Origin: Bradyrhizobium sp. LTSP885
GTDB taxonomy: Bacteria; Pseudomonadota; Alphaproteobacteria; Rhizobiales; Xanthobacteraceae
Direction of reading: 5' to 3'
Assembly: GCF_000938305.1 (NCBI RefSeq)
Contig: NZ_JYMT01000042.1
Span: 248,001-312,000 of the forward strand
DNA length: 64,000 nt
The notes beneath the pieces were generated by a model. The model saw only the letters and a program-made list of their open reading frames with translations, was not told the origin of the DNA and made no database searches. The translations under genes and the position numbers were made by a program. Shown here in pieces: positions 1 through 64,000 of this stretch; position 1 is the stretch's first letter; each line of letters opens with the position of its first letter.

Positions 1-839
1 CGCCATACGCTGTAGATCACCGCAATCAAGGCGAGCGCCAGCAGGCCGCCGAGACCGGCGGTTTCCGACGGCGTTGAGTAGCCGCCATAGAGCGCGATCA
101 TCACGCCGGTCAGCAGCAGTACGAACGGCAGCACCCGCGGCAGCGCGCTGAAGCGCTCGGCCATGGTGAACTCGTCGTGCTGCAGGATCGCTGCGTCCTT
201 GCCGGTTGCGTCATAGACGGCGCGGGCCGCGGCATATTCTTTCCGGAAGCGATACACGGCGTAGACGCCGAACAGCGTCACCAGCAACAGCCCGGGGCCG
301 ATGCCGGCGAGGAACAGTCGGCCCAGCGATTTCTCGGCGGCGACCGCAAACAGGATCATCGTGATCGACGGCGGCAGCAGGATGCCGAGCGTGCCGCCGG
401 CGGCGATGATCCCTGCGGCGAAGCCGCCGGAATAGCCGCGCTTGCGCATCTCGGGGATGCCGGCCGAGCCGATCGCCGAGCAGGTTGCCGGTGAGGAGCC
501 CGCCATCGCTGCGAACAGCGCGCAGGCGAACACGTTGGCGACGCCGAGACCGCCGGGCACGCGATGCAGCCAGGCATGCAGCGCCGAATAGAGATCCTGA
601 CCGGCGCGGGATTTTCCGATCGCAGCGCCCTTCAGGATGAACAGCGGGATCGACAGCAGCGTGATCGAGGCCATCTCCTCGTAGACGTTCTGCGTCACCG
701 TATCGAGCGAGGCCGCCGGCATGTAGATGGCCATGAACACGACTGCAACGGCGCCCAGCGCGAACGCAATCGGCATGCCCGAGAACATCGCAACCAGGGT
801 GGCGAGCCCGTAGGAGACGCCAATACCAAACACGGTCAT
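1..839 (-). CDS. dctM: TRAP transporter large permease, DctM family (3' part lost at window edge)
   Basis: Inner-membrane, ion-coupled large subunit of a tripartite TRAP importer for an organic acid. The reading frame is open to the left window edge, so the C-terminus is missing. It starts at ATG 839, which overlaps the stop of the small permease as ATGA (836-839). The visible ~279 residues are strongly hydrophobic. They include the family-typical region GSSPATCSAIGSAGIPEM and a PPS-I-M stretch (LLPPSITMILFAVAAEKS), as expected for DctM. It is the last gene of a dctP-dctQ-dctM operon. The substrate cannot be read from sequence. Confidence 0.93.
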   Translation of the reverse strand, partial: MTVFGIGVSYGLATLVAMFSGMPIAFALGAVAVVFMAIYMPAASLDTVTQNVYEEMASITLLSIPLFILKGAAIGKSRAGQDLYSALHAWLHRVPGGLGVANVFACALFAAMAGSSPATCSAIGSAGIPEMRKRGYSGGFAAGIIAAGGTLGILLPPSITMILFAVAAEKSLGRLFLAGIGPGLLLVTLFGVYAVYRFRKEYAAARAVYDATGKDAAILQHDEFTMAERFSALPRVLPFVLLLTGVMIALYGGYSTPSETAGLGGLLALALIAVIYSVW

Positions 840-1390
840 CGGCGCGCGCCACCGGTCAGCGGAATGATGATCTGCAGCAGGATCTGCACGCAGAGAAGTG
901 TCATGCCAAGCGCCATCAGCACATAGGGGATCGCGAGCGGCGGCGACCACATCGAGTTGGAAACCTGGCCGTCGACATAGGCCTCATGCGCCAGGGTCCA
1001 GGACTTCCAGGCGAAGAAGGTGCAGAACGCGAAGCTCGCGACATCGACCAGCCAGAGCCTGACGCTGTTCGCCCGCGTCGAGAGCAGGCCGACGAATGCC
1101 TCGATGCCGATATGGCCGCGCTGGCTCTGCACATAGGCCGCGGACATGAAGGTGGCGCCGACCAGCAGGAACACGGCGGCCTCGTCCTGCCAGTAGTTCG
1201 CCATGTGGAAGACGGCGCGCCCGAGCACGCTGTAGCTGAGGACCACGCAGGCCGCGATCAGGGCGATCGCGGCAAACACCACAATGATATTGTTGCAGAT
1301 GGAAAGCGCGCGTTCGAGCACCGCCACGGGCGTGTTGCCCGCGACAGGGCTTGCGGCTTCGGCTTGATCCGGGATCGGACCATGCATCAT
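836..1390 (-). CDS. dctQ: TRAP transporter small permease, DctQ family
   Basis: A 184-residue inner-membrane subunit that links binding protein and large permease. About four hydrophobic segments are visible: IIVVFAAIALIAACVVLSY, AVFLLVGATFMSAAYV, a segment around VDVASFAFCTFFAW, and ALGMTLLCVQILLQIII. The conserved W-x-D-E after the first segment (NYWQDEAAVF) fits DctQ. The chosen start is ATG 1390, because it overlaps the dctP stop as ATGA (1387-1390). A longer frame exists upstream but would run far into dctP. Its own stop overlaps the dctM start, so the three genes are translationally coupled. Confidence 0.92.
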   Translation of the reverse strand: MMHGPIPDQAEAASPVAGNTPVAVLERALSICNNIIVVFAAIALIAACVVLSYSVLGRAVFHMANYWQDEAAVFLLVGATFMSAAYVQSQRGHIGIEAFVGLLSTRANSVRLWLVDVASFAFCTFFAWKSWTLAHEAYVDGQVSNSMWSPPLAIPYVLMALGMTLLCVQILLQIIIPLTGGARR

Positions 1391-2409
1391 GCGGCGACGT
1401 CGCTTGCGAGTTTCAGTAGAGTGGCCGCGGTCGCAGTCTTGGCGCCGTAGTCCTTCCAGGCGGTATCGCGCGCAATGTCGCGCCACTTGCCGACGATCGT
1501 GGTGTCGAGCGCGCTAACCTTGGCGCCGGCCTTCTCATAGACTTTGGCGACCTCGGCGTCGTCGTCCTGCGCGCCCTTGCGGCCGAAGGCTTCCAGCTCC
1601 TCGCCGACCGAAAGGATGATGTCCTGCTGGTTCTTGGGCAGCTTGTCGAAGATCGCCTTGGACATCATCAGCGGCTCCAGCATGAACCAGTAGGACGCGC
1701 CTGCGCCCGAGGTCAGGGATTTCGCAATCTCCTCGAGGCGGAACGAGATCAGGCTGGTGGAGGAGGTGATGCCGGCATCGCAGGCGCCGGTCTGCATCGC
1801 CGCGTAGAGCTCGTTGGAGGGCACCGACAGCACGGCGGCGCCGGCGGTCTGAAGCACCATGTCCATTTCGCGCGAACCGCCGCGCACCTTCATGCCCTTG
1901 GCGTCTTCCGGCGCCACGATCGGCTTCGAGCGGCTGGCGACACCGCCGGCCTGCCAGACCCAGGAGATCAAGATGATGCCCTTGTCGGCGAGGAAATCGG
2001 TCAGCGCCTTGCCGACCGGCTCCTTCTTCCAGCGCATGCCCTGGTCGTAGGTCGTGACGAGACCCGGCATCAGGCCGATATTGGTCTCCGGGAGTTCACC
2101 GCCGGCATAGGGCATCGGATACAGGCTGAGATCGAGCGCGCCCTTGCGCATCGCCGAGAACTGCGCGTTGGTCTTGATCAGCGAGGAGTTCGGATAGACC
2201 TCGGCGGCAAGCTCGCCGCCGGATCGCTTTGCCACCTCGGCTGCGAACACCCGGCAGAGACGGTCGCGGAAGTCGCCCTTGTCGATGGTGCCGCCGGGGA
2301 ACTGGTGCGAGATTTTCAGTGTGGTCGCGGCATGCGCAGTGCCTGTGCCCATCTGCAGGATGGCGGGCGCGGCGAGGGCGGACGCGAGGACGTGGCGGCG
2401 TGTGAGCAT
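1387..2409 (-). CDS. dctP: TRAP transporter substrate-binding protein, DctP family
   Basis: Periplasmic solute-binding protein of 340 residues that feeds the DctQM permease. The N-terminus has a twin-arginine-like signal (MLTRRHVLASALAAP, then AHAA cleavage). The TRAP family features follow: the KISHQFPGG opening, an R-x-x-x-E-x-x-x-R-S-G-G segment, the GGSREMDMV region where the family carries its ligand arginine, and the LYAAMQTGACDA segment. It is first in the operon and the only copy. Neighbouring genes do not reveal the ligand; sugar acid or dicarboxylate is a guess. Confidence 0.93.
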   Translation of the reverse strand: MLTRRHVLASALAAPAILQMGTGTAHAATTLKISHQFPGGTIDKGDFRDRLCRVFAAEVAKRSGGELAAEVYPNSSLIKTNAQFSAMRKGALDLSLYPMPYAGGELPETNIGLMPGLVTTYDQGMRWKKEPVGKALTDFLADKGIILISWVWQAGGVASRSKPIVAPEDAKGMKVRGGSREMDMVLQTAGAAVLSVPSNELYAAMQTGACDAGITSSTSLISFRLEEIAKSLTSGAGASYWFMLEPLMMSKAIFDKLPKNQQDIILSVGEELEAFGRKGAQDDDAEVAKVYEKAGAKVSALDTTIVGKWRDIARDTAWKDYGAKTATAATLLKLASDVAA

Positions 2410-2738
2410 GGGTTCCCCCCTGAAGAGCTTCTTGATGGGCTGTTAGGCCGGCGCTGGGCGCACCTTAGCCGGTCTTCGCGTGAATCTTCTCTAGTCTGAT
2501 AGTTCGAGGGCTCTGATAGTGCGAGTGGACGCGCGACGGCAAGCTCCGGCTTGTTGCGATGCACAGTGCGGCGCGACGACGCAGTGTCGTCCGACCCCCG
2601 TGCGCGGTGGATCATCCGAACGCGGGCGGCGCCGCGGTTCAAGAATTCGTCATTGAGGTAACGTTCGATGGTCCTGACGCGTCGACAAGATAGCGGCACT
2701 CGTCGCTCTCACATTCGACCACACCAGGGATGACCATC
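2410..2738. other. intergenic region upstream of dctP and the MXKDX gene
   Basis: This stretch between two divergent genes must hold the promoter of the TRAP operon (minus) and of the MXKDX-repeat gene (plus). I see no convincing small gene, tRNA or strong palindrome in it. Confidence 0.5.
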
Positions 2739-2981
2739 ATGACCACCAAGACCTGCATCGGCCTTTCGGCCGCGCTCCTCTCGTTGAGCGTTGCGCTCGC
2801 ACCCGCCGCGTTTGCCCAGGACAAGATGGGCAAGGACGACGGGATGAAGAAAGAGGACACGATGTCCAAGGAGGGGTCCAAGGATGCCATGAAGAAAGAC
2901 GGTGGCATGATGAAGAAGGACGACGCCATGAAGAAGGATGGCGGGATGATGAAGAAAGACGACGGCATGAAGAAGAACTGA
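2739..2981 (+). CDS. pentapeptide MXKDX repeat secreted protein
   Basis: An 80-residue protein with a clear Sec signal peptide (about 27 residues ending ALAPAAFAQ). The mature part is almost only Met, Lys, Asp and Gly in MKKDG/MKKDD-type pentapeptides. This matches the family named pentapeptide MXKDX repeat protein, whose function is unknown. ATG 2739 is preferred over 2730 because an AGGGA ribosome site (2726-2730) lies 8 nt before it. A bidirectional hairpin follows the gene. Confidence 0.85.
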   Translation: MTTKTCIGLSAALLSLSVALAPAAFAQDKMGKDDGMKKEDTMSKEGSKDAMKKDGGMMKKDDAMKKDGGMMKKDDGMKKN

Positions 2982-3006
2982 CCCGCCGGCACAATGCCAT
3001 CATCGC

Positions 3007-3031
3007 CGGGCCCGCTATCGTGGCGGGCCCG
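3007..3031. terminator. bidirectional hairpin between convergent genes
   Basis: A perfect 9-bp stem (CGGGCCCGC paired with GCGGGCCCG, loop of 7) lies between the stop of the MXKDX gene and the stop of the minus-strand DUF6481 gene. It is well placed to end transcription from both sides. There is no long T tract. Confidence 0.65.
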
Positions 3032-3043
3032 AAGCGTATCAGC

Positions 3044-3400
3044 CTATCGCTTCTTCTTGCCGCGCTCCTTGCGGGCGGCGTAGCGGGCGTCGCGCTTGGC
3101 CTTCTGATCGGCCTCTTCTGCGGCGAGCCTGGCAACTTCCTCTTCCTTTTCGCGGGCGATCCGGACGGCCTCGGCCGCCGCGGCCTCTTCCTCGCGCCGC
3201 TTCTGTTCGGCCTTCTCGACCTCGCGGGCCTCTCTGGCCTTTTCACGCCGTTCGGCGGTCGCTGCGCGCTCGTCGGCGCGCGCCTTCACGGCCGGATCAT
3301 CAGGACCCGGCTGGGTGCGAAACTTGTTGAGGATCTGCTGCCGCGCCAGCAGGGCCGCTTTCTGGCGGTCGGCAAAACCGGGTTCCTTGAAGCCACTCAT
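3044..3400 (-). CDS. DUF6481 family protein, charged coiled coil
   Basis: A 118-residue cytoplasmic protein dominated by a long Arg/Glu/Ala helix from about residue 40 to the end, with a KERGKKKR tail. The opening MSGFKEPGFADRQKAA and overall composition match the DUF6481 family, common in Bradyrhizobium and relatives. No enzyme motif, signal peptide or membrane segment is present. Function is unknown; nucleic-acid binding through the basic tail is only a guess. Confidence 0.8.
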   Translation of the reverse strand: MSGFKEPGFADRQKAALLARQQILNKFRTQPGPDDPAVKARADERAATAERREKAREAREVEKAEQKRREEEAAAAEAVRIAREKEEEVARLAAEEADQKAKRDARYAARKERGKKKR

Positions 3401-3582
3401 AGAGGAAGCCTTGCTGCTTTCTGTTCGGGGGATGGGGTTTCAGTTGGGCGTCTAATAGGTGAAGCCTGCGCAAAACGCCAGCGTTGAACGAGGGCGACAG
3501 AGCAGGGGAGATATGAGTGAACAGCAAATAGCCCAAAAACCATCCTGATGGGTGCGCTGGTCACCGCGATTCGCCGAAAATT

Positions 3583-3921
3583 CTAACCGCGCGGGACCTG
3601 CTCGGGCCGCCCGTTGGTGCCCAGGACCTTTGCGCCCAGAACCTTTAAGCCCAGGACCTTTAAGCCCAGGACCTTTAAGCCCAGGACCTTTAAGCCCAAG
3701 ACCTTTGTGCCCAAGACCTTGGCAACCGTTTCGGCCGTCATCGTGGCCCGGTCGGAGGCCCGTTGGACCTCCAGCCTGTCACGCGCTCTTTCCTGGACCA
3801 GCAGGTCGATCAGCCGCCGCCGGCTGGTCTCGTCGATAGCTTCCGATAGCAATCGCCGGTAACGCTGATAGTCGTAGGTGGTTTCCCGGGTCGCTTCCCG
3901 GGTCGATTCTTGTTCGCTCAT
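3583..3921 (-). CDS. hypothetical protein with C-terminal KVLG tandem repeats
   Basis: A 112-residue protein starting at ATG 3921 (MSEQESTREATRETTY). The first ~65 residues are charged and helical (YQRYRRLLSEAIDETSRRRLIDLLVQE split across two helices). The C-terminus has seven consecutive KVLG(T/L/A) pentapeptides encoded by a 15-bp tandem DNA repeat, then a short tail. The helical part resembles short conserved proteins of rhizobia that I cannot name. The repeat copy number is likely variable between strains. Function is unknown. Confidence 0.7.
   Translation of the reverse strand: MSEQESTREATRETTYDYQRYRRLLSEAIDETSRRRLIDLLVQERARDRLEVQRASDRATMTAETVAKVLGTKVLGLKVLGLKVLGLKVLGLKVLGAKVLGTNGRPEQVPRG
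3620..3724. repeat. 15-bp tandem repeat, seven units
   Basis: Seven head-to-tail 15-bp units with consensus CCCAGGACCTTTAAG begin at 3620, 3635, 3650, 3665, 3680, 3695 and 3710. The three central copies are identical. The outer ones differ at one to three positions. The array is in frame inside the minus-strand gene and encodes the KVLGx pentapeptides. Confidence 0.95.
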
Positions 3922-4107
3922 TGGCACGCTCCGCACCACGCGCTCCCTGAGCGAGCAGTTTTTCGCAACCAGCCGCAGCGTGCAACGGAATAGCGGCCTG
4001 GATGCTCCGGCAACGCATTTAATTGCGCGAGTGTTGCAGAATTGATCGCACGCCACCGTGCAAAGCGGCCATGATGGGCGCTCGCATGATTTGGAACCGA
4101 TGCATTC

Positions 4108-4284
4108 ATGAGCGATTCCGACGAGGGAGGCAGCCGCCGCGGCGCGCTGGTGGGACTGCTGGTGGCGGCGGTGATGCTCGCGGTCGGCCTCTGGCTTGCC
4201 CATGACCTGACCGCAGCGAGCAAGCTACAGGACTGCCTGATGTCGGGCCGCACCAACTGCAATGTGATCGAGCCGGCGCGCTGA
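4108..4284 (+). CDS. small single-pass membrane protein
   Basis: A 58-residue frame starting at ATG 4108 (MSDSDEGGSRRGALVG). It has an acidic then Arg-rich N-terminus, one hydrophobic helix (GALVGLLVAAVMLAVGLWL, about residues 12-30), and a short C-terminal tail with two cysteines (DCLMSGRTNCNVIE). The architecture resembles the gene 140 bp downstream (membrane helix, then a tail with two cysteines), so the two may be distant paralogues. Function is unknown. Confidence 0.6.
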   Translation: MSDSDEGGSRRGALVGLLVAAVMLAVGLWLAHDLTAASKLQDCLMSGRTNCNVIEPAR

Positions 4285-4426
4285 TGGTTCTTGCGGCAGT
4301 GCGGTATAGATCCCACATCAAGGTCCAAGGGGTAGTCCGAAAGTTCGGTCCGAAGTGTGGTTTTGATCACATAGGCCGGTGATGGGCGGGCGCCTAGACT
4401 TCTGGGGATCGACAGGAACCAAGACC

Positions 4427-4669
4427 ATGATACCCAATCTGTGGTCCCGAAAGGCCGTGGTGCTGGCCACCGTGGTCGTGACATGCGCTTGCCTGGTGGC
4501 GTTTGTGGCGTTTAGCCTGGCCTCGCCCGAGCAGGTCTCCAGCGCCGCGCTCGGCCCGGACTGGCAATGCAGCAGGGTCGCCTTCGTGCTTACCACCTGC
4601 TCCCGCGTGGACAATGTCGCGACCGGGGCGATCCAGGTGCGGGCGAAGGAAGACTGCCCCGAGCCGTGA
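4427..4669 (+). CDS. small membrane-anchored protein with Cys pair
   Basis: An 80-residue protein from ATG 4427 (MIPNLWSRKAVVLATVV). One long hydrophobic segment covers about residues 9-30. A short extracytoplasmic tail has two cysteines (DWQCSRVAFVLTTCSRVD) that could form a disulfide. A longer frame from 4379 exists but adds only a polar leader. Function is unknown. Confidence 0.6.
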   Translation: MIPNLWSRKAVVLATVVVTCACLVAFVAFSLASPEQVSSAALGPDWQCSRVAFVLTTCSRVDNVATGAIQVRAKEDCPEP

Positions 4670-4708
4670 CTCGAGCGGCTGGCCGATCCAGGCTGCCCGC
4701 ATCATGCC

Positions 4709-4885
4709 TTATTGTTTCTTGGCGGCACGCGACTTGATCGACAGGCCAAGGCGCATCGCCATTTTCTTGATTCGGTCCGGCGAGCGCCCGGTGGCCCTGG
4801 CGACATCCTCGAGTGTCTTGGAGGAGCGTGCTAGTTCCATCAGTCGGCGGTCCTCCTTGAATGACCAGCGCGGCTTTCGGGCCAT
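4709..4885 (-). CDS. small helix-turn-helix protein
   Basis: A 58-residue basic protein starting at ATG 4885 (MARKPRWSFKEDRRLMELAR). The segment TLEDVARATGRSPDRIKKMA reads as a helix-turn-helix: a helix, the turn around residue 33, then a recognition helix. The tail SIKSRAAKKQ is basic. It probably binds DNA, but the target is unknown. It is too short for many automatic callers. Confidence 0.7.
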   Translation of the reverse strand: MARKPRWSFKEDRRLMELARSSKTLEDVARATGRSPDRIKKMAMRLGLSIKSRAAKKQ

Positions 4886-4914
4886 CGTCTCAATATCCTC
4901 GTCTTGGCAGCAAC

Positions 4915-4946
4915 AAGGCCGTCAGGCAGAATCGCCTGACGGCCTT
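4915..4946. other. perfect 13-bp inverted repeat
   Basis: Arms 4915-4927 and 4934-4946 are perfectly complementary with a 6-nt loop (arm AAGGCCGTCAGGC). It lies between the divergent HTH gene (start 4885) and lipoprotein gene (start 5079), so it is in both leaders rather than after a stop codon. There is no T tract on either side. It could be an operator, an attenuator or part of a small RNA. Confidence 0.6.
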
Positions 4947-5078
4947 GCCGGTGTGGGCCCGGACCTTGGGGAAATGCCCGGTGGATAAGCAATACTGCTT
5001 GCGGATAAGGTCGCAATTGAAACTGGAACTTAACCTAACCAATCAAGGTTACTCCAGTGGAACACGGTGGGAGGCCAT

Positions 5079-5294
5079 ATGCGCAAGGTCGCCATTCTGG
5101 GTGCCGCAGCGCTTGCCCTGTCCGGCTGCTGGTCCGATACCGAGGTCACGGGATCGACCAACACCTGCGCGGCCAATCTCTATCGCCAATACAATCCCAA
5201 GGTCATGGACCAGTGCGTCAACGCCTGCATCAAGTGTGACCACGGCAATGTCACGACCTGTACGACCTCCTGTACGCTGAAGGGGGCGCGATAG
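5079..5294 (+). CDS. small Cys-rich lipoprotein
   Basis: A 71-residue protein starting at ATG 5079, with a GGGAGG ribosome site a few bases before. It has a lipoprotein signal (MRKVAILGAAALALSGC, lipobox LSGC, lipidated Cys17). The mature part holds seven more cysteines, including the ACIKC and TTCTTSC groups, suggesting disulfides or metal binding. Function is unknown. Confidence 0.75.
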   Translation: MRKVAILGAAALALSGCWSDTEVTGSTNTCAANLYRQYNPKVMDQCVNACIKCDHGNVTTCTTSCTLKGAR

Positions 5295-5359
5295 TTGATC
5301 CGCGCACTCGCTGACGTGAGCGGTGGCTTCTACAGTTGAGGCAATGGTCGCGGGCGATA

Positions 5360-6526
5360 TCAGTCCGCGTTCATGAACTTCGGCGCACGCCCATACATCA
5401 GCGCCCGCCACAGCCATTCGATCGGGCCGTAGCGGAAGCGCTGCAGCCACCACCGGCTGGCGATTGCCTGCGCAACATAGACCGCGATGACGATCGCAAG
5501 CCCGGTCACGGAATCGAGCTTGCCGAACAGGCCGAGGCCATAGCCATAGAACACAAACCCGAGAATGACCGATTGCAGGATGTAGTTGGTGAAAGCCATC
5601 CGTCCGACCGGCTCGGCCCAGCGTAACAGACGCGCGCCGGCCGTGGTGGTCTCCACTGCCAGCACCAGCGCAGCATAGCCCAAGGCGAGCGCAAGCGTGC
5701 CCGCGGGACCACTATAGGCCCGTGCAAATGGCGCGAGCGTCAAGGAAAGCCCGGCCGCGATCGCCAGCGCCGCCGCAAGCCACAACCATGCGACCGACCG
5801 ATGTGCCGCCGCGAACAGGCCGGCCCGCCAGCATGCCGCGCCGAGCAGGAACAGCCCGAGCGTGCGCGGGAAGACGTAGCTGTGCAGCGGCAGGAACGCC
5901 GCGACCTCCTTGATCCGGTACGCAAGAATCTCCGAAGAACCAGCCGTCGCGTAGATGCGGTTGGCTTCGCCGACATGGGCGACGAGCCAGGATCGATCGG
6001 GAAAGGGAATGATGGTCGGTAGCACCGGCTGCAGCAGATAAAGCGCGAGGAAGGCCACGCTGCCGGCCGCGATCAGCCATGTCGGCGCAAACAGGAACGG
6101 CAGCACGACCAGACCCGCAAGCGCGTATTCGGCGAGGATATCGCCGTTCCAGATCAGGAAGAGATGGATCAGGCCAAAGCCGAGCAGCACCAGCATTCGC
6201 CGCACCAGGAGACGCGTGCGTTGGTCGTTGTGTGCGAGACGGTCGAACTGGATCGCAAGGCCGACCCCGAACAACAGCGAGAACAGCGCGAACGCCTTCA
6301 TGTCGATGAAGATGTCGAGCACGCGGTCGACAAGGCCGCCGAGCCCCTGGTCCGGCGTGCGCGGCAGGAATTGCTGGAAGATCGAGACCCGGAATTCGGT
6401 CTCTAGGTTGATCGCGAGCACGCCAAACAGCGCAATCCCGCGCAGGGCGTCGATCGAGCCGAGGCGGGACGAGGGGGCAGTAGGGGCGGCCGACGGACGA
6501 ACGGCGTCGCCGCTGACGATGGTCAT
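5360..6526 (-). CDS. DUF418 family membrane protein (YeiB-like)
   Basis: A 388-residue multi-pass inner-membrane protein. The start of the core, RLGSIDALRGIALFGVLAIN (residues ~21-40), is the hallmark of the DUF418/YeiB family, as is the C-terminal GRMAFTNYILQS region (around residue 315). Roughly ten hydrophobic segments are visible. The family is related to acyltransferase-like membrane proteins, but no substrate is known. It is divergent from the deoxygalactonate kinase gene, with a 137-bp shared promoter region. Confidence 0.88.
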   Translation of the reverse strand: MTIVSGDAVRPSAAPTAPSSRLGSIDALRGIALFGVLAINLETEFRVSIFQQFLPRTPDQGLGGLVDRVLDIFIDMKAFALFSLLFGVGLAIQFDRLAHNDQRTRLLVRRMLVLLGFGLIHLFLIWNGDILAEYALAGLVVLPFLFAPTWLIAAGSVAFLALYLLQPVLPTIIPFPDRSWLVAHVGEANRIYATAGSSEILAYRIKEVAAFLPLHSYVFPRTLGLFLLGAACWRAGLFAAAHRSVAWLWLAAALAIAAGLSLTLAPFARAYSGPAGTLALALGYAALVLAVETTTAGARLLRWAEPVGRMAFTNYILQSVILGFVFYGYGLGLFGKLDSVTGLAIVIAVYVAQAIASRWWLQRFRYGPIEWLWRALMYGRAPKFMNAD

Positions 6527-6663
6527 TTCGAATCCCGGGCATCGGCCTGCGACGCAGGAGACTACTCATCAATCGTGGGCCTTGCACGATGAAATGAACG
6601 GCTTTATCGCGGTAGACGCGACGCCGTCGAAGACGAAAGCTGGTGATCGTGGGACACAACTCT

Positions 6664-7578
6664 ATGAGCGAAGCTTCATATGTCGCGGTCGATTGGGGCA
6701 CCAGCAGCTTGCGGCTGTGGCTGATGGATCGTGCTGGTGGCATCCTCGGGGAACGCCGCAGCGACGAGGGCATGATGGCGGCGGCCAAGACTGGCTTTGC
6801 ATCCGTGCTGCAATCGCATCTCGATGCCCTCGCTGTGGCGGCCAATTTGCCGGTCGTGATCTGCGGCATGGCCGGCGCGCGGCAGGGCTGGGTCGAGGCT
6901 GGTTACGTCGACACGCCGGCGCGTCTCACCGATATCCTCGACCGCGCCGCTCGCGTCCCCGACCAGGCACGCGAGATCCGGATCCTGCCGGGGATCGCGC
7001 AGCGCGATGCGGGGGCGCCCGACGTGATGCGCGGCGAGGAAACCCAGTTGCTCGGCGCACTCGGCCTGGATGCTGCTGGCGAGGCCATCGTGTGCATGCC
7101 GGGGACGCATTCGAAATGGGTCCGCGTCCACGGCGGCACCGTCGAGCGCTTTGCGACCTTCATGACCGGAGAGCTGTTCAGCGCTGTTGTCAGCGACACG
7201 ATCCTGTCGCATGCGGTTGGTGGCGCCGAGGATGCCGTGGACGCCGATGCCTTCACATCGGCGGTCGCGGAGGCTTTTGCGACGCCGGCGCTCGCCGCCA
7301 ATTTGCTGTTCCGGGTACGATCGCGGCAGCTACTGTTCGGAGGCAGCGCATCGGCCGCGCGCGAGGCGATCTCGGGCACGTTGATCGGCCTCGAACTGGC
7401 GGCGGGACTTGCCGGACAAACGTCGCGAGCCGCCGTCACGCTGATTGCCTCGGGGCGGCTTCAAGTGCTCTATCAATTGGCTCTCGAAACCCTCTCCGTG
7501 CCCAAGAGGTCCGTCGACGCAGAGGATGCAGTCCGCCACGGTCTTGCCAGGGCGGCCGCGGCAATCTGGACGACATGA
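6664..7578 (+). CDS. dgoK: 2-dehydro-3-deoxygalactonokinase
   Basis: A 304-residue sugar-acid kinase that phosphorylates 2-keto-3-deoxygalactonate with ATP in the DeLey-Doudoroff pathway. The N-terminus has the phosphate-binding loop VAVDWGTSSLRLWL (about residues 6-19). Further family blocks are ICGMAGARQGWVEA and CMPGTHSKWVRV (near residue 145), typical of DgoK. ATG 6664 gives the N-terminus closest to the family; an in-frame GTG at 6643 is an alternative. The aldolase that uses its product follows after 24 nt, so the two form an operon. Confidence 0.92.
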   Translation: MSEASYVAVDWGTSSLRLWLMDRAGGILGERRSDEGMMAAAKTGFASVLQSHLDALAVAANLPVVICGMAGARQGWVEAGYVDTPARLTDILDRAARVPDQAREIRILPGIAQRDAGAPDVMRGEETQLLGALGLDAAGEAIVCMPGTHSKWVRVHGGTVERFATFMTGELFSAVVSDTILSHAVGGAEDAVDADAFTSAVAEAFATPALAANLLFRVRSRQLLFGGSASAAREAISGTLIGLELAAGLAGQTSRAAVTLIASGRLQVLYQLALETLSVPKRSVDAEDAVRHGLARAAAAIWTT

Positions 7579-7602
7579 AGGATCAATCCAAAGGATCTGC
7601 CA

Positions 7603-8238
7603 ATGAGTATTCCGTTCCCACCGATGAAGCGTCCGCTGGTCGCGATCCTGCGCGGCGTGCGGCCGGACGAGGCCGATGGCATCGTCAGCGCGCTGATCGA
7701 GGCCGGCATGACGGCGATCGAGATTCCACTCAATTCGCCGGAGCCGTTCCGTTCGATCGCAACTGCGGTCAAGCTTGCGCCCGTCGATGTCCTGATCGGC
7801 GCGGGCACCGTGCTGACGACTGATCAAGTCGATCATCTCCATGATATCGGCGGCCGGCTGATGGTGTCGCCGAACGTCGATGCCGACGTGCTGGCGCGCG
7901 CCGGTGCGCGGTCGATGGTCACACTGCCCGGCGTGTTCTCGCCAACCGAAGCGCTGCTGGCGGCGAGGGCCGGCGCGTCAGGCCTGAAATTCTTTCCGGC
8001 GAGCGTGCTTGGGGCCGCCGGCATCACTGCAATCCGCGCCGTGCTGCCGCCCGACCTGATGATCGCCGCCGTCGGTGGCGTCTCCGACACCCATTTTGCG
8101 GAGTATGTGAAGGCGGGGATTCGCGCGTTCGGCCTCGGCGGCAGCCTCTACAAGCCGGGCATGAATGCTGCCGAGATTGCGGTGCGCGCGAAGCTGGCGA
8201 TCGCAGCGTATGACGCGGCAATCGAAAGCGCTTTATAG
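7603..8238 (+). CDS. dgoA: 2-dehydro-3-deoxy-6-phosphogalactonate aldolase
   Basis: A 211-residue class I aldolase of the KDPG/KDPGal family, splitting 2-keto-3-deoxy-6-phosphogalactonate to pyruvate and glyceraldehyde 3-phosphate. Glu40 (AIEIPLNSP) and the Schiff-base lysine Lys129 (SGLKFFPAS) are present. The C-terminal GVSDTHFAEYVKAG and LGGSLYKPG phosphate loops are also present. It lies directly after dgoK. No galactonate dehydratase or galactose dehydrogenase is nearby, so earlier steps must be elsewhere. Confidence 0.93.
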   Translation: MSIPFPPMKRPLVAILRGVRPDEADGIVSALIEAGMTAIEIPLNSPEPFRSIATAVKLAPVDVLIGAGTVLTTDQVDHLHDIGGRLMVSPNVDADVLARAGARSMVTLPGVFSPTEALLAARAGASGLKFFPASVLGAAGITAIRAVLPPDLMIAAVGGVSDTHFAEYVKAGIRAFGLGGSLYKPGMNAAEIAVRAKLAIAAYDAAIESAL

Positions 8239-8251
8239 GACTCGTTCAGTC

Positions 8252-8467
8252 TTACGCTGCCTCGGCAGAACGGTAGACGGCTGTGCCAACCGGTTGTCCG
8301 CCGACCGAAAACTGGACTTTGTGGGCGCGCCAGTCACCATCGCGCACGGTCTGGAGAATGATCCTCGCAAGGTCGGTGTAATCGTCGGGTTCGCCTGGGT
8401 CGAGGGTGAAGCCATATTTGGGAAGCAACTGGTTCAGGCTATCTCGCACTTCCAGAACGACAGGCAT
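8252..8467 (-). CDS. hypothetical protein
   Basis: A 71-residue acidic protein (MPVVLEVRDSLNQLLPKYGF...). It is convergent with dgoA (14-nt gap). It has no signal peptide, membrane helix or recognised motif. The frame has coding-like composition and no better frame overlaps it, but the call rests on little else. Confidence 0.5.
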   Translation of the reverse strand: MPVVLEVRDSLNQLLPKYGFTLDPGEPDDYTDLARIILQTVRDGDWRAHKVQFSVGGQPVGTAVYRSAEAA

Positions 8468-8584
8468 CTTGCGGGCTTCTCACAATTTCGGAGGATGATC
8501 CTTTAAAAATGGGATGTGAAAATTAAGAGCCGGTTAACCGACGGCATTTCATCGCGCGAGATCGATGCCGACTGCGTGATCGTG

Positions 8585-8663
8585 TTAGAGCGAAGTGGAT
8601 ACCGGTTCGCGTGAAGAAAACGCGTCAAAACAAAGCATCTAGAGCCCCGTTCCGGGGCTCTAG
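8585..8663. repeat. dispersed intergenic repeat, copy 1, with terminal hairpin
   Basis: First of three copies of a repeat containing GAGCGAAGTGG-TACCGG-TCGCGT-AAGAAAACGCGTCAAAA. It ends in a hairpin, AGAGCCCC / GGGGCTCT (8641-8648 and 8654-8661, 5-nt loop). The hairpin overlaps the stop codon of the minus-strand gene at 8660 and probably serves as its terminator. The other copies are at 8996 and 16915. Confidence 0.85.
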
Positions 8664-8965
8664 TCGTCCTGTCGGCCGCCATCGATCACCTGGAACAGCG
8701 GCGCGGCCTCGCGGGGATGCTCGAGCAGTTCGTCGACCATGGCAATGGCGGCTGTGCCGTATTTCGCGGTCGCAGAATCCAGCGGCCGTTCGGCCTCGTC
8801 GGCGAGCGCAAGCCTGGCGCCTTCGAGCAGCGTGCGGGTTCGCGCGGCGGGCTCGTCACCGGCCGTCAGCGCAGCTCTGGCGATCGATCGCAGGACGAAC
8901 AATTCGCCCTCCAGCCGTAGCAGTCGATCGTTCAGTTTGGTCAGGACGGTGTTCAGGTTCCGCAT
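8660..8965 (-). CDS. hypothetical helical protein
   Basis: A 101-residue protein from ATG 8965 (MRNLNTVLTKLNDRLLRLEG). It is predicted all-helical. A leucine-spaced N-terminal helix suggests a coiled coil. A longer frame upstream would run through the second copy of the dispersed repeat, so the internal start is preferred. It ends in the hairpin of repeat copy 1. Function is unknown. Confidence 0.65.
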   Translation of the reverse strand: MRNLNTVLTKLNDRLLRLEGELFVLRSIARAALTAGDEPAARTRTLLEGARLALADEAERPLDSATAKYGTAAIAMVDELLEHPREAAPLFQVIDGGRQDD

Positions 8966-8995
8966 GATGTCCTCGGTCGCTCTTGGGGGCACATA

Positions 8996-9078
8996 GCGTT
9001 TTCGAGCGAAGCCTGTCCCGGACAGGATCCGGGATGGACGCCGGTTCGCGTGAAGAAAACGCGTCAAAAAAAGAATCT
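8996..9078. repeat. dispersed intergenic repeat, copy 2
   Basis: Second copy of the GTTTTCGAGCGAAG ... AAGAAAACGCGTCAAAA repeat. It is interrupted internally by about 17 bp (TGTCCCGGACAGGATCC, itself an inverted repeat) relative to copies 1 and 3. It lacks the GAGCCCC hairpin. Confidence 0.8.
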
Positions 9079-9512
9079 GACCACCCAAGCCATTACACGG
9101 CGCTTTCTTTACAGGTCCTTGTTGCCGGAATTGTTGCCTGTCGAACGCGGATACCCAGCGCAATTGAGCGCTGCGCCGACGGCGTCAATCTAACCTGCTT
9201 CTTGCGCAAATTGAGATAGTAGAATAGTACCGATTGCATTGCGGACATCAAACCTTTTTCAAGATGAACATTGCGACCGATATCGCGTTGGTGCTGCACG
9301 CGGCGGTGACCTGCCGCTCAGCGATATTGAGCGCGATGGATACTGTCTCTGACAGTTTCGGCGAAGCGCTCCTGCTCCCCATCCTGGTCCTGACGATTTT
9401 GCGGTTCGGCGCCTGTCGGCTGACCGCTATGGCGCGGGCCGCCATGTTGGGCGGTCAATTGCAGTCCCTGGAACCGACATCTCGAGGCGTGTAATAGGCA
9501 ACGGAGAGATCT
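9079..9512. other. gene-poor region with one doubtful frame
   Basis: There is no convincing gene here. A frame from ATG 9264 to 9494 (about 76 residues, with a hydrophobic stretch GEALLLPILVLTILRFG) could encode a small membrane protein. It lacks a clear ribosome site, and the opposite strand is also open, so I do not call it. Confidence 0.4.
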
Positions 9513-9620
9513 GTGCTCTGGTGGCTCTGGACAGCGATTGCGATAGTCACCCTTGTTTTCGGGGCGAAGTGGTTCGTCGGGTGGTGGATACGGCACAACG
9601 GAAACTGGAACCGAGACTGA
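9513..9620 (+). CDS. very small tryptophan-rich membrane protein (GTG start)
   Basis: A 35-residue frame beginning at GTG 9513, with GGAGAG (9502-9507) as ribosome site. It reads as a single hydrophobic helix (LWWLWTAIAIVTLVFGAKW) followed by a basic, Trp/Asn-rich end (GWWIRHNGNWNRD). The well-placed ribosome site and membrane-peptide composition support it. It ends 8 nt before the next gene, so the two may be co-translated. Confidence 0.45.
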   Translation: MLWWLWTAIAIVTLVFGAKWFVGWWIRHNGNWNRD

Positions 9621-9628
9621 TTGCGAGC

Positions 9629-10186
9629 ATGATTGATCAGCCGACTAGACCGGCCCGTTGCAAATCATGCAGGCCGGGCTCGATCGGCGGCGCGACTGTC
9701 TCGAGGGGGTGGGGCGCGATAGGGGCAGTTGCTCCATTGGTCCTGCTGCTCTGCCTCTCCGGCTGCGCGGCAACCACCGAATATGCGTCGACACCTGAGG
9801 TGACCGCGTCGCCAGCGCCGGCGGCCGCACCGCCAACGCCAGCGGCGGAAACACCCAGGCGAGACTTGACCGTCTCCGAGCGGGCCACGCTGGCTGATGC
9901 GTTCTCAGCCAGTTTGAGCGATCGCGAGGGCGCGAAATTCAGGTGGACCAGAATTCCCATCGTCTCCGGCGAGGGCCGGCGATCCCTTGACTACTGCGCC
10001 CAGCTCAATGTGCGGAACAGCAAAGGCACGTATCAGGGGATGCAGCCATTCCTGGCGACGATCATCATCGAAAACGGCATCGTGACGGGCGGCGCAATCG
10101 CAGCGACCATCTCCGAAGGTGTCGCACAGGATCCGGCGCTCGTTCCGACGCTCTGCCGGCAGAAGGGACTCGATCCCTTCGCGTAG
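9629..10186 (+). CDS. putative lipoprotein
   Basis: A 185-residue protein with a lipobox LCLSGC at about residues 41-46, preceded by the hydrophobic stretch GAIGAVAPLVLL. After the lipidated Cys comes an Ala/Pro linker, then a compact domain ending in CRQKGLDPFA. The leader before the lipobox is long from ATG 9629. A later in-frame GTG (near 9698) would give a normal signal peptide, so the start is uncertain. The fold is unrecognised. Confidence 0.65.
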   Translation: MIDQPTRPARCKSCRPGSIGGATVSRGWGAIGAVAPLVLLLCLSGCAATTEYASTPEVTASPAPAAAPPTPAAETPRRDLTVSERATLADAFSASLSDREGAKFRWTRIPIVSGEGRRSLDYCAQLNVRNSKGTYQGMQPFLATIIIENGIVTGGAIAATISEGVAQDPALVPTLCRQKGLDPFA

Positions 10187-10362
10187 AACGAGATTGCTGC
10201 GGTGCCTTCCGCGGGCTGCGCCGTACGAGGCGATCGGACCATTGGCGCGACGCGCAACCGCTTGCTATGCTCACCCGTGGTTGCAGGAGGGACGATCCGC
10301 GCGGCCAGGTTCGCAACGGAGCAACGGCTATAGGTCGTGACGACAGGGGTTGGTCGTACGGT

Positions 10363-12300
10363 ATGGCAGAGATTAGCAAGCTGCTGAGGGAAATCCCTAA
10401 AAAGCTGGAGGCCGCGGAGCAGCTGTCGCGCGCGCTCGAACTTTGCACCAGGGATGGATTCCCCGACCATGCAGCGTTTGATCCGTGGCTCGCCAGAAAG
10501 CTGAGGAAGCGAAATCACCTCGTGCCCACGTCGGATCCGCTCGGCGCGCGACACAGCTTTTTCACATCGACCAGCGGGGAGGTCCAGCGCCTGGCCAGGC
10601 TCATGAAAGGGTCCACCAGGGAAAAGCCAGCCGGCTTGCAGGACGCTCTCAAATACGAGCTATTCGCGTGTTTCTTTCGCGGCAGCGAGCAAGGAAGGCA
10701 GTTCCTCGAGAAGATCGTGCAGGAATTCGATGACGCCGAGCTCACCGAAGATCTGTCGGCCGCTTCATCCATCGAATTGCGATTGCGTCTCTTCGCCGCG
10801 ATCGAACGGGAGCGCGGCCAGGACGCATTCATGATCCTGGGGCGTCTGAATGAAAACGATCTGGATCCCGGCGAATACGCCTATCTTCGGGCGCTGTGCC
10901 ACTTTCGCTCCGGCCAATTCAACGAGGCGATTCAATATGCGGCCCGCGTGCCGCTCTCTGCGGTCGACGGCGCCCGTGCAGTTGAGCTTCGTGCGAAGAG
11001 CCACGCCTATCTGGGCGATGTCGCGGGAGTGAAACAGACGATCGCGCTGCTGGCGAAGGACGACTTCACCGTGTGCCAATTGCTGCTGCTGGCAGAGTTG
11101 ACGGCCTACCATTCAGATAGCCTTGCTCACGGCCTCTCTTTGGTTGAGGACCATCCGCTGTTCGCTCGTCCTGCCAACATATCGCCGGACGATCCGGGAT
11201 ATGGCGAGTTCCAGAAGTTTCACGTCCGGCTCCTGACCGGATTCCAGGAACGGCTTCACGAGATTGCCGAAGCAAAGGCAGCAGAGGATGAGACAGAAGC
11301 GGTATCGATGGATGTGGATGCACTCGTTGCGACTGACCCCGTGCTCAAGCGCACCTGCGTTGCCGCCATTTTCCGATCCCAACTTGCCGACACTGCGCCG
11401 CAGCCGCCGATCGCACAATCGATCGTGCAGTCATTGGTCCCGTCAATTCAAGCCAGGGACAACGAAGCCGTTCTGATCCTGTTCCAGTCGCTGTATCGGA
11501 TCGGTGCCTTCGACGAATTCATGCGTCAGTTTCCCAGCATCTGGACTGAGGACTTGCATGACGAAGGTTGGATCGATCTGGTCGGACTTGCCTATGAGGT
11601 GGCCAGCACCACCAGGCACAAGCTTGCGGATCAAATCCGGAAGGTGATCGAAGCGCTAGGTGCCAAGGACGTTCAGGCTAGTGCAGAAGAAGCGGCCCGC
11701 CGCCAAGAGATCGTCAGGCACCTGACCCCGATGGGGCGCGAGGCCTATCGGCTTGCTGCAGCGGCGATGGATGAGACCGATCAGCGAGACGTGCTCTGGC
11801 GCGATGCCGGGTTGCTCGCGCTCGGTTATTTCCGGATCCTCGAAATCGAGTTGAACCAGCGCTTCCTGAGGCCGGTCGCGAATGGCATCGTCCTGGCCCA
11901 GCTCGCTAGCGCGACCGCGGCGGCGTCGGAGGACGGCAGGAAGCCCTGGAAAAATGCGCTGAAATCGTTGAAGAGCTTGGTGTCCGATCCGTCCGAGCGG
12001 CTGATGCTCGGCCCGCTTCGGAACATGTGCAGCGATTTCGCCAATCCACCGCCTGAGGTCGATGCCAATTTGCGGAGGTTCGTGCAGGCGGCATTCGAGG
12101 CCCAGCTCACGCCCGCGGGCAAATTCGCCTTCTACGCGTCCCAGCTCACGGATACGTTCTCCTCGGCTCGGGTCGGCAGCTACCGCAACCCGCCCGCGCA
12201 TGGCCGGTTTGTCGGTCTCTCCGAGGCGCAGACGTGCCGACGGCTCGTCGACGAAAGCCTCAAACTTTATTTCACCTGGTTCCGCGATTACGCGACCTGA
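10363..12300 (+). CDS. large helical-repeat protein with HEPN-like C-terminus
   Basis: A 645-residue soluble protein from ATG 10363 (MAEISKLLREIPKKL). Residues ~100-300 look like TPR/alpha-solenoid helices (for example GEYAYLRALCHFRSGQFNEAIQ). The last ~150 residues contain a helix LGYFRILEIELNQRFL and then SYRNPPAHG (about 606-614), which fits the R-x4-H motif of HEPN domains, followed by a final helix. HEPN domains act in RNA cleavage or nucleotide transfer, often in defence or toxin systems. No partner nucleotidyltransferase gene is adjacent. The fold call is inference from pattern only. Confidence 0.6.
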   Translation: MAEISKLLREIPKKLEAAEQLSRALELCTRDGFPDHAAFDPWLARKLRKRNHLVPTSDPLGARHSFFTSTSGEVQRLARLMKGSTREKPAGLQDALKYELFACFFRGSEQGRQFLEKIVQEFDDAELTEDLSAASSIELRLRLFAAIERERGQDAFMILGRLNENDLDPGEYAYLRALCHFRSGQFNEAIQYAARVPLSAVDGARAVELRAKSHAYLGDVAGVKQTIALLAKDDFTVCQLLLLAELTAYHSDSLAHGLSLVEDHPLFARPANISPDDPGYGEFQKFHVRLLTGFQERLHEIAEAKAAEDETEAVSMDVDALVATDPVLKRTCVAAIFRSQLADTAPQPPIAQSIVQSLVPSIQARDNEAVLILFQSLYRIGAFDEFMRQFPSIWTEDLHDEGWIDLVGLAYEVASTTRHKLADQIRKVIEALGAKDVQASAEEAARRQEIVRHLTPMGREAYRLAAAAMDETDQRDVLWRDAGLLALGYFRILEIELNQRFLRPVANGIVLAQLASATAAASEDGRKPWKNALKSLKSLVSDPSERLMLGPLRNMCSDFANPPPEVDANLRRFVQAAFEAQLTPAGKFAFYASQLTDTFSSARVGSYRNPPAHGRFVGLSEAQTCRRLVDESLKLYFTWFRDYAT

Positions 12301-12509
12301 GATTGACGCGGCTGACGGCTTCCATGGCGACCTCTTGATTGGGGTCACGCACCATCTGGTTCGTTGAACGGCGCGGCCTGGGCCTGCATTGTTGATCACG
12401 GCAAAGGTCCGTAGATTGGTCGCGATCCGGCGTCCCGGTTCGGACGCGGCGATCCGACTCAATTGAATCGCGGCATGCGCCAGCATTCCGCAGCAGTGAA
12501 GGAACCCAC

Positions 12510-12923
12510 GTGAAGATCGCCGTCGAAACATCAGTTGCCGCGCCGATCGGCGATGTCTGGCGAGCCTACACGACGCCTGAGGATATCAAGCAGTGGAATG
12601 CCGCCTCCGACGATTGGCACACGACTACCGCAGCGGTCGACCTTCGCGTCGGCGGCGCTTTCTCCTCGCGGATGGAAGCGAAGGACGGCAGCATGGGCTT
12701 TGATTTCGCTGGAACCTACACCAAGGTCGAAGCGCCGAACCTGCTCGAATATTCCTTCGGCGATCGCACCGCGCAGGTCGCGTTTACGCCCGAAGCCGGC
12801 GGCGTCAAGGTACGGGTCAGTTTCGACGGCGAGGAAACCCATTCGGTCGAGCAGCAGCGCGGCGGCTGGCAGGCCATCCTGAACAGCTTCAAGCGCTACG
12901 TCGAAACGCCGCGACGCGGCTGA
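12510..12923 (+). CDS. SRPBCC / AHSA1-type ligand-binding protein
   Basis: A 137-residue START-like (SRPBCC) domain protein. The opening VETSVAAPIGDVWRAYTTPEDIKQW, which also spans the family D-V-W and W-N-A features, is diagnostic. So is the C-terminal GGWQAILNSFKRYVE helix. Members bind small hydrophobic ligands or act as Aha1-like modules. It stands alone between unrelated genes. Confidence 0.85.
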   Translation: MKIAVETSVAAPIGDVWRAYTTPEDIKQWNAASDDWHTTTAAVDLRVGGAFSSRMEAKDGSMGFDFAGTYTKVEAPNLLEYSFGDRTAQVAFTPEAGGVKVRVSFDGEETHSVEQQRGGWQAILNSFKRYVETPRRG

Positions 12924-13004
12924 TCCCGGGCAATGCCGGGCGGCGCGATCGTGGTCGACATGCCGCCGTTTGCGGTAGATAATGCATCGCCTGGAGCAAA
13001 TGCG

Positions 13005-13232
13005 ATGCGGTCAGTTCTGGCGCTTGGCCTGTTGATCATCCTGTGCGCTTCGGCGAACGCCGCGCCGGAGCGTCACCCCCGCGCACGCCAACCGGCGGCA
13101 GCGCGCCCGCCAGCGGCGGTACGTCCGCCTGCGGATGCGACCTCGACGCCTCGCGTCGCAGTTCCCGGCTGGAGCGACGAGGCCACGCGCCGCTGGATGG
13201 ATCAATCCACCCACTACGGAGAAGGCGATTAA
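13005..13232 (+). CDS. small Pro/Ala-rich secreted protein
   Basis: A 75-residue protein from ATG 13005 with a signal peptide (MRSVLALGLLIILCASANA, cleaved near residue 19). A disordered Ala/Pro/Arg linker follows, then a short conserved-looking end, PGWSDEATRRWMDQSTHYG. Function is unknown. The upstream in-frame ATG at 12933 would put a polar leader before the signal peptide and is not favoured. Confidence 0.55.
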   Translation: MRSVLALGLLIILCASANAAPERHPRARQPAAARPPAAVRPPADATSTPRVAVPGWSDEATRRWMDQSTHYGEGD

Positions 13233-13335
13233 TCGTTTGCGATTAGTCTTGGCTACCAACCGTCCGGCGCTTGGCAGATGTCCTGCCAAACATTCGGGGG
13301 GTAACGTTCTCGCCAAAGGCTTGGCGTGCGCAAGC

Positions 13336-13629
13336 TCAATCGTCGTCTGTCTCCGTCTCCCGTGGATTTGATCGTGAGCGTGCGCTGGACGTTCGAGAAG
13401 CCGCCGGGGCCTTTTTCGCACGCGTCCCTTCGTCCTCACGCAACTGCTTCCGCACGCGCCGGGCGATCCGCATCGCCCGCTTGATGTTCGGGTCGTGGGA
13501 GTCTTCGTCGAAGAACAGGACGACCTCGCAAGCCGGACACTGGCGCGAATAGCCGTTCTGCAGCCGCTTGGCGCGATCGCGAAAGACGTTCTTGCAGCGC
13601 GTGCAATTGATCTGGACGGAATCTTCCAT
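13336..13629 (-). CDS. zinc-ribbon protein
   Basis: A 97-residue protein from ATG 13629 (MEDSVQINCTRCKNVF). Two CxxC pairs (CTRC near residue 9 and CPAC near residue 31) form a likely zinc ribbon of the type found in MJ0042-like proteins. The rest is a basic helix (RAMRIARRVRKQL) and a disordered, Ser/Arg/Asp-rich tail ending DDD. It may bind nucleic acid or protein. Function is unknown. Confidence 0.7.
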   Translation of the reverse strand: MEDSVQINCTRCKNVFRDRAKRLQNGYSRQCPACEVVLFFDEDSHDPNIKRAMRIARRVRKQLREDEGTRAKKAPAASRTSSARSRSNPRETETDDD

Positions 13630-14048
13630 GGCAGCCTTGAAATGTCGGCGCGAAGCCTGCCGGCCAGCTCCTCGATGAAGCAAATACGTATAAAAGCCGG
13701 CGAATCGCGCGGCGCTGGCAATCCCGGCAGACCGGGCACGTCAGGGAGTGACGGCAAGCTAATCTGGCTCACCTGACTAATGGCTCCAGTTGGTTTCCAA
13801 AGTCAATTCATGTGTAGAAGCTGCTTCTTACGAATCCGTCGGCAGGGAAAGGTTGTTCTCTTCCGAAATGGCGGTAGCGCCGACACCCGCAATGGCGGCA
13901 CGACCTGTTCGCAATCAGCCCGCAAAAGAGTTTTGCGTTTCATTGACGCCGACGCGAGGTCACCCAACGATGGTCCGGCGCGTATCGCTCTCAGGTCCGG
14001 AACAGTTTCGGCGCCGGCGACGTCGCCGCTTTGCCCAAGGCATTGTCC
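13630..14048. other. upstream region of the first flavoprotein-ferredoxin pair
   Basis: No gene is supported here. The region holds the candidate promoter at 13938-13971 and a 14-bp perfect palindrome CGGCGACGTCGCCG at 14015-14028, about 20 bp before the flavoprotein start. Confidence 0.5.
13938..13971 (+). promoter_or_regulatory. candidate promoter with shared TTTCATTGAC element
   Basis: TTTCATTGAC (13938-13947) includes a -35-like TTGACG (13943-13948). A 17-bp spacer and AACGAT (13966-13971) follow. The same TTTCATTGAC with a well-spaced -10-like hexamer precedes the FAD oxidoreductase operon (21222) and the SsuA-like operon (47703). It lies 78 bp before the flavoprotein start. Confidence 0.4.
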
Positions 14049-15653
14049 ATGGCTTCTTCATCGCGCGAACCGCTGTCGATCACGACCGATGTGTTGGTCG
14101 TCGGCGGCGGCATGGCGGGTGCATGGGCGGCGAGCGCCGCTGCGGAGGCTGGCGCGCGGGTTATCCTAGCTGACAAGGGTTATTGCGGCACCAGCGGCGT
14201 GACCGCGGCGGCGGGTCCCGGGCATTGGTGGGTTCCGCCGGATCCTCCCGAAGCGCGCGCGACGACCGTGCGCAATCGCATGGCGGCGGGGCTTGGGCTC
14301 GGCGAAGCCGAATGGATGCACCGCATCCTCGATCAGACCTGGCGGACGCTGCCGCGGCTTGCACCGTACTACAAATTCGGCGTGGACGACGACGGACGGG
14401 TCAATCATCGCGCGGTACGCGGACCCGAATATATGCGTGCGCTTCGCCAGTTCGCGCTCGGCCACGGCGTCACCATTCTCGACCATTCGCCGGTGCTGGA
14501 ACTATTGGCGCGCGACGATGGCTCGATCGGGGGCGTTCGTGGTCTGCGCCGGCAGGACGGGAACAGGCCATACCGGATCGAGGCTGGCGCCGTCGTGCTG
14601 GCGGCGGGCGGGACCAGTTTCCTGTCGCACCTTCTGGGATCGCGAACCAACACCGGTGACGGTTATTTGCTGGCGGCCGAAGCCGGCGCCGAATTGTCCG
14701 GCATGGAGTTCACCGCCGCCTACACCATCGCGCCGGCGCATTCGACGATGACGCGCAGCATGGCCTATTCCTTCGCGACCTATTACGACGCCGATCGGCG
14801 CGAGCTCGATCTGCCGCTTGGGCCGGATCAGACCGTGCGTCTTGCCCGCGCGTTGCAGCGCGGACCGGTATATTGTTCGCTGCATCGTCTGCCAAACGAT
14901 GTGAAGGCGAGGCTGCATACGATTTCGCCGAACGTACCGCTGGTGTTCGATCGCTGGCGGATCGATCCCTACCGCGACCGGTTCGAGGTCACGCTGCACA
15001 ATGACGGCACGATCCGCGGTCTCGGCGGCGTGCGCGTGGTCGATGCGGATTGCGCGACATCGGTGCCGGGCCTGTTCGTGGCGGGTGACAATGCCTCGCG
15101 CGAGAAGGTCGCGGGCGCGATCTCCGGCGGCGGAAACGTCAACTCGGCCTGGGCGCTGTCGTCGGGAGTATTTGCTGGCCAGGCGGCCGCGCGCCTTTCG
15201 CGTGGGACCAACAGCCGTTCGGCGCACCTTGAACCGCTCGGACAGGCCGGACTTCGACCGCGCGCCGACGCGAAGGCTCTTCAGCTTGTCGGGATTCGGG
15301 ACGCCGTCCGCGCCGAGATGCATCCGTTCGACAAGACTCTGTTCCGTACCGCTGCCGGACTTGCGGCGTCCCGCGGCGCGCTCGACACTCTCTGGAGTGA
15401 GATCGTCGACCATGCGCCCGCCGACACGCTAGCATGGCGCGAAACCGCGGCATTGGTGGCGACGGCACGCTGGTCGGTCGCGACGGCAGCAAGGCGCAGC
15501 GAGAGCCGGGGCATGCACCGCCGCGAGGATTTCCCCGAGCCGGATCCCAAACTTGCGACCAGACTTCTCAGCGGCGGATTGGACCAGGTCTGGGTCACGC
15601 CCGATGGTGCGGCCGCGAGCTCTCGGCTCGGTCAACTGGAAAGCGCTCTATGA
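14049..15653 (+). CDS. FAD-dependent flavoprotein, fumarate-reductase/AprA type (copy 1)
   Basis: A 534-residue cytoplasmic flavoprotein. The FAD Rossmann motif is VVGGGMAGAWAA (residues ~17-28). ADKGYCGTSG and TAAAG follow, where the family makes contact with FAD. CATSVPGLFVAGD (around 345) is the second FAD segment. The end carries ESRGMHRREDFP (~485), the signature of succinate dehydrogenase/fumarate reductase-type flavoproteins. The gene is coupled by ATGA to a 2[4Fe-4S] ferredoxin, an arrangement like AprA-AprB, although it is shorter than AprA. A homologous pair lies at 32342-34287. The substrate is unknown; the context points to organosulfur or sulfite metabolism. Confidence 0.85.
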   Translation: MASSSREPLSITTDVLVVGGGMAGAWAASAAAEAGARVILADKGYCGTSGVTAAAGPGHWWVPPDPPEARATTVRNRMAAGLGLGEAEWMHRILDQTWRTLPRLAPYYKFGVDDDGRVNHRAVRGPEYMRALRQFALGHGVTILDHSPVLELLARDDGSIGGVRGLRRQDGNRPYRIEAGAVVLAAGGTSFLSHLLGSRTNTGDGYLLAAEAGAELSGMEFTAAYTIAPAHSTMTRSMAYSFATYYDADRRELDLPLGPDQTVRLARALQRGPVYCSLHRLPNDVKARLHTISPNVPLVFDRWRIDPYRDRFEVTLHNDGTIRGLGGVRVVDADCATSVPGLFVAGDNASREKVAGAISGGGNVNSAWALSSGVFAGQAAARLSRGTNSRSAHLEPLGQAGLRPRADAKALQLVGIRDAVRAEMHPFDKTLFRTAAGLAASRGALDTLWSEIVDHAPADTLAWRETAALVATARWSVATAARRSESRGMHRREDFPEPDPKLATRLLSGGLDQVWVTPDGAAASSRLGQLESAL

Positions 15654-16015
15654 TTGAAGTCATCGTCTCGGACCGCTGCACGAATTGCGGCAAATGCGTT
15701 GAGGTCTGTCCAACCAACGTGTTCGATCCCAGCCAGGCAGGTCCGCCCATTCTGGCGCGCGTGGACGATTGCCAGACCTGCTTCATGTGCGAGCTGCATT
15801 GCCGCGCGGACGCGATCTATGTCGCGCCCGATTGCGACCGTCGTGTCCCGACCACCTCTGACGAAGCCCTGGCCGCGGGGCGCCTCGGCCAATACCGGCA
15901 GCACTCCGGCTGGGACGAATGGGCGGATCAGTTTCCCAACGAACAATGGCTGATGGAAACGGTGTTCCGGCGTGCCGGCGAAGCTGCGCAGAGACGTGAA
16001 CCTCAAGAGAGATAA
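15650..16015 (+). CDS. 2[4Fe-4S] ferredoxin partner of the flavoprotein (copy 1)
   Basis: A 121-residue iron-sulfur protein. Cluster ligands are Cys10, 13, 16, 20 (CTNCGKCVEVCP) and Cys41, 44, 47, 51 (CQTCFMCELHC), giving two [4Fe-4S] clusters. The C-terminal ~60 residues lack cysteines and end in a charged helix, longer than in the second copy. It overlaps the flavoprotein stop as ATGA, so it is almost surely its electron-transfer subunit. The cluster spacing resembles AprB, but the AprB tail is not recognised. Confidence 0.88.
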   Translation: MIEVIVSDRCTNCGKCVEVCPTNVFDPSQAGPPILARVDDCQTCFMCELHCRADAIYVAPDCDRRVPTTSDEALAAGRLGQYRQHSGWDEWADQFPNEQWLMETVFRRAGEAAQRREPQER

Positions 16016-16101
16016 TTTGATTTGCACCGTCGACGTGCGTCATCCTGTTGTTGCCGAGCGTCAGTGATCTTTGAAAAGACTATCTTGCGACGAACGCCTA
16101 G

Positions 16102-16137
16102 CATGTCACGACCTTGCAATCGTGAGCGCGTGACATG
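16102..16137 (+). promoter_or_regulatory. inverted repeat covering the aldolase start codon
   Basis: Perfect 9-bp arms CATGTCACG (16102-16110) and CGTGACATG (16129-16137) flank an 18-nt spacer. The right arm contains the ATG start at 16135. An alternative inner pairing (CACGA with TCGTG) is nested. It could be an operator or an RNA hairpin that hides the start codon. The gene has no strong separate ribosome site. Confidence 0.5.
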
Positions 16138-16917
16138 AATCAGATCGTCGAGAAGCCGAAGAAATATTCACTGGTCGAGCGCGTGCCGGCCGCCTCGTTC
16201 GAAGAGGAGAGGCTGCACCGCAAGCAGCGGCTGGCGGCAACCTTCCGGTTGTTTTCCCGCTATGGGTTCGATCAGGGGCTGGCCGGGCATGTCACCGTGC
16301 GCGATCCCGAATTTCCCGATCGGTTCTGGATCAATCCGCTCTCGAAGTACTTTGGGCAGATCAAGGTCTCGGACCTTCAGCTGGTCGATCACGAGGGCAA
16401 CATCCTGATCGGCGACAAGCCGATCAACCAGGCCGGCTTCGTGATCCATTCCGCGATTCATGCCGCGCATCCGGAAGTCATCGCCGCGGCCCACACGCAC
16501 TCGACCTATGGCAAGGCCTGGTCGGCGCTCGGCCGTCTGCTCGATCCGCTCACCCAGGATTCTTGCGCCTTCTACGAGGATCACGCGCTGTTCGATCCGT
16601 TCTCCGGCGTCGTGCTCGAGGCGGAGGAGGGCAGGAAGATCGCGGAAGCCCTTGGGACGAAGAAGGCCGCGATCCTGCAAAATCATGGTCTCTTGACGGT
16701 CGGCCCGACGATCGAGGCGACCGCGTGGTGGTACATTGCGATGGACAATGCCGCACGAACGCAACTGCTTGCCGAAGCGGCCGGCACGCCGAAGCCGATA
16801 CGTCACGATGTGGCGAAGCTGACCGCAAGCCAGGTCGGCACCCACAAGGGCGGCTATTTCAGCTTCCAGCCGCTGTGGGACTGGATCTCCGAAGCCGAGC
16901 CGGATCTGTTCAACTAG
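16135..16917 (+). CDS. class II aldolase/adducin family protein
   Basis: A 260-residue protein of the zinc-dependent class II aldolase/adducin family, which includes fuculose- and methylthioribulose-phosphate enzymes. Metal ligands His120 and His122 (AHTHSTYGKAW) and His184 (LQNHGLLTVG) are present. A substrate-phosphate loop is not obvious, so it may act on an unphosphorylated substrate or as a decarboxylase. It follows the flavoprotein-ferredoxin pair by 119 bp on the same strand and may help degrade a carbon skeleton left after sulfur removal. That role is inference. Confidence 0.85.
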   Translation: MNQIVEKPKKYSLVERVPAASFEEERLHRKQRLAATFRLFSRYGFDQGLAGHVTVRDPEFPDRFWINPLSKYFGQIKVSDLQLVDHEGNILIGDKPINQAGFVIHSAIHAAHPEVIAAAHTHSTYGKAWSALGRLLDPLTQDSCAFYEDHALFDPFSGVVLEAEEGRKIAEALGTKKAAILQNHGLLTVGPTIEATAWWYIAMDNAARTQLLAEAAGTPKPIRHDVAKLTASQVGTHKGGYFSFQPLWDWISEAEPDLFN

Positions 16918-17014
16918 AGCGTTTTCGAGCGAAGTGGGTACCGGCTCGCGTCAAGAAAACGCGTCAAAACAAGAATTGAGAGCCCCGTTCCGATTCCATC
17001 GGAACGGGGCTCTA
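16915..17014. repeat. dispersed intergenic repeat, copy 3, with strong hairpin
   Basis: Third copy of the repeat (GTTTTCGAGCGAAGTGGGTACCGG ... split by GCGT-AAGAAAACGCGTCAAAA). It ends in a 14-bp perfect stem (16980-16993 with 16999-17012, loop TTCCA) built on GAGCCCCGTTCC. It begins at the stop codon of the aldolase gene and probably terminates it. Confidence 0.88.
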
Positions 17015-17051
17015 GGTGGACACGTTTTTCTGCAACGAAAGGATATCTGTC

Positions 17052-17645
17052 ATGACAAAGCCCAGCGCTGTGTTCGAGGAAGTCGTTTCGGCAAACGGCA
17101 AATACGCCGGCGACTTCGGTGACAAGGGCAAGCTTGCGTTGCCTCCGGCCCGCCGCTTCGCGATCCTGACCTGCATGGATGCGCGGCTCGATCCGGCGAA
17201 ATATGCCGGCCTGGCGGAAGGCGATGCCCATGTCATTCGTAATGCAGGCGGCCGTGCGTCTGATGATGCAATTCGCTCGCTTGTGATCTCCCACAAGCTG
17301 CTCGGCACCAACGAATGGTTTGTGATCCATCACAGCGACTGCGGCATGCAGTTGTTCACCAACGAGATCATCGGCGATCTCTTGGTCGATGATCTCGGTA
17401 CCGCACAGTTCGACGGTCAGAAGTGGTCGAACCCGCATCACCACGGTGGGTCCGTCGCCGGCAAGTTTGTCCACTGGCACACCTTCGAGGACAACGCCAA
17501 GAGCGTCGTTGAAGACGTGCAGCGGATCCGCAGCCATCCGCTGGTGCCGAAGCAGGTCCCGATCTACGGATTTATCTACGACGTCAAGACCGGACGCCTG
17601 GACGAGGTCGCCGAAGCGACGGCAGCGGGAAGGGTGACAGCATAA
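17052..17645 (+). CDS. beta-carbonic anhydrase-like zinc protein
   Basis: A 197-residue protein from ATG 17052 with a GAAAGGA ribosome site. The beta-CA zinc and catalytic residues are visible: Cys41-x-Asp43-x-Arg45 (TCMDARLD), and His94 with Cys97 (HHSDCGMQL). [11 protein letters not shown] is also typical. It is in the small, class-D-like size range. That group includes carbonyl sulfide hydrolase of Thiobacillus, so in this sulfur region a COS/CS2-type activity is possible. Plain CO2 hydration is the default reading. A terminator hairpin follows. Confidence 0.82.
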
Positions 17646-17689
17646 ATCGGCGCCCCTCGATCCGGGTCGCGATTGCATGACGCCTGCGC

Positions 17690-17717
17690 TTCACCGCCGG
17701 TCCCTGCCGGCGGTGAA
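17690..17717 (+). terminator. hairpin after the carbonic anhydrase-like gene
   Basis: A perfect 11-bp stem TTCACCGCCGG / CCGGCGGTGAA with loop TCCCTG lies 44 bp after the stop codon. There is no T tract. It also sits between the ends of convergent genes, so it may act in both directions. Confidence 0.6.
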
Positions 17718-17763
17718 TGGCGCATCAAACGCGTGAAGAGCGAGGGATCGAAGCCGAGACCAC

Positions 17764-18510
17764 CTACAGGTCGATCAAGCCGCCGTCGACGAACAGTTCG
17801 GCACCGGTGGTGTAGGTGGCATCAGCCGCGAGGTAGAGGGCTGCTGCGGCGACCTCGGCTGATGTGCCGGTGCGGCCGAGCGGAATGCGGGTCTTGGCCC
17901 CTTCGATGAAGCTATCCTTCTGAGCCGGCGTAAGACCGCCCTTGTCGAGGATTGGCGTGATGATCGGGCCGGGGCTGATGGTGTTGACCCGGATGCCGCG
18001 CGGCGTCAGCTCCTTGGCGATGGTGCGGCCGAACGAACGCAGCGCCGCCTTGGTCGAACCGTAGATGGTGCTCCCTCCCAGGCCGCCGCTCGAACCGGCC
18101 ACCGATGCGGTCAGGATGATCGCACCGCCGTCCGGAATGACCGGGATGGCGTGCTTGACCAGGAAGAATGCGCCCTTGACGTTGATGTTGAACTGGCTGT
18201 CGTAGAGGGCCTCATCGACTTGCGCGATCGGCGCGAATTTGGCGATGCCGGCGTTGACGAACAGCACGTCGATGCGGCCATGCTTGGTTTTGACCTGGTC
18301 GACGAGCGCCTTGGTGGCGGCGACGTTGCCGGCGTCCGAGAGCAGCACCTCGATCCCGGGCAGCGTCGGCTTGGCGGCTTCCACCGAGCGTTCGCTGGAG
18401 CCGGTCACGACGACCGTTGCGCCTTCGGATTGAAACAATTTGGCGGTCTCCGCACCGATCCCGGTGGTGCCTCCGCTGATAAGGACGATCTTGCCGTCGA
18501 GCTTGGCCAT
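17764..18510 (-). CDS. SDR family oxidoreductase
   Basis: A 248-residue classical short-chain dehydrogenase from ATG 18510 (MAKLDGKIVLISGG). The cofactor motif GGTTGIG (13-19), NAG (86-88), a serine region around 136-140, and the catalytic Tyr150-x3-Lys154 (IYGSTKAALRSF) are intact. The end, TGAELFVDGGLIDL, is typical. It probably acts on an alcohol or aldehyde with NAD(P). It is the last gene of a minus-strand group after the LLM monooxygenase (180-bp gap), so it may process the product, but that link is weak. Confidence 0.9.
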   Translation of the reverse strand: MAKLDGKIVLISGGTTGIGAETAKLFQSEGATVVVTGSSERSVEAAKPTLPGIEVLLSDAGNVAATKALVDQVKTKHGRIDVLFVNAGIAKFAPIAQVDEALYDSQFNINVKGAFFLVKHAIPVIPDGGAIILTASVAGSSGGLGGSTIYGSTKAALRSFGRTIAKELTPRGIRVNTISPGPIITPILDKGGLTPAQKDSFIEGAKTRIPLGRTGTSAEVAAAALYLAADATYTTGAELFVDGGLIDL

Positions 18511-18690
18511 GAAATTTGCCTTGTTAGAGTGGGTTTCGTGTCCGAGAGATGGGGGCTCGCGCGGCCGGAGCAATGGCACGGCAACGGACTTTTGCTGAGT
18601 ATCGCGACCTTTGACGCCTTGATTCCCGGCCGGCAGCTGCCTTCGTCGTCCCGGCCGCGGGAGGCCTGCGACGTCGGATATGTCAGGCAA

Positions 18691-20031
18691 TCACGCAATC
18701 GCCTGGATGTTGCTGGAATAGACGCTCGCCGGCCGGCTCAGGCCGTAGTGATCGCGCAGCGTCGTGCCGGTGTAATCGTGACGGAACAGGCCGCGCTTGC
18801 GCAGGATCGGCACGACCTGCTCGGCGAAGACGTCGAATCCACCGGGCAGCCAGGGCGGCATGACGTTGAAACCGTCGGCCGCGCCATTCTCGAACCAGGT
18901 CTGGATGTTGTCGGCGATCTTTTCCGGCGGGCCGGCAATCACCCAGTGGCCGCGCGCGCCGGCCAGGCGCTGCACCAGCTGGCGGATCGTCGGTTTCTCG
19001 CGATCGACGATGTCGACCACCAGCTTGAACCGGCTGGCGACGCCGCGCGCGCCGTCGGTGTCGATCAGATGGCGCGGGAACGGGCCGTCGAGGTCAAAGC
19101 CGGAGAGGTCGAGACCGATCATCTGGCGGAGCTGGGTCAGCGAATATTCCGGTTGGATCAGCTCGTTGAACTCGTCCTGCAGCCGATCGGCCTCGGTCTG
19201 CGTGCTGGCGATGAACGGGCTGATGCCGGGCAGAATCTTGACCTGGTCGGGACTGCGGTCGAAAGCGCGGGCCTGGCGCTTGATGTCGGCGTAGAACTCC
19301 TGCGCGCTCGCCAGCGTCAGGTGCGCGGTGAAGATCGCTTCGGCGAAACGGGCCGCGAAGGCTCTGCCGTCATCGGACGAGCCGGCCTGGACGTAAACCG
19401 GCCGCCCTTGTGGTGTCCGCGAGATGTTGAGCGGTCCACGGACCCGAAAATGCTTTCCGACGTGATCGATCGAGTGAATCTTGCTGGTCTCGGCGAAAAC
19501 GCCGGAGATGGGATCGTTGATCAGTGCGTCATCTTCCCAGCTGTCCCACAGCCGCGTGATGACATCGAGATATTCTCGGGCCCGCTCGTAGCGCTCGTGA
19601 TGCGGAGGATGCTCGGGCAGGCCAAAGTTCTGCGCCGCCTGCGTCGTGCTCGTCGTCACGATATTCCAGCCGGCGCGGCCACCGCTGAGATGATCAAGGG
19701 AGGCGAACAATCGGGCCAGATTGTAGGGCTCGGTATAGGTCGTGGAGGCGGTTGCGATCAAGCCGATCCGCTTCGTCGCGACGGCAATCGCGGCCAACCA
19801 GGTGATCGGCTCGAAGCGGAAGCGCTGCGCATAGCGGACATTGTCGGCAAGTGCCGGTCCGTCGGCAAAGAAGATCGCGTCGAACTTGTGCGCTTCGGCC
19901 TGCTGCGCCAGTTCCTGATAAAAGGTGACGTCGAGGATACGCTCCGCGGCCGATCCCTTGTAGCGCCAAGCGGCCTCGTGATGGCCGCCGGGATAGATGA
20001 AGAGATTGAGTGAAAGCTTGCGTTCGCTCAT
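18691..20031 (-). CDS. LLM flavin-dependent monooxygenase, NtaA/SnaA/DszA family
   Basis: A 446-residue FMNH2-dependent monooxygenase of the luciferase-like superfamily. Typical blocks are a SLNLFIYPGGHHEAAWR opening, FDAIFFADGPALADN, GLIATASTTYTEPYNLAR, LDHLSGGRAGWNIVTT, GRPVYVQAGSSDDGR, and GGFDVFAEQVVPIL near the end. Family members oxidise aminopolycarboxylates, dibenzothiophene sulfone or alkyl sulfides. In this context an organosulfur substrate is likely. It needs a flavin reductase, and the one at 27525 is the nearest. It lies 27 nt after the methyltransferase gene on the same strand. Confidence 0.92.
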   Translation of the reverse strand: MSERKLSLNLFIYPGGHHEAAWRYKGSAAERILDVTFYQELAQQAEAHKFDAIFFADGPALADNVRYAQRFRFEPITWLAAIAVATKRIGLIATASTTYTEPYNLARLFASLDHLSGGRAGWNIVTTSTTQAAQNFGLPEHPPHHERYERAREYLDVITRLWDSWEDDALINDPISGVFAETSKIHSIDHVGKHFRVRGPLNISRTPQGRPVYVQAGSSDDGRAFAARFAEAIFTAHLTLASAQEFYADIKRQARAFDRSPDQVKILPGISPFIASTQTEADRLQDEFNELIQPEYSLTQLRQMIGLDLSGFDLDGPFPRHLIDTDGARGVASRFKLVVDIVDREKPTIRQLVQRLAGARGHWVIAGPPEKIADNIQTWFENGAADGFNVMPPWLPGGFDVFAEQVVPILRKRGLFRHDYTGTTLRDHYGLSRPASVYSSNIQAIA

Positions 20032-20058
20032 GTGTGAGGCTCGCTAATGTTGGTCTTG

Positions 20059-20889
20059 TCAGTTGTCGGTCGGTGCCTTGCGGACGAAAGCGAAGCGCAA
20101 GTAGCGCTCGAGCGTCAGCCCCTCGGGCGTCCGCTTCGCTTCGACGAGGCGAGCGAACGCGCGGCGCACCTGTTCGCGTTCGGTTGGCGAGAACGCCTCC
20201 AGAAAGTTGCCGAAAGCGCTGGCTTCCGACCACCGCAGCAACGAATCGGCGTCCTCATGGACGTCGACCAGCGCCCGCAACTCGCTGCGGTAGTCGGCGA
20301 AGCCGTTTGCCGCAAAGTGTGACTTGAGCTCCTCGTCGGTCGACCCGAGCACGGGGTTGGAGTCAGGGCGATGATCGGCAATCCCGGCGTCGGCAATGGC
20401 CTGGCGCAGAAACAGGCGCGACTGGTGTGGCCGGGATGGGTCCTGCACATTCAATCCAAGGCGGCCTGCCGGCTTGAGCACGCGACGGATTTCACGCAAG
20501 GCGCGATCCTTGTCCGCGATCCAATGGAACACGCTGTTGAGATAAACAGCATCGAACTGGCTATCGTGGAATCGTGCGAGATCCTCGGCGCGGCCAATGT
20601 CGAATTGCAGATTGTCCGCCTGCCGAAGGCGGGCGATCTCGACGCGGCCGGCAAGGGGATCGATGCCGATCACATGGCCGTTTGGGCCGACCAGCCCGGC
20701 CACGAATTCGGCGAGCCGGCCGGTGCCCGTTCCGATATCGAGCACATGCTCGCCTGACTTGATGGCCAGTGGCCCGATCAGGAATTTGCCATGACGGAAC
20801 TGGACCAGTCCCGCCTCGTCGTAGGAGCGGGCAAGTTCCGGAGTGTCATGGTCAAGGCTGATGACGCCACCAGGTTGCGGCATTTCCAA
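20059..20889 (-). CDS. class I SAM-dependent methyltransferase
   Basis: A 276-residue methyltransferase. The SAM loop is VLDIGTGTGRLAEFVA (motif I, around residue 49), followed by the acidic IGIDP end of strand 2, the LRQADNLQFDIGRAEDL region, and FDAVYLNSVFHWI (motif IV). ATG 20889 or 20883 are equivalent starts. It is the first gene of a minus-strand group with the LLM monooxygenase and SDR. The substrate is unknown; S- or O-methylation of a small molecule is possible. Confidence 0.88.
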   Translation of the reverse strand: MEMPQPGGVISLDHDTPELARSYDEAGLVQFRHGKFLIGPLAIKSGEHVLDIGTGTGRLAEFVAGLVGPNGHVIGIDPLAGRVEIARLRQADNLQFDIGRAEDLARFHDSQFDAVYLNSVFHWIADKDRALREIRRVLKPAGRLGLNVQDPSRPHQSRLFLRQAIADAGIADHRPDSNPVLGSTDEELKSHFAANGFADYRSELRALVDVHEDADSLLRWSEASAFGNFLEAFSPTEREQVRRAFARLVEAKRTPEGLTLERYLRFAFVRKAPTDN

Positions 20890-21278
20890 AAGTGTCCATT
20901 GTTTAGCGGCTGCGCGACAGCGTGCGCGTACATTGCACCGGATTCTACGTCGGTGATCGCAAGCATGTCGATGAAATGAATTTGCGTTGTTGTGCGGGAA
21001 ACCAGCATGAACCGTGTGAGCTGATCGTCGATCGGAGATAAGTGCGTTGGCATGAGTGACGCCGGGCGGCGTTACAAGCGGTTCTCTGTGTCGGTTGGCT
21101 TGATTTGTCTACTGCGAGGCGGCTGAAAGGTTGGAGAACGGGACGTCCGCCGCAAATCTTTCAGTGGCTGCGTCGTCGACGACGCGAACGTTGCTCGCCG
21201 CCGAAAACAAAGCTGGTTTCGTTTCATTGACTGAGCAGCGTTCGCTTTTACGATTTACGGCCTCAAAGCGAGGTCATC
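20890..21278. other. divergent regulatory region
   Basis: Shared upstream region of the methyltransferase (minus) and the FAD oxidoreductase (plus). No gene is supported. It holds the promoter candidate at 21222-21254 and a perfect 16-bp palindrome GCGTCGTCGACGACGC at 21170-21185. Confidence 0.5.
21222..21254 (+). promoter_or_regulatory. candidate promoter with shared TTTCATTGAC element
   Basis: TTTCATTGAC (21222-21231) contains TTGACT (21227-21232). A 16-bp spacer and TACGAT (21249-21254) follow. It lies 25 bp before the start of the FAD oxidoreductase. The same element occurs at 13938 and 47703, and with a T at the last position at 38383. Confidence 0.4.
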
Positions 21279-22715
21279 ATGCCGCAATCCGATCCCGACA
21301 GCGTTGCCCGCGAAACCCTTCGCCTGATCGGGCCGGACCCGCAGAACTGGGTGCCGGATCGTGACGGTGTCGACCACAACGTCGTGGTGGTCGGCGGTGG
21401 ACAGTCCGGCTCGGCCTTCGCCTTTGCGCTTCCGCGAGCGGGGATCGGCAAGGTATCGGTGATCGATGCCGCGGCCGACAGGACCAGGGCCGGCGTGTGG
21501 TTGACCAGCGCACGGATGCACAAGCTTCGTACGCCAAAAACGCTCCCGGGCCCCGAGCTGGGTCTCCCCGGTCTCGGTTTCCAGGCATGGTACGAAGCGC
21601 GTTATGGGGCCGCGGCGTTTGACGCGATCGATCGCATCCAGCGGCTCGACTGGGCGGCCTATCTCGACTGGTACCGTAAGGTGACTGGCGTGACCGTGCG
21701 TTACGGCACGCGGCTCATTGGGGTCGAGCCCGCTGCAGACCATCTTCGGCTGCATCTGGAGCGGGACGGTTCAGCGACCGTCGAGACCACGCGAAAGCTG
21801 GTGCTTGCGACCGGTTTCGCGGGGAGCGGAGGCGCCTACGTCCCGCAGGCGTTGCAAGGTTTGCCGAAGCGGTTTTATGCGCATACGTCGGAGAAAATCG
21901 ACTTCAAGGCGCTGCGCGGAGTGTCGGTTGCAGTGATCGGCGGTGCCGCTTCGGCTTTCGACGCCGCAGCCGTCGCACTGGAAGCCGGTGCTCGCGACGT
22001 CCGCCTGTTTGCGCGGCGCGAGAGTTTGGCGGCGCTCCCGGTGATCCGTATTCGCGGCTATCCAGGGGCTTACGACAATTACGGCGCGCTGCCGGATGCG
22101 GTGCGGTGGCAGCAGGCGATCCGCTTCCGACAGGCCGGTTCAACGCCGCCACCGGATGCGATCTTACGTGCGGTCTCGTTCCCCAATTTTCATCTGCACC
22201 TGGGCGCTCCCTTGATTTCAACGCGATTGAAGGGCGTGCGGCCGGTCGTTGAGACGCCGCAAGGCGAGTTCGCATTCGATTTTGCGATCGCGGGGACGGG
22301 TTATTCCGTCGACCTCGGTGCGCAGGCCGAATTGCGCGACGTCGCGGACGAGATCCTGCTCTGGCGCGATCGCTTGACGCCGCCTGATCACGCGCGGGAC
22401 GAGACGTTGTCGGCCTATCCTTATCTGGGGGCCGGGCATGAGTATCTGGAGAAGATACCCGGTCGTGCGCCGCATCTGAAGGATATCCACGTCTTTAACC
22501 CGGCCGCCTTCGTCAGCTTCGGTCTGCCGGTTGGGGATGTCCCGAGCTTCAAGCGCGACATCCCGGCGATCGTGGCGCGGATCAGTCGCGATCTGTTCCT
22601 GGCCGACCTCACGGCGCATGAGGCTCGCATCAACGGAGCGATTGCAGAGGATTTTGCCCCTGAGCTCTATGCGCCAGCCGTCTGGCGGCCGCCGCAGCAT
22701 GTTGCGGCCGAGTAG
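21279..22715 (+). CDS. FAD/NAD(P)-dependent oxidoreductase (FMO/SidA-like)
   Basis: A 478-residue two-dinucleotide-domain flavoprotein. VVVVGGGQSGSAFAFA (around residue 36) binds FAD. A second Rossmann loop, VAVIGGAASAFDAAAV (around 218), binds NAD(P)H. An ATG-like motif, AIAGTGYSVD, occurs near 345. This plan fits flavin-containing or N-hydroxylating monooxygenases. It opens the operon region leading to the TauD-type dioxygenase and the ABC transporter, so a role in oxidising an imported sulfur compound is likely but unproven. Confidence 0.82.
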   Translation: MPQSDPDSVARETLRLIGPDPQNWVPDRDGVDHNVVVVGGGQSGSAFAFALPRAGIGKVSVIDAAADRTRAGVWLTSARMHKLRTPKTLPGPELGLPGLGFQAWYEARYGAAAFDAIDRIQRLDWAAYLDWYRKVTGVTVRYGTRLIGVEPAADHLRLHLERDGSATVETTRKLVLATGFAGSGGAYVPQALQGLPKRFYAHTSEKIDFKALRGVSVAVIGGAASAFDAAAVALEAGARDVRLFARRESLAALPVIRIRGYPGAYDNYGALPDAVRWQQAIRFRQAGSTPPPDAILRAVSFPNFHLHLGAPLISTRLKGVRPVVETPQGEFAFDFAIAGTGYSVDLGAQAELRDVADEILLWRDRLTPPDHARDETLSAYPYLGAGHEYLEKIPGRAPHLKDIHVFNPAAFVSFGLPVGDVPSFKRDIPAIVARISRDLFLADLTAHEARINGAIAEDFAPELYAPAVWRPPQHVAAE

Positions 22716-22743
22716 GAGCTGAGCCCCGGAATGACTCGCTTAT

Positions 22744-22785
22744 CTCCGCCGTCGCTTTGGCGACCGGCGCCTGGCGGAGGTTTTT
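22744..22785 (+). terminator. branched hairpin with T tract between FAD oxidoreductase and dioxygenase
   Basis: The outer stem CTCCGCC / GGCGGAG (22744-22750, 22773-22779) encloses a small stem GTCGC / GCGAC. TTTTT at 22781-22785 follows. It looks like an intrinsic terminator or attenuator 29 bp after the stop codon and 30 bp before the dioxygenase start, so downstream genes may be transcribed partly independently. Confidence 0.6.
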
Positions 22786-22815
22786 AAAAGGGATCGCAGC
22801 CGTGAGGACACGATT

Positions 22816-23742
22816 ATGAGTTCGATAGCCATTGATAACGTCATTCCGCGCGCAGACATCGTCAAGCGCGCGGCGCGGCTGGGCGCCGAGATCAAGAACG
22901 TCAGACTATCGGGCGACCTTTCCGACGAGGTCGTCCGCGCCATCAACCAGGTGCTGCTTGAGCACAAGGTGATTTTCTTCCGTGATCAGGGGCATCTCGA
23001 CGATGCCGAGCAGGAGCGTTTCGCTGTCAGGCTCGGCAAACTGGTGCCGCATCCGACGGTCGGTGCGATCAAGGGGACGTCGTCGATCCTGGAGCTGGAC
23101 TCGGGCCGGGGCGGAGGACGCGCCGATCAGTGGCACACGGATGTCACGTTCGTCGACGCCTATCCGAAGATCTCGGTACTGCGCGGCGTGGAGATCCCGC
23201 CCTATGGCGGCGATACCATCTGGTCGAATACGGCGGCCGCCTATCTCAACCTTCCGGCACCCCTGCAGCGGCTTGCCGACGAGCTGTGGGCGGTTCACAG
23301 CAATGCCTATGACTACGCGGTGAAGGCGCGGGCCACCGAAGCCGATCGCAAGCATTTCGACGAGGTGTTCACCGGTACGGTCTACGAGACTGAGCACCCG
23401 GTGGTGCGCGTCCACCCGGAGACCGGCGAACGCACACTCGTGCTTGGCAATTTCGTCCAGCGTTTCGTCGGCCTGCCGAAGTATGACGGCCAGAAGCTGT
23501 TCGACCTGTTCCAGTCGCACATCACGGCGCCGGAAAACACCGTGCGCTGGAACTGGAACACCGGCGATGTCGCGATCTGGGACAATCGCGCCACGCAGCA
23601 CTATGCGGTCAACGACTATGGCGACCAGCACCGCGTGGTTCGACGCGCCACCATCGATGGTGACGTACCGGTCTCGATCGACGGTCGCCACAGCGTGACG
23701 CGCGTCAAGACATCCAAGCCCCAGACCGCCAAAGCCGCTTAA
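22816..23742 (+). CDS. TauD/AtsK-type Fe(II)/2-oxoglutarate dioxygenase
   Basis: A 308-residue dioxygenase that would cleave sulfonates or alkyl sulfates to sulfite or sulfate plus an aldehyde. The iron ligands are His107-x-Asp109 (QWHTDVTF) and His262 (RATQHYAVNDY). The 2OG arginine lies in HRVVRRATI (273-277). The spacing and the surrounding segments WDNRATQHYAVNDYGDQHR resemble the alkylsulfatase AtsK more than TauD itself. It sits 27 nt upstream of the transporter genes, a typical organosulfur operon. Confidence 0.92.
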   Translation: MSSIAIDNVIPRADIVKRAARLGAEIKNVRLSGDLSDEVVRAINQVLLEHKVIFFRDQGHLDDAEQERFAVRLGKLVPHPTVGAIKGTSSILELDSGRGGGRADQWHTDVTFVDAYPKISVLRGVEIPPYGGDTIWSNTAAAYLNLPAPLQRLADELWAVHSNAYDYAVKARATEADRKHFDEVFTGTVYETEHPVVRVHPETGERTLVLGNFVQRFVGLPKYDGQKLFDLFQSHITAPENTVRWNWNTGDVAIWDNRATQHYAVNDYGDQHRVVRRATIDGDVPVSIDGRHSVTRVKTSKPQTAKAA

Positions 23743-23769
23743 TTCAAGCCCACCCAGGGAATTCACAAA

Positions 23770-24825
23770 ATGAACGCGATCATTCGCATCCTCCGCGCGC
23801 GGCGCCGCGCCGCGCCCAGGGCCGCACGGCTTCTGTTGGCCGGCGCCGTGGCGCTGGGCATCCCGGCTCCGGCGTTCGCCGAGCCGCCGCTCGAGAAGAC
23901 CGAGATCCGCTACCAGGGGTGGGCCGGCCAGGTGACGTTCACCGAACTCGCCGAGGACCTCGGCTATCTCGCACCGCTCAAGCTCAAATGGGTCGGTAAC
24001 ACCATCAGCGGGCCGCAGGATATTCAGACCGTGGTCACTGGCGACATCGACGTCGGTGGCGCCTTTTATGGCGCGATTCTCAAACTGATCGCGGCCAAGG
24101 CGCCGATCAAGGCGGTGGTCGGCTATTACGGTTCCGATGCCAACACCTATCAGGGCTACTTCGTGAAGGACGACAGTCCAATCAAGACGGCGCGCGACCT
24201 GATCGGCACAAAGGTCGCGGTCAATACGCTGGGAGCGCATCTGGAATTCGTGCTCCGCGAATATCTGGCCCGCAACGGCCTCAGCGCCGGCGAGGCCAAA
24301 CAGGTGACGCTCGTAGCAATCCCGCCAGTCAGCGCCGAGCAGGCACTGCGGCAAGGTCAGGTCGAGGTCAGCGTGCTGAGCGGCGTGTTGCGCGACAAGG
24401 CGTTGGAGCGGGGCGGCATCCGCTCCCTGTTCAACGATATTGATCTGTTCGGTCAGTTCACCGGCGGCGCTTATGTCCTGCGGGACAAGTTCATCAAGGA
24501 CAATCCCAACACCGCCCGCAAGCTGGTGGAGGGGATTTCGCGGGCGATCCAGTGGGCACAGACCACACCGCCGGACGAAGTGCGAGCCCGGTTCGACAAG
24601 ATCATCGCCGAGCGCAAGCGCAATGAGGATGCATCCTCGATCAAGTACTGGAAGAGCACCGGGGTTGCGTCGAAGGGCGGCGTGATTTCGGACGCCGAAA
24701 TCCAGGTGTGGATCGACTGGCTGGTAAAGGACGGCCTGTTCAAGCCGGATCAGATCAAGGCCGCTGATACCTACACCAACGAGTTCAACTATTTCCGTCC
24801 CGGAAAAACGGCGGAAGCCCGATGA
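23770..24825 (+). CDS. sulfonate/sulfate-ester ABC transporter, substrate-binding protein
   Basis: A 351-residue periplasmic binding protein of the SsuA/TauA/NrtA family. The signal peptide is long and basic (about 40 residues, cleaved after PAPAFA). Family blocks are EIRYQGWAGQVTF, GDIDVGGAFYGA, SPIKTARDLIGTKVAV, and FNDIDLFGQFTGGAYVL. It is first of a complete transporter set, coupled to the ATPase by ATGA at 24822. With the AtsK-like dioxygenase upstream, an alkyl sulfate or sulfonate is the likely ligand. Confidence 0.88.
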   Translation: MNAIIRILRARRRAAPRAARLLLAGAVALGIPAPAFAEPPLEKTEIRYQGWAGQVTFTELAEDLGYLAPLKLKWVGNTISGPQDIQTVVTGDIDVGGAFYGAILKLIAAKAPIKAVVGYYGSDANTYQGYFVKDDSPIKTARDLIGTKVAVNTLGAHLEFVLREYLARNGLSAGEAKQVTLVAIPPVSAEQALRQGQVEVSVLSGVLRDKALERGGIRSLFNDIDLFGQFTGGAYVLRDKFIKDNPNTARKLVEGISRAIQWAQTTPPDEVRARFDKIIAERKRNEDASSIKYWKSTGVASKGGVISDAEIQVWIDWLVKDGLFKPDQIKAADTYTNEFNYFRPGKTAEAR

Positions 24826-25685
24826 CGTCGGTCAAGATCCGCTTCGAGCAGGTCAGCAAGGAGTTCGTCACGCGCGGCGAGGGCGGCCGCCCGGCAGGCC
24901 ACTTCACGGCGCTGGAGGACATCACGTTCGATGTTCGCGCTGGTGAATTCCTGACCGTGGTCGGGCCAAGCGGGTGTGGGAAAACCACCTTGCTCGATCT
25001 GCTGGGCGGACTGACCATCCCGACCAGCGGCCGCATCCTCCTTGACGGCCGGCCGATCGCTGGACCCGGCCGCGACCGCGGAATCGTCTTCCAGCAATAT
25101 GCGCTGTTTCCCTGGCGCACCGCGGCGCAGAACGTCGAGTTTGGGCTGGATATTGCAGGTCTCAAGGCCAGGCAGCGGCGCGACATCGCGCGTCATTTCC
25201 TCGACCTGGTCGGTTTGTCGGGGTTTGCCGACCGCTATCCGCACGAGCTTTCCGGCGGCATGAAGCAGCGGGTCGCGATCGCCCGCAGCCTCGCCTATGA
25301 CCCGGAAGTGCTTTTGATGGACGAGCCCTTTGCGGCGCTCGATGCGCAGACGCGTGAGACGCTGCAGGGCGAACTGCTGCGGATCTGGCGCGCGACCGGC
25401 AAGACCATCGTCTTCATCACCCATGGCATCGATGAGGCAGTTGTGCTCGGCCAGCGGGTGGCTGTGATGACGTCGCGTCCGGGCCGGATCAAGCAAATCG
25501 TCGACATTCCCGAGGTGTTGCGCAGCGAGGCCGAGGACGTGCGGTCGCTGCCAGAGTTCGGCCGCGTGCGGCACGAGGTCTGGAGCCTGCTCCGCGAGGA
25601 GGTGCTGAAGGCTCAGCAGGGGCAATTGAGCGGCGCCGTCACCCGACGCTCCGACCGATCGGTAGAGGATCTTGCTCATGTCTAG
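24822..25685 (+). CDS. ssuB: sulfonate-type ABC transporter, ATP-binding protein
   Basis: A 287-residue ABC ATPase. Walker A is GPSGCGKT (48-55), the Q loop QQYALFPW (91-98), signature ELSGGMKQR (142-150), Walker B VLLMDEP (163-169), and the switch His in FITHGIDEA. The composition and FPWRTA segment fit the SsuB/TauB/NrtD group. It overlaps the binding-protein stop by 4 bp and the permease start by 8 bp. Confidence 0.92.
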   Translation: MTSVKIRFEQVSKEFVTRGEGGRPAGHFTALEDITFDVRAGEFLTVVGPSGCGKTTLLDLLGGLTIPTSGRILLDGRPIAGPGRDRGIVFQQYALFPWRTAAQNVEFGLDIAGLKARQRRDIARHFLDLVGLSGFADRYPHELSGGMKQRVAIARSLAYDPEVLLMDEPFAALDAQTRETLQGELLRIWRATGKTIVFITHGIDEAVVLGQRVAVMTSRPGRIKQIVDIPEVLRSEAEDVRSLPEFGRVRHEVWSLLREEVLKAQQGQLSGAVTRRSDRSVEDLAHV

Positions 25686-26547
25686 CCTCGAGATGCTGAC
25701 GCTTCTGGAACTTGCGCATGGGCGGCCCGGAGCCGCAGCCGGCGCGCGGCCGTCGTTCGCTGCAAGTCCGGTCCTGCCGGCGATCCGCTGGCTTGCGCGT
25801 TTCGCCCGGCGATCCCTGTTGCTTCTGGTGCTGCTGTCGGCATGGGAGGCGGTCCCACGGCTCGGACTGATCGATCCGGTGTTCTTTCCACCATTCTCCG
25901 AAGTGATCGCTGCCGGCTGGCAGCTGGCGCAAACCGGCGAGCTTTACGATGACATGGCCGCCAGTCTGCTGCGTGCCTTGAGCGGATTTCTGATATCGGT
26001 CGTCCTTATCGTACCGCTCGGCCTCGTGGTCGGCTGGTATGCCCGGCTTGGTGATCTCTTGAACCAGATCATCGAGATCTGCCGCAACACTGCTCCCCTC
26101 GCACTATTGCCGGTCTTCATCCTGCTGCTTGGGATCGGCGAAGTATCGAAGATCACGATGGTGGTCTATAGCTGTGCCTGGCCGCTCCTGCTCAATACCA
26201 TTGCCGCAGTGAAGCAGGTCGATCCGCTCCTGATCAAATCGGCGCGCACCATGGGCGCGAGCCCGCAGCAATTGTTCCGAAAGGTGATCCTTCCGGCCGC
26301 GCTTCCCACCATCTTTGTCGGCATTCGTCTCGCCAGTGCATCGGCCATGCTGGTGCTGGTCGCGTCCGAGATGGTCGGCGCCAAGGCCGGCCTCGGCTAT
26401 CTCATCATCAACAGCCAGTACAGCTTCCTGATCCCGCAGATGTATTTCGGCATTCTCGGGATCACCGCCATTGGCCTGGCGTTCAATGCTGTCCTGGAGG
26501 CGCTGGAGCGCCGCTTCATGCGGTGGAAGGCACCGGTGTCAGCATGA
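25678..26547 (+). CDS. ssuC: sulfonate-type ABC transporter, permease
   Basis: A 289-residue inner-membrane permease with about six hydrophobic segments. The EAA loop reads KSARTMGASPQQLFRKVILP and GLGYLI follows, typical of SsuC/TauC. ATG 25678 overlaps the end of the ATPase gene. An in-frame TTG at 25672 is less likely. Its stop is 9 bp from the convergent cysE end. Confidence 0.92.
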   Translation: MSSLEMLTLLELAHGRPGAAAGARPSFAASPVLPAIRWLARFARRSLLLLVLLSAWEAVPRLGLIDPVFFPPFSEVIAAGWQLAQTGELYDDMAASLLRALSGFLISVVLIVPLGLVVGWYARLGDLLNQIIEICRNTAPLALLPVFILLLGIGEVSKITMVVYSCAWPLLLNTIAAVKQVDPLLIKSARTMGASPQQLFRKVILPAALPTIFVGIRLASASAMLVLVASEMVGAKAGLGYLIINSQYSFLIPQMYFGILGITAIGLAFNAVLEALERRFMRWKAPVSA

Positions 26548-26556
26548 TATCGGCAC

Positions 26557-27510
26557 TCAGCTGCCGCTCGGCGTGTTCCGCGCGGTGGCCTGCGTCACCA
26601 CACTGTTCGGCGCCACGTCCTTGGTCAGCCAGACGTTGCCGCCGATGGTCGACCCGCGGCCGATCGTGATCCGGCCGAGGATGGTCGCGCCGGCGTAGAT
26701 CACGACGTCGTCTTGCACGATCGGATGACGGGCGTCACCCTTGATCGCCTTGCCCTCGTCGTCGGTCGGGAAGTGTCGCGCGCCGAGCGTGACCGCCTGG
26801 TAGATACGGACATTGTCGCCGATGATGGCGGTCTCGCCGATCACGACGCCGGTGCCGTGGTCGACGAAGAAGCCGGAGCCGATGCTGGCGCCGGGATGGA
26901 TATCGATGCCGGTCCGGGCATGGGCGATTTCGGACATCAGGCGGGCCACCAGCCGCGCGCCGAGACGGTACAGCAGATGCGCAAGCCGATGGTGGATGAC
27001 GGCGGTCATGCCGGGATAGCCGATCAGGATCTCTGGAAAATTGCGTGCCGCCGGATCGCCGACGAAGGCCGCGCGAAGGTCGTTGATCAGGAGCCCGCGG
27101 ACCGACGGCAGCTGGGACGCAAAGGCACGCGTCAGTTCGACCGCTTCTTCGCGCTCAAAACCCGGTTCGAGCTCGTCGCCGACAAACAGCGCGCCGCGAT
27201 GAATCTGTGCGCTGAGCGAATCCAGCACGATGCTCAGCGTGTTGCCGACGAAATAGTCGATATTCTCGCCATCGAGATCGGACTGGCCGTAATGACGCGG
27301 GAACAGCGCCTCGGTCAGGCCGTTGAGGATTGCCTCCAGCGCATCGCGCGAGGGTGCACGGCGGGCCTCGCCGTCACGCCGGATGCTATGGGTCTGCTCC
27401 CGGGACGCACGCAGTTCACCCACGATCCGGTCGAGTTGCCAGCGGCCAGGCGGACTGTCAGTCGCGCCGGCCGATGACGGAGGTGATTGCGGAGGGATTT
27501 CGCGCTTCAT
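26557..27510 (-). CDS. cysE: serine O-acetyltransferase
   Basis: A 317-residue serine acetyltransferase making O-acetylserine for cysteine synthesis. The C-terminal left-handed beta-helix has hexapeptide repeats (IDIHPGASIGSGFFVDHGTG), with the catalytic His in VDHGTGVVIGE and the CoA part TLGARHF. The N-terminal ~130 residues form the helical domain seen in the EpsC-type subfamily. ATG 27510 is chosen because of AGGAGAG just before it. It lies 14 nt after the flavin reductase gene in the same operon, so cysteine formation is tied to organosulfur use. Confidence 0.92.
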   Translation of the reverse strand: MKREIPPQSPPSSAGATDSPPGRWQLDRIVGELRASREQTHSIRRDGEARRAPSRDALEAILNGLTEALFPRHYGQSDLDGENIDYFVGNTLSIVLDSLSAQIHRGALFVGDELEPGFEREEAVELTRAFASQLPSVRGLLINDLRAAFVGDPAARNFPEILIGYPGMTAVIHHRLAHLLYRLGARLVARLMSEIAHARTGIDIHPGASIGSGFFVDHGTGVVIGETAIIGDNVRIYQAVTLGARHFPTDDEGKAIKGDARHPIVQDDVVIYAGATILGRITIGRGSTIGGNVWLTKDVAPNSVVTQATARNTPSGS

Positions 27511-27524
27511 GGTCTCTCCTTGTC

Positions 27525-28097
27525 CTATCGGACATGCGCCAGGGGAATGCTGACCTCGGCCAGGAGATCGAGATCGGCCTCGTGATCGATCTGGACATAC
27601 TGGCCGTTCCAATAGGTCAGCCCGGACACCCGATGCGACAACTCCATGCCGGAGAGGCGTGCCACGATGATGCCGTGCGAATGCCGCTCGATGATCTCCT
27701 CCACCTGGCATTCGACCAACGCGAGCGACTGTGAGAGCAACGGCACGCCGGATGCACCGTAGGTCCAGGCTGCGCCCTCGAAGCGCTCTTTGCCTTTCAG
27801 CCGGCCATTGCTGAAGCGCTCCGCCAGCGCCTCTTGGTCGGAACCCAGGATGTTGACGCCAAACTGCCGATGACGGGCGATCGAGGCGAAAGACGAAGCC
27901 TGCCGGTTGATGCTGACCAGCAGCCGGGGCGGGCTCGCGCTGAGCGAGGTCAGCGAGGTCACCGTCATGCCGGTGATGTCATCGCCTTGTCCTGCGGTGA
28001 TGATGCAGACGCCGCCAGCCAGGCGGCGCATGACGAGGCGAAACTGACGCTCGATCTCATGATCGGCATCGACGAGGTGGATATCCGGCTTGCTCAT
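27525..28097 (-). CDS. flavin reductase family protein
   Basis: A 190-residue FMN reductase of the HpaC/DmoB-like flavin reductase domain family. The FMN-binding region RRLAGGVCIITAG and GMTVTSLTSLSASPPRLLVSI (split here as two blocks) is diagnostic, with GQYVQI near the end. It supplies reduced flavin to two-component monooxygenases. It is the only reductase of this type in the region and is cotranscribed with the acyl-CoA-dehydrogenase-like enzyme (41-nt gap), so it may serve all nearby LLM enzymes. Confidence 0.9.
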   Translation of the reverse strand: MSKPDIHLVDADHEIERQFRLVMRRLAGGVCIITAGQGDDITGMTVTSLTSLSASPPRLLVSINRQASSFASIARHRQFGVNILGSDQEALAERFSNGRLKGKERFEGAAWTYGASGVPLLSQSLALVECQVEEIIERHSHGIIVARLSGMELSHRVSGLTYWNGQYVQIDHEADLDLLAEVSIPLAHVR

Positions 28098-28138
28098 CGG
28101 GCTTCTTCCTCTTGTTGCTTCGCCGGATCGGACTTCGT

Positions 28139-29368
28139 TTAGAAGAAGCCCTTGGCCGGCAACGGCGTGCCGCTGATCTCGTATTGTCCGATCGAGCGGG
28201 CCTTGAAGGTGTTCGGATTGTGCGAGGCCAGCGTCCGCGCATTGCGCCAGTGGCGGTCGAAATTGGTTGCCTTCTTGGTGGCGGACGCACCGCCGACGTC
28301 GAACAGCAGGCTGCCGCTGCGGATCGCGAATTCATCCGCGACGATCTTGGCCTTGGCAGACAGCAGCGCCGCCCTGTGGGCCGCATCGACGGCGCTCGCA
28401 TCGCCGGCATCGAATGCGTCGGTTGCGGCGTCAAGCGCTTCCGCGGCCGCCAGCACGACCGTCTCGGCGGCAAACGCGCCGCTTGCGATCTGGCCGACGG
28501 TCTGTTGCAGCAGTGGGTCATCGGTCGGGACCTCGCTCGGCGCGTAGTAGAACGTGCGCTTGCGGGACCGCACCAGGGCGGTGGCGTCACTCAGGACAGC
28601 GCGCGCGATGCCGGCGTTGATCGCGGTCAGGAACAACTGTGCAAACGTGTTCGAATAGGGGATGCCGTAGCCAGCATCAGGCGCATCGAACACGACTTCC
28701 TGACGTTTGACCCGCACGTTGCGGAAATAGGAGGTGCCGGTCGCGGTCAGCCGTTGCCCGAGGCCATCCCAGTCGTCGACCAATTCGATGCCTTCGCGCT
28801 TGACCGGGATGAGAACGGCCGCGTTGGTACCTTTTGTGTCGGCGGTGCGGACGAGGACATAGTCGGAATAGAGCGTTCCCGTGCTGTAATACTTCGTGCC
28901 GTCCAACAGGTAGTCGTCACCGTCGGCCGTCAGCGTCGTATTCGGCGTGACATTGCCTACCTTCGGCGTATCGAGCTCGGTTGCCGCAAGCCCGATGATG
29001 GCGCCATCGGCAACCGCCTTTTGCCACTGCCTGTGCTGGTCGTCCTTCGGCCGGCGCACCAGGCGCTCGACCACGCTGAAATGATTGCGCAGGATGTGCG
29101 CAACGTTGGCGTCGGCTTCGCCGAGGCGAATGACGATCTCGAACAGAGCGCGGATCGACACGCCGGCGCCACCGGCGTCGGTCGGAAGCCGCAGCGCGCC
29201 GAGGCGCGCCTTGCGGATGAGATCGATCTCGGCGAATGGCAGGACGCGTTCGCGTTCACGGTCGCTGGAACCCTCCGCGATGCGGCTGAGAAGCGCATCG
29301 ATGTCGGGTGACTGGCTGTTCAGGCGGTCGGACGGCTCGAGCGAGGTGGCGGTGACTGGCTTGTTCAT
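28139..29368 (-). CDS. acyl-CoA dehydrogenase-type flavoenzyme, SfnB/DszC-like
   Basis: A 409-residue flavoenzyme of the acyl-CoA dehydrogenase fold, in the subgroup of flavin-dependent monooxygenases (DszC, SfnB). Segments such as LGALRLPTDAGGAGVSI, LRNHFSVVERLV, GTKYYSTGTLYSDYVLV and the C-terminal HNPNTFKARSIGQYEI support this. The catalytic glutamate of true acyl-CoA dehydrogenases is not evident. ATG 29368 starts the sfnB-like/flavin reductase/cysE operon, divergent from an LLM gene. It likely oxidises a sulfur atom in dimethylsulfone- or thiophene-like compounds. Confidence 0.88.
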   Translation of the reverse strand: MNKPVTATSLEPSDRLNSQSPDIDALLSRIAEGSSDRERERVLPFAEIDLIRKARLGALRLPTDAGGAGVSIRALFEIVIRLGEADANVAHILRNHFSVVERLVRRPKDDQHRQWQKAVADGAIIGLAATELDTPKVGNVTPNTTLTADGDDYLLDGTKYYSTGTLYSDYVLVRTADTKGTNAAVLIPVKREGIELVDDWDGLGQRLTATGTSYFRNVRVKRQEVVFDAPDAGYGIPYSNTFAQLFLTAINAGIARAVLSDATALVRSRKRTFYYAPSEVPTDDPLLQQTVGQIASGAFAAETVVLAAAEALDAATDAFDAGDASAVDAAHRAALLSAKAKIVADEFAIRSGSLLFDVGGASATKKATNFDRHWRNARTLASHNPNTFKARSIGQYEISGTPLPAKGFF

Positions 29369-29584
29369 TGATGTGATCCGGAATGGCTTTGATTGGCGAG
29401 ATCGTCCCACGATTTCCGATCAACCAAAATAGAGCGGTTTTCCAATTGTCGCAGGTTCCGGAGTTTTCTGGTTTATCCGCACTCGCAACACGGCAAGGAA
29501 TATCTTTTGATGTGCCATTGCTTGATCTCTCGCCGCGTATTGTCGAAAACACGCTGATCCGACGCAGGAATTCGGAGACAGCAC

Positions 29585-30691
29585 ATGACGACACGACCGC
29601 TTCGCTTTGGCATCTGGGCGCTGGTGCATGGTTCGCGTGCCGCCTATCAGGATCCCGAGGAGCCCTATGACGCGTCATGGGAGCGCAATCGCGATCTGGT
29701 GCTTGCGGCCGAAGAACTTGGATACGACTCCACGCTGATCGCGCAACACACGATCAATCCGCATCAGGAGGATCTGGATCAGCTCGAAGCCTGGAGCGCG
29801 GCGTCGGCAATTGCCGCGCTGACCAGCAAGATCGAGATCATCGCAGCCATCAAGCCTTACCTCTATCATCCCGTCGTGCTGGCAAAGCTCGCGCTGGGAA
29901 TCGAGAACATCAGCCGCGGCCGCTTTGCCATCAATCTGGTCAGCGCATGGAACCGTCCGGAGCTGGACAAGGCCGGGATCGGATTCGCCGAGCATGATGC
30001 CCGCTACGGCTATGGCCGCGAATGGATCACGGTGGTGTCGCGCCTGATGCAGGGCGAGCGGCTGACCTATAAGGGCGAGCATTTTGATATCCGCGACTAT
30101 GTGCTGCGGCCCACCAGCCTCTATCGGCCGCGGCCGTTGATCTATGTCGGCGGCGAATCCGAGCCGGCGCGTGCACTGGTCGCCGACCACGGCGACGTCT
30201 GGTTCATCAATGGGCAACCGCTGGAGGATGTCGCCGGCCTGATCGCCGACGTGGCGGCTCGGCCTCGGGCGGCGCAGCCGCTCCGCTTCGGCCTGTCCGC
30301 CTTCGTCATCGTGCGCGAGACGCAGGCGGAGGCTCAGGCCGCCTATCAGCGGTTGCTGGATCTCTCGAAGAAGGACGCGCCGATCAAGGCGATCCAGAAA
30401 CAGAACACCGATCCGAAGGTCGTGATGATGCAGACGATGCAGAAGTCGGCGCGCGTCGGCAGCAACGGCGGAACCGCCGCAGGCCTGGTGGGCAGCTATG
30501 ATGAGGTGGCGGACCGTATCGTGGCGTTCCATGCCGCCGGGATCGAATTGTTCATGCTGCAGTTCCAGCCGTTTGAGGCGGAGATGGAGCGTTTTGCGAA
30601 GGAGATCATCCCGCGCGTTCGGCGAACTGAGCCGCCGCCGGCGGTCGACAGATCGCCGGCTTTGGTCGGCTCGGGCCGACCGTCACGCTGA
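29585..30691 (+). CDS. LLM flavin-dependent monooxygenase, SsuD-related
   Basis: A 368-residue luciferase-like monooxygenase. The beta-barrel blocks are RFGIWALVHGSRAAY, YDSTLIAQHTINPHQED, SKIEIIAAIKPYLYHPVVLA, SRGRFAINLVSAWNRPE and IYVGGESEPA. The size and pattern fit the alkanesulfonate monooxygenase group (SsuD, SfnG relatives), though I cannot fix the substrate. It is divergent from the sfnB-like operon. Its 3' end overlaps the convergent LLM gene by 9 bp. Confidence 0.88.
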   Translation: MTTRPLRFGIWALVHGSRAAYQDPEEPYDASWERNRDLVLAAEELGYDSTLIAQHTINPHQEDLDQLEAWSAASAIAALTSKIEIIAAIKPYLYHPVVLAKLALGIENISRGRFAINLVSAWNRPELDKAGIGFAEHDARYGYGREWITVVSRLMQGERLTYKGEHFDIRDYVLRPTSLYRPRPLIYVGGESEPARALVADHGDVWFINGQPLEDVAGLIADVAARPRAAQPLRFGLSAFVIVRETQAEAQAAYQRLLDLSKKDAPIKAIQKQNTDPKVVMMQTMQKSARVGSNGGTAAGLVGSYDEVADRIVAFHAAGIELFMLQFQPFEAEMERFAKEIIPRVRRTEPPPAVDRSPALVGSGRPSR

Positions 30692-32023
30692 AACGAAGTC
30701 CGGCACGCTGGAGGCAAACCGGCTCGGTGGATGCGGCAGCCCGAAATGACTGCGCAGCGTGCTGCCGGCATAGTCATGCCGAAACAGCCCGCGCTTTTGC
30801 AGGATCGGCACCACGGTGTCGACGAACACCTCGAGCCCGGAGGGCAGCACATCAGGCATCAGGTTGAAGCCGTCTGCGGCGCCGGCCTTGAACCAGGCCT
30901 CGATGTCATCGGCGATCTGTTCGGGCGTGCCGACGATGATCCTGTGGCCGACGCCACCACCGAGGGCCCGGAGCAGTTGGCGGACCGTGAGATTGCCGCG
31001 ACGCGCGATGTTCACCGTTCCCTGGAACATGGTGTGGTTGGCGTTGGCTGGCAGCGGCAGCGGATCGGGCAGGGGCTTGTCGAGCTCAAGGATCGCAGGA
31101 TCGACCTGCAACGTGCCGGCAAGGCGCGCGAGGCTGTATTCGATCGGAACCAGCTCCCAAAGCTCATCCTGGCGCCGCTTCGCCTCGGCTTCCGTGCTGC
31201 CGATGACAGTGGCGAGGCCCGGCAGAACGACAATGGCGTCACCGGAACGGCCATAGGCGACGGCGCGGGTGCGCAAATCGCGCGCATACGCGACACCTTC
31301 GTCGATGGTTTGCGCGAGCGTGAACACCGCTTCAGCCTGGGCGGCCGCGAGATCCCGGCCGTCGCTGGAGCCGCCGGCCTGAACGGTGACGGGGCGCCCT
31401 TGCGGCGAGCGCGGGACGTTGAGCGGGCCCGCCACGGTGTAGTGCGCGCCGCGATGGCCGATGGAATGAACCTTCGATGTATCGACGAACCTCGCGGTCG
31501 CCTTGTCGCCGACAAAGGCATCGTCCTCCCAGCTGTCCCAGAGCGCGTGCACGACTTCGGCAAACTCCTTGGCGCGCTCGTAGCGTGCCTTATGCTCGAG
31601 CACGTTGGAGAGACCGAAATTGCGGCTGGCCGATGCGTCGGCTGTGGTGACCGCATTCCAGCCGGCGCGGCCACCGCTCGCCAGATCCAGCGTCGCGAAA
31701 CGGCGCGCGATGTTGTAGGGCTCGTTGTAGGTGGTTGACGCCGTCGCGATCAGCCCGATGCGGGTCGTGGCCGCAGCCACCGACGCCAGCACGATGGTCG
31801 GCTCCATCGACATGAACGACCGATAGTCGATGCGGTCGGTAATCGCGGGCGTGTCAGCGAGGAAGATCGCGTCGAGCTTGCCGCGCTCGGCGATCTGCGC
31901 AACCCGGACATAGTGACCGACGTCGAAGCAGGCGCGAGGGTCGCTCTCGGGCAACCGCCATGCCGAGGCGTAGACGCCGGAATGCAGCAGATTGACGTTG
32001 AGGTGAAGTTGACGAGGGGGCAT
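30683..32023 (-). CDS. LLM flavin-dependent monooxygenase, NtaA/SnaA/DszA family
   Basis: A 446-residue paralogue of the enzyme at 18691, with the same length and blocks: LHLNVNLLHSGVYASAWR, KLDAIFLADTPAITD, GLIATASTTYNEPYNIARR, LASGGRAGWNAVTT, GRPVTVQAGGSSDGR, and the end GLEVFVDTVVPILQKRGLFRH (split in two). ATG 32023 lies in a divergent region with the second flavoprotein. It likely oxidises an organosulfur substrate different from that of its paralogue. Confidence 0.92.
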   Translation of the reverse strand: MPPRQLHLNVNLLHSGVYASAWRLPESDPRACFDVGHYVRVAQIAERGKLDAIFLADTPAITDRIDYRSFMSMEPTIVLASVAAATTRIGLIATASTTYNEPYNIARRFATLDLASGGRAGWNAVTTADASASRNFGLSNVLEHKARYERAKEFAEVVHALWDSWEDDAFVGDKATARFVDTSKVHSIGHRGAHYTVAGPLNVPRSPQGRPVTVQAGGSSDGRDLAAAQAEAVFTLAQTIDEGVAYARDLRTRAVAYGRSGDAIVVLPGLATVIGSTEAEAKRRQDELWELVPIEYSLARLAGTLQVDPAILELDKPLPDPLPLPANANHTMFQGTVNIARRGNLTVRQLLRALGGGVGHRIIVGTPEQIADDIEAWFKAGAADGFNLMPDVLPSGLEVFVDTVVPILQKRGLFRHDYAGSTLRSHFGLPHPPSRFASSVPDFVSA

Positions 32024-32341
32024 GACACGCCTTGTGCTGCGATGAGATCACCCAGCAAGTATCGCTCCGACGCGCGCAAGAAAACACAAGGCGGCCGGTC
32101 GCGGGCAAAAAGAAATTTCTGTCTCCGCTGGCACCCTTGCACGCAATCTCGTGTCGCGCCGCGGTACGGCGTTGGAACAGCCGGCATCGCGCAACACAAA
32201 TCTTCTTCCTGCGGCGACAACGGTGAAAGACTCGTCCAAGCCGTCGCAAATATCTGAAATTGCCAGACGAACTCGCACGCGTAACGATGTCGAGGTGACG
32301 CGCGGCATGATCGCGATCGATTCCGCCTGGAGACGTGAACC
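32024..32341. other. divergent regulatory region, LLM gene and second flavoprotein
   Basis: A 318-bp non-coding stretch that must carry promoters for both divergent genes. It contains purine-rich patches (around 32085-32120). I see no strong palindrome, and the TTTCATTGAC element found before the first pair is absent. A GGAGAC ribosome site precedes 32342. Confidence 0.5.
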
Positions 32342-33970
32342 ATGACGATCCCAACCCATCGCGCCGAGCGCGTGTCGGCGCCAGCCGGATCCGTTGAGTT
32401 CGACGCCGACGTCCTAGTGCTCGGCGGCGGACCTGCGGGGACCTGGGCGGCGGTGAACGCAGCGGAGCGGGGAGCGCGCGTGGTGCTCGCCGACAAGGGA
32501 TTTTGCGGCACCTCGGGAGCGACCGCGGCAGCCGGCACCGGTGTGTGGTACATCGATCCGGATCCCGCGCTGCGCGAGACCGCGATGGCCAACCGGGAGA
32601 AGTTGGGCGGCTATCTGCAGGATCGCCGCTGGATGGCGCGGGTGCTCGACGGCACCTATCAGCAGAGCAATCGTCTTGCCGATTGGGGATACCCCTATCC
32701 GTTGGACGACCGCGGCAGGTCGCAGCGCAATTCGCTGCAGGGACCGGAATATATGCGGCTGATGCGCAAGCGCACCAAACAGGCCGGCGCCACCATTCTC
32801 GATCACAGTCCGGCGCTCGAACTGCTCGTGGACGACGACGGCGCTGTGGCGGGCGCCAGCGGCGTGCGCCGGCAGAAACATGATCGCTGGACGGTGCGCG
32901 CCAAGGCGGTGGTGATCGCGACCGGCGGCTGCGCGTTCCTGAGCAAGACGCTTGGCTCGAACGTTCTGACCGGCGACGGCTATCTGATGGCCGCGGAAGT
33001 CGGTGCCGAATTCAGCAGCATGGAGTTTTCCAACCCCTACGCGATCTCGCCGGCGTTCGGCTCGGTGACCAAGACGCTGTTCTACGGCTGGGCGACCTTC
33101 AGCTATGAAGACGGCAGTGTGGTGCCGGACGCAGCATCCAAGGGTGGGCGGTCGGCGATTGCCCGCGCGCTGCTGCAGGGACCGGTTTACGCGCGCCTCG
33201 ACAGGGCCGACGACGATGTGCAGCACCAGATGCGTGTATCGCAGCCGAATTTCTTCCTGCCGTTCGACCGCACCGGCATCGATCCCTTCAAGGATCGCTT
33301 TCCGGTGACCTTGCGGCTTGAGGGTACCGTCCGTGGCACCGGCGGCCTTCGTATCGTCGACGATAGCTGCGCCACCAGCGTGCCGGGGCTCTATGCAGCC
33401 GGCGATGCGGCGACGCGCGAACTGATCTGCGGCGGCTTTACCGGCGGCGGCAGTCACAATGCCGCTTGGGCGATGTCGTCAGGCACATGGGCCGGGCAGG
33501 GCGCCGCCGACTACGCCGCGCAACTCGGCAGGGCCACCGGGCGGAAACTATCGTCTGCGGGAACCATTGCGTTTCGTAGCCGGTCGCGGCGCGCCTTCGA
33601 GCCTGCGGCGCTGGCAAGAGCGGCCCAGGACGAGGTGTACCCATACGGACTGAACTATTTCCGGGAAGCATCCCGGTTGCAGGGGGCATTGGCGCGCCTT
33701 GACGCAGCATGGCGCGACGTTTCGGAGGCGGATGCAGCCGGCGAGGCCGATGTCTTGCGCGCCCGCGAAGCTGCGGCGATGCTCGCGACGGCGCGGTGGA
33801 TGTACCGCAGCGCGCTGGCGCGGCCGGAAAGCCGCGGCATGCACCGCCGCGACGATTTCCCCGATCTGGACGACCGGCAGCGCCACTACGTGACCACCGG
33901 CGGCCTTGACGAGGTCTGGACCTCGGTCCGGCCGCATGCCGACGTGGCCTATGCGGAGGCTGCGGAATGA
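32342..33970 (+). CDS. FAD-dependent flavoprotein, fumarate-reductase/AprA type (copy 2)
   Basis: A 542-residue flavoprotein homologous along its length to the one at 14049. Shared blocks include VLGGGPAG (FAD, residues ~27-33), LADKGFCGTSGATAAAG, LQGPEYMRLMRK, ILDHSPALELL, CATSVPGLYAAGDA, GGGSHNAAWAMSSGTWAGQ and ESRGMHRRDDFP. It has the same ATGA coupling to a ferredoxin. The function is unassigned. The repeated pairing, and placement beside LLM monooxygenases and the methionine transporter, suggest a redox step on a sulfur compound. Confidence 0.86.
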   Translation: MTIPTHRAERVSAPAGSVEFDADVLVLGGGPAGTWAAVNAAERGARVVLADKGFCGTSGATAAAGTGVWYIDPDPALRETAMANREKLGGYLQDRRWMARVLDGTYQQSNRLADWGYPYPLDDRGRSQRNSLQGPEYMRLMRKRTKQAGATILDHSPALELLVDDDGAVAGASGVRRQKHDRWTVRAKAVVIATGGCAFLSKTLGSNVLTGDGYLMAAEVGAEFSSMEFSNPYAISPAFGSVTKTLFYGWATFSYEDGSVVPDAASKGGRSAIARALLQGPVYARLDRADDDVQHQMRVSQPNFFLPFDRTGIDPFKDRFPVTLRLEGTVRGTGGLRIVDDSCATSVPGLYAAGDAATRELICGGFTGGGSHNAAWAMSSGTWAGQGAADYAAQLGRATGRKLSSAGTIAFRSRSRRAFEPAALARAAQDEVYPYGLNYFREASRLQGALARLDAAWRDVSEADAAGEADVLRAREAAAMLATARWMYRSALARPESRGMHRRDDFPDLDDRQRHYVTTGGLDEVWTSVRPHADVAYAEAAE

Positions 33971-34287
33971 TCGAAGTCATCGATGCCGAGCGCTGCACGT
34001 CCTGCGATATCTGCGTGAACGTGTGCCCGACCAACGTGTTTGACAAGACGGATGGAATTCCGGTAATTGCCCGCCAGGGCGATTGCCAGACCTGTTTTCT
34101 CTGTGAACTTTATTGCCCCGAGGATGCGCTTTATGTCTCGCCGTTCGCGGATGAGACGCAGCCGGTCGATGTCGTCGCGCTCAAGCGAACGGACACGATG
34201 GGTAGCTACCGCCGGGCTGTCGGCTGGACCGATGACACACGCGATCGCCGCGGCGTCGACCGCAGCTATCTGCTCTTTGGTCACTGA
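33967..34287 (+). CDS. 2[4Fe-4S] ferredoxin partner of the flavoprotein (copy 2)
   Basis: A 106-residue iron-sulfur protein starting with the same MIEVI as copy 1. Ligands are Cys10, 13, 16, 20 (CTSCDICVNVCP) and Cys40, 43, 46, 50 (CQTCFLCELYC). The C-terminal tail differs from copy 1 (MGSYRRAVGWTDD and YLLFGH), so the copies may dock to different partners. It overlaps the flavoprotein stop as ATGA. metN begins 53 nt downstream on the same strand. Confidence 0.88.
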   Translation: MIEVIDAERCTSCDICVNVCPTNVFDKTDGIPVIARQGDCQTCFLCELYCPEDALYVSPFADETQPVDVVALKRTDTMGSYRRAVGWTDDTRDRRGVDRSYLLFGH

Positions 34288-34340
34288 GGTCCGGGCTACG
34301 ATCCCGGGCGACCAAGGCCACCTTGCAATCGGATGATTGA

Positions 34341-35465
34341 ATGAACGTGCATCAACCCCTCGCGACCGTGCGAGCTGTCGAATCTCCGCCGCCTGTCGCG
34401 CCCGCGCCGACTGCGAGCGACGCCATGGTGCGCTTCGAGGCAGTCTCGAAGATCTATCCCGCCTACCGCGACAAGCCGAGCGTCCAGGCGCTGCGGGACG
34501 TCGATTTCGCGATTCCACGCGGCTCGATCACCGGCGTGATCGGCCGCTCCGGCGCCGGCAAGTCGAGCCTGGTGCGGCTGATCAACGGTCTGGAGAAGCC
34601 ATCGGCCGGCCGCGTCGTCGTCGATAACAGCGAAATCTCGGTGCTTGCGGGCCGCGAGCTGCGTCTGGCGCAGCGTTCGATCGGCATGATCTTCCAGCAC
34701 TTCAATCTGTTGTCGTCGCGCACCGCCGCGGCCAATATCGCGCTGCCGCTCGAGATTGCCGGTTGGTCGAAGGCCGATATCGCCGTCCGCGTCGCGGAGT
34801 TGCTCGACCTCGTCGGTATATCCGACAAATACGACCGCTATCCTTCCGAGCTGTCCGGCGGCCAGAAGCAGCGCATCGGCATTGCCCGTGCGCTCGCCAC
34901 GCGGCCGAACGTGCTGCTGTCAGATGAAGCCACTTCGGCGCTCGATCCGCAAACGACGCGCGCGATCCTGGATCTTCTGGCCAACATCAATCGTGAGCTC
35001 GGCGTCACGATCGTGCTGATCACCCACGAAATGTCGGTTGTTCGTCAGCTTGCCAGGGACGTCGTTGTGATCGACGACGGTCATATCGTCGAGCGCGGGA
35101 ACGTCGCCGACATCTTTACGCATCCCAAGCATCCGGTGACGCAGGCCTTCCTCTCGGAGGTGGTCGGCGACAGCGTGCCGGTGTCGTTGGCCAGCCGCCT
35201 GGAGGCGGAGGCGATTCCCGGCGGCAAGGCCGTCATTCGCGTGCAAGTGCAGGGCGTCGATGCCGGCAACACAATCGTCGCGCGGCTGGCGCGCGAACTC
35301 TCGGTCGATGTCGCGCTGCTGTCGGCCCGTATCGACGAGATCGGCGGTCAGCAGGTCGGCTCGCTGACGTTAGCCATTCCTGGCGGCGAAGCCGCGGCGG
35401 CGCGGGCCGTATCCTATCTGTCCCAGCACAAATTCCCGGTGGAGCGCCTCGGCTATGTCGCGTGA
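34341..35465 (+). CDS. metN: methionine ABC transporter, ATP-binding protein
   Basis: A 374-residue ATPase of the MetNIQ methionine importer. Walker A is GRSGAGKS (68-75), signature LSGGQKQRIG (171-180), and Walker B VLLSDEATSALDP (191-203). The C-terminal ~90 residues form the NIL regulatory domain that senses methionine. The first ~28 residues are an Ala/Pro-rich extension not usual in MetN. It overlaps metI by 11 bp and may be cotranscribed with the flavoprotein-ferredoxin pair. Confidence 0.93.
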   Translation: MNVHQPLATVRAVESPPPVAPAPTASDAMVRFEAVSKIYPAYRDKPSVQALRDVDFAIPRGSITGVIGRSGAGKSSLVRLINGLEKPSAGRVVVDNSEISVLAGRELRLAQRSIGMIFQHFNLLSSRTAAANIALPLEIAGWSKADIAVRVAELLDLVGISDKYDRYPSELSGGQKQRIGIARALATRPNVLLSDEATSALDPQTTRAILDLLANINRELGVTIVLITHEMSVVRQLARDVVVIDDGHIVERGNVADIFTHPKHPVTQAFLSEVVGDSVPVSLASRLEAEAIPGGKAVIRVQVQGVDAGNTIVARLARELSVDVALLSARIDEIGGQQVGSLTLAIPGGEAAAARAVSYLSQHKFPVERLGYVA

Positions 35466-36120
35466 ACTCATCAACCTGATCATTCAGGCGACCGGCGAGA
35501 GCCTGTTCATGGTGTCGGTCGCCGCGCTGGTGGCGACCGCGTTCGGGCTTCCGATCGGAGTTTTCCTGGCCACCAGCCGGAAGGGCGAACTCTTCGCGGC
35601 GCCGGCCGTCAACGGCGTCCTTGGCATGGTCGTCAATGCGACCCGCTCCACGCCATTCATCATTCTGGTCGTCGCCATCATTCCGTTCACGCGGCTGATT
35701 GCCGGCACGTCGATCGGCTCCGGTGCTGCGATCGTGCCGCTGACCATCGCGGCGACGCCGTTCATTGCCCGCCTGGTCGAGGGGGCAATCCGGGAGGTCG
35801 ACGGCGGGTTGATCGAGACGGCATCCTCGTTCGGCGCCAGCCCGCTGCAGATCGTGTTCAAGGTCCTGATCCCGGAGGCGCTGCCCGGGCTGGTGCTGGC
35901 CCTGACACTCGCGGTCGTCAGTTTGCTCGGCTATTCCGCGATGGTCGGCGCCGTCGGCGGCGGCGGTTTGGGCGATCTCGGCATCCGCTACGGCTATCAG
36001 CGCTTCATGCCCGAGATGATGCTCGCGGTTGTCGTGGTGCTGATTGCGCTGGTGCAGACGGTGCAGACCGTCGGCGACTATCTGGCGCGCCGGGTCAACC
36101 GCCGGCTACGCCATCGCTGA
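35455..36120 (+). CDS. metI: methionine ABC transporter, permease
   Basis: A 221-residue inner-membrane permease with five hydrophobic segments. Typical MetI blocks are ATRSTPFIILVVAIIPFTR, ETASSFGASPLQIVFKVLIP (EAA loop) and LLGYSAMVGAVGGGGLGDLG. It starts inside the end of metN. The metQ genes that would complete the importer are 2.3 kb downstream, beyond a phosphotransferase and an opposite-strand ssuA-like gene. Confidence 0.93.
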   Translation: MSRELINLIIQATGESLFMVSVAALVATAFGLPIGVFLATSRKGELFAAPAVNGVLGMVVNATRSTPFIILVVAIIPFTRLIAGTSIGSGAAIVPLTIAATPFIARLVEGAIREVDGGLIETASSFGASPLQIVFKVLIPEALPGLVLALTLAVVSLLGYSAMVGAVGGGGLGDLGIRYGYQRFMPEMMLAVVVVLIALVQTVQTVGDYLARRVNRRLRHR

Positions 36121-36182
36121 GCCAGGACGCACTTGTGGCGCGTAATGATGCGGTTCTTGTGACGTCACTTAAGCGTCGCGAT

Positions 36183-36221
36183 GGGCCAATGGGTGACATT
36201 TAAGGGCCAATAGGTGACATT
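36183..36221. repeat. short direct repeat before the phosphotransferase gene
   Basis: Two nearly identical 18-19-bp units, GGGCCAATGGGTGACATTT (36183-36201) and GGGCCAATAGGTGACATT (36204-36221), are separated by 2 bp. Such GGTGACATT motifs occur near some insertion-sequence ends, but no transposase is present here. It marks the left side of the apparently inserted phosphotransferase gene. Confidence 0.6.
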
Positions 36222-36265
36222 CGCCTAAATGTCTTTTGTCAGCGAACTCGACGAGGAGTGCCCTT

Positions 36266-37006
36266 ATGTCGCCAATGGGATGGGAGGCACTCGGGCAGTG
36301 GGGTGAAGACGTCGTTCGCATCGAACCACTCGCTGGCGGGGTCGCCAACGACGTGTGGAGCGTGCGTGTCGACGGGCACCTCGCGGTCGGTCGTCTCGGT
36401 GCCAGGAGCAGCGCTGATCTCGCGTGGGAGACTGAACTCCTCCAACACCTCGACCGTGAAGGTCTGACCGTGCCGGTGCCGATCCCGACGACAGACGGCC
36501 GGCTGTTCGCGGACGGTTTGGTGCTGATGACATACGTGGAGGGCGGACCGCCCGAGACCGAGGCCGACTGGCGTCGCGTGGCCGACACGCTCCGCCGGCT
36601 GCACCGGTTGACGCAGGGCTGGCCGCAGCGCCCAGGTTGGCGATCGTCGACCGACCTCCTGCACGCCGAGACCGGGACGAGGATCGACCTCGGCGCGATG
36701 CCGCCTGAGGCCGTTGCTCGATGCCGAGCCGCGTGGGCGCGGCTAATCGGACGTCCGACATGCGTCGTCCACGGCGACCCCAACCCGCGCAACATCCGCA
36801 TGACCGCAGATCGGGTCGCGCTGATCGACTGGGACGAGTCGCATGTTGACGTCCCCGATCTCGACCTGGCGCTGCCCCACAACGCCGCCGGTCTCGATGG
36901 CGGCGCGCATGACATCGCCGCGCAAGCATCGGCCGCGTGGGAAGCCGCCGTCTGTTGGGACGACGAGTACTCAATCAAGCGACTTGCCCAAGTTCGAGCG
37001 GTCTGA
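36266..37006 (+). CDS. aminoglycoside phosphotransferase (APH) family protein
   Basis: A 246-residue kinase-fold protein from ATG 36266, preceded by GAGGAG. The catalytic loop VVHGDPNPRNIRM (HGDxxxxN, about residues 170-180) and the metal site ALIDWDES are intact. APH-family proteins phosphorylate small molecules such as aminoglycosides, choline or homoserine; the substrate is unknown here. It interrupts the methionine transporter region and follows a short direct repeat, which suggests acquisition by transfer. It need not confer resistance. Confidence 0.82.
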   Translation: MSPMGWEALGQWGEDVVRIEPLAGGVANDVWSVRVDGHLAVGRLGARSSADLAWETELLQHLDREGLTVPVPIPTTDGRLFADGLVLMTYVEGGPPETEADWRRVADTLRRLHRLTQGWPQRPGWRSSTDLLHAETGTRIDLGAMPPEAVARCRAAWARLIGRPTCVVHGDPNPRNIRMTADRVALIDWDESHVDVPDLDLALPHNAAGLDGGAHDIAAQASAAWEAAVCWDDEYSIKRLAQVRAV

Positions 37007-37138
37007 ACCGCGACAGCGGCTCGACGACCGCTTTCGGTCATTTTCGACGGATTCAGCGGGGGTATCGGCAGGTTGAAAACTCGGACGCATCGCGCCGCGA
37101 GAATGCGGAAGCTTGATTCATAAACCGTGCAACAGACG

Positions 37139-38134
37139 CTAGGATCCCTTCGGCGCCCAGATCTTGATGTCGGTGGTATCGACCTTCCTCGGCAGCAGGC
37201 CCTCGGCCGTGAAGATGTCGGCAATCCGCTGTTGCTCGGAAAGGTTGGCCGCGGTGACCGCGCCGACCTTGTAGGAGCGATGGCTGTTGGCCTCCTCCAC
37301 AATGGCGGCGTCGATGCCCCAGAGGCCGGCGAGCAGGCTCGCGGCCTCCCTGGAATTGGCCTTCACCCACGTGCCGGTCTCGACGAGCTTGGCGAAGATC
37401 ACGTTCAGCGCGTCGGAACGTTTTTCGGCGAACGCAGCCGAGGCGAGGTAGTAGCGCTTGTAGCTGGCAAGGCCGTTGCTGCCGTCGGTCAGGATGCGCG
37501 CGCCGGACTGGCTCTGCGCGCTGGTGAGGAACGGATCCCAGGCGACCCAGGCATCGACATTGCCGCTGACGAACGCCGCGCGACCATCGGCCGGTGTCAG
37601 ATAGGCCGGCGTGATGTCCTTGAAGGTCAGCCCGGCCTTCGCGAGCACCGCCAGCAGCAGAAAGTGGCTGCCGGCGCCCTTGGTCACCGCGATCTTCTTG
37701 CCTTTGAGATCGGCGAGCGACTTGATCGGCGAATCCTTCGGCACGAGAATCGCCTGTGCGGAGGGCGAGGCGGCTTCTTCCGCGACATAGGCGAGCCTGG
37801 CGCCGGCGGCTTGCGCAAAGATCGGAACCGTGTCGGCGACGTCGGCGCCGAAATCGACGCTGCCGATGTTGATCGCTTCGAGCAGCGGCAAGCCGCTGGT
37901 GAACTCGTGCCAGGACACGGTGATCCCGAGCGGCGCGAGTGCCTTTTCCAGCGCGCCATTGGTTTTCAGGATCGCCGTCAACGTGGACGATTTCTGGTAG
38001 CCGATCCGGATCTCTTCGGCGGCTGCCGGTTGCAGCAAGCAGGCCATCGTCAGCAGTCCGAACGCTCCGAGGGCGAGACGGCGCTTGATGGGGATGCTCC
38101 GAATCGACGTGAAAAGGCGGGGTATCAGCAACAT
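37139..38134 (-). CDS. SsuA-like sulfonate-binding protein, orphan
   Basis: A 331-residue periplasmic binding protein for aliphatic sulfonates. The signal peptide ends LLQPAAA (about residue 39). Mature blocks are EIRIGYQKSSTLTAIL, VSWHEFTSGLPLLEAINIGS, VDFGADVADTVPIFAQA and AWVAWDPFLTSA, standard for SsuA. No permease or ATPase gene accompanies it. It may use the ssuBC-type transporter at 24.8-26.5 kb or one elsewhere. It resembles the orphan at 48203. Confidence 0.9.
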   Translation of the reverse strand: MLLIPRLFTSIRSIPIKRRLALGAFGLLTMACLLQPAAAEEIRIGYQKSSTLTAILKTNGALEKALAPLGITVSWHEFTSGLPLLEAINIGSVDFGADVADTVPIFAQAAGARLAYVAEEAASPSAQAILVPKDSPIKSLADLKGKKIAVTKGAGSHFLLLAVLAKAGLTFKDITPAYLTPADGRAAFVSGNVDAWVAWDPFLTSAQSQSGARILTDGSNGLASYKRYYLASAAFAEKRSDALNVIFAKLVETGTWVKANSREAASLLAGLWGIDAAIVEEANSHRSYKVGAVTAANLSEQQRIADIFTAEGLLPRKVDTTDIKIWAPKGS

Positions 38135-38449
38135 GTGCAGCGGCTTCCTGGAATGACTGGATTGCCGTCATTTGCGGGCCATCGCCGGCTCCTGGCAATT
38201 GCGGAAAATCCACTTGGACTGGAGTAATCTTCTCCGTCGGCGGCAGATGCGAGAAGGATGTTCCAGGCGCGAAGGCGAGGCCTGTGCCGTCAGGTCCTGG
38301 CCATTCCGCCGTTCAAGTCATTCTATTTCTGCCGCACGCGCAGCCACGGCATCCCGCGAAGGCAAAAAAATTTGAACTATCATTTCATTGATTTCAACCG
38401 CGGGGCGGGAGATGACCATCCCAGCCAATTGATTTGTTCCATGGAGACC
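38135..38449. other. divergent region between ssuA-like and metQ genes
   Basis: No gene is supported. It contains TTTCATTGAT at 38383-38392 (a near copy of the element at 13938). A weak inverted repeat TTGAA-N16-TTCAA surrounds it at 38372-38397. The element is 58 bp before the metQ start. Confidence 0.45.
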
Positions 38450-39235
38450 ATGATGTCCTTTCGTTTCACTTTGGCGCTTGCGAGCGCATTTGCCGTATGG
38501 TCGGCGGTAGCGGCCGCCGAAACGATCAAGATCGGCGTCACACCCGGGCCGCATGCGCAAATTCTGGAGGCGGTGAAGCCGATCGCGGCAAAAAGCGGCC
38601 TCGATATTCAGCTGATCGAATTCTCCGATTATGTCGTGCCCAATGCAGCGCTCGATGCCGGAGATATCCAGGCCAATTCGTTTCAGAACCAGCCTTATCT
38701 GGACAACCAGAAGGCCGACCGCGGCTACAAGATCGAGCAGGTGGGGCCGACGGTCAACTTCCCGATTGGCGTCTATTCCAAGAAGCACAAGGCCTGGGCC
38801 GACATTCCCGACGGCAGCAAGATATCGATTCCAAACGATCCCACCAACGGAGGGCGGGCGCTGCTGCTCCTGCGCGACAAGGGCGCGATCAAGCTGAAAG
38901 ACGGCGTCGGCTTCAAGCCGACGGTTCTGGACATCACGGAAAATCCCAAGAAGCTGAAGTTCATCGAGGTTGACGCGGCCCAGGCACCCCGCGCGCTCGA
39001 CGATGTCGATGCCGCCGTCATCAACACCAACTATGCGACGCAGGCCGGGTTGGATCCGGTCAAGGATCCGATCCTGCGCGAGGATCCGAAGGGGCCTTAC
39101 GTCAATCTGATCGCGGTTCGCACCGCCGACAAGGATAAGCCGTGGGTCAAGATCCTGGTGGACAGCTATCACAGCCCGGAGATTAAGGACTTCGTCCTGA
39201 CCAAGTTCAAGGGCGCCGTGCTGCCGAGCTGGTAA
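38450..39235 (+). CDS. metQ: methionine-type ABC transporter substrate-binding protein (MetQ, copy 1)
   Basis: A 261-residue periplasmic binding protein of the NlpA/MetQ family. It has a Sec signal (about 22 residues ending SAVAAA) with no lipobox cysteine. Blocks are ETIKIGVTPGPHAQIL, DYVVPNAALDAGDIQANSF, FPIGVYSKKHK and ISIPNDPTNGGRAL. The start is at ATG 38450 or 38453, with GGAG at 38443 as ribosome site. It is close to metQ copy 2 in sequence and probably serves the MetNI permease upstream. Confidence 0.92.
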   Translation: MMSFRFTLALASAFAVWSAVAAAETIKIGVTPGPHAQILEAVKPIAAKSGLDIQLIEFSDYVVPNAALDAGDIQANSFQNQPYLDNQKADRGYKIEQVGPTVNFPIGVYSKKHKAWADIPDGSKISIPNDPTNGGRALLLLRDKGAIKLKDGVGFKPTVLDITENPKKLKFIEVDAAQAPRALDDVDAAVINTNYATQAGLDPVKDPILREDPKGPYVNLIAVRTADKDKPWVKILVDSYHSPEIKDFVLTKFKGAVLPSW

Positions 39236-39337
39236 CCGTAAACCGAGTCGCACTGCTGCCGTGTTAGCGCGTCGGCTCGGCAACGGCACGCAATGCCGTG
39301 GCTCCGAGCCAGAGATTCACAGACGTTGGAGACATTC

Positions 39338-40114
39338 GTGCGCATCTTGATGACTGCTATTGCTCTGGCCGCGTTGCTGGCCGGCAGCGCCAGGGCCGAG
39401 ACGATCCGGGTCGGGGCCACGGGTGGACCGCACGCCGAGATACTTGACGTCGTGAAGAAAGTGGCGGCCAGCCGCGGGCTCGACATCAAGGTCGTCGAGT
39501 TCACCGACTACGTGGTTCCGAACCAGGCGCTTGCCCTGAAAGACCTTGAGGCCAATTCGTTCCAGCACGAGCCTTACCTGAAGAACCAGATCTCCAAGAC
39601 CGGTTGGAAGATCGTCAAGGTCGCCACGACGATTGCCTCGCCGCAAGGGGTCTATTCGTTGAAATACAAGAAACTCGCCGACCTGCCCGAGGGGGCGCGG
39701 GTCGCGATCGCGAACGATCCATCCAACGGCGCACGCGGCCTGATGATCCTTGCGTTGCATGGCCTGATCAAGCTGAAGGACCCGACCAACGTCGCGTCGA
39801 CCATCGCCGATATCACCGACAATCCGAAGAAGCTCCGCTTCATCGAACTCGATGCCGCGCAACTGCCGCGCTCGTTGCAGGACGTCGACCTGGTCTCGAT
39901 CAACAACAACTATGCGGTGCAGGCCGGCCTCAATCCCGCCGTTGACGCCATCGCCCACGAAGCTGCCGATGGACCCTGGGTCAACATCCTTGCCGTGCGC
40001 GAGGAGGACAGGGACAAGCCCTGGGTCAAGCAGCTGATCGACGCCTATCATTCCGACGAGGTCAAGGCATTCCTCAACCAGCGATTCAAGGGCACCTACA
40101 TCGCGACCTGGTGA
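39338..40114 (+). CDS. metQ: methionine-type ABC transporter substrate-binding protein (MetQ, copy 2)
   Basis: A 258-residue paralogue of the preceding gene (103-bp gap), very similar in layout: ETIRVGATGGPHAEIL, DYVVPNQALALKDLEANSF, SPQGVYSLKYKK and VAIANDPSNGARGL. The proposed start is GTG 39338, because GGAGA (39328-39332) is 5 nt before and it gives a complete signal peptide (ILMTAIALAALLAGSARA). A later ATG at 39350 is possible. Tandem duplication with divergence suggests a broadened ligand range. Confidence 0.9.
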   Translation: MRILMTAIALAALLAGSARAETIRVGATGGPHAEILDVVKKVAASRGLDIKVVEFTDYVVPNQALALKDLEANSFQHEPYLKNQISKTGWKIVKVATTIASPQGVYSLKYKKLADLPEGARVAIANDPSNGARGLMILALHGLIKLKDPTNVASTIADITDNPKKLRFIELDAAQLPRSLQDVDLVSINNNYAVQAGLNPAVDAIAHEAADGPWVNILAVREEDRDKPWVKQLIDAYHSDEVKAFLNQRFKGTYIATW

Positions 40115-40130
40115 GCATCGGAAGAGACGA

Positions 40131-40988
40131 TCACAGGCGGGGCGCGGTGGCGCGGATCGCGGCGGCCAGCGTCTTCAGCGAATGCCTGGCCTCGCGGTCC
40201 CTGCGCGACAGATGAAGCACGACGGCGCGCGAAGGCAGTGCCGGGAGATCGAGCCGACCGCCGACATCGATCGTTCCCGCCGGCGCGACCCGGCGGCCCA
40301 GGGCCGCAACGGCGAGGCCAGCCGCGACGGCGGCTCCGATCGTCGCAACGCCCCCGCCGACGAACACTTCGGTCCAGGCGATGCCGGCCTTGTCCAGCGC
40401 TTCGATCGCCATGCTGCGCACGCTGCAAGGATCGGCCTGGGTTGCCAGACGCAGCGGCTCGCCGCGATGGTATTCGAAATCGGACGATGCCATCCAGCCG
40501 AACGCCTCCTGGATGATGACCTCGCCGCCGCGCCGACGGCTGTCATGGCGCAGCACGATCGCCGCGTCGATGACGCCACGATCGAACTGGTCGAGGACAT
40601 CGCGTGACGCCGCAACGCGGATCTCCAGCACAAGCCCCGGCTCAGCGTCGCGCATCCGTCGCAGCAAATGCGGCAGCTCGGAGCCGACGATATGATGGCT
40701 GATGCCGACGATGAGCCGGCGCGGCGGAACGCCGAAGCAGCCGAGCGCGCTGTGATGTGCGGCGATAAAGGCGCGCGCCGGCTGCAGGAACGCGTTGCCG
40801 TCGGCCGAAAGCCGGACGAGCCGCGGCGTACGCTCCAACAGCCTGCGGCCGAGCGCATCCTCGAGTCGCTTGATCTTCAGACTGACCGCGGATTGCGAGC
40901 TGTCCATCGCCTCCGCGGCGCGGGTGAAGCTCTTCAGGTCGGCGGTGAGAACGAAGGCCTGCACGGCCTCCGGATCGAGCGTCTTCAT
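40131..40988 (-). CDS. LysR-family transcriptional regulator
   Basis: A 285-residue LysR regulator. The N-terminal helix-turn-helix is FTRAAEAMDSSQSAVSLKIKRLE split as residues ~21-43, followed by GRRLLERTPR. The effector-binding domain starts near residue 90 (RRLIVGISHHIVG). It is divergent from the DUF4865 gene. A TTTCA-N12-TGAAA site lies in between, and LysR-type proteins usually control such divergent neighbours. The coinducer is unknown. Confidence 0.92.
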   Translation of the reverse strand: MKTLDPEAVQAFVLTADLKSFTRAAEAMDSSQSAVSLKIKRLEDALGRRLLERTPRLVRLSADGNAFLQPARAFIAAHHSALGCFGVPPRRLIVGISHHIVGSELPHLLRRMRDAEPGLVLEIRVAASRDVLDQFDRGVIDAAIVLRHDSRRRGGEVIIQEAFGWMASSDFEYHRGEPLRLATQADPCSVRSMAIEALDKAGIAWTEVFVGGGVATIGAAVAAGLAVAALGRRVAPAGTIDVGGRLDLPALPSRAVVLHLSRRDREARHSLKTLAAAIRATAPRL

Positions 40989-40998
40989 GAATCGACCA

Positions 40999-41020
40999 TT
41001 TCATTTCGAAATCATTGAAA
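40999..41020. promoter_or_regulatory. candidate LysR operator between the regulator and DUF4865 genes
   Basis: Inverted arms TTTCA (40999-41003) and TGAAA (41016-41020) flank a 12-bp core. The 10-bp palindrome ATTTCGAAAT (41003-41012) overlaps the left arm. The dyad fits a LysR T-N11-A type box. It is 11 bp from the regulator start and 79 bp from the DUF4865 start. Confidence 0.5.
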
Positions 41021-41098
41021 CACTATCTCATGCGGTTTTCGAATGATCAATACGAGCTTAGTTTTCGGGTCGTCACTCTGCTCAAAAGGAACAACCCG

Positions 41099-41680
41099 AT
41101 GATCACCGCTCACTACGCTCACCGTCTGCCCGCGGATTACGACATCGCGCTTATTCGCGAGCGCGCAAAGAAGCGCGGCGCGATATGGGATGCAGTGCCC
41201 GATCTCTTCTTCAAGGCCTTCCTGCTACGCGAGCGCGGCCGCTTCGGCGCCATCGCCAGCAGCTATTCCTCGCTCTATCTGTGGCGACACGACGAGGCCT
41301 TCCGCGACTTCCTTGTCAGTGGCCGCTACAAGGTGGTGACCGACGGTTTCGGTCGTGCGGAAATTCAGACCGGCTTTGCCCTGGATGCCCGCAAAGGCAG
41401 CGGACAAGTCGCCCGTTTCGCCTACAAGGACGAGCGAAGGATCGCGCTGGATGCCGACCTGACGGCGACCTTTGCCGCCGAGATCGAGCGCAGTGGGAAG
41501 GAAGCCGAAAAGGCCGGCGCGGTCGCTGCCATCATCGCGATCGACGCGAAGAACTGGACCCTGACGCGGCTCGTGTTATCCGAACACGAGCCTGACGGCG
41601 AGCAGCGCGGCGAGGCCTACGAAATTCTGCATCTGGCCAGGCCGCTGCTTGAAACGCTGCCGCGCGCGGCCGACCAGTAA
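41099..41680 (+). CDS. DUF4865 family protein
   Basis: A 193-residue protein from ATG 41099 with AAAAGGA as ribosome site. The opening MITAHYAHRLPADYDIALIR and the block GLAFLLRERG-like KAFLLRERGRFGAIASSYSS, then LYLWRHDEAFRDFLVSGRYK, match DUF4865 as I recall the family. It is often found beside a LysR regulator. No catalytic motif is known. The fold resembles small dimeric alpha-beta barrel proteins, by inference only. Confidence 0.75.
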   Translation: MITAHYAHRLPADYDIALIRERAKKRGAIWDAVPDLFFKAFLLRERGRFGAIASSYSSLYLWRHDEAFRDFLVSGRYKVVTDGFGRAEIQTGFALDARKGSGQVARFAYKDERRIALDADLTATFAAEIERSGKEAEKAGAVAAIIAIDAKNWTLTRLVLSEHEPDGEQRGEAYEILHLARPLLETLPRAADQ

Positions 41681-41721
41681 GCTGGCGGATTCCGGTGCGC
41701 ATCTGGATCCTTGCCGCTGTG

Positions 41722-43134
41722 CTATTCGGCGGCGTCGGATCGGACCGTGCCAGGGCCGGGCGAGGGCGCCCGGCGAAAGCTTGAACCCGGATGCGTGGCG
41801 TGAAGCAGCGGTCCGCGTCCAGGGAACAGCTTTTCGCGCAACGTGCCCTCGCGATAGGCGGTCTTGTAGACGCAACGCGACTGCAACTCCGGAACCACGA
41901 GGTCGACGAATGCGGTGAGTGATTCCGGCGCAACGAGCCGGAACAGGTTGAAGCCGTCGACGTCGGTTTCATCGGCCCAGGCGATCAACTCGTCCGCCAC
42001 ATCCTGCGGCGAGCCGACCACAAAGGGCGATCGCGCGCCGACATGGCTGAGCGTCGCGAGATCGCCGACCTTGACCGGGCGATCGCTGCGCAGCGTAAAG
42101 TTCTCCACCATCGACTGGATCGCGTTGCTCTCGACATATTGCACCGCCTGGTCGGGGCGGTAGGTCGAGAAATCGATGCCGGTCCAGCCCGAGAGCAAAG
42201 CGAGCTGGCCGGTCTGATCGACATGCGCGGCGTATTCCTCGAGCAGATCGTTGGCTTCCGCGCGGGTTGGTGCGACGATCACGGTCGCCCCAGCAAACAG
42301 GCGGATATCGTAGGGATCGCGGCCGAATTCTTTTGCGGCGTCCCTAATATCGCGGACGGTCCTCGCGAGAATCGGCTTGGTCTGGCCATTGAGGAAGATC
42401 GCTTCGGCATGCCTTGCCGCAAAGGCACGGCCGCGCTTCGAGGCGCCGGCCTGATACAGTAGCGGGGTCCGCTGCGGCGAGGGTTCCGCGAGATGGATGC
42501 CGTCGACCTTGTAATGACGTCCCTCGTGACGAACCGGATGGATCCTGGCCGGATCGGTGAAGATGCGGGACGCACGGTCGCGGCGGACCGCGCCATCCTT
42601 CCAACTGCCTTCCCACAATTTGTAGGTCGCGGCGAGAAACTCTTCGGCCGCCTCGTAACGCTCGTCATGCGCACGGTTGGCATCAAGCCCCATCCCGCGT
42701 GCGCCGCTGTCGAGATAGCCTGTGACGATGTTCCAGCCGATCCGTCCGTTGGTGAGGTGGTCGAGCGTCGAGAAACGGCGGGCGAATTGGTAGGGGTGCT
42801 CGTAGGTGAGGTTGGATGTAATGCCGAAGCCCAGATGTTTTGTGACCAGCGCCATGGCCGAAACGAGTAGCGTCGGCTCGGCATTCGGCAACTGGACGGC
42901 GTGGGTCAGCGCCGTCTCCGAACTGCTGCCATAGACGTCATAGGTGCCGAACACGTCGGCCAGGAAAATGCCGTCCAGCAGACCGCGCTCGGCGGTTTTG
43001 GCGTAGTCGACCCAATAGTCCAGCGAATTGTAGTTGAGCGAGGTGTCGCGCGGGTGCGACCACAGGCCGGCCCAATTGTGGCTCGGCGCCATCATGTTGA
43101 ACGCGTTGAATCGAAGTTCTCTGGATCTGGCCAT
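41722..43134 (-). CDS. LLM flavin-dependent monooxygenase, DmoA-like
   Basis: A 470-residue FMNH2-dependent monooxygenase. Blocks LRFNAFNMMAPSHNWAGLW, LDYWVDYAKTAERGLLDGIF, LADVFGTYDVYG, TSNLTYEHPYQFARR, GRIGWNIVTGYLDSGARGMG and ADETDVDGFNLFRLVAP resemble dimethyl sulfide monooxygenase DmoA and its group within the NtaA/DszA family. It probably demethylates or oxidises a small thioether. It is convergent with DUF4865 (41-bp gap) and divergent from metY. Confidence 0.9.
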   Translation of the reverse strand: MARSRELRFNAFNMMAPSHNWAGLWSHPRDTSLNYNSLDYWVDYAKTAERGLLDGIFLADVFGTYDVYGSSSETALTHAVQLPNAEPTLLVSAMALVTKHLGFGITSNLTYEHPYQFARRFSTLDHLTNGRIGWNIVTGYLDSGARGMGLDANRAHDERYEAAEEFLAATYKLWEGSWKDGAVRRDRASRIFTDPARIHPVRHEGRHYKVDGIHLAEPSPQRTPLLYQAGASKRGRAFAARHAEAIFLNGQTKPILARTVRDIRDAAKEFGRDPYDIRLFAGATVIVAPTRAEANDLLEEYAAHVDQTGQLALLSGWTGIDFSTYRPDQAVQYVESNAIQSMVENFTLRSDRPVKVGDLATLSHVGARSPFVVGSPQDVADELIAWADETDVDGFNLFRLVAPESLTAFVDLVVPELQSRCVYKTAYREGTLREKLFPGRGPLLHATHPGSSFRRAPSPGPGTVRSDAAE

Positions 43135-43546
43135 CGATTTGTTCCGGCAATATGGGTGCCGGGAAGGTTTATCATTTCACCGGGGTGGCTTTGTTTTCTA
43201 TTCGGCTGACCGGCATCAAAATCGTGCTCCGCTTCAATTCCTGCTCAGCAAAGTTTCGCTCTTGCTCTTCCGTGTCACGGATCGAGGCGGGAAATGCTGC
43301 AGCACAATTCGCTTCCATTTGCAGAATTGTGTTCCGGGAATTGTCGTGTCGCGCGTCAGTCGCGGCTTGGATGCGGCGAAACAAAAGCCACGCGATCGGT
43401 GCATCGCCTGAAAGATTCGCGGCGCAATGCGGTGAGGAGCCAGCACGCTCATCGCTATTTTCCCGAACGTCTCGACAGCGGCAAAAGCGCCGCGCATCAT
43501 TTCAAAACGCGTAGCGCTTGGTTCACGGATCTCAGGAGATTTCGAA
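43135..43546. other. divergent region between DmoA-like and metY genes
   Basis: No gene is supported. A perfect 8-bp inverted repeat CACAATTC (43303-43310) and GAATTGTG (43324-43331) flanks 13 bp. A third GAATTGT half-site lies at about 43337. Two ATCATTTCA words occur near 43168 and 43496. It is a plausible operator region for the two sulfur genes. Confidence 0.5.
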
Positions 43547-44872
43547 ATGCCGGTCGAAACAAAGAATGCCGAGACTCTCGCCTTGCATGGTGGGTCCTAT
43601 CGGGCCGATCCAGCGACCGGAGCGGTCGCCGTTCCAATCTACCAGACCACCTCGTTTCAGTTCGAGAACACCGATCATGCCTCAAAGCTGTTCGCGCTGG
43701 AGGCGATCGGGCAGATCTACACCCGGATCAAGAACCCGACCACCGATGCCTTCGAGGAGCGATTGGCGGCGCTGGAGGGAGGTGTCGGCGCGCTGGCCGT
43801 CGCGTCGGGCCAGTCGGCGACGGCCTACGCGATCTTCAACATCGCCCAAGCCGGGGATAATATCGTTTCATCGACCGATCTCTATGGTGGCACCTGGACG
43901 CTGCTGTCGCAGACGTTGAAGCAATTTGGCATCGAGGTCCGCTTCGTCGATCCGGCAGACCCCGAGAACTTCCGCCGGGCCACCGACGCGAAGACCCGCG
44001 CTTACTTCGCTGAAACCCTTCCGAACCCGAAGCTCAATGTGTTCCCGATCCGGGAAGTCGCGGACATCGGGCGTTCGCTGGGCGTGCCGCTCATTCTCGA
44101 CAACACGGCCGTGCCGCTCATTGCGCGCCCCTTCGACCATGGCGCCGCGATCGTGGTCTACTCGACGACGAAATATATCGGTGGCCATGGCACATCGATC
44201 GGCGGTGCGATCATCGATGGCGGCAATTTCGACTGGGCGGCGCATGCCGAGCGTTTCCCGTTGCTGAATCAGCCGGACGACGCCTATCACGGCGCGATCT
44301 GGACCGAGGCGGCCAAGCCGTTCGGCCCGATCGCGTACATCCTGCGCGCGCGCGTCAAGGTGCTGCGCGATCTCGGTGCCGCGCTCGCGCCGCAGAACGC
44401 CTTCCAGTTCATCCAGGGGCTCGAGACGCTGCCGCTGCGGCTGCGCCAGCATAACGAGAATGCAGTCAAGGTCGCCAACTTCCTCGCAAGGCAGCCCACA
44501 GTCTCGCATGTGATCTTCCCCGGCCTGCAGAGCGGGGAGAACCGGCGCCGCGCCGACACTTATCTCAAGGGCGGCTTTGGTGGATTGGTCGGATTCGAAT
44601 TGAAGGGCGGTATCGAAGCCGGCCGCCGTTTCATCGACGCGCTGAAGTTATTCTATCACGTCGCCAATATCGGCGATGCTCGCTCGCTGGCGATCCATCC
44701 CGCCTCGACCACCCACCAGCAACTGACAGGGGCGGAGCAGCTCTCGGCCGGCGTGACGCCTGGTTATGTGCGCCTTTCGGTCGGGATCGAGCATCCTGAC
44801 GACATCCTCGCCGATCTCACCCAGGCCCTCGCTCAAGCCGAAATTGGTGACAGCGCCCGCAAGGCGGCCTGA
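43547..44872 (+). CDS. metY: O-acetylhomoserine sulfhydrylase (MetY-type)
   Basis: A 441-residue PLP enzyme of the Cys/Met metabolism family. It makes homocysteine from O-acetylhomoserine and sulfide or, in some members, methionine from methanethiol. The PLP lysine is Lys209 (VVYSTTKYIGGHG). SGQSATAYAIFNIA, LDNTAVPLIARPF and the C-terminal HPASTTHQQL and RLSVGIEHPDDILADL segments are characteristic. It is followed after 31 nt by a metQ copy, so released sulfur and methionine uptake are tied together. Confidence 0.93.
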   Translation: MPVETKNAETLALHGGSYRADPATGAVAVPIYQTTSFQFENTDHASKLFALEAIGQIYTRIKNPTTDAFEERLAALEGGVGALAVASGQSATAYAIFNIAQAGDNIVSSTDLYGGTWTLLSQTLKQFGIEVRFVDPADPENFRRATDAKTRAYFAETLPNPKLNVFPIREVADIGRSLGVPLILDNTAVPLIARPFDHGAAIVVYSTTKYIGGHGTSIGGAIIDGGNFDWAAHAERFPLLNQPDDAYHGAIWTEAAKPFGPIAYILRARVKVLRDLGAALAPQNAFQFIQGLETLPLRLRQHNENAVKVANFLARQPTVSHVIFPGLQSGENRRRADTYLKGGFGGLVGFELKGGIEAGRRFIDALKLFYHVANIGDARSLAIHPASTTHQQLTGAEQLSAGVTPGYVRLSVGIEHPDDILADLTQALAQAEIGDSARKAA

Positions 44873-44903
44873 TCGACAACCCAACAAGAAACGGATCTGA
44901 ATA

Positions 44904-45701
44904 ATGAAGAAACTCTTGCGCCTGGCGCAGGCCGTTGGCCTGTCGCTTGCTTTGACCGGCGCCGTCTTGGCTGATGAACCTCTGAAGATTGCCACCAGCG
45001 CCGGTCCGGTCGGCCAACTGGCTGCTTTTGCAGCCAAGCTGGCCAAGGAGAAGGGACAGGATGTCAAGATCGTCGAGCTGTCGGATTGGGTTGCGCTGAA
45101 CGAGGTCGTCAATAGCGGCGACATCGACGCCAATTTGTTCCAGCACGGCACGTATCTCGCGATCCAGAACAAGCAGCGCGGCTTCAATCTGGTTCAGGTC
45201 GACAAGGTCGGCGTGATCGCGCCGGTCGGGCTGTTCTCGAAGAAGATCAAGTCGCTTGACGAAATCAAGGCCGGCGACAGCGTTGCAATCCCGAATGAAC
45301 CGCTCAATGGCGCACGCGGACTGATCCTGCTCGAGCGCGCCGGACTGATCAAGCTGGCGCCGGGGAAGGGCTTTTCCGTCAGCCGGTTCGATATCATCGA
45401 AAACCCGAAGAATCTGAAGATCGTCGAGCTAGATCCCGCCCAGACCTATCGCTCGCTCGATGATGTCAGCCTCGCGCTTGTCAACATCACCTATCTGATC
45501 CCGGCCGGCGGCGACCCGAAGTCGGCGCTGCTGATCGATCGCACGGTTGATGATGGTCTGGTGCTGCGCTTCACGGCACGGCCGGACAAGAAGGACGATC
45601 CGCGCCTGAGGGCCTTCATCGAGGTCTTCAACTCACCCGAGGTCAAGCAGTTCATCGAGCAGAAGCTGCCGGCCTTCATTCCGGCCGGCTTCAGCAGCTG
45701 A
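44904..45701 (+). CDS. metQ: methionine-type ABC transporter substrate-binding protein (MetQ, copy 3)
   Basis: A 265-residue NlpA/MetQ-family protein, more diverged than the tandem pair at 38-40 kb. The signal peptide ends LTGAVLA. Mature blocks are LKIATSAGPVGQLAAFAAK, LSDWVALNEVVNSGDIDANL, FQHGTYLA and VAIPNEPLNGARGL. It sits in an operon with metY. Its 3' end overlaps an opposite-strand flavoprotein gene by 69 bp. It must share a MetNI permease encoded elsewhere, perhaps the one at 34.3-36.1 kb. Confidence 0.9.
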   Translation: MKKLLRLAQAVGLSLALTGAVLADEPLKIATSAGPVGQLAAFAAKLAKEKGQDVKIVELSDWVALNEVVNSGDIDANLFQHGTYLAIQNKQRGFNLVQVDKVGVIAPVGLFSKKIKSLDEIKAGDSVAIPNEPLNGARGLILLERAGLIKLAPGKGFSVSRFDIIENPKNLKIVELDPAQTYRSLDDVSLALVNITYLIPAGGDPKSALLIDRTVDDGLVLRFTARPDKKDDPRLRAFIEVFNSPEVKQFIEQKLPAFIPAGFSS

Positions 45702-47039
45702 GCGGGCCAGCCGGGTTGCGAGCCCGCTGCATTGGTTGCGGATGTCGGGGATTGCGATGATTTCCCAGAACGCCGCGCGGGTCAGCGGACCGACCGCGAA
45801 CAGGCGCCGCGACGGAATGCCGTCACGGTCGACGATCGCGCAATTGCCATCGGTCTCGATGCCGATCGAGAGCGGATCGACGCGCGCCAGGCCTTGGTCA
45901 AACAGGCTGCGCACCGCCGGGTTGGCGGTGGCGCGCGGATCCTTGACGATACCGGTGCAATCGACGACGGCGCCCACTTGCATACTGTGGACCTGCATGT
46001 CGCCGCGCCGGCGGTAGGTGATCTCGGCACCAGCCTCGTTCGGCTCGATCCTGGTCGCCTTTGCCGCCATCATGGTAACCTTTCCGGCAGAGAGCGCTTC
46101 GATGATGCGGGCCTCGACTTCCGGCGCCATCCGATGCCGATGGACGTCCCACCAGGCACGCGCGTGCTCGAGGAAACGGCGTTTTGACCGCGGCGGTAGC
46201 TCACGCCACAACCGCTGTGTATAGGGACGAAGACCGTCGATGACGCTGCGCCAGTCACCGCCCTGGGCGACATGCGCATCAATGTGATTGCGAAGCCAGC
46301 GCAGCAGTCGACCGACGCTGGCGCCGAAGGGAATTTCGGCTTCCTCGATCTTCACCGCATCGACCCGGCGATGGGGTTTGGCGAGAAGGCCGCGGCGCGA
46401 CATCGCGACAATCGGTCCCCGATGTCCGTCGCGCAGCAGCGACAGCACGTAGTCGATCATCGTGAGCCCGGTGCCGAGGATCAGCACGGCTGCATCCGCG
46501 TCGATCGGAGCGGCGGACGGCGGCGCCCAGGGATCGGCATGGCCGCGATGGGGAGCTCTTGTGTCGTGTCCGGTCGCGAGAACCACGAAGTCACCGTCAA
46601 GGCGACGACCGTCGCTCAGCATGACCGCCACCTCAGCCTGTCCCTCGCTGATCTCGATGCAGGTGCCATGCACGATCGACAGATCCTGCGCGTCGGTTGT
46701 CCGTTGTTCGAGCAGGCTCGCGATATAGTCGCCATAAATGCGCCGGGGCACGAAACAATAGGGATCGGGACACAGCGGCACATCGACCTCACGCGAGACC
46801 AGCCAGCGCCAGAAGTGATCCGGCTGGTCCGGCAGCGCACTCATGTTCGCAACGCGTACGTTGAGCAGATGGTCGGGATTGCCGGTGTGATAGGCGATGC
46901 CGCGGCCGATATCGGGGCGCTGCTCGATCAGCGTGACACGAAGCTTGGAGGTTGGCTGATGCAGCAGTTGGTAGGCGAGCAGGACGCCACTGGCTCCGCC
47001 GCCGACGATGATTATGTGCCGCCTTCCGTATCCCGTCAT
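45633..47039 (-). CDS. FAD/NAD(P)-binding protein (YdhS-like)
   Basis: A 468-residue flavoprotein with N-terminal IIIVGGGASGVLLAYQLL (FAD loop, about residue 9). GRGIAYHTGNPDHLLNVRV follows, diagnostic of the FAD-NAD(P)-binding PF13454/YdhS group. A second Rossmann loop, VLILGTGLTMIDYVLSLL, is near residue 185. Members are poorly characterised; hydroxyacylglutathione or sulfur roles have been proposed for some, but I do not assume them. It is convergent with and overlaps metQ copy 3. Confidence 0.83.
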   Translation of the reverse strand: MTGYGRRHIIIVGGGASGVLLAYQLLHQPTSKLRVTLIEQRPDIGRGIAYHTGNPDHLLNVRVANMSALPDQPDHFWRWLVSREVDVPLCPDPYCFVPRRIYGDYIASLLEQRTTDAQDLSIVHGTCIEISEGQAEVAVMLSDGRRLDGDFVVLATGHDTRAPHRGHADPWAPPSAAPIDADAAVLILGTGLTMIDYVLSLLRDGHRGPIVAMSRRGLLAKPHRRVDAVKIEEAEIPFGASVGRLLRWLRNHIDAHVAQGGDWRSVIDGLRPYTQRLWRELPPRSKRRFLEHARAWWDVHRHRMAPEVEARIIEALSAGKVTMMAAKATRIEPNEAGAEITYRRRGDMQVHSMQVGAVVDCTGIVKDPRATANPAVRSLFDQGLARVDPLSIGIETDGNCAIVDRDGIPSRRLFAVGPLTRAAFWEIIAIPDIRNQCSGLATRLARSAAEAGRNEGRQLLLDELLDLG

Positions 47040-47935
47040 GCTGCCTCTGCCGATCAGCCGGCCGTACAGTATGTACGGCGCGAGGGAATCAACTGCTAGA
47101 AAGCAATGCGATCAATTACGCCAGCGACGGCTCCAGCCGCTGATGTGTCGGGGCAGTCAAGACGTCTGCTTTGGACCCTCGGGACGGAAGCGAGGGGAAC
47201 TAGCCGTGCGGTCCAAACAGGAAGATCTCGTGGAAGTTATCTGTTCCGTCCGGGTTCGCTGAGCGCACAAGCCGTCGACGCCATCTTTTAAGCTGTCGGG
47301 CTGTGCGGCCAAGAACGTAAAGCCAGGAAGATGCCTGCAAGACAGAAGCTCCTTCGCATTCCACGTCGCACGAAAGCTAACACGCCTTTGTTCTGGCCGC
47401 TCGTGGAAGTCGAGCGCGCGATTGATTTTGAAATCGAACGCATGCGCGGACGACCTTTGCGAGAAGAGTTATTCCGTCGTCTGGAGCGAAGCGGAAAAAT
47501 CATTCCGGCGACATCTCGGTGAAAGCCTGCTGGGGTTCGCTTTGCTCCGGTTCCCGTTTGCCGATGCACTAGTTTGCACACGCCGGAATCAGTGTTGGCG
47601 AGGAGATCACCGTCGCTGCAATAGGCGCCACACATAAGTGTGCTCATTTCTCCGCCTGCCGCGAACGAGGTACCGCGCCGATCCCGCAACTTTGGATACC
47701 CATTTCATTGACCATCGTGCTGTTCCACTAGATATTCGCGAGTAGCAGGTTGTGCTGCTCAAGGTCACCGCAATGAGAACGAGAGACGAAAGCTTGATGC
47801 GCGACATGCGAAGCCGCATGCCCCATCGCTGCGTCTCGGCGGCGACCGGCGTCTGTTGTTGTTGTTGATCGCTTCGACACATTCAAAGCCAACAACAATC
47901 CGACAGGAGCGCCGATATCAGGCGATTGAGCACGC
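47040..47935. other. long gene-poor region with one doubtful small frame
   Basis: Mostly non-coding. A frame 47331-47522 on the plus strand would encode 63 basic residues (MPARQKLLRIPRR... ERAIDFEIERMRGRPL...). An AGGAAG lies before it, and the composition is protein-like, but support is weak. The promoter candidate at 47703 lies in the right part. Confidence 0.4.
47703..47736 (+). promoter_or_regulatory. candidate promoter with shared TTTCATTGAC element
   Basis: TTTCATTGAC (47703-47712) contains TTGACC (47708-47713). A 17-bp spacer and GATATT (47731-47736) follow, the best -35/-10 pair of the three copies. It would drive the small gene at 47936 and the SsuA-like gene at 48203, leaving a leader of about 190 nt. 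Confidence 0.45.
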
Positions 47936-48181
47936 ATGTCCCAAGCCCACATTTCTCAAGCCCACATTTCTCAAGCCTATGTCATCGAAGTATCAAACCA
48001 AACCGCGGGTATCGTTGTCAGCGATAACAGTGGCTTCTGCTTCTTCTCCTCCGAACGCGCCTTTGACAGCCTTGACGGTGGTTATTTCAGCTCCGCGCGT
48101 GCCGCCGAACGCGCGGCGAGGGCGCTGGTCGAGCGGCGCCGGCAAGCCCGGACTCAGCCGGCGTCAACCTCTGGCATCTAA
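47936..48181 (+). CDS. small conserved hypothetical protein with N-terminal AHISQ repeats
   Basis: An 81-residue protein. The N-terminus is three in-frame 15-bp repeats (QAHIS, QAHIS, QAYVI). A compact part follows, VSNQTAGIVVSDNSGFCFFS, then FDSLDGGYFSSARAAERAAR and a basic helix. I believe similar small proteins are common in Bradyrhizobium, though I cannot name a family. It ends 21 nt before the SsuA-like gene, suggesting cotranscription. Function is unknown. Confidence 0.6.
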   Translation: MSQAHISQAHISQAYVIEVSNQTAGIVVSDNSGFCFFSSERAFDSLDGGYFSSARAAERAARALVERRRQARTQPASTSGI

Positions 48182-48202
48182 TCGATATCTGAAAGGACAG
48201 AC

Positions 48203-49156
48203 ATGACCACGAGACGTAGCATTCTTGCGGCCGCCCTGGTGCTCTCAGCACTTGCAATCTCGCCGGCAGTTGCGGAAGACAAGCCAACCGAGATCCGGAT
48301 CGGGACGCAGAAGGGCGGCCTGTTTCCCGCCGTCCGCCAGCGCCACACCGTGGAGGACGCATTCAAGCCGCTCGGCATCGAGGTCAGGTGGATTGACTTC
48401 CAGTTCGGACCGCCGCTGCTCGAAGCAATCAATGTCGGCAGTGTCGATTTCGGCTTCGTCGGCGATGCGCCGCCGATCTTCGCACAGGCCGGTGCCGCCA
48501 AAATCCGTTATGTTGCGGCGGTGACGTCGGACGGCAACAACCAGGCGATCATTGTGCCGGGGAACTCTCCGATCAAGACGCTGGCCGACCTCAAGGGCAA
48601 GCGAATTGCATTCGGCAGGGGATCCAGCGCCCACAATCTGCTTGTCGCGGCGCTCGAGAAAGCGGGGCTTTCCTGGAGCGACATCACGCCAGCGCCGCTG
48701 GCGCCGGCCGACGCAACCGTTGCTTTCTCCAGTGGTGTCGTCGACGCGTGGTCGATCTGGGATCCTTACCTTGCGCTGGCGGAGCTCAAGGACAAGGTGC
48801 GCGTCATCGCCTTCGACAAGGACGTGCACAAGCCGAACGCGTTCTACATCGCCGGATCCGACTTCGTTGATAAGTACCCATCCGCTGTTGCAAAGCTCAA
48901 CACCATCTTCGCCGCTGAAGGGACCTGGGCCGCCGGCCACCGCGAGGAGGTGGCTCGTGCCCAGGCCGATGCCACCGGCGTGGACATCGAGGCGATCAGA
49001 CGTTTCGTCGACCGGTCCAACTATAAGGTGGTGCCCGTCGATGCTGACATCATCAGGAGTCAGCAGGCCGTTGCTGACCGCTTCGCCCGGATCGGGCTCA
49101 TTCCGAAGCCGATCAATGTTTCGGATATCGTCTGGAAATGGACTCCGGGGTCGTGA
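48203..49156 (+). CDS. SsuA-like sulfonate-binding protein, orphan
   Basis: A 317-residue periplasmic binding protein for aliphatic sulfonates with a signal peptide ending SPAVA (about residue 24) and a GAAAGGA ribosome site. Blocks EIRIGTQKGGLFPAVRQR, EVRWIDFQFGPPLLEAINVG, VDFGFVGDAPPIFAQAG and DAWSIWDPYLALAE are standard for SsuA. No permease gene follows within the next several kb. It is a paralogue of the orphan at 37139. Confidence 0.9.
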   Translation: MTTRRSILAAALVLSALAISPAVAEDKPTEIRIGTQKGGLFPAVRQRHTVEDAFKPLGIEVRWIDFQFGPPLLEAINVGSVDFGFVGDAPPIFAQAGAAKIRYVAAVTSDGNNQAIIVPGNSPIKTLADLKGKRIAFGRGSSAHNLLVAALEKAGLSWSDITPAPLAPADATVAFSSGVVDAWSIWDPYLALAELKDKVRVIAFDKDVHKPNAFYIAGSDFVDKYPSAVAKLNTIFAAEGTWAAGHREEVARAQADATGVDIEAIRRFVDRSNYKVVPVDADIIRSQQAVADRFARIGLIPKPINVSDIVWKWTPGS

Positions 49157-49615
49157 GGCATCGCCTGGCAGGAGCGCATGGGGTTTCACGCTTTCGCGCA
49201 ATTGTGTCTGAACGGGATGGCTTCGATTTCCGACGACGTTTGATGTTCTAGAACTCGCCCTCGAAGGTGCGCGCCGCCAAAATATCGAAAACAACCCCAT
49301 GCAAAGTAGCAGGCCCGCGCCTGCATTCGACAGGCGACTTGACATGTCGGGCAACTCAGAGGCACACTTTCACTATACCGAAATCGCGCAGACGCTTCCC
49401 GCCCCATCCTCGCGGACGCTGCGGTGAGAGCGCACTTAGTTGCCGCTTGCAAGGCGCCAGCCGTGCGTCGATTGAGTGCACTGTCAGCGTAACTTCGTAA
49501 CTTAAATCAGGGGTATATTGGCTTGTGGGTCAGCCTGGCGTTTCCAAGCGATTGCGGGCCATTGTTTAAGTTGTGGCCCACCCGGCCATGCTCGTCGCCT
49601 TCGTCCGCTAAAGCG
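49157..49615. other. intergenic region at the end of the sulfur region
   Basis: No supported gene or RNA. The base composition becomes visibly more AT-rich toward the caspase gene. I found no attachment-site repeat or strong hairpin. Confidence 0.45.
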
Positions 49616-50884
49616 CTATTTGGAGCCGACGAAATAGAAGTCTTGCCGGCCAGAAATTGAGCCGTAACTGAAAGGTTGCTGCCGCCGATTGGTAAGTTCC
49701 AAAACGTCGTCGCGAACTAAGTCAAACAAACGACGCACCTCAACATCGGGGATTTGAACTTCCCTAACGAAAGCTAATGTGAACGGGCTGTCGACGCCTT
49801 CCCCATCAAATGCCTGCTGCCCATCTTTTGCGGCGTAGACAACAAGGGTCCCGGCGTCCGGTTCGATCGCTGCAAGCCCGCTTGAAACTGATCGAGACGC
49901 AACCGCTAGCGTTCGCTTCATCCGAACCTTAAATGGATTGTCGCGGCACGCATCGAGTATCACGAGCCGAAGCTTCTTTGCGCGTTCAGCAGCGTTGAGA
50001 ACTTGTTCCAACGACACAGCTTCAAAGGCAGTATCTCGATCAGCAGCGATCTTAGCATCGGTCGGCACGAGAAAATTTACACCCCCAATCTCCATACCGT
50101 GACCCGCGTAGTAAATGATTGCCCAATCGGCCTGATTCGCTTCCAGAGCAAATTTTTGTAAGGCGGTCTCCATCGCCCCCTTCGAAAGGTTAGTCAGCAA
50201 TGTAACCGCGTTGAAGCCAGTTTGCTTTAGAGTCTCAGCGACCAACCGCGCATCCCGCTCTGGGTTAGGTAGCTGCGGAACGCTTGCATACGTTGAGTTA
50301 CCAATGACAAGTGCAATGCGACGATCGGTTGACGATCGATCGTTTTTCTCTCGTTTGGCAGACGAGGCGGTCGAACTGGCGGATGGCGCAACTGTCTGGT
50401 CGATCGATGTCGAAGACAAAATTTTATCGAGGAGCGAAATTCGTCCCGCTGCTCCGCACGACAAAGCAGATCCTTTGATGTGCCAATTAGGTCGAATAAG
50501 GGTCTGGAGACCTTGCATGGTCCAACCCAACGTAACCATGTCCATCCCCGGACCGTCGAGCGACAGATGTTCAACGTTTATGAACAATCTCTGACCATCG
50601 TCGAATTCAACGGAGAAGCCAGTCGGCGACATGCCGCGCTTGTCAAACGCGATCTTCGCTATCTTTCCTTCAAACGAAAAGGGATGGCCTGGGTCACATC
50701 CCTTCGACAAGTTAGAAAGCGACACGACCTTATCGTGAAACACTTTGTACTGGACACCTTTCGGATCGGAACTCTTGTGCCAGCCTTCCATTCCGTAGTC
50801 AGAATCGTCTTGGGCCCGAACGCTTGAGCCAAACCAAGTGATTGACAGCGCCAAAAAAAGCATGGCGGCACGTTTGAAGGGCAC
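49616..50884 (-). CDS. secreted caspase-family (metacaspase-like) protein
   Basis: A 422-residue protein with a signal peptide (MPFKRAAMLFLALSITWF..., cleaved near SVRA). The N-terminal ~170 residues are of unknown fold. The caspase p20-like domain starts at about residue 189 (RRIALVIGNSTYASVPQL). The catalytic dyad His262 (YYAGHGMEIGG) and Cys313 (VILDACRDNPF) is intact. Such proteins are common in rhizobia and usually periplasmic; substrates are unknown. Its bases look less GC-rich than the surrounding sulfur genes. Confidence 0.88.
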   Translation of the reverse strand: MPFKRAAMLFLALSITWFGSSVRAQDDSDYGMEGWHKSSDPKGVQYKVFHDKVVSLSNLSKGCDPGHPFSFEGKIAKIAFDKRGMSPTGFSVEFDDGQRLFINVEHLSLDGPGMDMVTLGWTMQGLQTLIRPNWHIKGSALSCGAAGRISLLDKILSSTSIDQTVAPSASSTASSAKREKNDRSSTDRRIALVIGNSTYASVPQLPNPERDARLVAETLKQTGFNAVTLLTNLSKGAMETALQKFALEANQADWAIIYYAGHGMEIGGVNFLVPTDAKIAADRDTAFEAVSLEQVLNAAERAKKLRLVILDACRDNPFKVRMKRTLAVASRSVSSGLAAIEPDAGTLVVYAAKDGQQAFDGEGVDSPFTLAFVREVQIPDVEVRRLFDLVRDDVLELTNRRQQPFSYGSISGRQDFYFVGSK

Positions 50885-51087
50885 GGATAACCTCCTCAGT
50901 TTTCCTCTTCAGTTTAATACTAATCAGCCGGTTGCTCGGGAAGAGCGAGTTTTTCGGCAACCGCTCCTGCAATGTGGAATTTTCCAGCGGGAACGAGCAC
51001 TTCGGGAACGAGCTAAGGAACGACAGTCGAGCACAAAATTATGGGTCCAGCGCCGTCACCGTAATTCCGGCGCCCACGCCGCCGTTG

Positions 51088-51471
51088 TCAGCGATTCGGG
51101 ACGGGTGCGAAGACAAACACGAACAGCTTCCAGCGCTCATAGCCACTATCGGGAAGCTTGATCGGCTGACACTGCGTCACGGCGCTGATCGCATCCGCGA
51201 CGGCCATCTGGTAGGCGTCGGTCCCGTTCTTCTCTTCGGGCACCGGAGTGCCATCGAGCGACCCGTCAGGCTTGAAATGGACCATCAGGGCGACCTTTTG
51301 ATCCCGCGCGGCGTCTCGCGGCTTCCAGCAGCGCTGAATCTGTTTGTAGATCGACGTAGCCTCGGTCGAGAGCTGCTTCGGCGGAATCGCATTGGCCGGT
51401 TGCGCGTGCGCGACGCTGGTCAGAACCGCACACGGCAGGACAATGGTTGCGAGCAGCCTCGGCGTGAACAT
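51088..51471 (-). CDS. secreted protein with TonB/TolA-C-like domain
   Basis: A 127-residue protein with signal peptide MFTPRLLATIVLPCAVLTSVAHA. The mature part has IQRCWKPRDAARDQKVAL, then MVHFKPDGSLDG and AISAVTQCQPIKLP. Two cysteines and the beta-alpha-beta layout resemble the C-terminal domain of TolA/TonB-like proteins. No membrane anchor is present. Function is unknown. Its start lies 49 bp outside the tRNA-derived repeat that bounds the island. Confidence 0.75.
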   Translation of the reverse strand: MFTPRLLATIVLPCAVLTSVAHAQPANAIPPKQLSTEATSIYKQIQRCWKPRDAARDQKVALMVHFKPDGSLDGTPVPEEKNGTDAYQMAVADAISAVTQCQPIKLPDSGYERWKLFVFVFAPVPNR

Positions 51472-51519
51472 GACCCGATGACCCTTGTGGTGAGACGCTT
51501 GCCCTCAGACGTCAATCAC

Positions 51520-51566
51520 TGGCGATCCCAGCAGGATTCGAACCTGCAACCCACGGAGTAGAAATC
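51520..51566 (-). repeat. 47-bp copy of the tRNA-Arg 3' end (attachment-site repeat)
   Basis: Positions 51520-51566 match 54653-54699 over 47 bp without a mismatch by eye. They cover the CCA end, acceptor arm, T arm, variable region and part of the anticodon arm of the tRNA-Arg gene. Similarity stops sharply after GAAATC. Both copies have the same orientation. This is the usual footprint of a tRNA-targeted integrative element, with this repeat at the distal end. Confidence 0.9.
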
Positions 51567-51685
51567 TTCCGAGAAGCGTGTCTTTTCAATAGGTTAGAAT
51601 TCCGGTGTTGCGGTGGCGTTGCGCGGGGCGAGGTAGCCGGGATAATATCGAGGGGTTACCCGTGTTGGAGAACGACGGAGGAATC

Positions 51686-51868
51686 ATGGTGAACGACGAA
51701 AAAGAGATTAAACCCCTGGAAGATATTTTGTACGCGCGAACTATGACCACAGGACATATTTCTGAGGCCTTGAGCCCGCAGGCTCCAGTCGCGCCGCCGG
51801 CTCCGCCAGCTCCGCCGATTGAGCCACCCTCGGAAGCGCCGACACCTCGCCCCGAAGCGGAAAAGTGA
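51686..51868 (+). CDS. small Pro-rich protein in the tRNA-bounded island
   Basis: A 60-residue protein from ATG 51686 with CGGAGGA as ribosome site. It has an acidic N-terminal part (MVNDEKEIKPLEDILYAR) and a Pro/Ala-rich tail (APVAPPAPPAPPIEPPSEAP). It has no signal peptide or membrane helix. It overlaps the next gene by 4 bp (GTGA), so the two are coupled. Function is unknown. Confidence 0.55.
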   Translation: MVNDEKEIKPLEDILYARTMTTGHISEALSPQAPVAPPAPPAPPIEPPSEAPTPRPEAEK

Positions 51869-52347
51869 ATCATCTAGTTCCCGACAAAGAAACGATCGAC
51901 CTCGTCACCTTCTACGCCGGTGTTGCGACGATCCTAGCTATGCCCTTCGGCGTTGGCGCAGTTTGGTATGCCGCACGTCAATTATCTCTCGCGCGCAAGG
52001 CAGGATCCGGTGCTTCACTAATCGCTCCGAGCGAAGCATTTAGACAATGCTGGAGGGAGTTCCTTTCGGCTTCAGACGACACTAAACGAAGGTACGCTTT
52101 CGGCGATCTCGCAAACAGCCTCGAGGTTGCCTGCGCGGTCTTTCGGGACAAGGTGTTCTTCGGGCGATCCGCAGATCTACTCGAGAATTACCTGGTTAGC
52201 GTTTTTCCGCTCATCGAGGGAAACGCGGAAGCTCGGGCAAGGATGGAAAGTCTTCTACAGACGTCACGAACGTTCGAAAATGTAGTGGAGTTTCTAAAGA
52301 ACCACCGCGACGAAGGCCTTCCCCGCCTACCGACATCACCCCAGTAA
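51865..52347 (+). CDS. membrane-anchored hypothetical protein, coupled to the preceding gene
   Basis: A 160-residue protein starting at GTG 51865, overlapping the previous stop. One hydrophobic helix near the N-terminus (LVTFYAGVATILAMPFGVG) is followed by a cytoplasmic helical domain (FGDLANSLEVACAVFRDK, then LENYLVSVFPLIEG). No known motif is seen. Its end overlaps the integrase remnant on the other strand by 12 bp. As cargo of an integrated element it could act in phage or plasmid interactions, which is speculation. Confidence 0.6.
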   Translation: MNHLVPDKETIDLVTFYAGVATILAMPFGVGAVWYAARQLSLARKAGSGASLIAPSEAFRQCWREFLSASDDTKRRYAFGDLANSLEVACAVFRDKVFFGRSADLLENYLVSVFPLIEGNAEARARMESLLQTSRTFENVVEFLKNHRDEGLPRLPTSPQ

Positions 52348-52659
52348 GCGCGCCTGTACTGATTCCGCCGCCCGTTGATCCCCTTCGGCATCTGCAAACA
52401 GGTGCCCATAGATATCGAACGTCACCTTGATCGAGCTGTGCCCCATTAGGCGCTGGATCTGCTTCGGATTATAGCCGCTCTCGATCCGGAGTGAGGCACA
52501 GGCGTGCCGCAGGCTGAGTAACTGGATATGGCTCGTCAGTTCTACATCGGCTTCGCGCGGAACACGGGCCTCGAAGCGGCGATAATAACTCGCCCGGGAC
52601 ACGCCGGCGAGCTTGCAGAGATGCTGAACGTCGACTTTGCCGGCGTCAGATGCAGTCAT
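52336..52659 (-). pseudogene. chimeric remnant: IS3 OrfB start fused to tyrosine integrase end
   Basis: The 107-residue frame joins two unrelated proteins. Residues 1 to ~48 (VQHLCKLAGVSRASYYRRFE and DVELTSHIQLL) are the start of an IS3-family OrfB transposase. From ~49 the sequence LRHACASLRIESGYNPKQIQ and LMGHSSIKVTFDIYGHLF is the C-terminal end of a tyrosine recombinase, with the catalytic Arg/His, His and nucleophile Tyr84. The rest of both genes is missing. The junction near 52512 records a deletion after IS insertion into the integrase. It is unlikely to be active. Confidence 0.85.
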
Positions 52660-53124
52660 GACTTCGATGACTTCCGTGAGACGGGCGCGATTGAGCCTTG
52701 CCGATCCGCTGCGTCCAAGGCGCGCAAGGCTTTGTGAAAAAAATCGATATCGAGCGCCTGTTGTCCGATCTTGCGTTCAAGTTCGGCAATCTTCGCCCGC
52801 GCCCTGGCCAGTTCGCCGCGGCTGCCCGTCGCCGCCGGTTCGGCTAATGGGCGTAACTTGCGAGGCCCGGGTTTGGGGCCGCGCTTGCGATTCAATCCCT
52901 CAGGTCCGTGGGCCTTCCACGCCTTGATCCAGTCATGCAGAAGCTTGCGCGATATCCCAAGCTTGCGGGCCACAGGCAGAACGCCTTCGCCGCCTTCAGC
53001 ACGCTTGATCGCCTTCTGTACGCCGTCGGAAACGTCCGGATCGCCATTTTGTCTGTCATCGGTCATCCTCAGGGATAACCTGTCACAGAAATTAGCGTGT
53101 CTCACTTACGGGGTGCAGTCCAGC
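52512..53124 (-). mobile_element. truncated IS3-family insertion sequence
   Basis: The element contains a complete OrfA and only the first ~48 codons of OrfB. The likely terminal repeat at the 5' end reads TGGACTGCACCCCGTAAG on the minus strand (ending near 53124), an IS3-type end beginning with TG. The 3' end is lost at the fusion with the integrase remnant. It cannot transpose by itself. Confidence 0.75.
52656..53066 (-). CDS. IS3-family transposase OrfA
   Basis: A 136-residue DNA-binding transposase subunit from ATG 53066 (MTDDRQNGDPDVSDGVQK). The helix-turn-helix is LPVARKLGISRKLLHDWIKA. A leucine-zipper-like coiled coil follows (ARAKIAELERKIGQQALDID, then FFHKALRAL). It overlaps the OrfB start by ATGA at 52656-52659. 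OrfB is truncated, so only the regulatory and DNA-binding half of the transposase remains. Confidence 0.85.
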   Translation of the reverse strand: MTDDRQNGDPDVSDGVQKAIKRAEGGEGVLPVARKLGISRKLLHDWIKAWKAHGPEGLNRKRGPKPGPRKLRPLAEPAATGSRGELARARAKIAELERKIGQQALDIDFFHKALRALDAADRQGSIAPVSRKSSKS

Positions 53125-53260
53125 ACTGTCACCGTAACTCCACCGTAACTCAGGCCTTGCTTCCATCCGTCGCGAACGCACGAGCCAGAACCAGAGGCGT
53201 GGCAGCCGACACCGCAGGATCCGCCCAAAAAAGCGGAGGCGGGAAGTAGGCGACGACGAC

Positions 53261-53288
53261 AAGGGCGCGGGGCTTCTCCCGCGCCCTT
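53261..53288. terminator. intrinsic terminator hairpin
   Basis: A perfect 11-bp stem AAGGGCGCGGG / CCCGCGCCCTT with a 6-nt loop is followed by TT on the plus side. It lies 14 bp after the end of the minus-strand beta-helix gene and is well placed to end its transcript, although the T tract is on the plus side. Confidence 0.65.
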
Positions 53289-53301
53289 TTAAATTGAAGG
53301 C

Positions 53302-54222
53302 CTACTGTAATCCCTGCGGGCTGCTAATCGCACCCACGGGACTGATCGTACCTCCGCCACCGTTATTCAAGAGACTGCTGTCGACATGCGACTGAATGGT
53401 GCCACTCAGGCCGACAGCATTGTAAGAGAGGTCGCTGTCGCGAACGCGGACGGTGCCATTCGCAATTATGCCGGTCGCGTTGCCCAGGATGATGCTGGAA
53501 GTGATCATCACGGTCGCGCCGGTATCCGTCTCGACGCCCGCCGTGACATGCTGCGACGCGATCGAGTTCTTGATGATGGCCTGAGCGCCGTTTCCAATCG
53601 CGAAACCGAAGTTGGAGTCGAACGTGCTGACGTTGTCTAACGTCGCCTTGACTGTCGAGGCGCCCGACGCAGCTGCAACAGCAAGCGCTGTGCCAAAATT
53701 GTTTCGGATAACCGTGTTTTTGACGAGGAAAGCGCCGTTGTTTGCGGCGTTAAGAATACCATTCTGAGTGAAACCATCGATCACGCAGTCCTCGATACTG
53801 ATTGCGTTATTGTTGTTGGTGGTACCGATGATCGAGATGCCCTTTGTGCCGGTGAGAATTCCACTGATGCTGAGACCTCGAAGCCGCACGATCATCGACG
53901 GCGCGGAATCCACGTTGATCGTGACTCCGACGGTGCCGGCTGCAAGTATGGAGCCGTAAGTTCCGGTGCAGTCGATGCCAATAGACTTCGTAATCGTCAC
54001 GACTCCGTAGCCGCCCGGATCGAGACAGTTGATTTCACCCAGCGCTGCGGTTTTCGAGATCGCACCCGCGAAGGTCTTACAAGGGGCCGTGCGGCTGCAT
54101 GGATTGGCGTCGTCACCGACACCGGATACCCACGTTCGTGTTGCCTGCGCATGAGCCGGAGCTGAAGTCAGAAGCGGCGAAAGCAATGCCGCGGCAAGAG
54201 CGAGGATCGCAACGTTTCGCAT
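53302..54222 (-). CDS. secreted right-handed parallel beta-helix protein
   Basis: A 306-residue exoprotein from ATG 54222 (MRNVAILALAAALLSPLL) with a signal peptide ending PAHAQA. The mature start TRTWVSGVGDDANPCSRTAP and CKTFAGAISKT is typical of a family of beta-helix proteins. After that, repeated strands rich in Asn/Ile/Val (SIEDCVIDGFTQNGI, VKNTVIRNNFG, IKNSIASQHVT, RVRDSDLSYNAVG) form the helix coils. No polysaccharide-lyase catalytic residues are identified. It lies inside the tRNA-bounded island. An upstream in-frame ATG at 54291 would spoil the signal peptide. Confidence 0.82.
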   Translation of the reverse strand: MRNVAILALAAALLSPLLTSAPAHAQATRTWVSGVGDDANPCSRTAPCKTFAGAISKTAALGEINCLDPGGYGVVTITKSIGIDCTGTYGSILAAGTVGVTINVDSAPSMIVRLRGLSISGILTGTKGISIIGTTNNNNAISIEDCVIDGFTQNGILNAANNGAFLVKNTVIRNNFGTALAVAAASGASTVKATLDNVSTFDSNFGFAIGNGAQAIIKNSIASQHVTAGVETDTGATVMITSSIILGNATGIIANGTVRVRDSDLSYNAVGLSGTIQSHVDSSLLNNGGGGTISPVGAISSPQGLQ

Positions 54223-54652
54223 TGTCACCTCCAAATGAATGAAAAATATCGGCCGGCCTAATAGGCATGCCATAGGCATCCTAACCTTCAAACTGGCCTT
54301 GTGTTAAGCGGTAACCTGCGCCCGTGCAGCAGTCGCGGCATGCCGAACGGGCCTTCAGCTTTGCCTTGCAGGTGGTCGCCAAGTTTGATCGCTATCGTGT
54401 TGGGTCCGGCGAACATCTGGTAGCCTCCGATTCTAGCGAGGCATCCCATTCGTGGCACGTGGAAATTCGGGGCAACGCACCGCACTGAATGTCGGTGCTA
54501 CTTCGAGAACAAATCCCGAAAGCGCCATGTACCGTCCGTGTGCCACGGACTAACTGGGACTATTCGGGAAAGGCTGAAATTAAAGGGTTTTCTTCGTAAC
54601 CTAGCGGTACACCGAAATTCGGCGCTCAATAGCAACATCGCATTGAAAACGT
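54223..54652. other. intergenic region between beta-helix gene and tRNA-Arg
   Basis: No gene is supported. A small 7-bp stem with 3-nt loop (GTCCGTG TGC CACGGAC, 54534-54550) is present. This is the stretch next to the tRNA 3' end where an intact integrase gene might have been expected; none is seen. Confidence 0.45.
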
Positions 54653-54729
54653 TGGCGATCCCAGCAGGATTCGAACCTGCAACCCACGGAGTAGAAATCC
54701 GTTACTCTATCCAGTTGAGCTATGGGACC
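54653..54729 (-). tRNA. tRNA-Arg (anticodon UCU)
   Basis: A 77-nt cloverleaf on the minus strand, G1 at 54729. The acceptor stem GGTCCCA pairs with TGGGATC (one G-U). The D arm is GCTCAACTGGATAGAGT. The anticodon stem ACGGA / TCCGT has loop TTTCTAC, giving anticodon TCT. The T arm is GCAGG TTCGAAT CCTGC. The discriminator is G and CCA is encoded. Its 3' 47 bp are repeated at 51520, marking it as the integration site of a mobile element. Confidence 0.97.
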
Positions 54730-55002
54730 GTTGCCGTCTTCTACCACCCCCAATATGAAAAATCCGCTGTCGCGCCAAGCCTGTCCCGGCCGATTTTTCG
54801 TGATTGGGGATGACGGGGGCCCGGGGGCGCTCGCCGGGTGCGGCATTTTCGCAGCCCATCGGCGTTTGTGAACGAGCCCACAGCTCGCGCTGGGCGTGCG
54901 TGATATTACTAAACATGTCCAGCGTGTGATGGCCTGCGCTGGCTGAAGTGACGCGAGACTGCCGGCAGGCTGCGGTTCAAAACCCCATCAATGGAGACGA
55001 GA

Positions 55003-55374
55003 ATGACCCACCATATTATGCGTGCAGCATTACCCCTGCTGTGCTTCGCCCTGACAGCATCGGTCACCCCGGCGCTGGCGCAGCAGGCGCCATCGATCCA
55101 GGTCGGATCGGATACAAGGGCGAAATCGGAAGCCGAGTGTCTGAAGGATGCGAAGTTCGCGATCACCGAGACCGGCTTCGGTGTCACCTTTACGTCCGGT
55201 CCCCACATCGGCGGCGCCGGCGCCCTGAACGGGGTCGGCGCTGCCGTTATCGTCACCTGCCTGTCGCAGGGCGCAAGGACCTTCATCGAAGTGGTGGGCA
55301 CGAGCCTCGACGGTAACGTGGCAGGCGAAGCCCGCAACAGGGTTCGGACCATTACGATGGGGCCGCCGAGCTGA
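55003..55374 (+). CDS. small secreted hypothetical protein
   Basis: A 123-residue protein from ATG 55003 (GGAGACGAG before it) with a signal peptide (MTHHIMRAALPLLCFALTAS, cleaved after ALAQ). The mature part is Gly/Ala-rich with two cysteines (EAECLKDAKFAITETG and VIVTCLSQGARTFIEVVG) likely to form a disulfide. It is soluble and periplasmic. The family is unrecognised. Confidence 0.65.
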   Translation: MTHHIMRAALPLLCFALTASVTPALAQQAPSIQVGSDTRAKSEAECLKDAKFAITETGFGVTFTSGPHIGGAGALNGVGAAVIVTCLSQGARTFIEVVGTSLDGNVAGEARNRVRTITMGPPS

Positions 55375-55518
55375 AACTGTCCCGCCGCAAACAGCCTGGC
55401 GTTCGCCAGGCGGTGCGCCGAGGTTGCGCTGGGCCGAAAGCCCAGCGCAACGGTCGCCGGACCGCGGCATTGCGGTGACCGTAGCCAATGTTGCTAGCGG
55501 CTCGAACGAAGGCGCGCC

Positions 55519-55656
55519 CTAACGGAGGCGATCGTTGCCTTGCGCTGGCGGCAGCTTGATCGGGACATGCGGCGAGGTGCTGACGACCCTTACGCTGCCG
55601 TCATGGGCGTGGCTTCTAATTGTTTCCAGGATCAGAAAGAACTTTTCCGCAAGCAT
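55519..55656 (-). CDS. very small conserved protein
   Basis: A 45-residue protein from ATG 55656 with a strong GCGGAGG ribosome site. It reads MLAEKFFLILETIRSHAHDG, then RVVSTSPHVPIKLP. I recall short proteins of this pattern (FFLxLETL ... SSSPHVPIKLP) as recurrent in Bradyrhizobium, with unknown function. A longer frame to 55803 adds an unsupported leader. Confidence 0.6.
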   Translation of the reverse strand: MLAEKFFLILETIRSHAHDGSVRVVSTSPHVPIKLPPAQGNDRLR

Positions 55657-56050
55657 GGCGAACCTCCGCTGGCGGGTGAATCTGATGCGCATGTTACGGC
55701 CGTGCTCGCCTCGAGAACTATGACACATCTCACACTTGTCTCGCACTTGGCCGCCTTCAGCGCCGATGACGACGGCGGTCCGTATCCAAGGTAAATAATC
55801 CACTTCCAGCGCGGCTTGCTCCGAACCGATCGTGCGGGCTGCGCGACAAAGGCTGGCGGCGGACCGCGACCTGTGGGTCCGGCGTCAACGGCGTGCCGGT
55901 ATCCGCCGCCTGCCGCCGGTTAGGGATTCGTCGGGCAATGCTGTATGCGACTTTTCAGCCCGTTCATGTCAGCGCCATGAGTCCGTCACCTTTTCGCGCA
56001 CTTTTGCGTCCCACGCGGCTGTCGTCCGCGGGGCCTTTGGGAGCTCCATC
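55657..56050. other. upstream region of the alpha-2-macroglobulin operon
   Basis: No gene is supported. The macroglobulin frame is open upstream to 55832, but that part has no signal-peptide or family character, so it is taken as leader. The promoter of the operon must lie here. Confidence 0.45.
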
Positions 56051-59000
56051 ATGATCGGCTTGGTTCGTGTCGCTGCAATCTGTGCCGCGCTGGTGCTTGG
56101 TATTAGCTTGGCGCAGGCTGCGGACAAGGCCTTCAAGCGCGACGACCTCGCCGATTCCGCGATCAAGCTGGAGGCCCAGATCAAGAGCGAGGCGGGCGCC
56201 GTCAACAAGGGCGCGGCAACGCTCAAGAGCGACGCCGACGCCGCGTTCAGGCGCAACGATTTCCGCTCCGGCCTGCAGATCCTCGGCCAGATCGCCGCTG
56301 CTACGCCGGAGGACGGCGCCAACTGGCTGCGGCTGGCAAAGACCATCTTCCAGATCCGCTCGGCCAGCTCCAGCGAACAGACTTTCCTGATGGAGCGGGC
56401 CTCGACGGCCGCTTACATCGCCTATCAGCGCGCCGGCAATCCGGGCGAGGAGGCCGATGCGCTGGCCGTGCTCGGCAAGGCGCTGTCGGAGCGCAAGCTG
56501 TGGCGCCCGGCGCTGGATGCGCTGCGTCTGTCGCTCGACCAGCGCGAGGTGGCCGACGTCCGCGGCCAGTATGAGAAGATGCGGGACGAGCACGGTTTCC
56601 GGTTGCTCGATTACAGCGTCGATTCCGATTCCGCCTCGCCGCGGGCCTGCTTCCAGTTCTCGGAGGATCTCGCAAAGCGCGTCGACTTCGCGCCGTATTT
56701 GGCGCTGGCCGGTACCGACAAGCCGGCTCTCTCGGCCGAAGACAAGCAGCTCTGCGTCGACGGGCTGAAGCATGGCGAGCGCTACAACATCAATCTGCGC
56801 GCCGGACTGCCGTCTGGTGTCAAGGAGGGCTTGCCGAAATCGGCCGAGTTCAACATCTATGTCCGCGACCGCAAGCCGTTCGTGCGCTTCACGGGGCGTG
56901 CCTATGTGCTGCCGCGCACCGGACAGCGCGGTATCCCGGTGGTCAGCGTCAACACGCCGGCGGTGAAGATCGACGTGTTCCGGATCGGCGATCGCAATCT
57001 GATCAACACGGTGATCGATAGCGACTTCCAGAGCGCGCTGAGCCGCTACCAACTCTCCGATCTCGGCGATCAGCGCGGCGTCAAGGTGTGGTCCGGCGAG
57101 CTTGCGACCGCGACCACGCTGAACCAGGACGTCGTCACCGCGTTCCCGGTCGACCAGGCGCTCGGCGATCTGCAGCCGGGCGTCTATGTCATGACCGCCG
57201 CACCCAAGAGCCCGGGCAACGACGAAGACAGCTCGCTGGCGACGCAATGGTTCATCGTCTCCGACATGGGCCTGTCGGCGTTTTCAGGCAATGACGGGAT
57301 CCACGTCTTCGTCAACTCGCTGGCCTCGACCGAGCCGGTCGCCAACGCCGAGGTGAAGCTGGTCGCCCGCAACAACGAGATTCTGGCAACCCGGAAGTCC
57401 GACGCGGCCGGCCACGTGCTGTTCGAGTCCGGGCTGGCGCGCGGCGAGGGCGGGCTGTCGCCGGCGCTGCTGACGGTCACGAGCGACAAGGCCGACTACG
57501 CCTTCCTCAGCCTGAAGACCAACGCGTTCGACCTCAGTGATCGTGGCGTCGCCGGGCGGACGATTCCGGCCGGCGCCGACGCCTTCGTCTATGCGGAGCG
57601 CGGCGTCTACCGCTCCAACGAAACCGTCTACCTCACCGCGTTGCTGCGTGACGGGCAGGGCAATGCCCTGACCGGGACGCCGCTGACCATGGTGATCGAG
57701 CGGCCCGATGGCGTCGAATTCCGCCGCGCCGTGCTGCCCGACCAGGGCGCTGGCGGCAGGACGCTCTCGGTCGCGCTGAACTCGGCGGTGCCGTCGGGCA
57801 CCTGGCGGGCTCGTGTGTTCACCGATCCGAAGGGCAATTCGGTCGGCGAAACCACCTTCATGGTCGAGGATTACATCCCCGAGCGGATCGAATTCGACCT
57901 TTCGGCCAAGGACAAGCTGATCAAGGCTGAAGTTCCGGTTGAACTCGGGGTCAGCGGGCATTTCCTCTACGGCGCGCCGGCCTCGGGCCTGCAGCTCGAA
58001 GGCGACATGCTGGTGGCGCCCGCGGCCAATGGCCGGCCCGGCTACCCCGGCTACCAGTTCGGCGTCGACGACGAGAAGACCGCCAGCAACGAGCGGACCC
58101 CGATCGAGGGCCTGCCGGAGGCCGACGCCAATGGCGCGGCGACCTTCCCGGTGAAGCTGGACAAGGCACCTGGCTCGACCCGGCCGCAGGAGGCCCAGAT
58201 CTTCATCCGCATGGCGGAGACCGGCGGCCGCTCGGTCGAGCGCAAGATCGTGCTGCCGGTGGCGCCCGCGACCTCGCTGATCGGCGTCAAACCTGCCTTC
58301 GGCGACAAGAGCGTCGCCGAGGGCGACAAGGCCGATTTCGACGTCGTGTTCGTCGCCCCCGACGGCAAGCAACTGCCGCGGGACGGGCTGCGCTATGAAC
58401 TGTTGAAGATGGAGTCGCGCTACCAATGGTACCGGCAGAATTCGTCGTGGGATTACGAGCCGGTCAAGTCGACCAAGCGCGTCGCCGATGGCGATGTGAA
58501 TCTTGCGGCCGACAAGCCGCTGCGGCTGACGTTCCAGCCGCAGCCCGGCCGCTACCGGCTTGATGTGAAATCGACCGATGCCGACGGCCCGCTGACCTCG
58601 GTGCAGTTCGATGTCGGCTGGTATTCGGACGGCAGCGCCGACACGCCGGATCTGCTGGAGACCTCGATCGACAGGCCGCAATATGCCTCCGGTGACACCA
58701 TGACCGTGTCGGTCAATGCGCGCACCGCTGGCAAGCTCTCGGTCTATGTGCTCGGCGACCGCCTGCTGACGACCCAAAGCGTCGACGTCAAGGAGGGCAC
58801 CCAGCAGGTCAAGCTCCCGGTGGCTAAGGATTGGGGCACCGGCGCCTATGTGATGACGACGCTGCGCCGGCCGCTCGATGCTGCCGCCGGGCGGATGCCG
58901 GGCCGCGCGATCGGGCTGAAATGGTTCGGCATCGACAAGAAGACCCGCACGCTCGCGGTCGAGCTCACGCCACCGGCGCTGGTGCGGCCGGGTTCGACGC

Positions 59001-61258
59001 TGAAGATCCCGGTCAAGCTCGGCGGGCTCAATCCCGGCGAGGACGCCAAGGTGGTGTTGGCTGCGGTCGACGTCGGCATCCTCAACCTGACCAACTACAA
59101 GCCGCCGGCGCCTGACGATTACTATCTCGGCCAGCGCCGGCTCACCGCCGAGATCCGCGACCTCTATGGGCAATTGATCGACGGCATGCAGGGCACAGCC
59201 GGCCAGATCAGGAGCGGCGGCGACGCCGGTGGCGCCGAGCTGCAGGGCTCGCCGCCGACGCAAAAGCCGCTGGCGCTGTATTCCGGCATCGTCACGGTCG
59301 GCCCTGACGGTACCGCCGAAGTGAGCTTCGACATCCCCGAATTCGCCGGCACCGCGCGGGTGATGGCGGTGGCGTGGAGTGCGACGAAACTTGGCCGCGC
59401 CACTGTTGATGTGACGGTGCGCGATCCCGTGGTGCTGACCGCGACATTGCCGCGCTTCCTGCTCACGGGTGACAAGGGCACCATGAGCATGGACATCGAC
59501 AATGTCGAAGGCGCCGGCGGCGACTACGCCGTCAGTGTCAAGACGAGCGGTCCGGTCAAGGTCTCGGGCAATCCGACCACGACAGTCAAACTCGCCGCCA
59601 AGCAGCGCTCTTCGCTGGCGCTCGGTCTCGAGGCCGGTGGCTCCGGACGCGCCGAGTTCGACGTCGATATAGCTGGCCCGAACGGACTGACGCTGGCGCG
59701 GCACTATGCGCTCGACGTCAAGCCGGCAACGCAGGTGCTGGCGCGCCGCTCGGTTCGCACATTGGCGAAGGGCGAAAGCCTGACGCTGACCTCGGACATG
59801 TTCTCCGACCTCGTCCCGGGCACCGGCAGCGTGTCGATCTCGGCGAGTCTCTCGACCGCGCTCGATGCCGCGAGCATCCTGAAAGCCCTCGACCGCTATC
59901 CGTATGGCTGCTCCGAGCAGATCACGAGCCGCGCGCTGCCGCTGCTCTATGTCAACGATCTCGCCGCCGGCGCGCATCTCGCGATGGATACCGCGGTCGA
60001 TCAGCGCATCCGCGATGCGATCGATCGGCTGCTGGCCCGACAAGGCTCCAACGGCTCGTTCGGCCTGTGGTCGGCGGGCGGCGACGATGCCTGGCTCGAT
60101 GCTTACGTGACCGACTTCCTGACCCGGGCCCGCGAAAAGGGTTTTGCGGTGCCGGACGTGCTGTTCAAGACCGCACTGGATCGTGTGAGGAACTCGGTGG
60201 TCAACGCCAACGAGCCGGAGAAGGACGGCGGCCGCGATCTGGCCTACGGCCTCTACGTGCTCGCGCGCAATGGCGCAGCGCCGATTGGCGACCTGCGCTA
60301 TCTCGCGGATACAAAACTGAGCAATCTGGCGACGCCGATTTCCAAGGCGCAACTTGCCGCGGCACTGGCGCTGGTCGGCGACAAGGCGAGGGCCGAGCGC
60401 GTCTATGCGAACGCGCTCGACGCGCTGAACCCGAAACCGGTGCTCGAGTTCGGCCGGGTCGATTACGGCTCGGCGCTGCGCGATGCCGCGGCGCTGGTCT
60501 CGCTCGCCGGCGAAGGCAACGCGCCGCGCGCAACGCTGACCCAAGCCGTGCTGCGGGTCGAAGCGGCGCGCGGGCTGTCGCCCTACACCTCGACGCAGGA
60601 GAATGCGTGGATGGTGCTGGCGGCGCGCGCGCTCGCCAAGGAGACGCTGGCGCTCGATATCAACGGCCAGAGCGTCAAGACCGCGGTCTATCGCAGCTAC
60701 AAGGCCGAGGAGATGGCGAGCCAGCCGCTCAAGCTTACCAACACCGGCGATGCGCCGGTGCAGGCGGTGATCTCGGTGTCGGGCTCGCCGGTGACCCCGG
60801 AACCCGCGGTCGCCAACGGCTTCAAGATCGAGCGCAGCTATTTCACGCTCGACGGCAAGCCAACCGACGTGAGCAAAGCGAAGCAGAACGATCGCTTCGC
60901 CGTGGTGCTGAAGGTCACGGAAGCAAAACCGGAGTTCGGGCACATCATGGTGGCGGACTATCTGCCGGCCGGGCTCGAGATCGACAACCCGCGTCTGGTG
61001 TCATCAGGGGATTCCGGCACGCTCGACTGGATCGAGGACGGCGTCGAACCCAAGGACACCCAGTTCCGCGATGACCGCTTCACTGCGGCGATCGACCGGG
61101 CCGCCAACGACAAATCGGTGTTCACGGTCGCCTATGTCGTGCGCGCGGTGTCGCCGGGCAAATACGTGCTGCCACAGGCCTATGTCGAGGACATGTACAA
61201 CCCCTCGCGCTACGGCCGCAGCAGCACCGGCGCGGTCGAGGTCAAGTCGGCGAAATGA
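56051..61258 (+). CDS. bacterial alpha-2-macroglobulin
   Basis: A 1735-residue periplasmic protein that traps proteases, thought to guard the cell when the envelope is broken. ATG 56051 gives a Sec signal peptide (MIGLVRVAAICAALVLGISL, cleaved after AQA). There is no lipobox Cys, unlike E. coli YfhM. MG-type beta domains follow. The bait-like middle ends near residue 1070, and the thioester motif is at Cys1287 (RYPYGCSEQITSR). The C-terminal alpha/alpha toroid and receptor-like domain finish the protein. The stop overlaps the pbpC start by ATGA. Confidence 0.93.
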   Translation: MIGLVRVAAICAALVLGISLAQAADKAFKRDDLADSAIKLEAQIKSEAGAVNKGAATLKSDADAAFRRNDFRSGLQILGQIAAATPEDGANWLRLAKTIFQIRSASSSEQTFLMERASTAAYIAYQRAGNPGEEADALAVLGKALSERKLWRPALDALRLSLDQREVADVRGQYEKMRDEHGFRLLDYSVDSDSASPRACFQFSEDLAKRVDFAPYLALAGTDKPALSAEDKQLCVDGLKHGERYNINLRAGLPSGVKEGLPKSAEFNIYVRDRKPFVRFTGRAYVLPRTGQRGIPVVSVNTPAVKIDVFRIGDRNLINTVIDSDFQSALSRYQLSDLGDQRGVKVWSGELATATTLNQDVVTAFPVDQALGDLQPGVYVMTAAPKSPGNDEDSSLATQWFIVSDMGLSAFSGNDGIHVFVNSLASTEPVANAEVKLVARNNEILATRKSDAAGHVLFESGLARGEGGLSPALLTVTSDKADYAFLSLKTNAFDLSDRGVAGRTIPAGADAFVYAERGVYRSNETVYLTALLRDGQGNALTGTPLTMVIERPDGVEFRRAVLPDQGAGGRTLSVALNSAVPSGTWRARVFTDPKGNSVGETTFMVEDYIPERIEFDLSAKDKLIKAEVPVELGVSGHFLYGAPASGLQLEGDMLVAPAANGRPGYPGYQFGVDDEKTASNERTPIEGLPEADANGAATFPVKLDKAPGSTRPQEAQIFIRMAETGGRSVERKIVLPVAPATSLIGVKPAFGDKSVAEGDKADFDVVFVAPDGKQLPRDGLRYELLKMESRYQWYRQNSSWDYEPVKSTKRVADGDVNLAADKPLRLTFQPQPGRYRLDVKSTDADGPLTSVQFDVGWYSDGSADTPDLLETSIDRPQYASGDTMTVSVNARTAGKLSVYVLGDRLLTTQSVDVKEGTQQVKLPVAKDWGTGAYVMTTLRRPLDAAAGRMPGRAIGLKWFGIDKKTRTLAVELTPPALVRPGSTLKIPVKLGGLNPGEDAKVVLAAVDVGILNLTNYKPPAPDDYYLGQRRLTAEIRDLYGQLIDGMQGTAGQIRSGGDAGGAELQGSPPTQKPLALYSGIVTVGPDGTAEVSFDIPEFAGTARVMAVAWSATKLGRATVDVTVRDPVVLTATLPRFLLTGDKGTMSMDIDNVEGAGGDYAVSVKTSGPVKVSGNPTTTVKLAAKQRSSLALGLEAGGSGRAEFDVDIAGPNGLTLARHYALDVKPATQVLARRSVRTLAKGESLTLTSDMFSDLVPGTGSVSISASLSTALDAASILKALDRYPYGCSEQITSRALPLLYVNDLAAGAHLAMDTAVDQRIRDAIDRLLARQGSNGSFGLWSAGGDDAWLDAYVTDFLTRAREKGFAVPDVLFKTALDRVRNSVVNANEPEKDGGRDLAYGLYVLARNGAAPIGDLRYLADTKLSNLATPISKAQLAAALALVGDKARAERVYANALDALNPKPVLEFGRVDYGSALRDAAALVSLAGEGNAPRATLTQAVLRVEAARGLSPYTSTQENAWMVLAARALAKETLALDINGQSVKTAVYRSYKAEEMASQPLKLTNTGDAPVQAVISVSGSPVTPEPAVANGFKIERSYFTLDGKPTDVSKAKQNDRFAVVLKVTEAKPEFGHIMVADYLPAGLEIDNPRLVSSGDSGTLDWIEDGVEPKDTQFRDDRFTAAIDRAANDKSVFTVAYVVRAVSPGKYVLPQAYVEDMYNPSRYGRSSTGAVEVKSAK

Positions 61259-63369
61259 GCGGGACCGTGACCATAGCGTCGGCGCGCAGATCGCGCTGGC
61301 GATGGCTCAGGGTGACGGCGGCGATCTGTCTTGTCGCGACGCTGGTCGTGACTGGTGCCTTCGCGACCTGGGTCGCTTCGCTCGGACCGTTGCCACTGGC
61401 CGAGGCAAAGCAGGTTTCGACCTCGGTCGTCGACCGCAACGGAAAACTGCTGCGCGCCTACGCGATGGCGGACGGGCGTTGGCGGTTGCCGGTCGATGCC
61501 AAGGCCGCGGTCGATCCCACCTATCTGAAGCTGCTGTTCGCCTATGAGGACAAGCGTTTCTACGCGCATCACGGCATCGATCCACTGGCGCTGTCGCGCG
61601 CCGCATTCCAGCTGCTTACAAGCGGCCACATCGTCTCCGGCGGCTCGACCATCACGATGCAGCTGGCGCGGCTGATGGAGCCGCGGCAGCAGCGGTCGAT
61701 TTACGCAAAACTGCGGCAGATGGTGCGTGCGGTCGAGCTGGAGCGGCAGCTCTCCAAGGACCAGATTCTCGATCTCTACCTCGCGCTGGCGCCGTTCGGC
61801 GGCAATCTCGAAGGCGTGCGGGCTGCCTCGATCGCCTATTTCGGCAAGGAGCCGAAGCGGCTGTCGCTCGCGGAGGCCGCGCTGCTGGTGGCGCTGCCGC
61901 AATCGCCGGAACGGCGGCGGCTCGACCGCTATCCAGAAGCCGCACACATCGCGCGTGACCGCGTGCTCGACCGCATGGTCGGGGACGGCACGGTGTCGAT
62001 GGACGACGCGGCGCAAGCCAGGGCCGTGCCGGTGCCAAAGATGCGTAACCAGATTCCGATCCTGGCACCGCATTCCGCCGATCAGGCAGTCGCGACGATC
62101 AAGGATCAACCTGTCATCAAGCTGACGCTGGATGCCACGCTGCAGAAGAACCTGGAGGCGCTGGCGCGCGACCGCGCGATTGCGCAGGGACCGGACGTCT
62201 CGGTCGCGATCATCGCGGTCGACAATGCGACCGGCGACGTGCTGGCGCGCGTCGGCTCGGCCGATTATTTCGACGAACGACGGGCAGGCCAGGTCGACAT
62301 GTCCCGCGCGGTGCGCTCGCCGGGCTCGACGTTGAAGCCGTTCATCTATGGCCTCGCCTTCGAGGATGGTTTTGTCCATCCCGACAGCCTGATCGAAGAT
62401 CGTCCGATCCGCTTCGGCACCTACGCGCCGGAAAATTTCGACATGACGTTCCAGGGCACGGTGCCGGTGCGCAAGGCGCTGCAATTTTCGCTGAACGTGC
62501 CGGCGATCGAACTGCTCGATCGCGTCGGCGCGAGCCGTCTGTCGTCGCGGCTGAAGCAGGCCGGTGCTAACCTGGTGCTGCCCAAGGATGAAGTGCCCGG
62601 CTTGGCAATGGGCCTCGGCGGTGTCGGCGTGACGCTGCAGGATCTGGCGCAGCTCTATGCCGGGCTGGCGCGGCTCGGCGCCACAACGCCGCTGCGCGAG
62701 ATCGTGCGGGCCAATGACATCAGGGAAACCATGCGGCTGATGGATCAGGCCGCGGCCTGGCAGGTTGGCAACGTCTTGCTCGGCACGCCGCCGCCGGAAA
62801 ACGGCGTGCATGGCCGGATCGCGTTCAAGACCGGCACCAGCTACGGTTATCGCGACGCTTGGTCGCTCGGCTTCGACGGCCGCATCACCATCGGCGTCTG
62901 GGTTGGCCGTCCGGACGGCGCGCCGGTGCCCGGCCTGGTCGGCCGTTCCGCGGCGGCACCGATCCTGTTCGACGCCTTCGCCCGCACCGGCAAGGTGCCG
63001 GCGGCGCTGCCCAAGCCGCCGCGCGGCGTGCTGGTCGCAAGCAATGCGAAGTTACCCCTGCCGCTTCGGCGCTTCCGCCCGCTCGGCGAACTGGTCCGCA
63101 GCGGCAACGATTCTGCTCCGCACATCCAGTTCCCGCTGAACGGCTCGCGCATCGACGTCGATCATTCCGATGATGGCCGCCTTGCGGCGATGCCGGTCAA
63201 GGTCGCCGGCGGCGTGCTGCCGCTGACGGTGCTGGTGAATGGTGTCTCAGCCGGAGACATCGACAGCCGGCGCCAGCGCCTGATCGATCCGCCGGGGCCG
63301 GGCTTCGCCCGTGTCACCGTGATCGACGCGACGGGTGCGGCCGATACCGTCGTGATCCGGGTGCAGTAA
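61255..63369 (+). CDS. pbpC: penicillin-binding protein 1C
   Basis: A 704-residue bifunctional peptidoglycan synthase. After one N-terminal membrane helix (WLRVTAAICLVATLVVTGAF, ~17-36) comes the glycosyltransferase domain, with the catalytic Glu in YEDKRFYAHHGIDP and the GGSTITMQLARL block. The transpeptidase domain has the nucleophile Ser in SPGSTLKPFIYG and the KTGTSYGYRD box. A C-terminal BiPBP-type domain (~615-704) is typical of PBP1C. It is coupled by ATGA to the macroglobulin gene, the standard pairing for cell-wall repair after attack. Confidence 0.95.
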   Translation: MSGTVTIASARRSRWRWLRVTAAICLVATLVVTGAFATWVASLGPLPLAEAKQVSTSVVDRNGKLLRAYAMADGRWRLPVDAKAAVDPTYLKLLFAYEDKRFYAHHGIDPLALSRAAFQLLTSGHIVSGGSTITMQLARLMEPRQQRSIYAKLRQMVRAVELERQLSKDQILDLYLALAPFGGNLEGVRAASIAYFGKEPKRLSLAEAALLVALPQSPERRRLDRYPEAAHIARDRVLDRMVGDGTVSMDDAAQARAVPVPKMRNQIPILAPHSADQAVATIKDQPVIKLTLDATLQKNLEALARDRAIAQGPDVSVAIIAVDNATGDVLARVGSADYFDERRAGQVDMSRAVRSPGSTLKPFIYGLAFEDGFVHPDSLIEDRPIRFGTYAPENFDMTFQGTVPVRKALQFSLNVPAIELLDRVGASRLSSRLKQAGANLVLPKDEVPGLAMGLGGVGVTLQDLAQLYAGLARLGATTPLREIVRANDIRETMRLMDQAAAWQVGNVLLGTPPPENGVHGRIAFKTGTSYGYRDAWSLGFDGRITIGVWVGRPDGAPVPGLVGRSAAAPILFDAFARTGKVPAALPKPPRGVLVASNAKLPLPLRRFRPLGELVRSGNDSAPHIQFPLNGSRIDVDHSDDGRLAAMPVKVAGGVLPLTVLVNGVSAGDIDSRRQRLIDPPGPGFARVTVIDATGAADTVVIRVQ

Positions 63370-63374
63370 ACGCT

Positions 63375-64000
63375 TTAGCGGATGAACGACCAGTTCTTGT
63401 AGAACACGGTCTTGAATGAGGCCGCGATCACGGCCGCGCCGGCGATCGCCGCGTCGAAGACGGGCTGCAAATGGTTCGGGCGGACGATGTCCATGAACAG
63501 GCAGTAGCGCGCCTGGTCGACATCGTTGACCGACTGGTGGAACAGCGTGTCATCGAACATGAACAGCGGCTGGTTCTTCCAGTAATGGGTCTTGTCGTCG
63601 ACATTGATGAAGACGCCGTCGCTGTCGATCGGATCGAGATTGTAGAGCACGCGGAAGGTCAGGCGCAGCGGACCGAAATGCCATGATGTCTTTTCGCGCT
63701 GGTTGAACACCGACACCGCGATGGTCTTGATGTAGCGGTAGTCCTGTTCGAAGGCAGGAATCCGCACGGTGATATCCTGCTTCCGTGCGAACCATTTGAA
63801 CGTCAGCATGCCGCGCTTGCGGTCGCCCAGCACTTCGGCGACGCGCGCCTTGATCAGGTCGCCATTCTCGACGAACGCCTTGACGCAGGCTTCGACCTCG
63901 GCGCGATGCGCAGCCGGGAGATCTTCAAGCCGGTAGGTGCCGAGGTTTCGGGCCGACAACAGGTCCGCCAGCAGGTTGATCGGCGACAGCAGCCAGGTCG
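63375..64000 (-). CDS. aspartyl/asparaginyl beta-hydroxylase family protein (5' end beyond window)
   Basis: An Fe(II)/2OG-type hydroxylase of the Asp/Asn beta-hydroxylase family, some members of which (LpxO) hydroxylate lipid A. The frame is open to the right edge, where residues TWLLSPINLLADLL precede the first in-window start-like codon (TTG 63959). The real N-terminus is therefore outside. Visible motifs are SWHFGPLRLTFRVLYNL, DKTHYWKNQPLFMFDDTLFH (iron His) and QARYCLFMDIVRP. It is convergent with pbpC (5-bp gap). Confidence 0.85.
   Translation of the reverse strand, partial: TWLLSPINLLADLLSARNLGTYRLEDLPAAHRAEVEACVKAFVENGDLIKARVAEVLGDRKRGMLTFKWFARKQDITVRIPAFEQDYRYIKTIAVSVFNQREKTSWHFGPLRLTFRVLYNLDPIDSDGVFINVDDKTHYWKNQPLFMFDDTLFHQSVNDVDQARYCLFMDIVRPNHLQPVFDAAIAGAAVIAASFKTVFYKNWSFIR

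Follow-up and report, generated by a model that had tools for sequence, protein, structure and literature searches.

A 3.1-kb relic at tRNA-Arg(UCU) in Bradyrhizobium, probably left by two tandem elements of different arm type

The 3.1 kb that separate the tRNA-Arg(UCU) gene of Bradyrhizobium sp. LTSP885 from a copy of its own 3′ end are probably the dead scar of a family of elements of about 16 kb, formed when two tandem elements of different arm type were fused by deletion. We analysed a window of 64,000 nt (contig NZ_JYMT01000042.1, positions 248,001–312,000; all coordinates are window positions), in which the relic is bounded by exact tRNA repeats, has ends homologous to those of an intact element, carries an integrase remnant fused to an insertion sequence and shows different types of arm-like repeats at its two ends. 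As a relic it is a further case of the known tRNA-integrated islands; the part that merits a test is a correspondence between arm-site type and residue 17 of the integrase.

ARAGORN places a single tRNA in the window, tRNA-Arg (tct) on the minus strand at 54653–54729, and this gene, the integration target, is matched in 31 of 31 genomes compared. The distal att core (attR; 51520–51566, minus strand) copies tRNA positions 31–77, beginning in the anticodon arm and ending at the exact tRNA 3′ end. As the original prediction had it, the two members of this 47-nt direct repeat (51520–51566 and 54653–54699, spacing 3133) share one orientation and are 100% identical; the runner-up direct-repeat family in 50500–56000 reaches 27 nt at 74%. 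Comparing the tRNA with the window by short-word BLAST (E ≤ 10) returned, beyond the gene and its 47-bp copy, just exact 10-mers. Another repeat, D4 (51045 and 53118), contains an IS end and was taken to lie outside the att structure. An intact tRNA thus bounds the stretch on one side and a direct repeat of the tRNA 3′ end on the other, which is the layout of a tRNA-integrated island or prophage. The site is absent or different in the relatives: none of 18 loci matches 51567–54500 at the nucleotide level (E ≤ 1 × 10−8, in the 6–18 kb compared downstream of the tRNA), and none has the same genes without the tRNA fragment, which had been named as the observation that would speak against an integrated element.

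All the contents predicted between the repeats (an integrase remnant, an IS3 remnant, a two-gene cassette and a beta-helix protein) are present. What the window keeps of the tyrosine integrase are its C-terminal 61 residues (52336–52521, minus strand; PF00589, E 8.7 × 10−9), which are 86.9% identical to the G183 integrase, 85.2% to that of G054 and 93% to that of G084 over 59 residues; a search of the strain's own genome with the G183 integrase (E ≤ 1 × 10−40) gave no match. The remnant is fused to an IS3-family remnant made up of orfA and the first part of orfB (52504–53122, minus strand), whose end near 53122 was judged by eye and whose orfA lies at 52656–53105 (minus strand; NCBIfam IS3, E 1.3 × 10−7, below cutoff). 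A 92% copy of 494 bp sits at another place in the same genome. Comparison with it puts the junction between orfB and the integrase in a common stretch coding for SLRH (52504–52516, minus strand), past which the other IS copy reads on as HIQRLSLRHKFCGYRR and the window as HIQLLSLRHACASL; the two remnants are fused at a short microhomology.

The cassette and the beta-helix gene had also been taken for parts of the element, a membership that was not borne out. The cassette comprises an ORF of 60 aa with a proline-rich C-terminus (51686–51868, plus strand) and a second gene of 160 aa (51865–52347, plus strand) that overlap at 51865–51868; the larger protein is 53% identical to a G044 protein over the alignment, and two other Bradyrhizobium have a similar small ORF overlapping their counterpart of the second gene. 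Read by eye, the 160-aa protein has an N-terminal hydrophobic stretch. We rejected the cassette as a defence pair, as the 160-aa protein has no match in Pfam, PADLOC, PHROG or NCBIfam and the 60-aa ORF none in PADLOC or PHROGs. It was also rejected as a hallmark of the element: matches occur in 4 of 146 genus genomes including its own, two of them weak (about 8 × 10−4), and at two loci in a wider contig collection, one of which may be the G044 locus, where the stretches examined carry neither a tRNA-Arg fragment nor the family integrase. A weak match in G016, 1 kb from its tRNA (44 residues, E 0.005), lies in no corresponding ORF. The beta-helix gene encodes a secreted-type protein of 306 aa from an inner ATG (53302–54222, minus strand; PF13229, E 8.9 × 10−6, at cutoff). 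Of 13 genomes, 4 (this strain's among them) have homologues, which lie at scattered other loci; for this reason we rejected the gene as cargo. The intact G183 and G054 elements have none inside.

Intact elements with matching repeats occupy the same tRNA in G183 (15.8 kb), G054 (15.4 kb), G263 (15.7 kb), G114 (16.0 kb), G276 (15.9 kb) and G177 (16.9 kb). These phage-like relatives span 15.4–16.9 kb between repeats of 45–51 bp, with the integrase beside the distal repeat; they also have a gene for replication and incomplete sets of head, packaging or tail genes. These phage-like elements of about 16 kb, the likely parent family, are probably satellites. Equivalent tRNA-Arg(UCU) fragments of 45–51 bp adjoin family integrases in the relatives: among 12 full-length integrases sharing 64% identity or more with the G183 enzyme, 8 lie 60–641 bp from such a fragment, compared to a gap of 770 bp in the window, where the cassette lies inside it. 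The remnant occupies the same element end as the integrases of G183 and G054, and the two ends of the relic can be aligned with those of the G183 element. Like the family, the relic has an integrase C-terminus next to the distal repeat and an arm pair at each end. The intact relatives thus bear out the prediction of a decayed tRNA-integrated element that has lost most of its integrase. They have part of what defines a phage satellite, namely an integrase together with replication and partial packaging genes within some 15 kb; the relic does not have this set, as no replication or partial packaging gene was recognised in it and the integrase end is its sole recognised element gene. An analogous relic of 3.3 kb with an integrase C-terminus lies in G033. 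At E 1 × 10−30 the family integrase matched no record in a phage collection and seven plasmid records, all below 60% identity. One related contig, probably circular, carries a joined attP.

Both ends of the relic carry paired 7-bp repeats with an 11-bp period, like the arm sites of integrases, and we take them to be putative integrase-binding sites. At the fragment, the inner edge of attR (51586–51622, plus strand) comprises TCAATAGGTTAG (51586–51597) and the pair GTGTTGC-GGTG-GCGTTGC (TGC type; 51605–51622), at the same offset as in relatives; at the tRNA-proximal end, attL, it is ATGTACC-GTCC-GTGTGCC (ACC type; 54527–54544, plus strand), followed by a third, inverted site (54606–54612, minus strand; GGTACAC on the plus strand). 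By eye, the inverted site is also seen in the attL arms of relatives. When the window was scanned, scores as high as those of these pairs came up at 11 of 127,966 positions, and the two that fall within the relic are those at its ends. Among the elements first compared, the pair lies at offset 85 from the core start in 10 of 10 attR edges, as it does in the G214 relic, and 8 of 8 attL arms have one. Among six further tRNA-proximal arms, four (G214, G081, G119 and G271) are without a pair; in two of these, G214 and G081, a tRNA fragment likewise lies less than 4 kb from the tRNA.

It is the types of these repeats that set the relic apart. Every comparison element with both ends readable (10 of 10) has a single repeat type; the window has GTGTACC-like repeats at the tRNA and GTGTTGC-like repeats at the fragment. 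The attR edge of the window reaches 69% identity with its best match and 48–63% with the others, so that mainly the 7-bp repeats decide its class, and G065 has TGC repeats inside a backbone otherwise typical of ACC arms. The C-terminus of the integrase remnant is closest to that of an ACC-type element (G084, 93%), and as it lacks the N-terminus its own arm type cannot be read. In G054, a mixed tandem, the tRNA fragment that ends the TGC-type element is directly followed on its outer side by an ACC-type arm (GTGTACA-ATCC-GTGTACT); neither the window (220 bp to the left) nor G183 has an arm pair just outside the tRNA fragment.

Because of the different arm-site types, the relic is probably not the rump of one island. 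The original prediction, the remains of a larger island that lost its integrase, stands as regards the decay of a tRNA-integrated element, but probably not as regards a single island. By analogy with known systems, the integrase would recombine attP with the tRNA, rebuilding the gene, whose former 3′ end would become the distal fragment. The tandem would have consisted of two related elements that differed in arm type; the end next to the tRNA would come from one of them and the distal end from the other, and a deletion with its junction in the short homology between IS3 orfB and the integrase gene of the distal element would have removed the middle. What would be left are the 3.1 kb with both outer att arms, 61 integrase residues, the IS3 fragment, the cassette and the beta-helix gene, a relic that would presumably be unable to excise on its own. 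We found no tandem intermediate for this strain and, with flank identities of 89% at best, no close relative that has the pre-deletion locus. The same picture would result if recombination had exchanged the left end of a single element.

A simpler history would be a single tRNA-Arg element that lost its middle through an IS-associated deletion, its end arms having diverged or been mixed from the start; both ends are homologous to the G183 element, and the G033 relic, with its integrase C-terminus kept, is analogous, though with ends of one type. We consider this possible yet rather unlikely, as the ends match in all 10 elements compared, among them the probably circular one that has a joined attP, and turning TACC into TTGC in both repeats would take several concerted changes. 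Much less probable is that the fragment stems from an older, larger island to the left and that the 3.1 kb are a patchwork of unrelated insertions beside the tRNA. The distance of about 51 kb from the tRNA to the conserved flank, the low G+C left of the fragment to about 49.2 kb and the occurrence of the cassette and beta-helix families elsewhere speak for it; the integrase remnant, attR edge and attL arm, however, are ordered as in intact tRNA-to-fragment elements, and the 220 bp left of the fragment hold no arm pair. Duplication alone is able to give tRNA fragments, and the 3′ end could have been copied by chance or without an integrase, for example by gene conversion; given the exact 47-bp identity, the remnant of a family integrase and the presence of arm-like sites where they would be expected, we regard this as negligible.

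The relic is just the tRNA-proximal layer of a longer interval. The flank conserved in relatives corresponds to window positions 1–3.5 kb, with patches of homology to the relatives' loci up to about 13.65 kb, so that the tRNA fragment is internal to about 51 kb (3500–54652) between the tRNA and this flank. A lone 3.1-kb insertion into core DNA at the tRNA was rejected on this ground. From the fragment leftwards, G+C stays low as far as about 49.2 kb (0.549, compared to 0.62–0.66 in the farther stretches measured).

The amino acid at position 17 (R, Q or E) tracks the repeat type in every family integrase examined (14 of 14). Following an invariant Trp16, Arg would go with GTGTACC-like, Gln with GTGTTGC-like and Glu with GTGCTGT-like repeats, and arm specificity would have been swapped independently of the catalytic domain and the tRNA target. 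We see about an even chance that the N-domain reads the arms via residue 17 and that the relic is the tandem scar of two incompatible arm specificities, in which case neither integrase would be able to excise the fused remnant. Outside the family the rule was set aside. The divergent integrases of G187, G134 and G002 (44%), whose N-termini gave no residue-by-residue alignment to the family, are accompanied by repeats of a similar kind at this attR offset, but their attL arms gave no pair at score 12. Those of L207 and L208 (41%), two of the relatives at 38–45% on viral contigs, have no arm pair near the integrase. Three of 14 viral stretches with the tRNA core come from the two family contigs; the other 11 yielded one attR-side pair at the expected offset and one lone left-side pair.

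Among known systems, CIMEs are cis-mobilizable ICE derivatives flanked by attL and attR that have no integrase. The relic resembles them in having kept attL and attR and lost its recombination genes, but its parents look phage-like from their genes and its two arms are of different types. The intact relatives resemble PICIs and capsid-forming PICIs in size (about 15–17 kb) and in having an integrase, a replication gene and partial head, packaging or tail genes. Islands of B. japonicum USDA6 and USDA110, several of which share one tRNA, begin with the whole tRNA and finish with a duplicated part of it, as the relic does, although they use other tRNA genes; one entry in Table 5 of that report is an integrase-free island of 2,899 bp in trnR-ACG whose duplication measures 18 bp, and its available portion describes neither arm sites nor integrase remnants (PMC3927601). 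Bradyrhizobium symICEs likewise attach at a tRNA-Arg gene, its anticodon not given in the portion available, but are conjugative elements of half to one megabase, unlike the elements of about 16 kb with phage-type genes described here (PMC9174649). Arm-binding tyrosine recombinases have an N-terminal three-stranded arm-binding domain ahead of the core-binding and catalytic domains, and the available part of that account reports no residue-to-arm-sequence correspondence (PMC8138268). Judged by sequence, the family integrases are predicted to share this N-terminal fold.

In itself the relic is ordinary island decay; its mismatched ends would record that two elements were stacked on one tRNA and then fused. 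Arm types may accordingly serve as a sequence test of whether two att ends share one element, and the probably circular contig with a joined attP suggests that the family is still mobile. The related integrases form a natural series in which arm-site sequence and N-domain residues co-vary while tRNA target and catalytic domain follow other lines, which would make arm-site recognition, mostly known from few model integrases, directly testable by domain exchange.

The only tRNA gene in the window, tRNA-Arg(UCU) (54653-54729, minus strand), has its last 47 nt repeated exactly and in the same orientation at 51520-51566, at a spacing of 3133 nt. The copy covers tRNA positions 31-77, from the anticodon arm to the 3' end. 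Apart from these two, short-word BLAST with the tRNA as query gave only 10-mers in the window, and at E ≤ 0.001 the two matches in the strain's own genome are the tRNA and this copy. The repeat of the original prediction is correct and not a product of chance.

In the 3.1-kb relic between the two, the C-terminal end of an integrase is joined in frame to the start of an IS3-type orfB. A fuller IS copy in the same genome reads HIQRLSLRHKFCGYRR and an intact integrase LHSLRHACASL at the matching position; the window reads HIQLLSLRHACASL, with the junction (52504-52516) inside the common SLRH-coding stretch, as would be expected of a deletion at microhomology. The 61-residue remnant, used as a query, has matches at E ≤ 1e-15 in 17 of 265 genomes. 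Other short remnants at tRNA-Arg(UCU) occur in Bradyrhizobium comparison genomes G033 (a 3.3-kb interval retaining the integrase end) and G214 (0.8 kb, 41 matching residues), and short integrase matches in G119 and G081 lie on contigs other than those of their tRNAs.

The gap between fragment and integrase end may be a cargo slot, holding a coupled two-gene cassette (51686-52347) in the window and a small 104-aa ORF (L175:11662-11976) in G033. The cassette matched no protein family; a homologous pair exists in Bradyrhizobium sp. dw_411 and OK095, where the stretches examined contain neither the family integrase nor a tRNA fragment. Four of 13 genomes encode homologues of the relic's beta-helix protein, some of them more than one, and the other nine had no match at E ≤ 0.001.

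The remnant belongs with a family of roughly 16-kb, phage-like elements: its identity to the C-terminus of the integrase is 86.9% for G183 and 85.2% for G054, in each of which the integrase adjoins a 45-bp tRNA fragment, 15.8 kb (G183) or 15.4 kb (G054) away from the tRNA. Both relic ends align with those of the G183 element: a 236-bp alignment spanning the tRNA and its downstream arm has 76% identity, one of 54 bp at the fragment 93% and one of 173 bp within the integrase 75%. Among 265 genus genomes, 33 match the G183 integrase at E ≤ 1e-40, the strain's own not being one of them, and 12 encode a full-length integrase at least 64% identical to it; G033 (73%) and G255 (66%) have partial ones. 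A 45-51 bp tRNA-Arg(UCU) fragment lies 60-641 bp from the integrase end in eight of these 12 (G183, G276, G084, G054, G177, G065, G263 and G114) and is absent near the integrase in four; it also accompanies 3 of 18 more distant integrases tested (36-45%; G187, G134 and G002). Longer, 55-bp copies of tRNA-Arg positions 23-77 lie either far from the tRNA gene or on a different contig (G012:C98, G191:C59, G061:C897 and G065:C1:1790834).

Elements with both ends located measure 15.7 kb (G263), 16.0 kb (G114), 15.9 kb (G276) and 16.9 kb (G177). Within the selection of ORFs searched, G183, G054, G276, G114, G263 and G177 each encode a replication protein, together with varying combinations of prohead protease or head protein and terminase or tail-collar protein; these six intact elements resemble phage satellites, a name that we infer. 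The G114 element carries a Vsr endonuclease and a C5 methyltransferase (L171:15429-17195). The 11.8-kb viral contig IMGVR_UViG_3300011440_000469 (L270) has a terminal repeat at least 100 bp long and, adjoining a family integrase, a joined attP in which the tRNA-Arg core stands between two arms; it is probably the free circular form of a family element.

Both ends of these elements carry arm-like repeats. At all ten distal (attR) edges compared (window, G033, G183, G276, G084, G054, G177, G065, G263 and G114), the best-scoring pair consists of two 7-bp repeats with an 11-bp period at offset 85 from the start of the core, the duplicated tRNA segment. In the tRNA-proximal (attL) arms of the same elements a pair lies 126-149 bp from the tRNA end (8/8), and inspection by eye often shows an inverted third copy. 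Six further tRNA-proximal arms had the pair in G084 and G065 and none in G214, G081, G119 and G271. In the window the pairs lie at 54527-54544 (attL, inverted site 54606-54612) and, at the fragment, at 51605-51622 (attR). Only 11 of 127,966 window positions reach a pair score of at least 12, two of them inside the relic, one at each end, and one position reaches 13; the score was devised after the motif was seen, so that these figures indicate how rare such pairs are and do not amount to an independent test.

The repeats are either GTGTACC-like (ACC type; variants GTGTATC, GTGTACG and GTGTCTC) or GTGTTGC (TGC type). Whereas the ends are of one type in 10 of 10 comparison elements, those of the window differ, ACC at the tRNA and TGC at the fragment. 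Both ends are TGC in G276, G054, G177, G114 and G033, and ACC in G183, G263, G084 (ends on two contigs), L270 (either side of the joined core) and a 17.3-kb viral contig with a core near each end and tRNA-Arg, typed by eye, its attL pair unflagged in the scan at score 12. G065, whose ends are both TGC, was excluded from this count because its integrase lies 69 kb from the tRNA. Identity of the window attL arm to ACC arms is 65-73%, and to TGC arms 48-55%, apart from 72% to that of G065, whose TGC repeats are set in the backbone usual for ACC arms. The window attR edge is closest to TGC-type G033 (69%), the others ranging over 48-63% without clear separation of types.

Immediately outside the fragment of the TGC-type element in G054 is an ACC-type pair (GTGTACA-ATCC-GTGTACT), as expected of stacked mixed-type elements. 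Given the differing end types and this mixed tandem, we read the relic as a putative fusion, by deletion, of two tandem elements of which the outer ends remain. The G054 tandem and a TGC-type pair likewise at offset 85 in G214 count for this reading; the absence of a pair in the stretch outside the fragment in G183 and at the window's own locus counts against it. The original prediction of a decayed tRNA island stands as to the island relic, given the repeat and integrase remnant, and probably fails as to its coming from one island, because the arm types differ: the relic is of an already known kind, better understood as a two-element scar.

On the 5' side of the tRNA, 18 relatives are collinear with the window (macroglobulin-like gene from about 55.97 kb), and none matches 51567-54500 at the nucleotide level in the 6-18 kb compared downstream. 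Their common downstream flank is equivalent to the first 3.5 kb of the window, and further patches extend to about 13.65 kb. The distance between two flank markers has a median of 7.6 kb and exceeds 20 kb in 13 of 89 genomes, including the strain's own (52.6 kb), counting genomes with both markers on one contig and in the same order among the matches listed, split or inverted flanks excluded. These distances therefore mark tRNA-Arg(UCU) as an integration hot spot, and the relic is the layer adjoining it. Islands duplicating tRNA portions, several at one tRNA, are reported for B. japonicum USDA6, one described as 2.9 kb without an integrase (PMC3927601), and tRNA-Arg is given as a symICE attachment site (PMC9174649).

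The relic has a G+C content of 0.572 and the stretch at 49.2-51.5 kb one of 0.549, compared with 0.633 at 13.65-49.2 kb, 0.624 at 3.5-13.65 kb and 0.662 past 55.9 kb. The low-G+C DNA immediately left of the fragment encodes a secreted-looking caspase-domain protein (49616-50884; PF00656, E 1.6e-33; PADLOC caspase model, E 1.1e-10). Ten ORFs tested within 13650-49200, where G+C is near the chromosome's, indicate an organosulfur-type set (luciferase-like monooxygenase, TauD dioxygenase, ABC transporter gene, FAD and ferredoxin proteins, Cys/Met metabolism enzyme); shared flank aside, this stretch matches nothing at the nucleotide level downstream of the tRNA in the 18 relatives, and an SsuA-like gene at 48.2 kb has matches in many genus genomes at other loci. 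The stretch of about 1 kb that separates the tRNA 5' side from the macroglobulin gene (54809-55819, with a small secreted-type ORF at 54991-55374) has no DNA match among the relatives' loci compared; G003 has 3.7 kb with a beta-helix gene at the equivalent position.

Arm type can be followed into the integrase; arm-binding domains are a subject covered in PMC8138268. Between three integrases with ACC arms and five with TGC arms, eight alignment columns separate the types, all within residues 8-33, and any other 3-5 split gives at most three among the first 60. When the full length is taken, the split G263, G065 and G114 has more separating columns (29, one in the first 60), so the rest of the integrase groups otherwise than arm type; identity between G263 (ACC) and G114 (TGC) falls from 89% in the last part to 69% in the N-part. 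Among integrases without a UCU fragment, G082 and G271 combine Gln17 with GTGTTGC repeats, and G102 and G012 combine Glu17 with GTGCTGT-like repeats. Two viral-contig integrases examined later have Arg17 and ACC-type repeats, the L205 pair (GTGTACT-GCGTCTC) being typed by eye. Residue 17 goes with arm type in 14 of 14 integrases, which are related by descent and include two of the Glu type, and several other columns fail in some.

Among the open-licence PMC papers listed on phage satellites in Bradyrhizobium and on arm-type specificity, no title or abstract opening reported the element family or the residue-17 rule. Across the family integrases, judged from sequence, residue 17 and the repeat type of the putative arm sites agree, and this correspondence is the most novel point of the analysis and a testable one.
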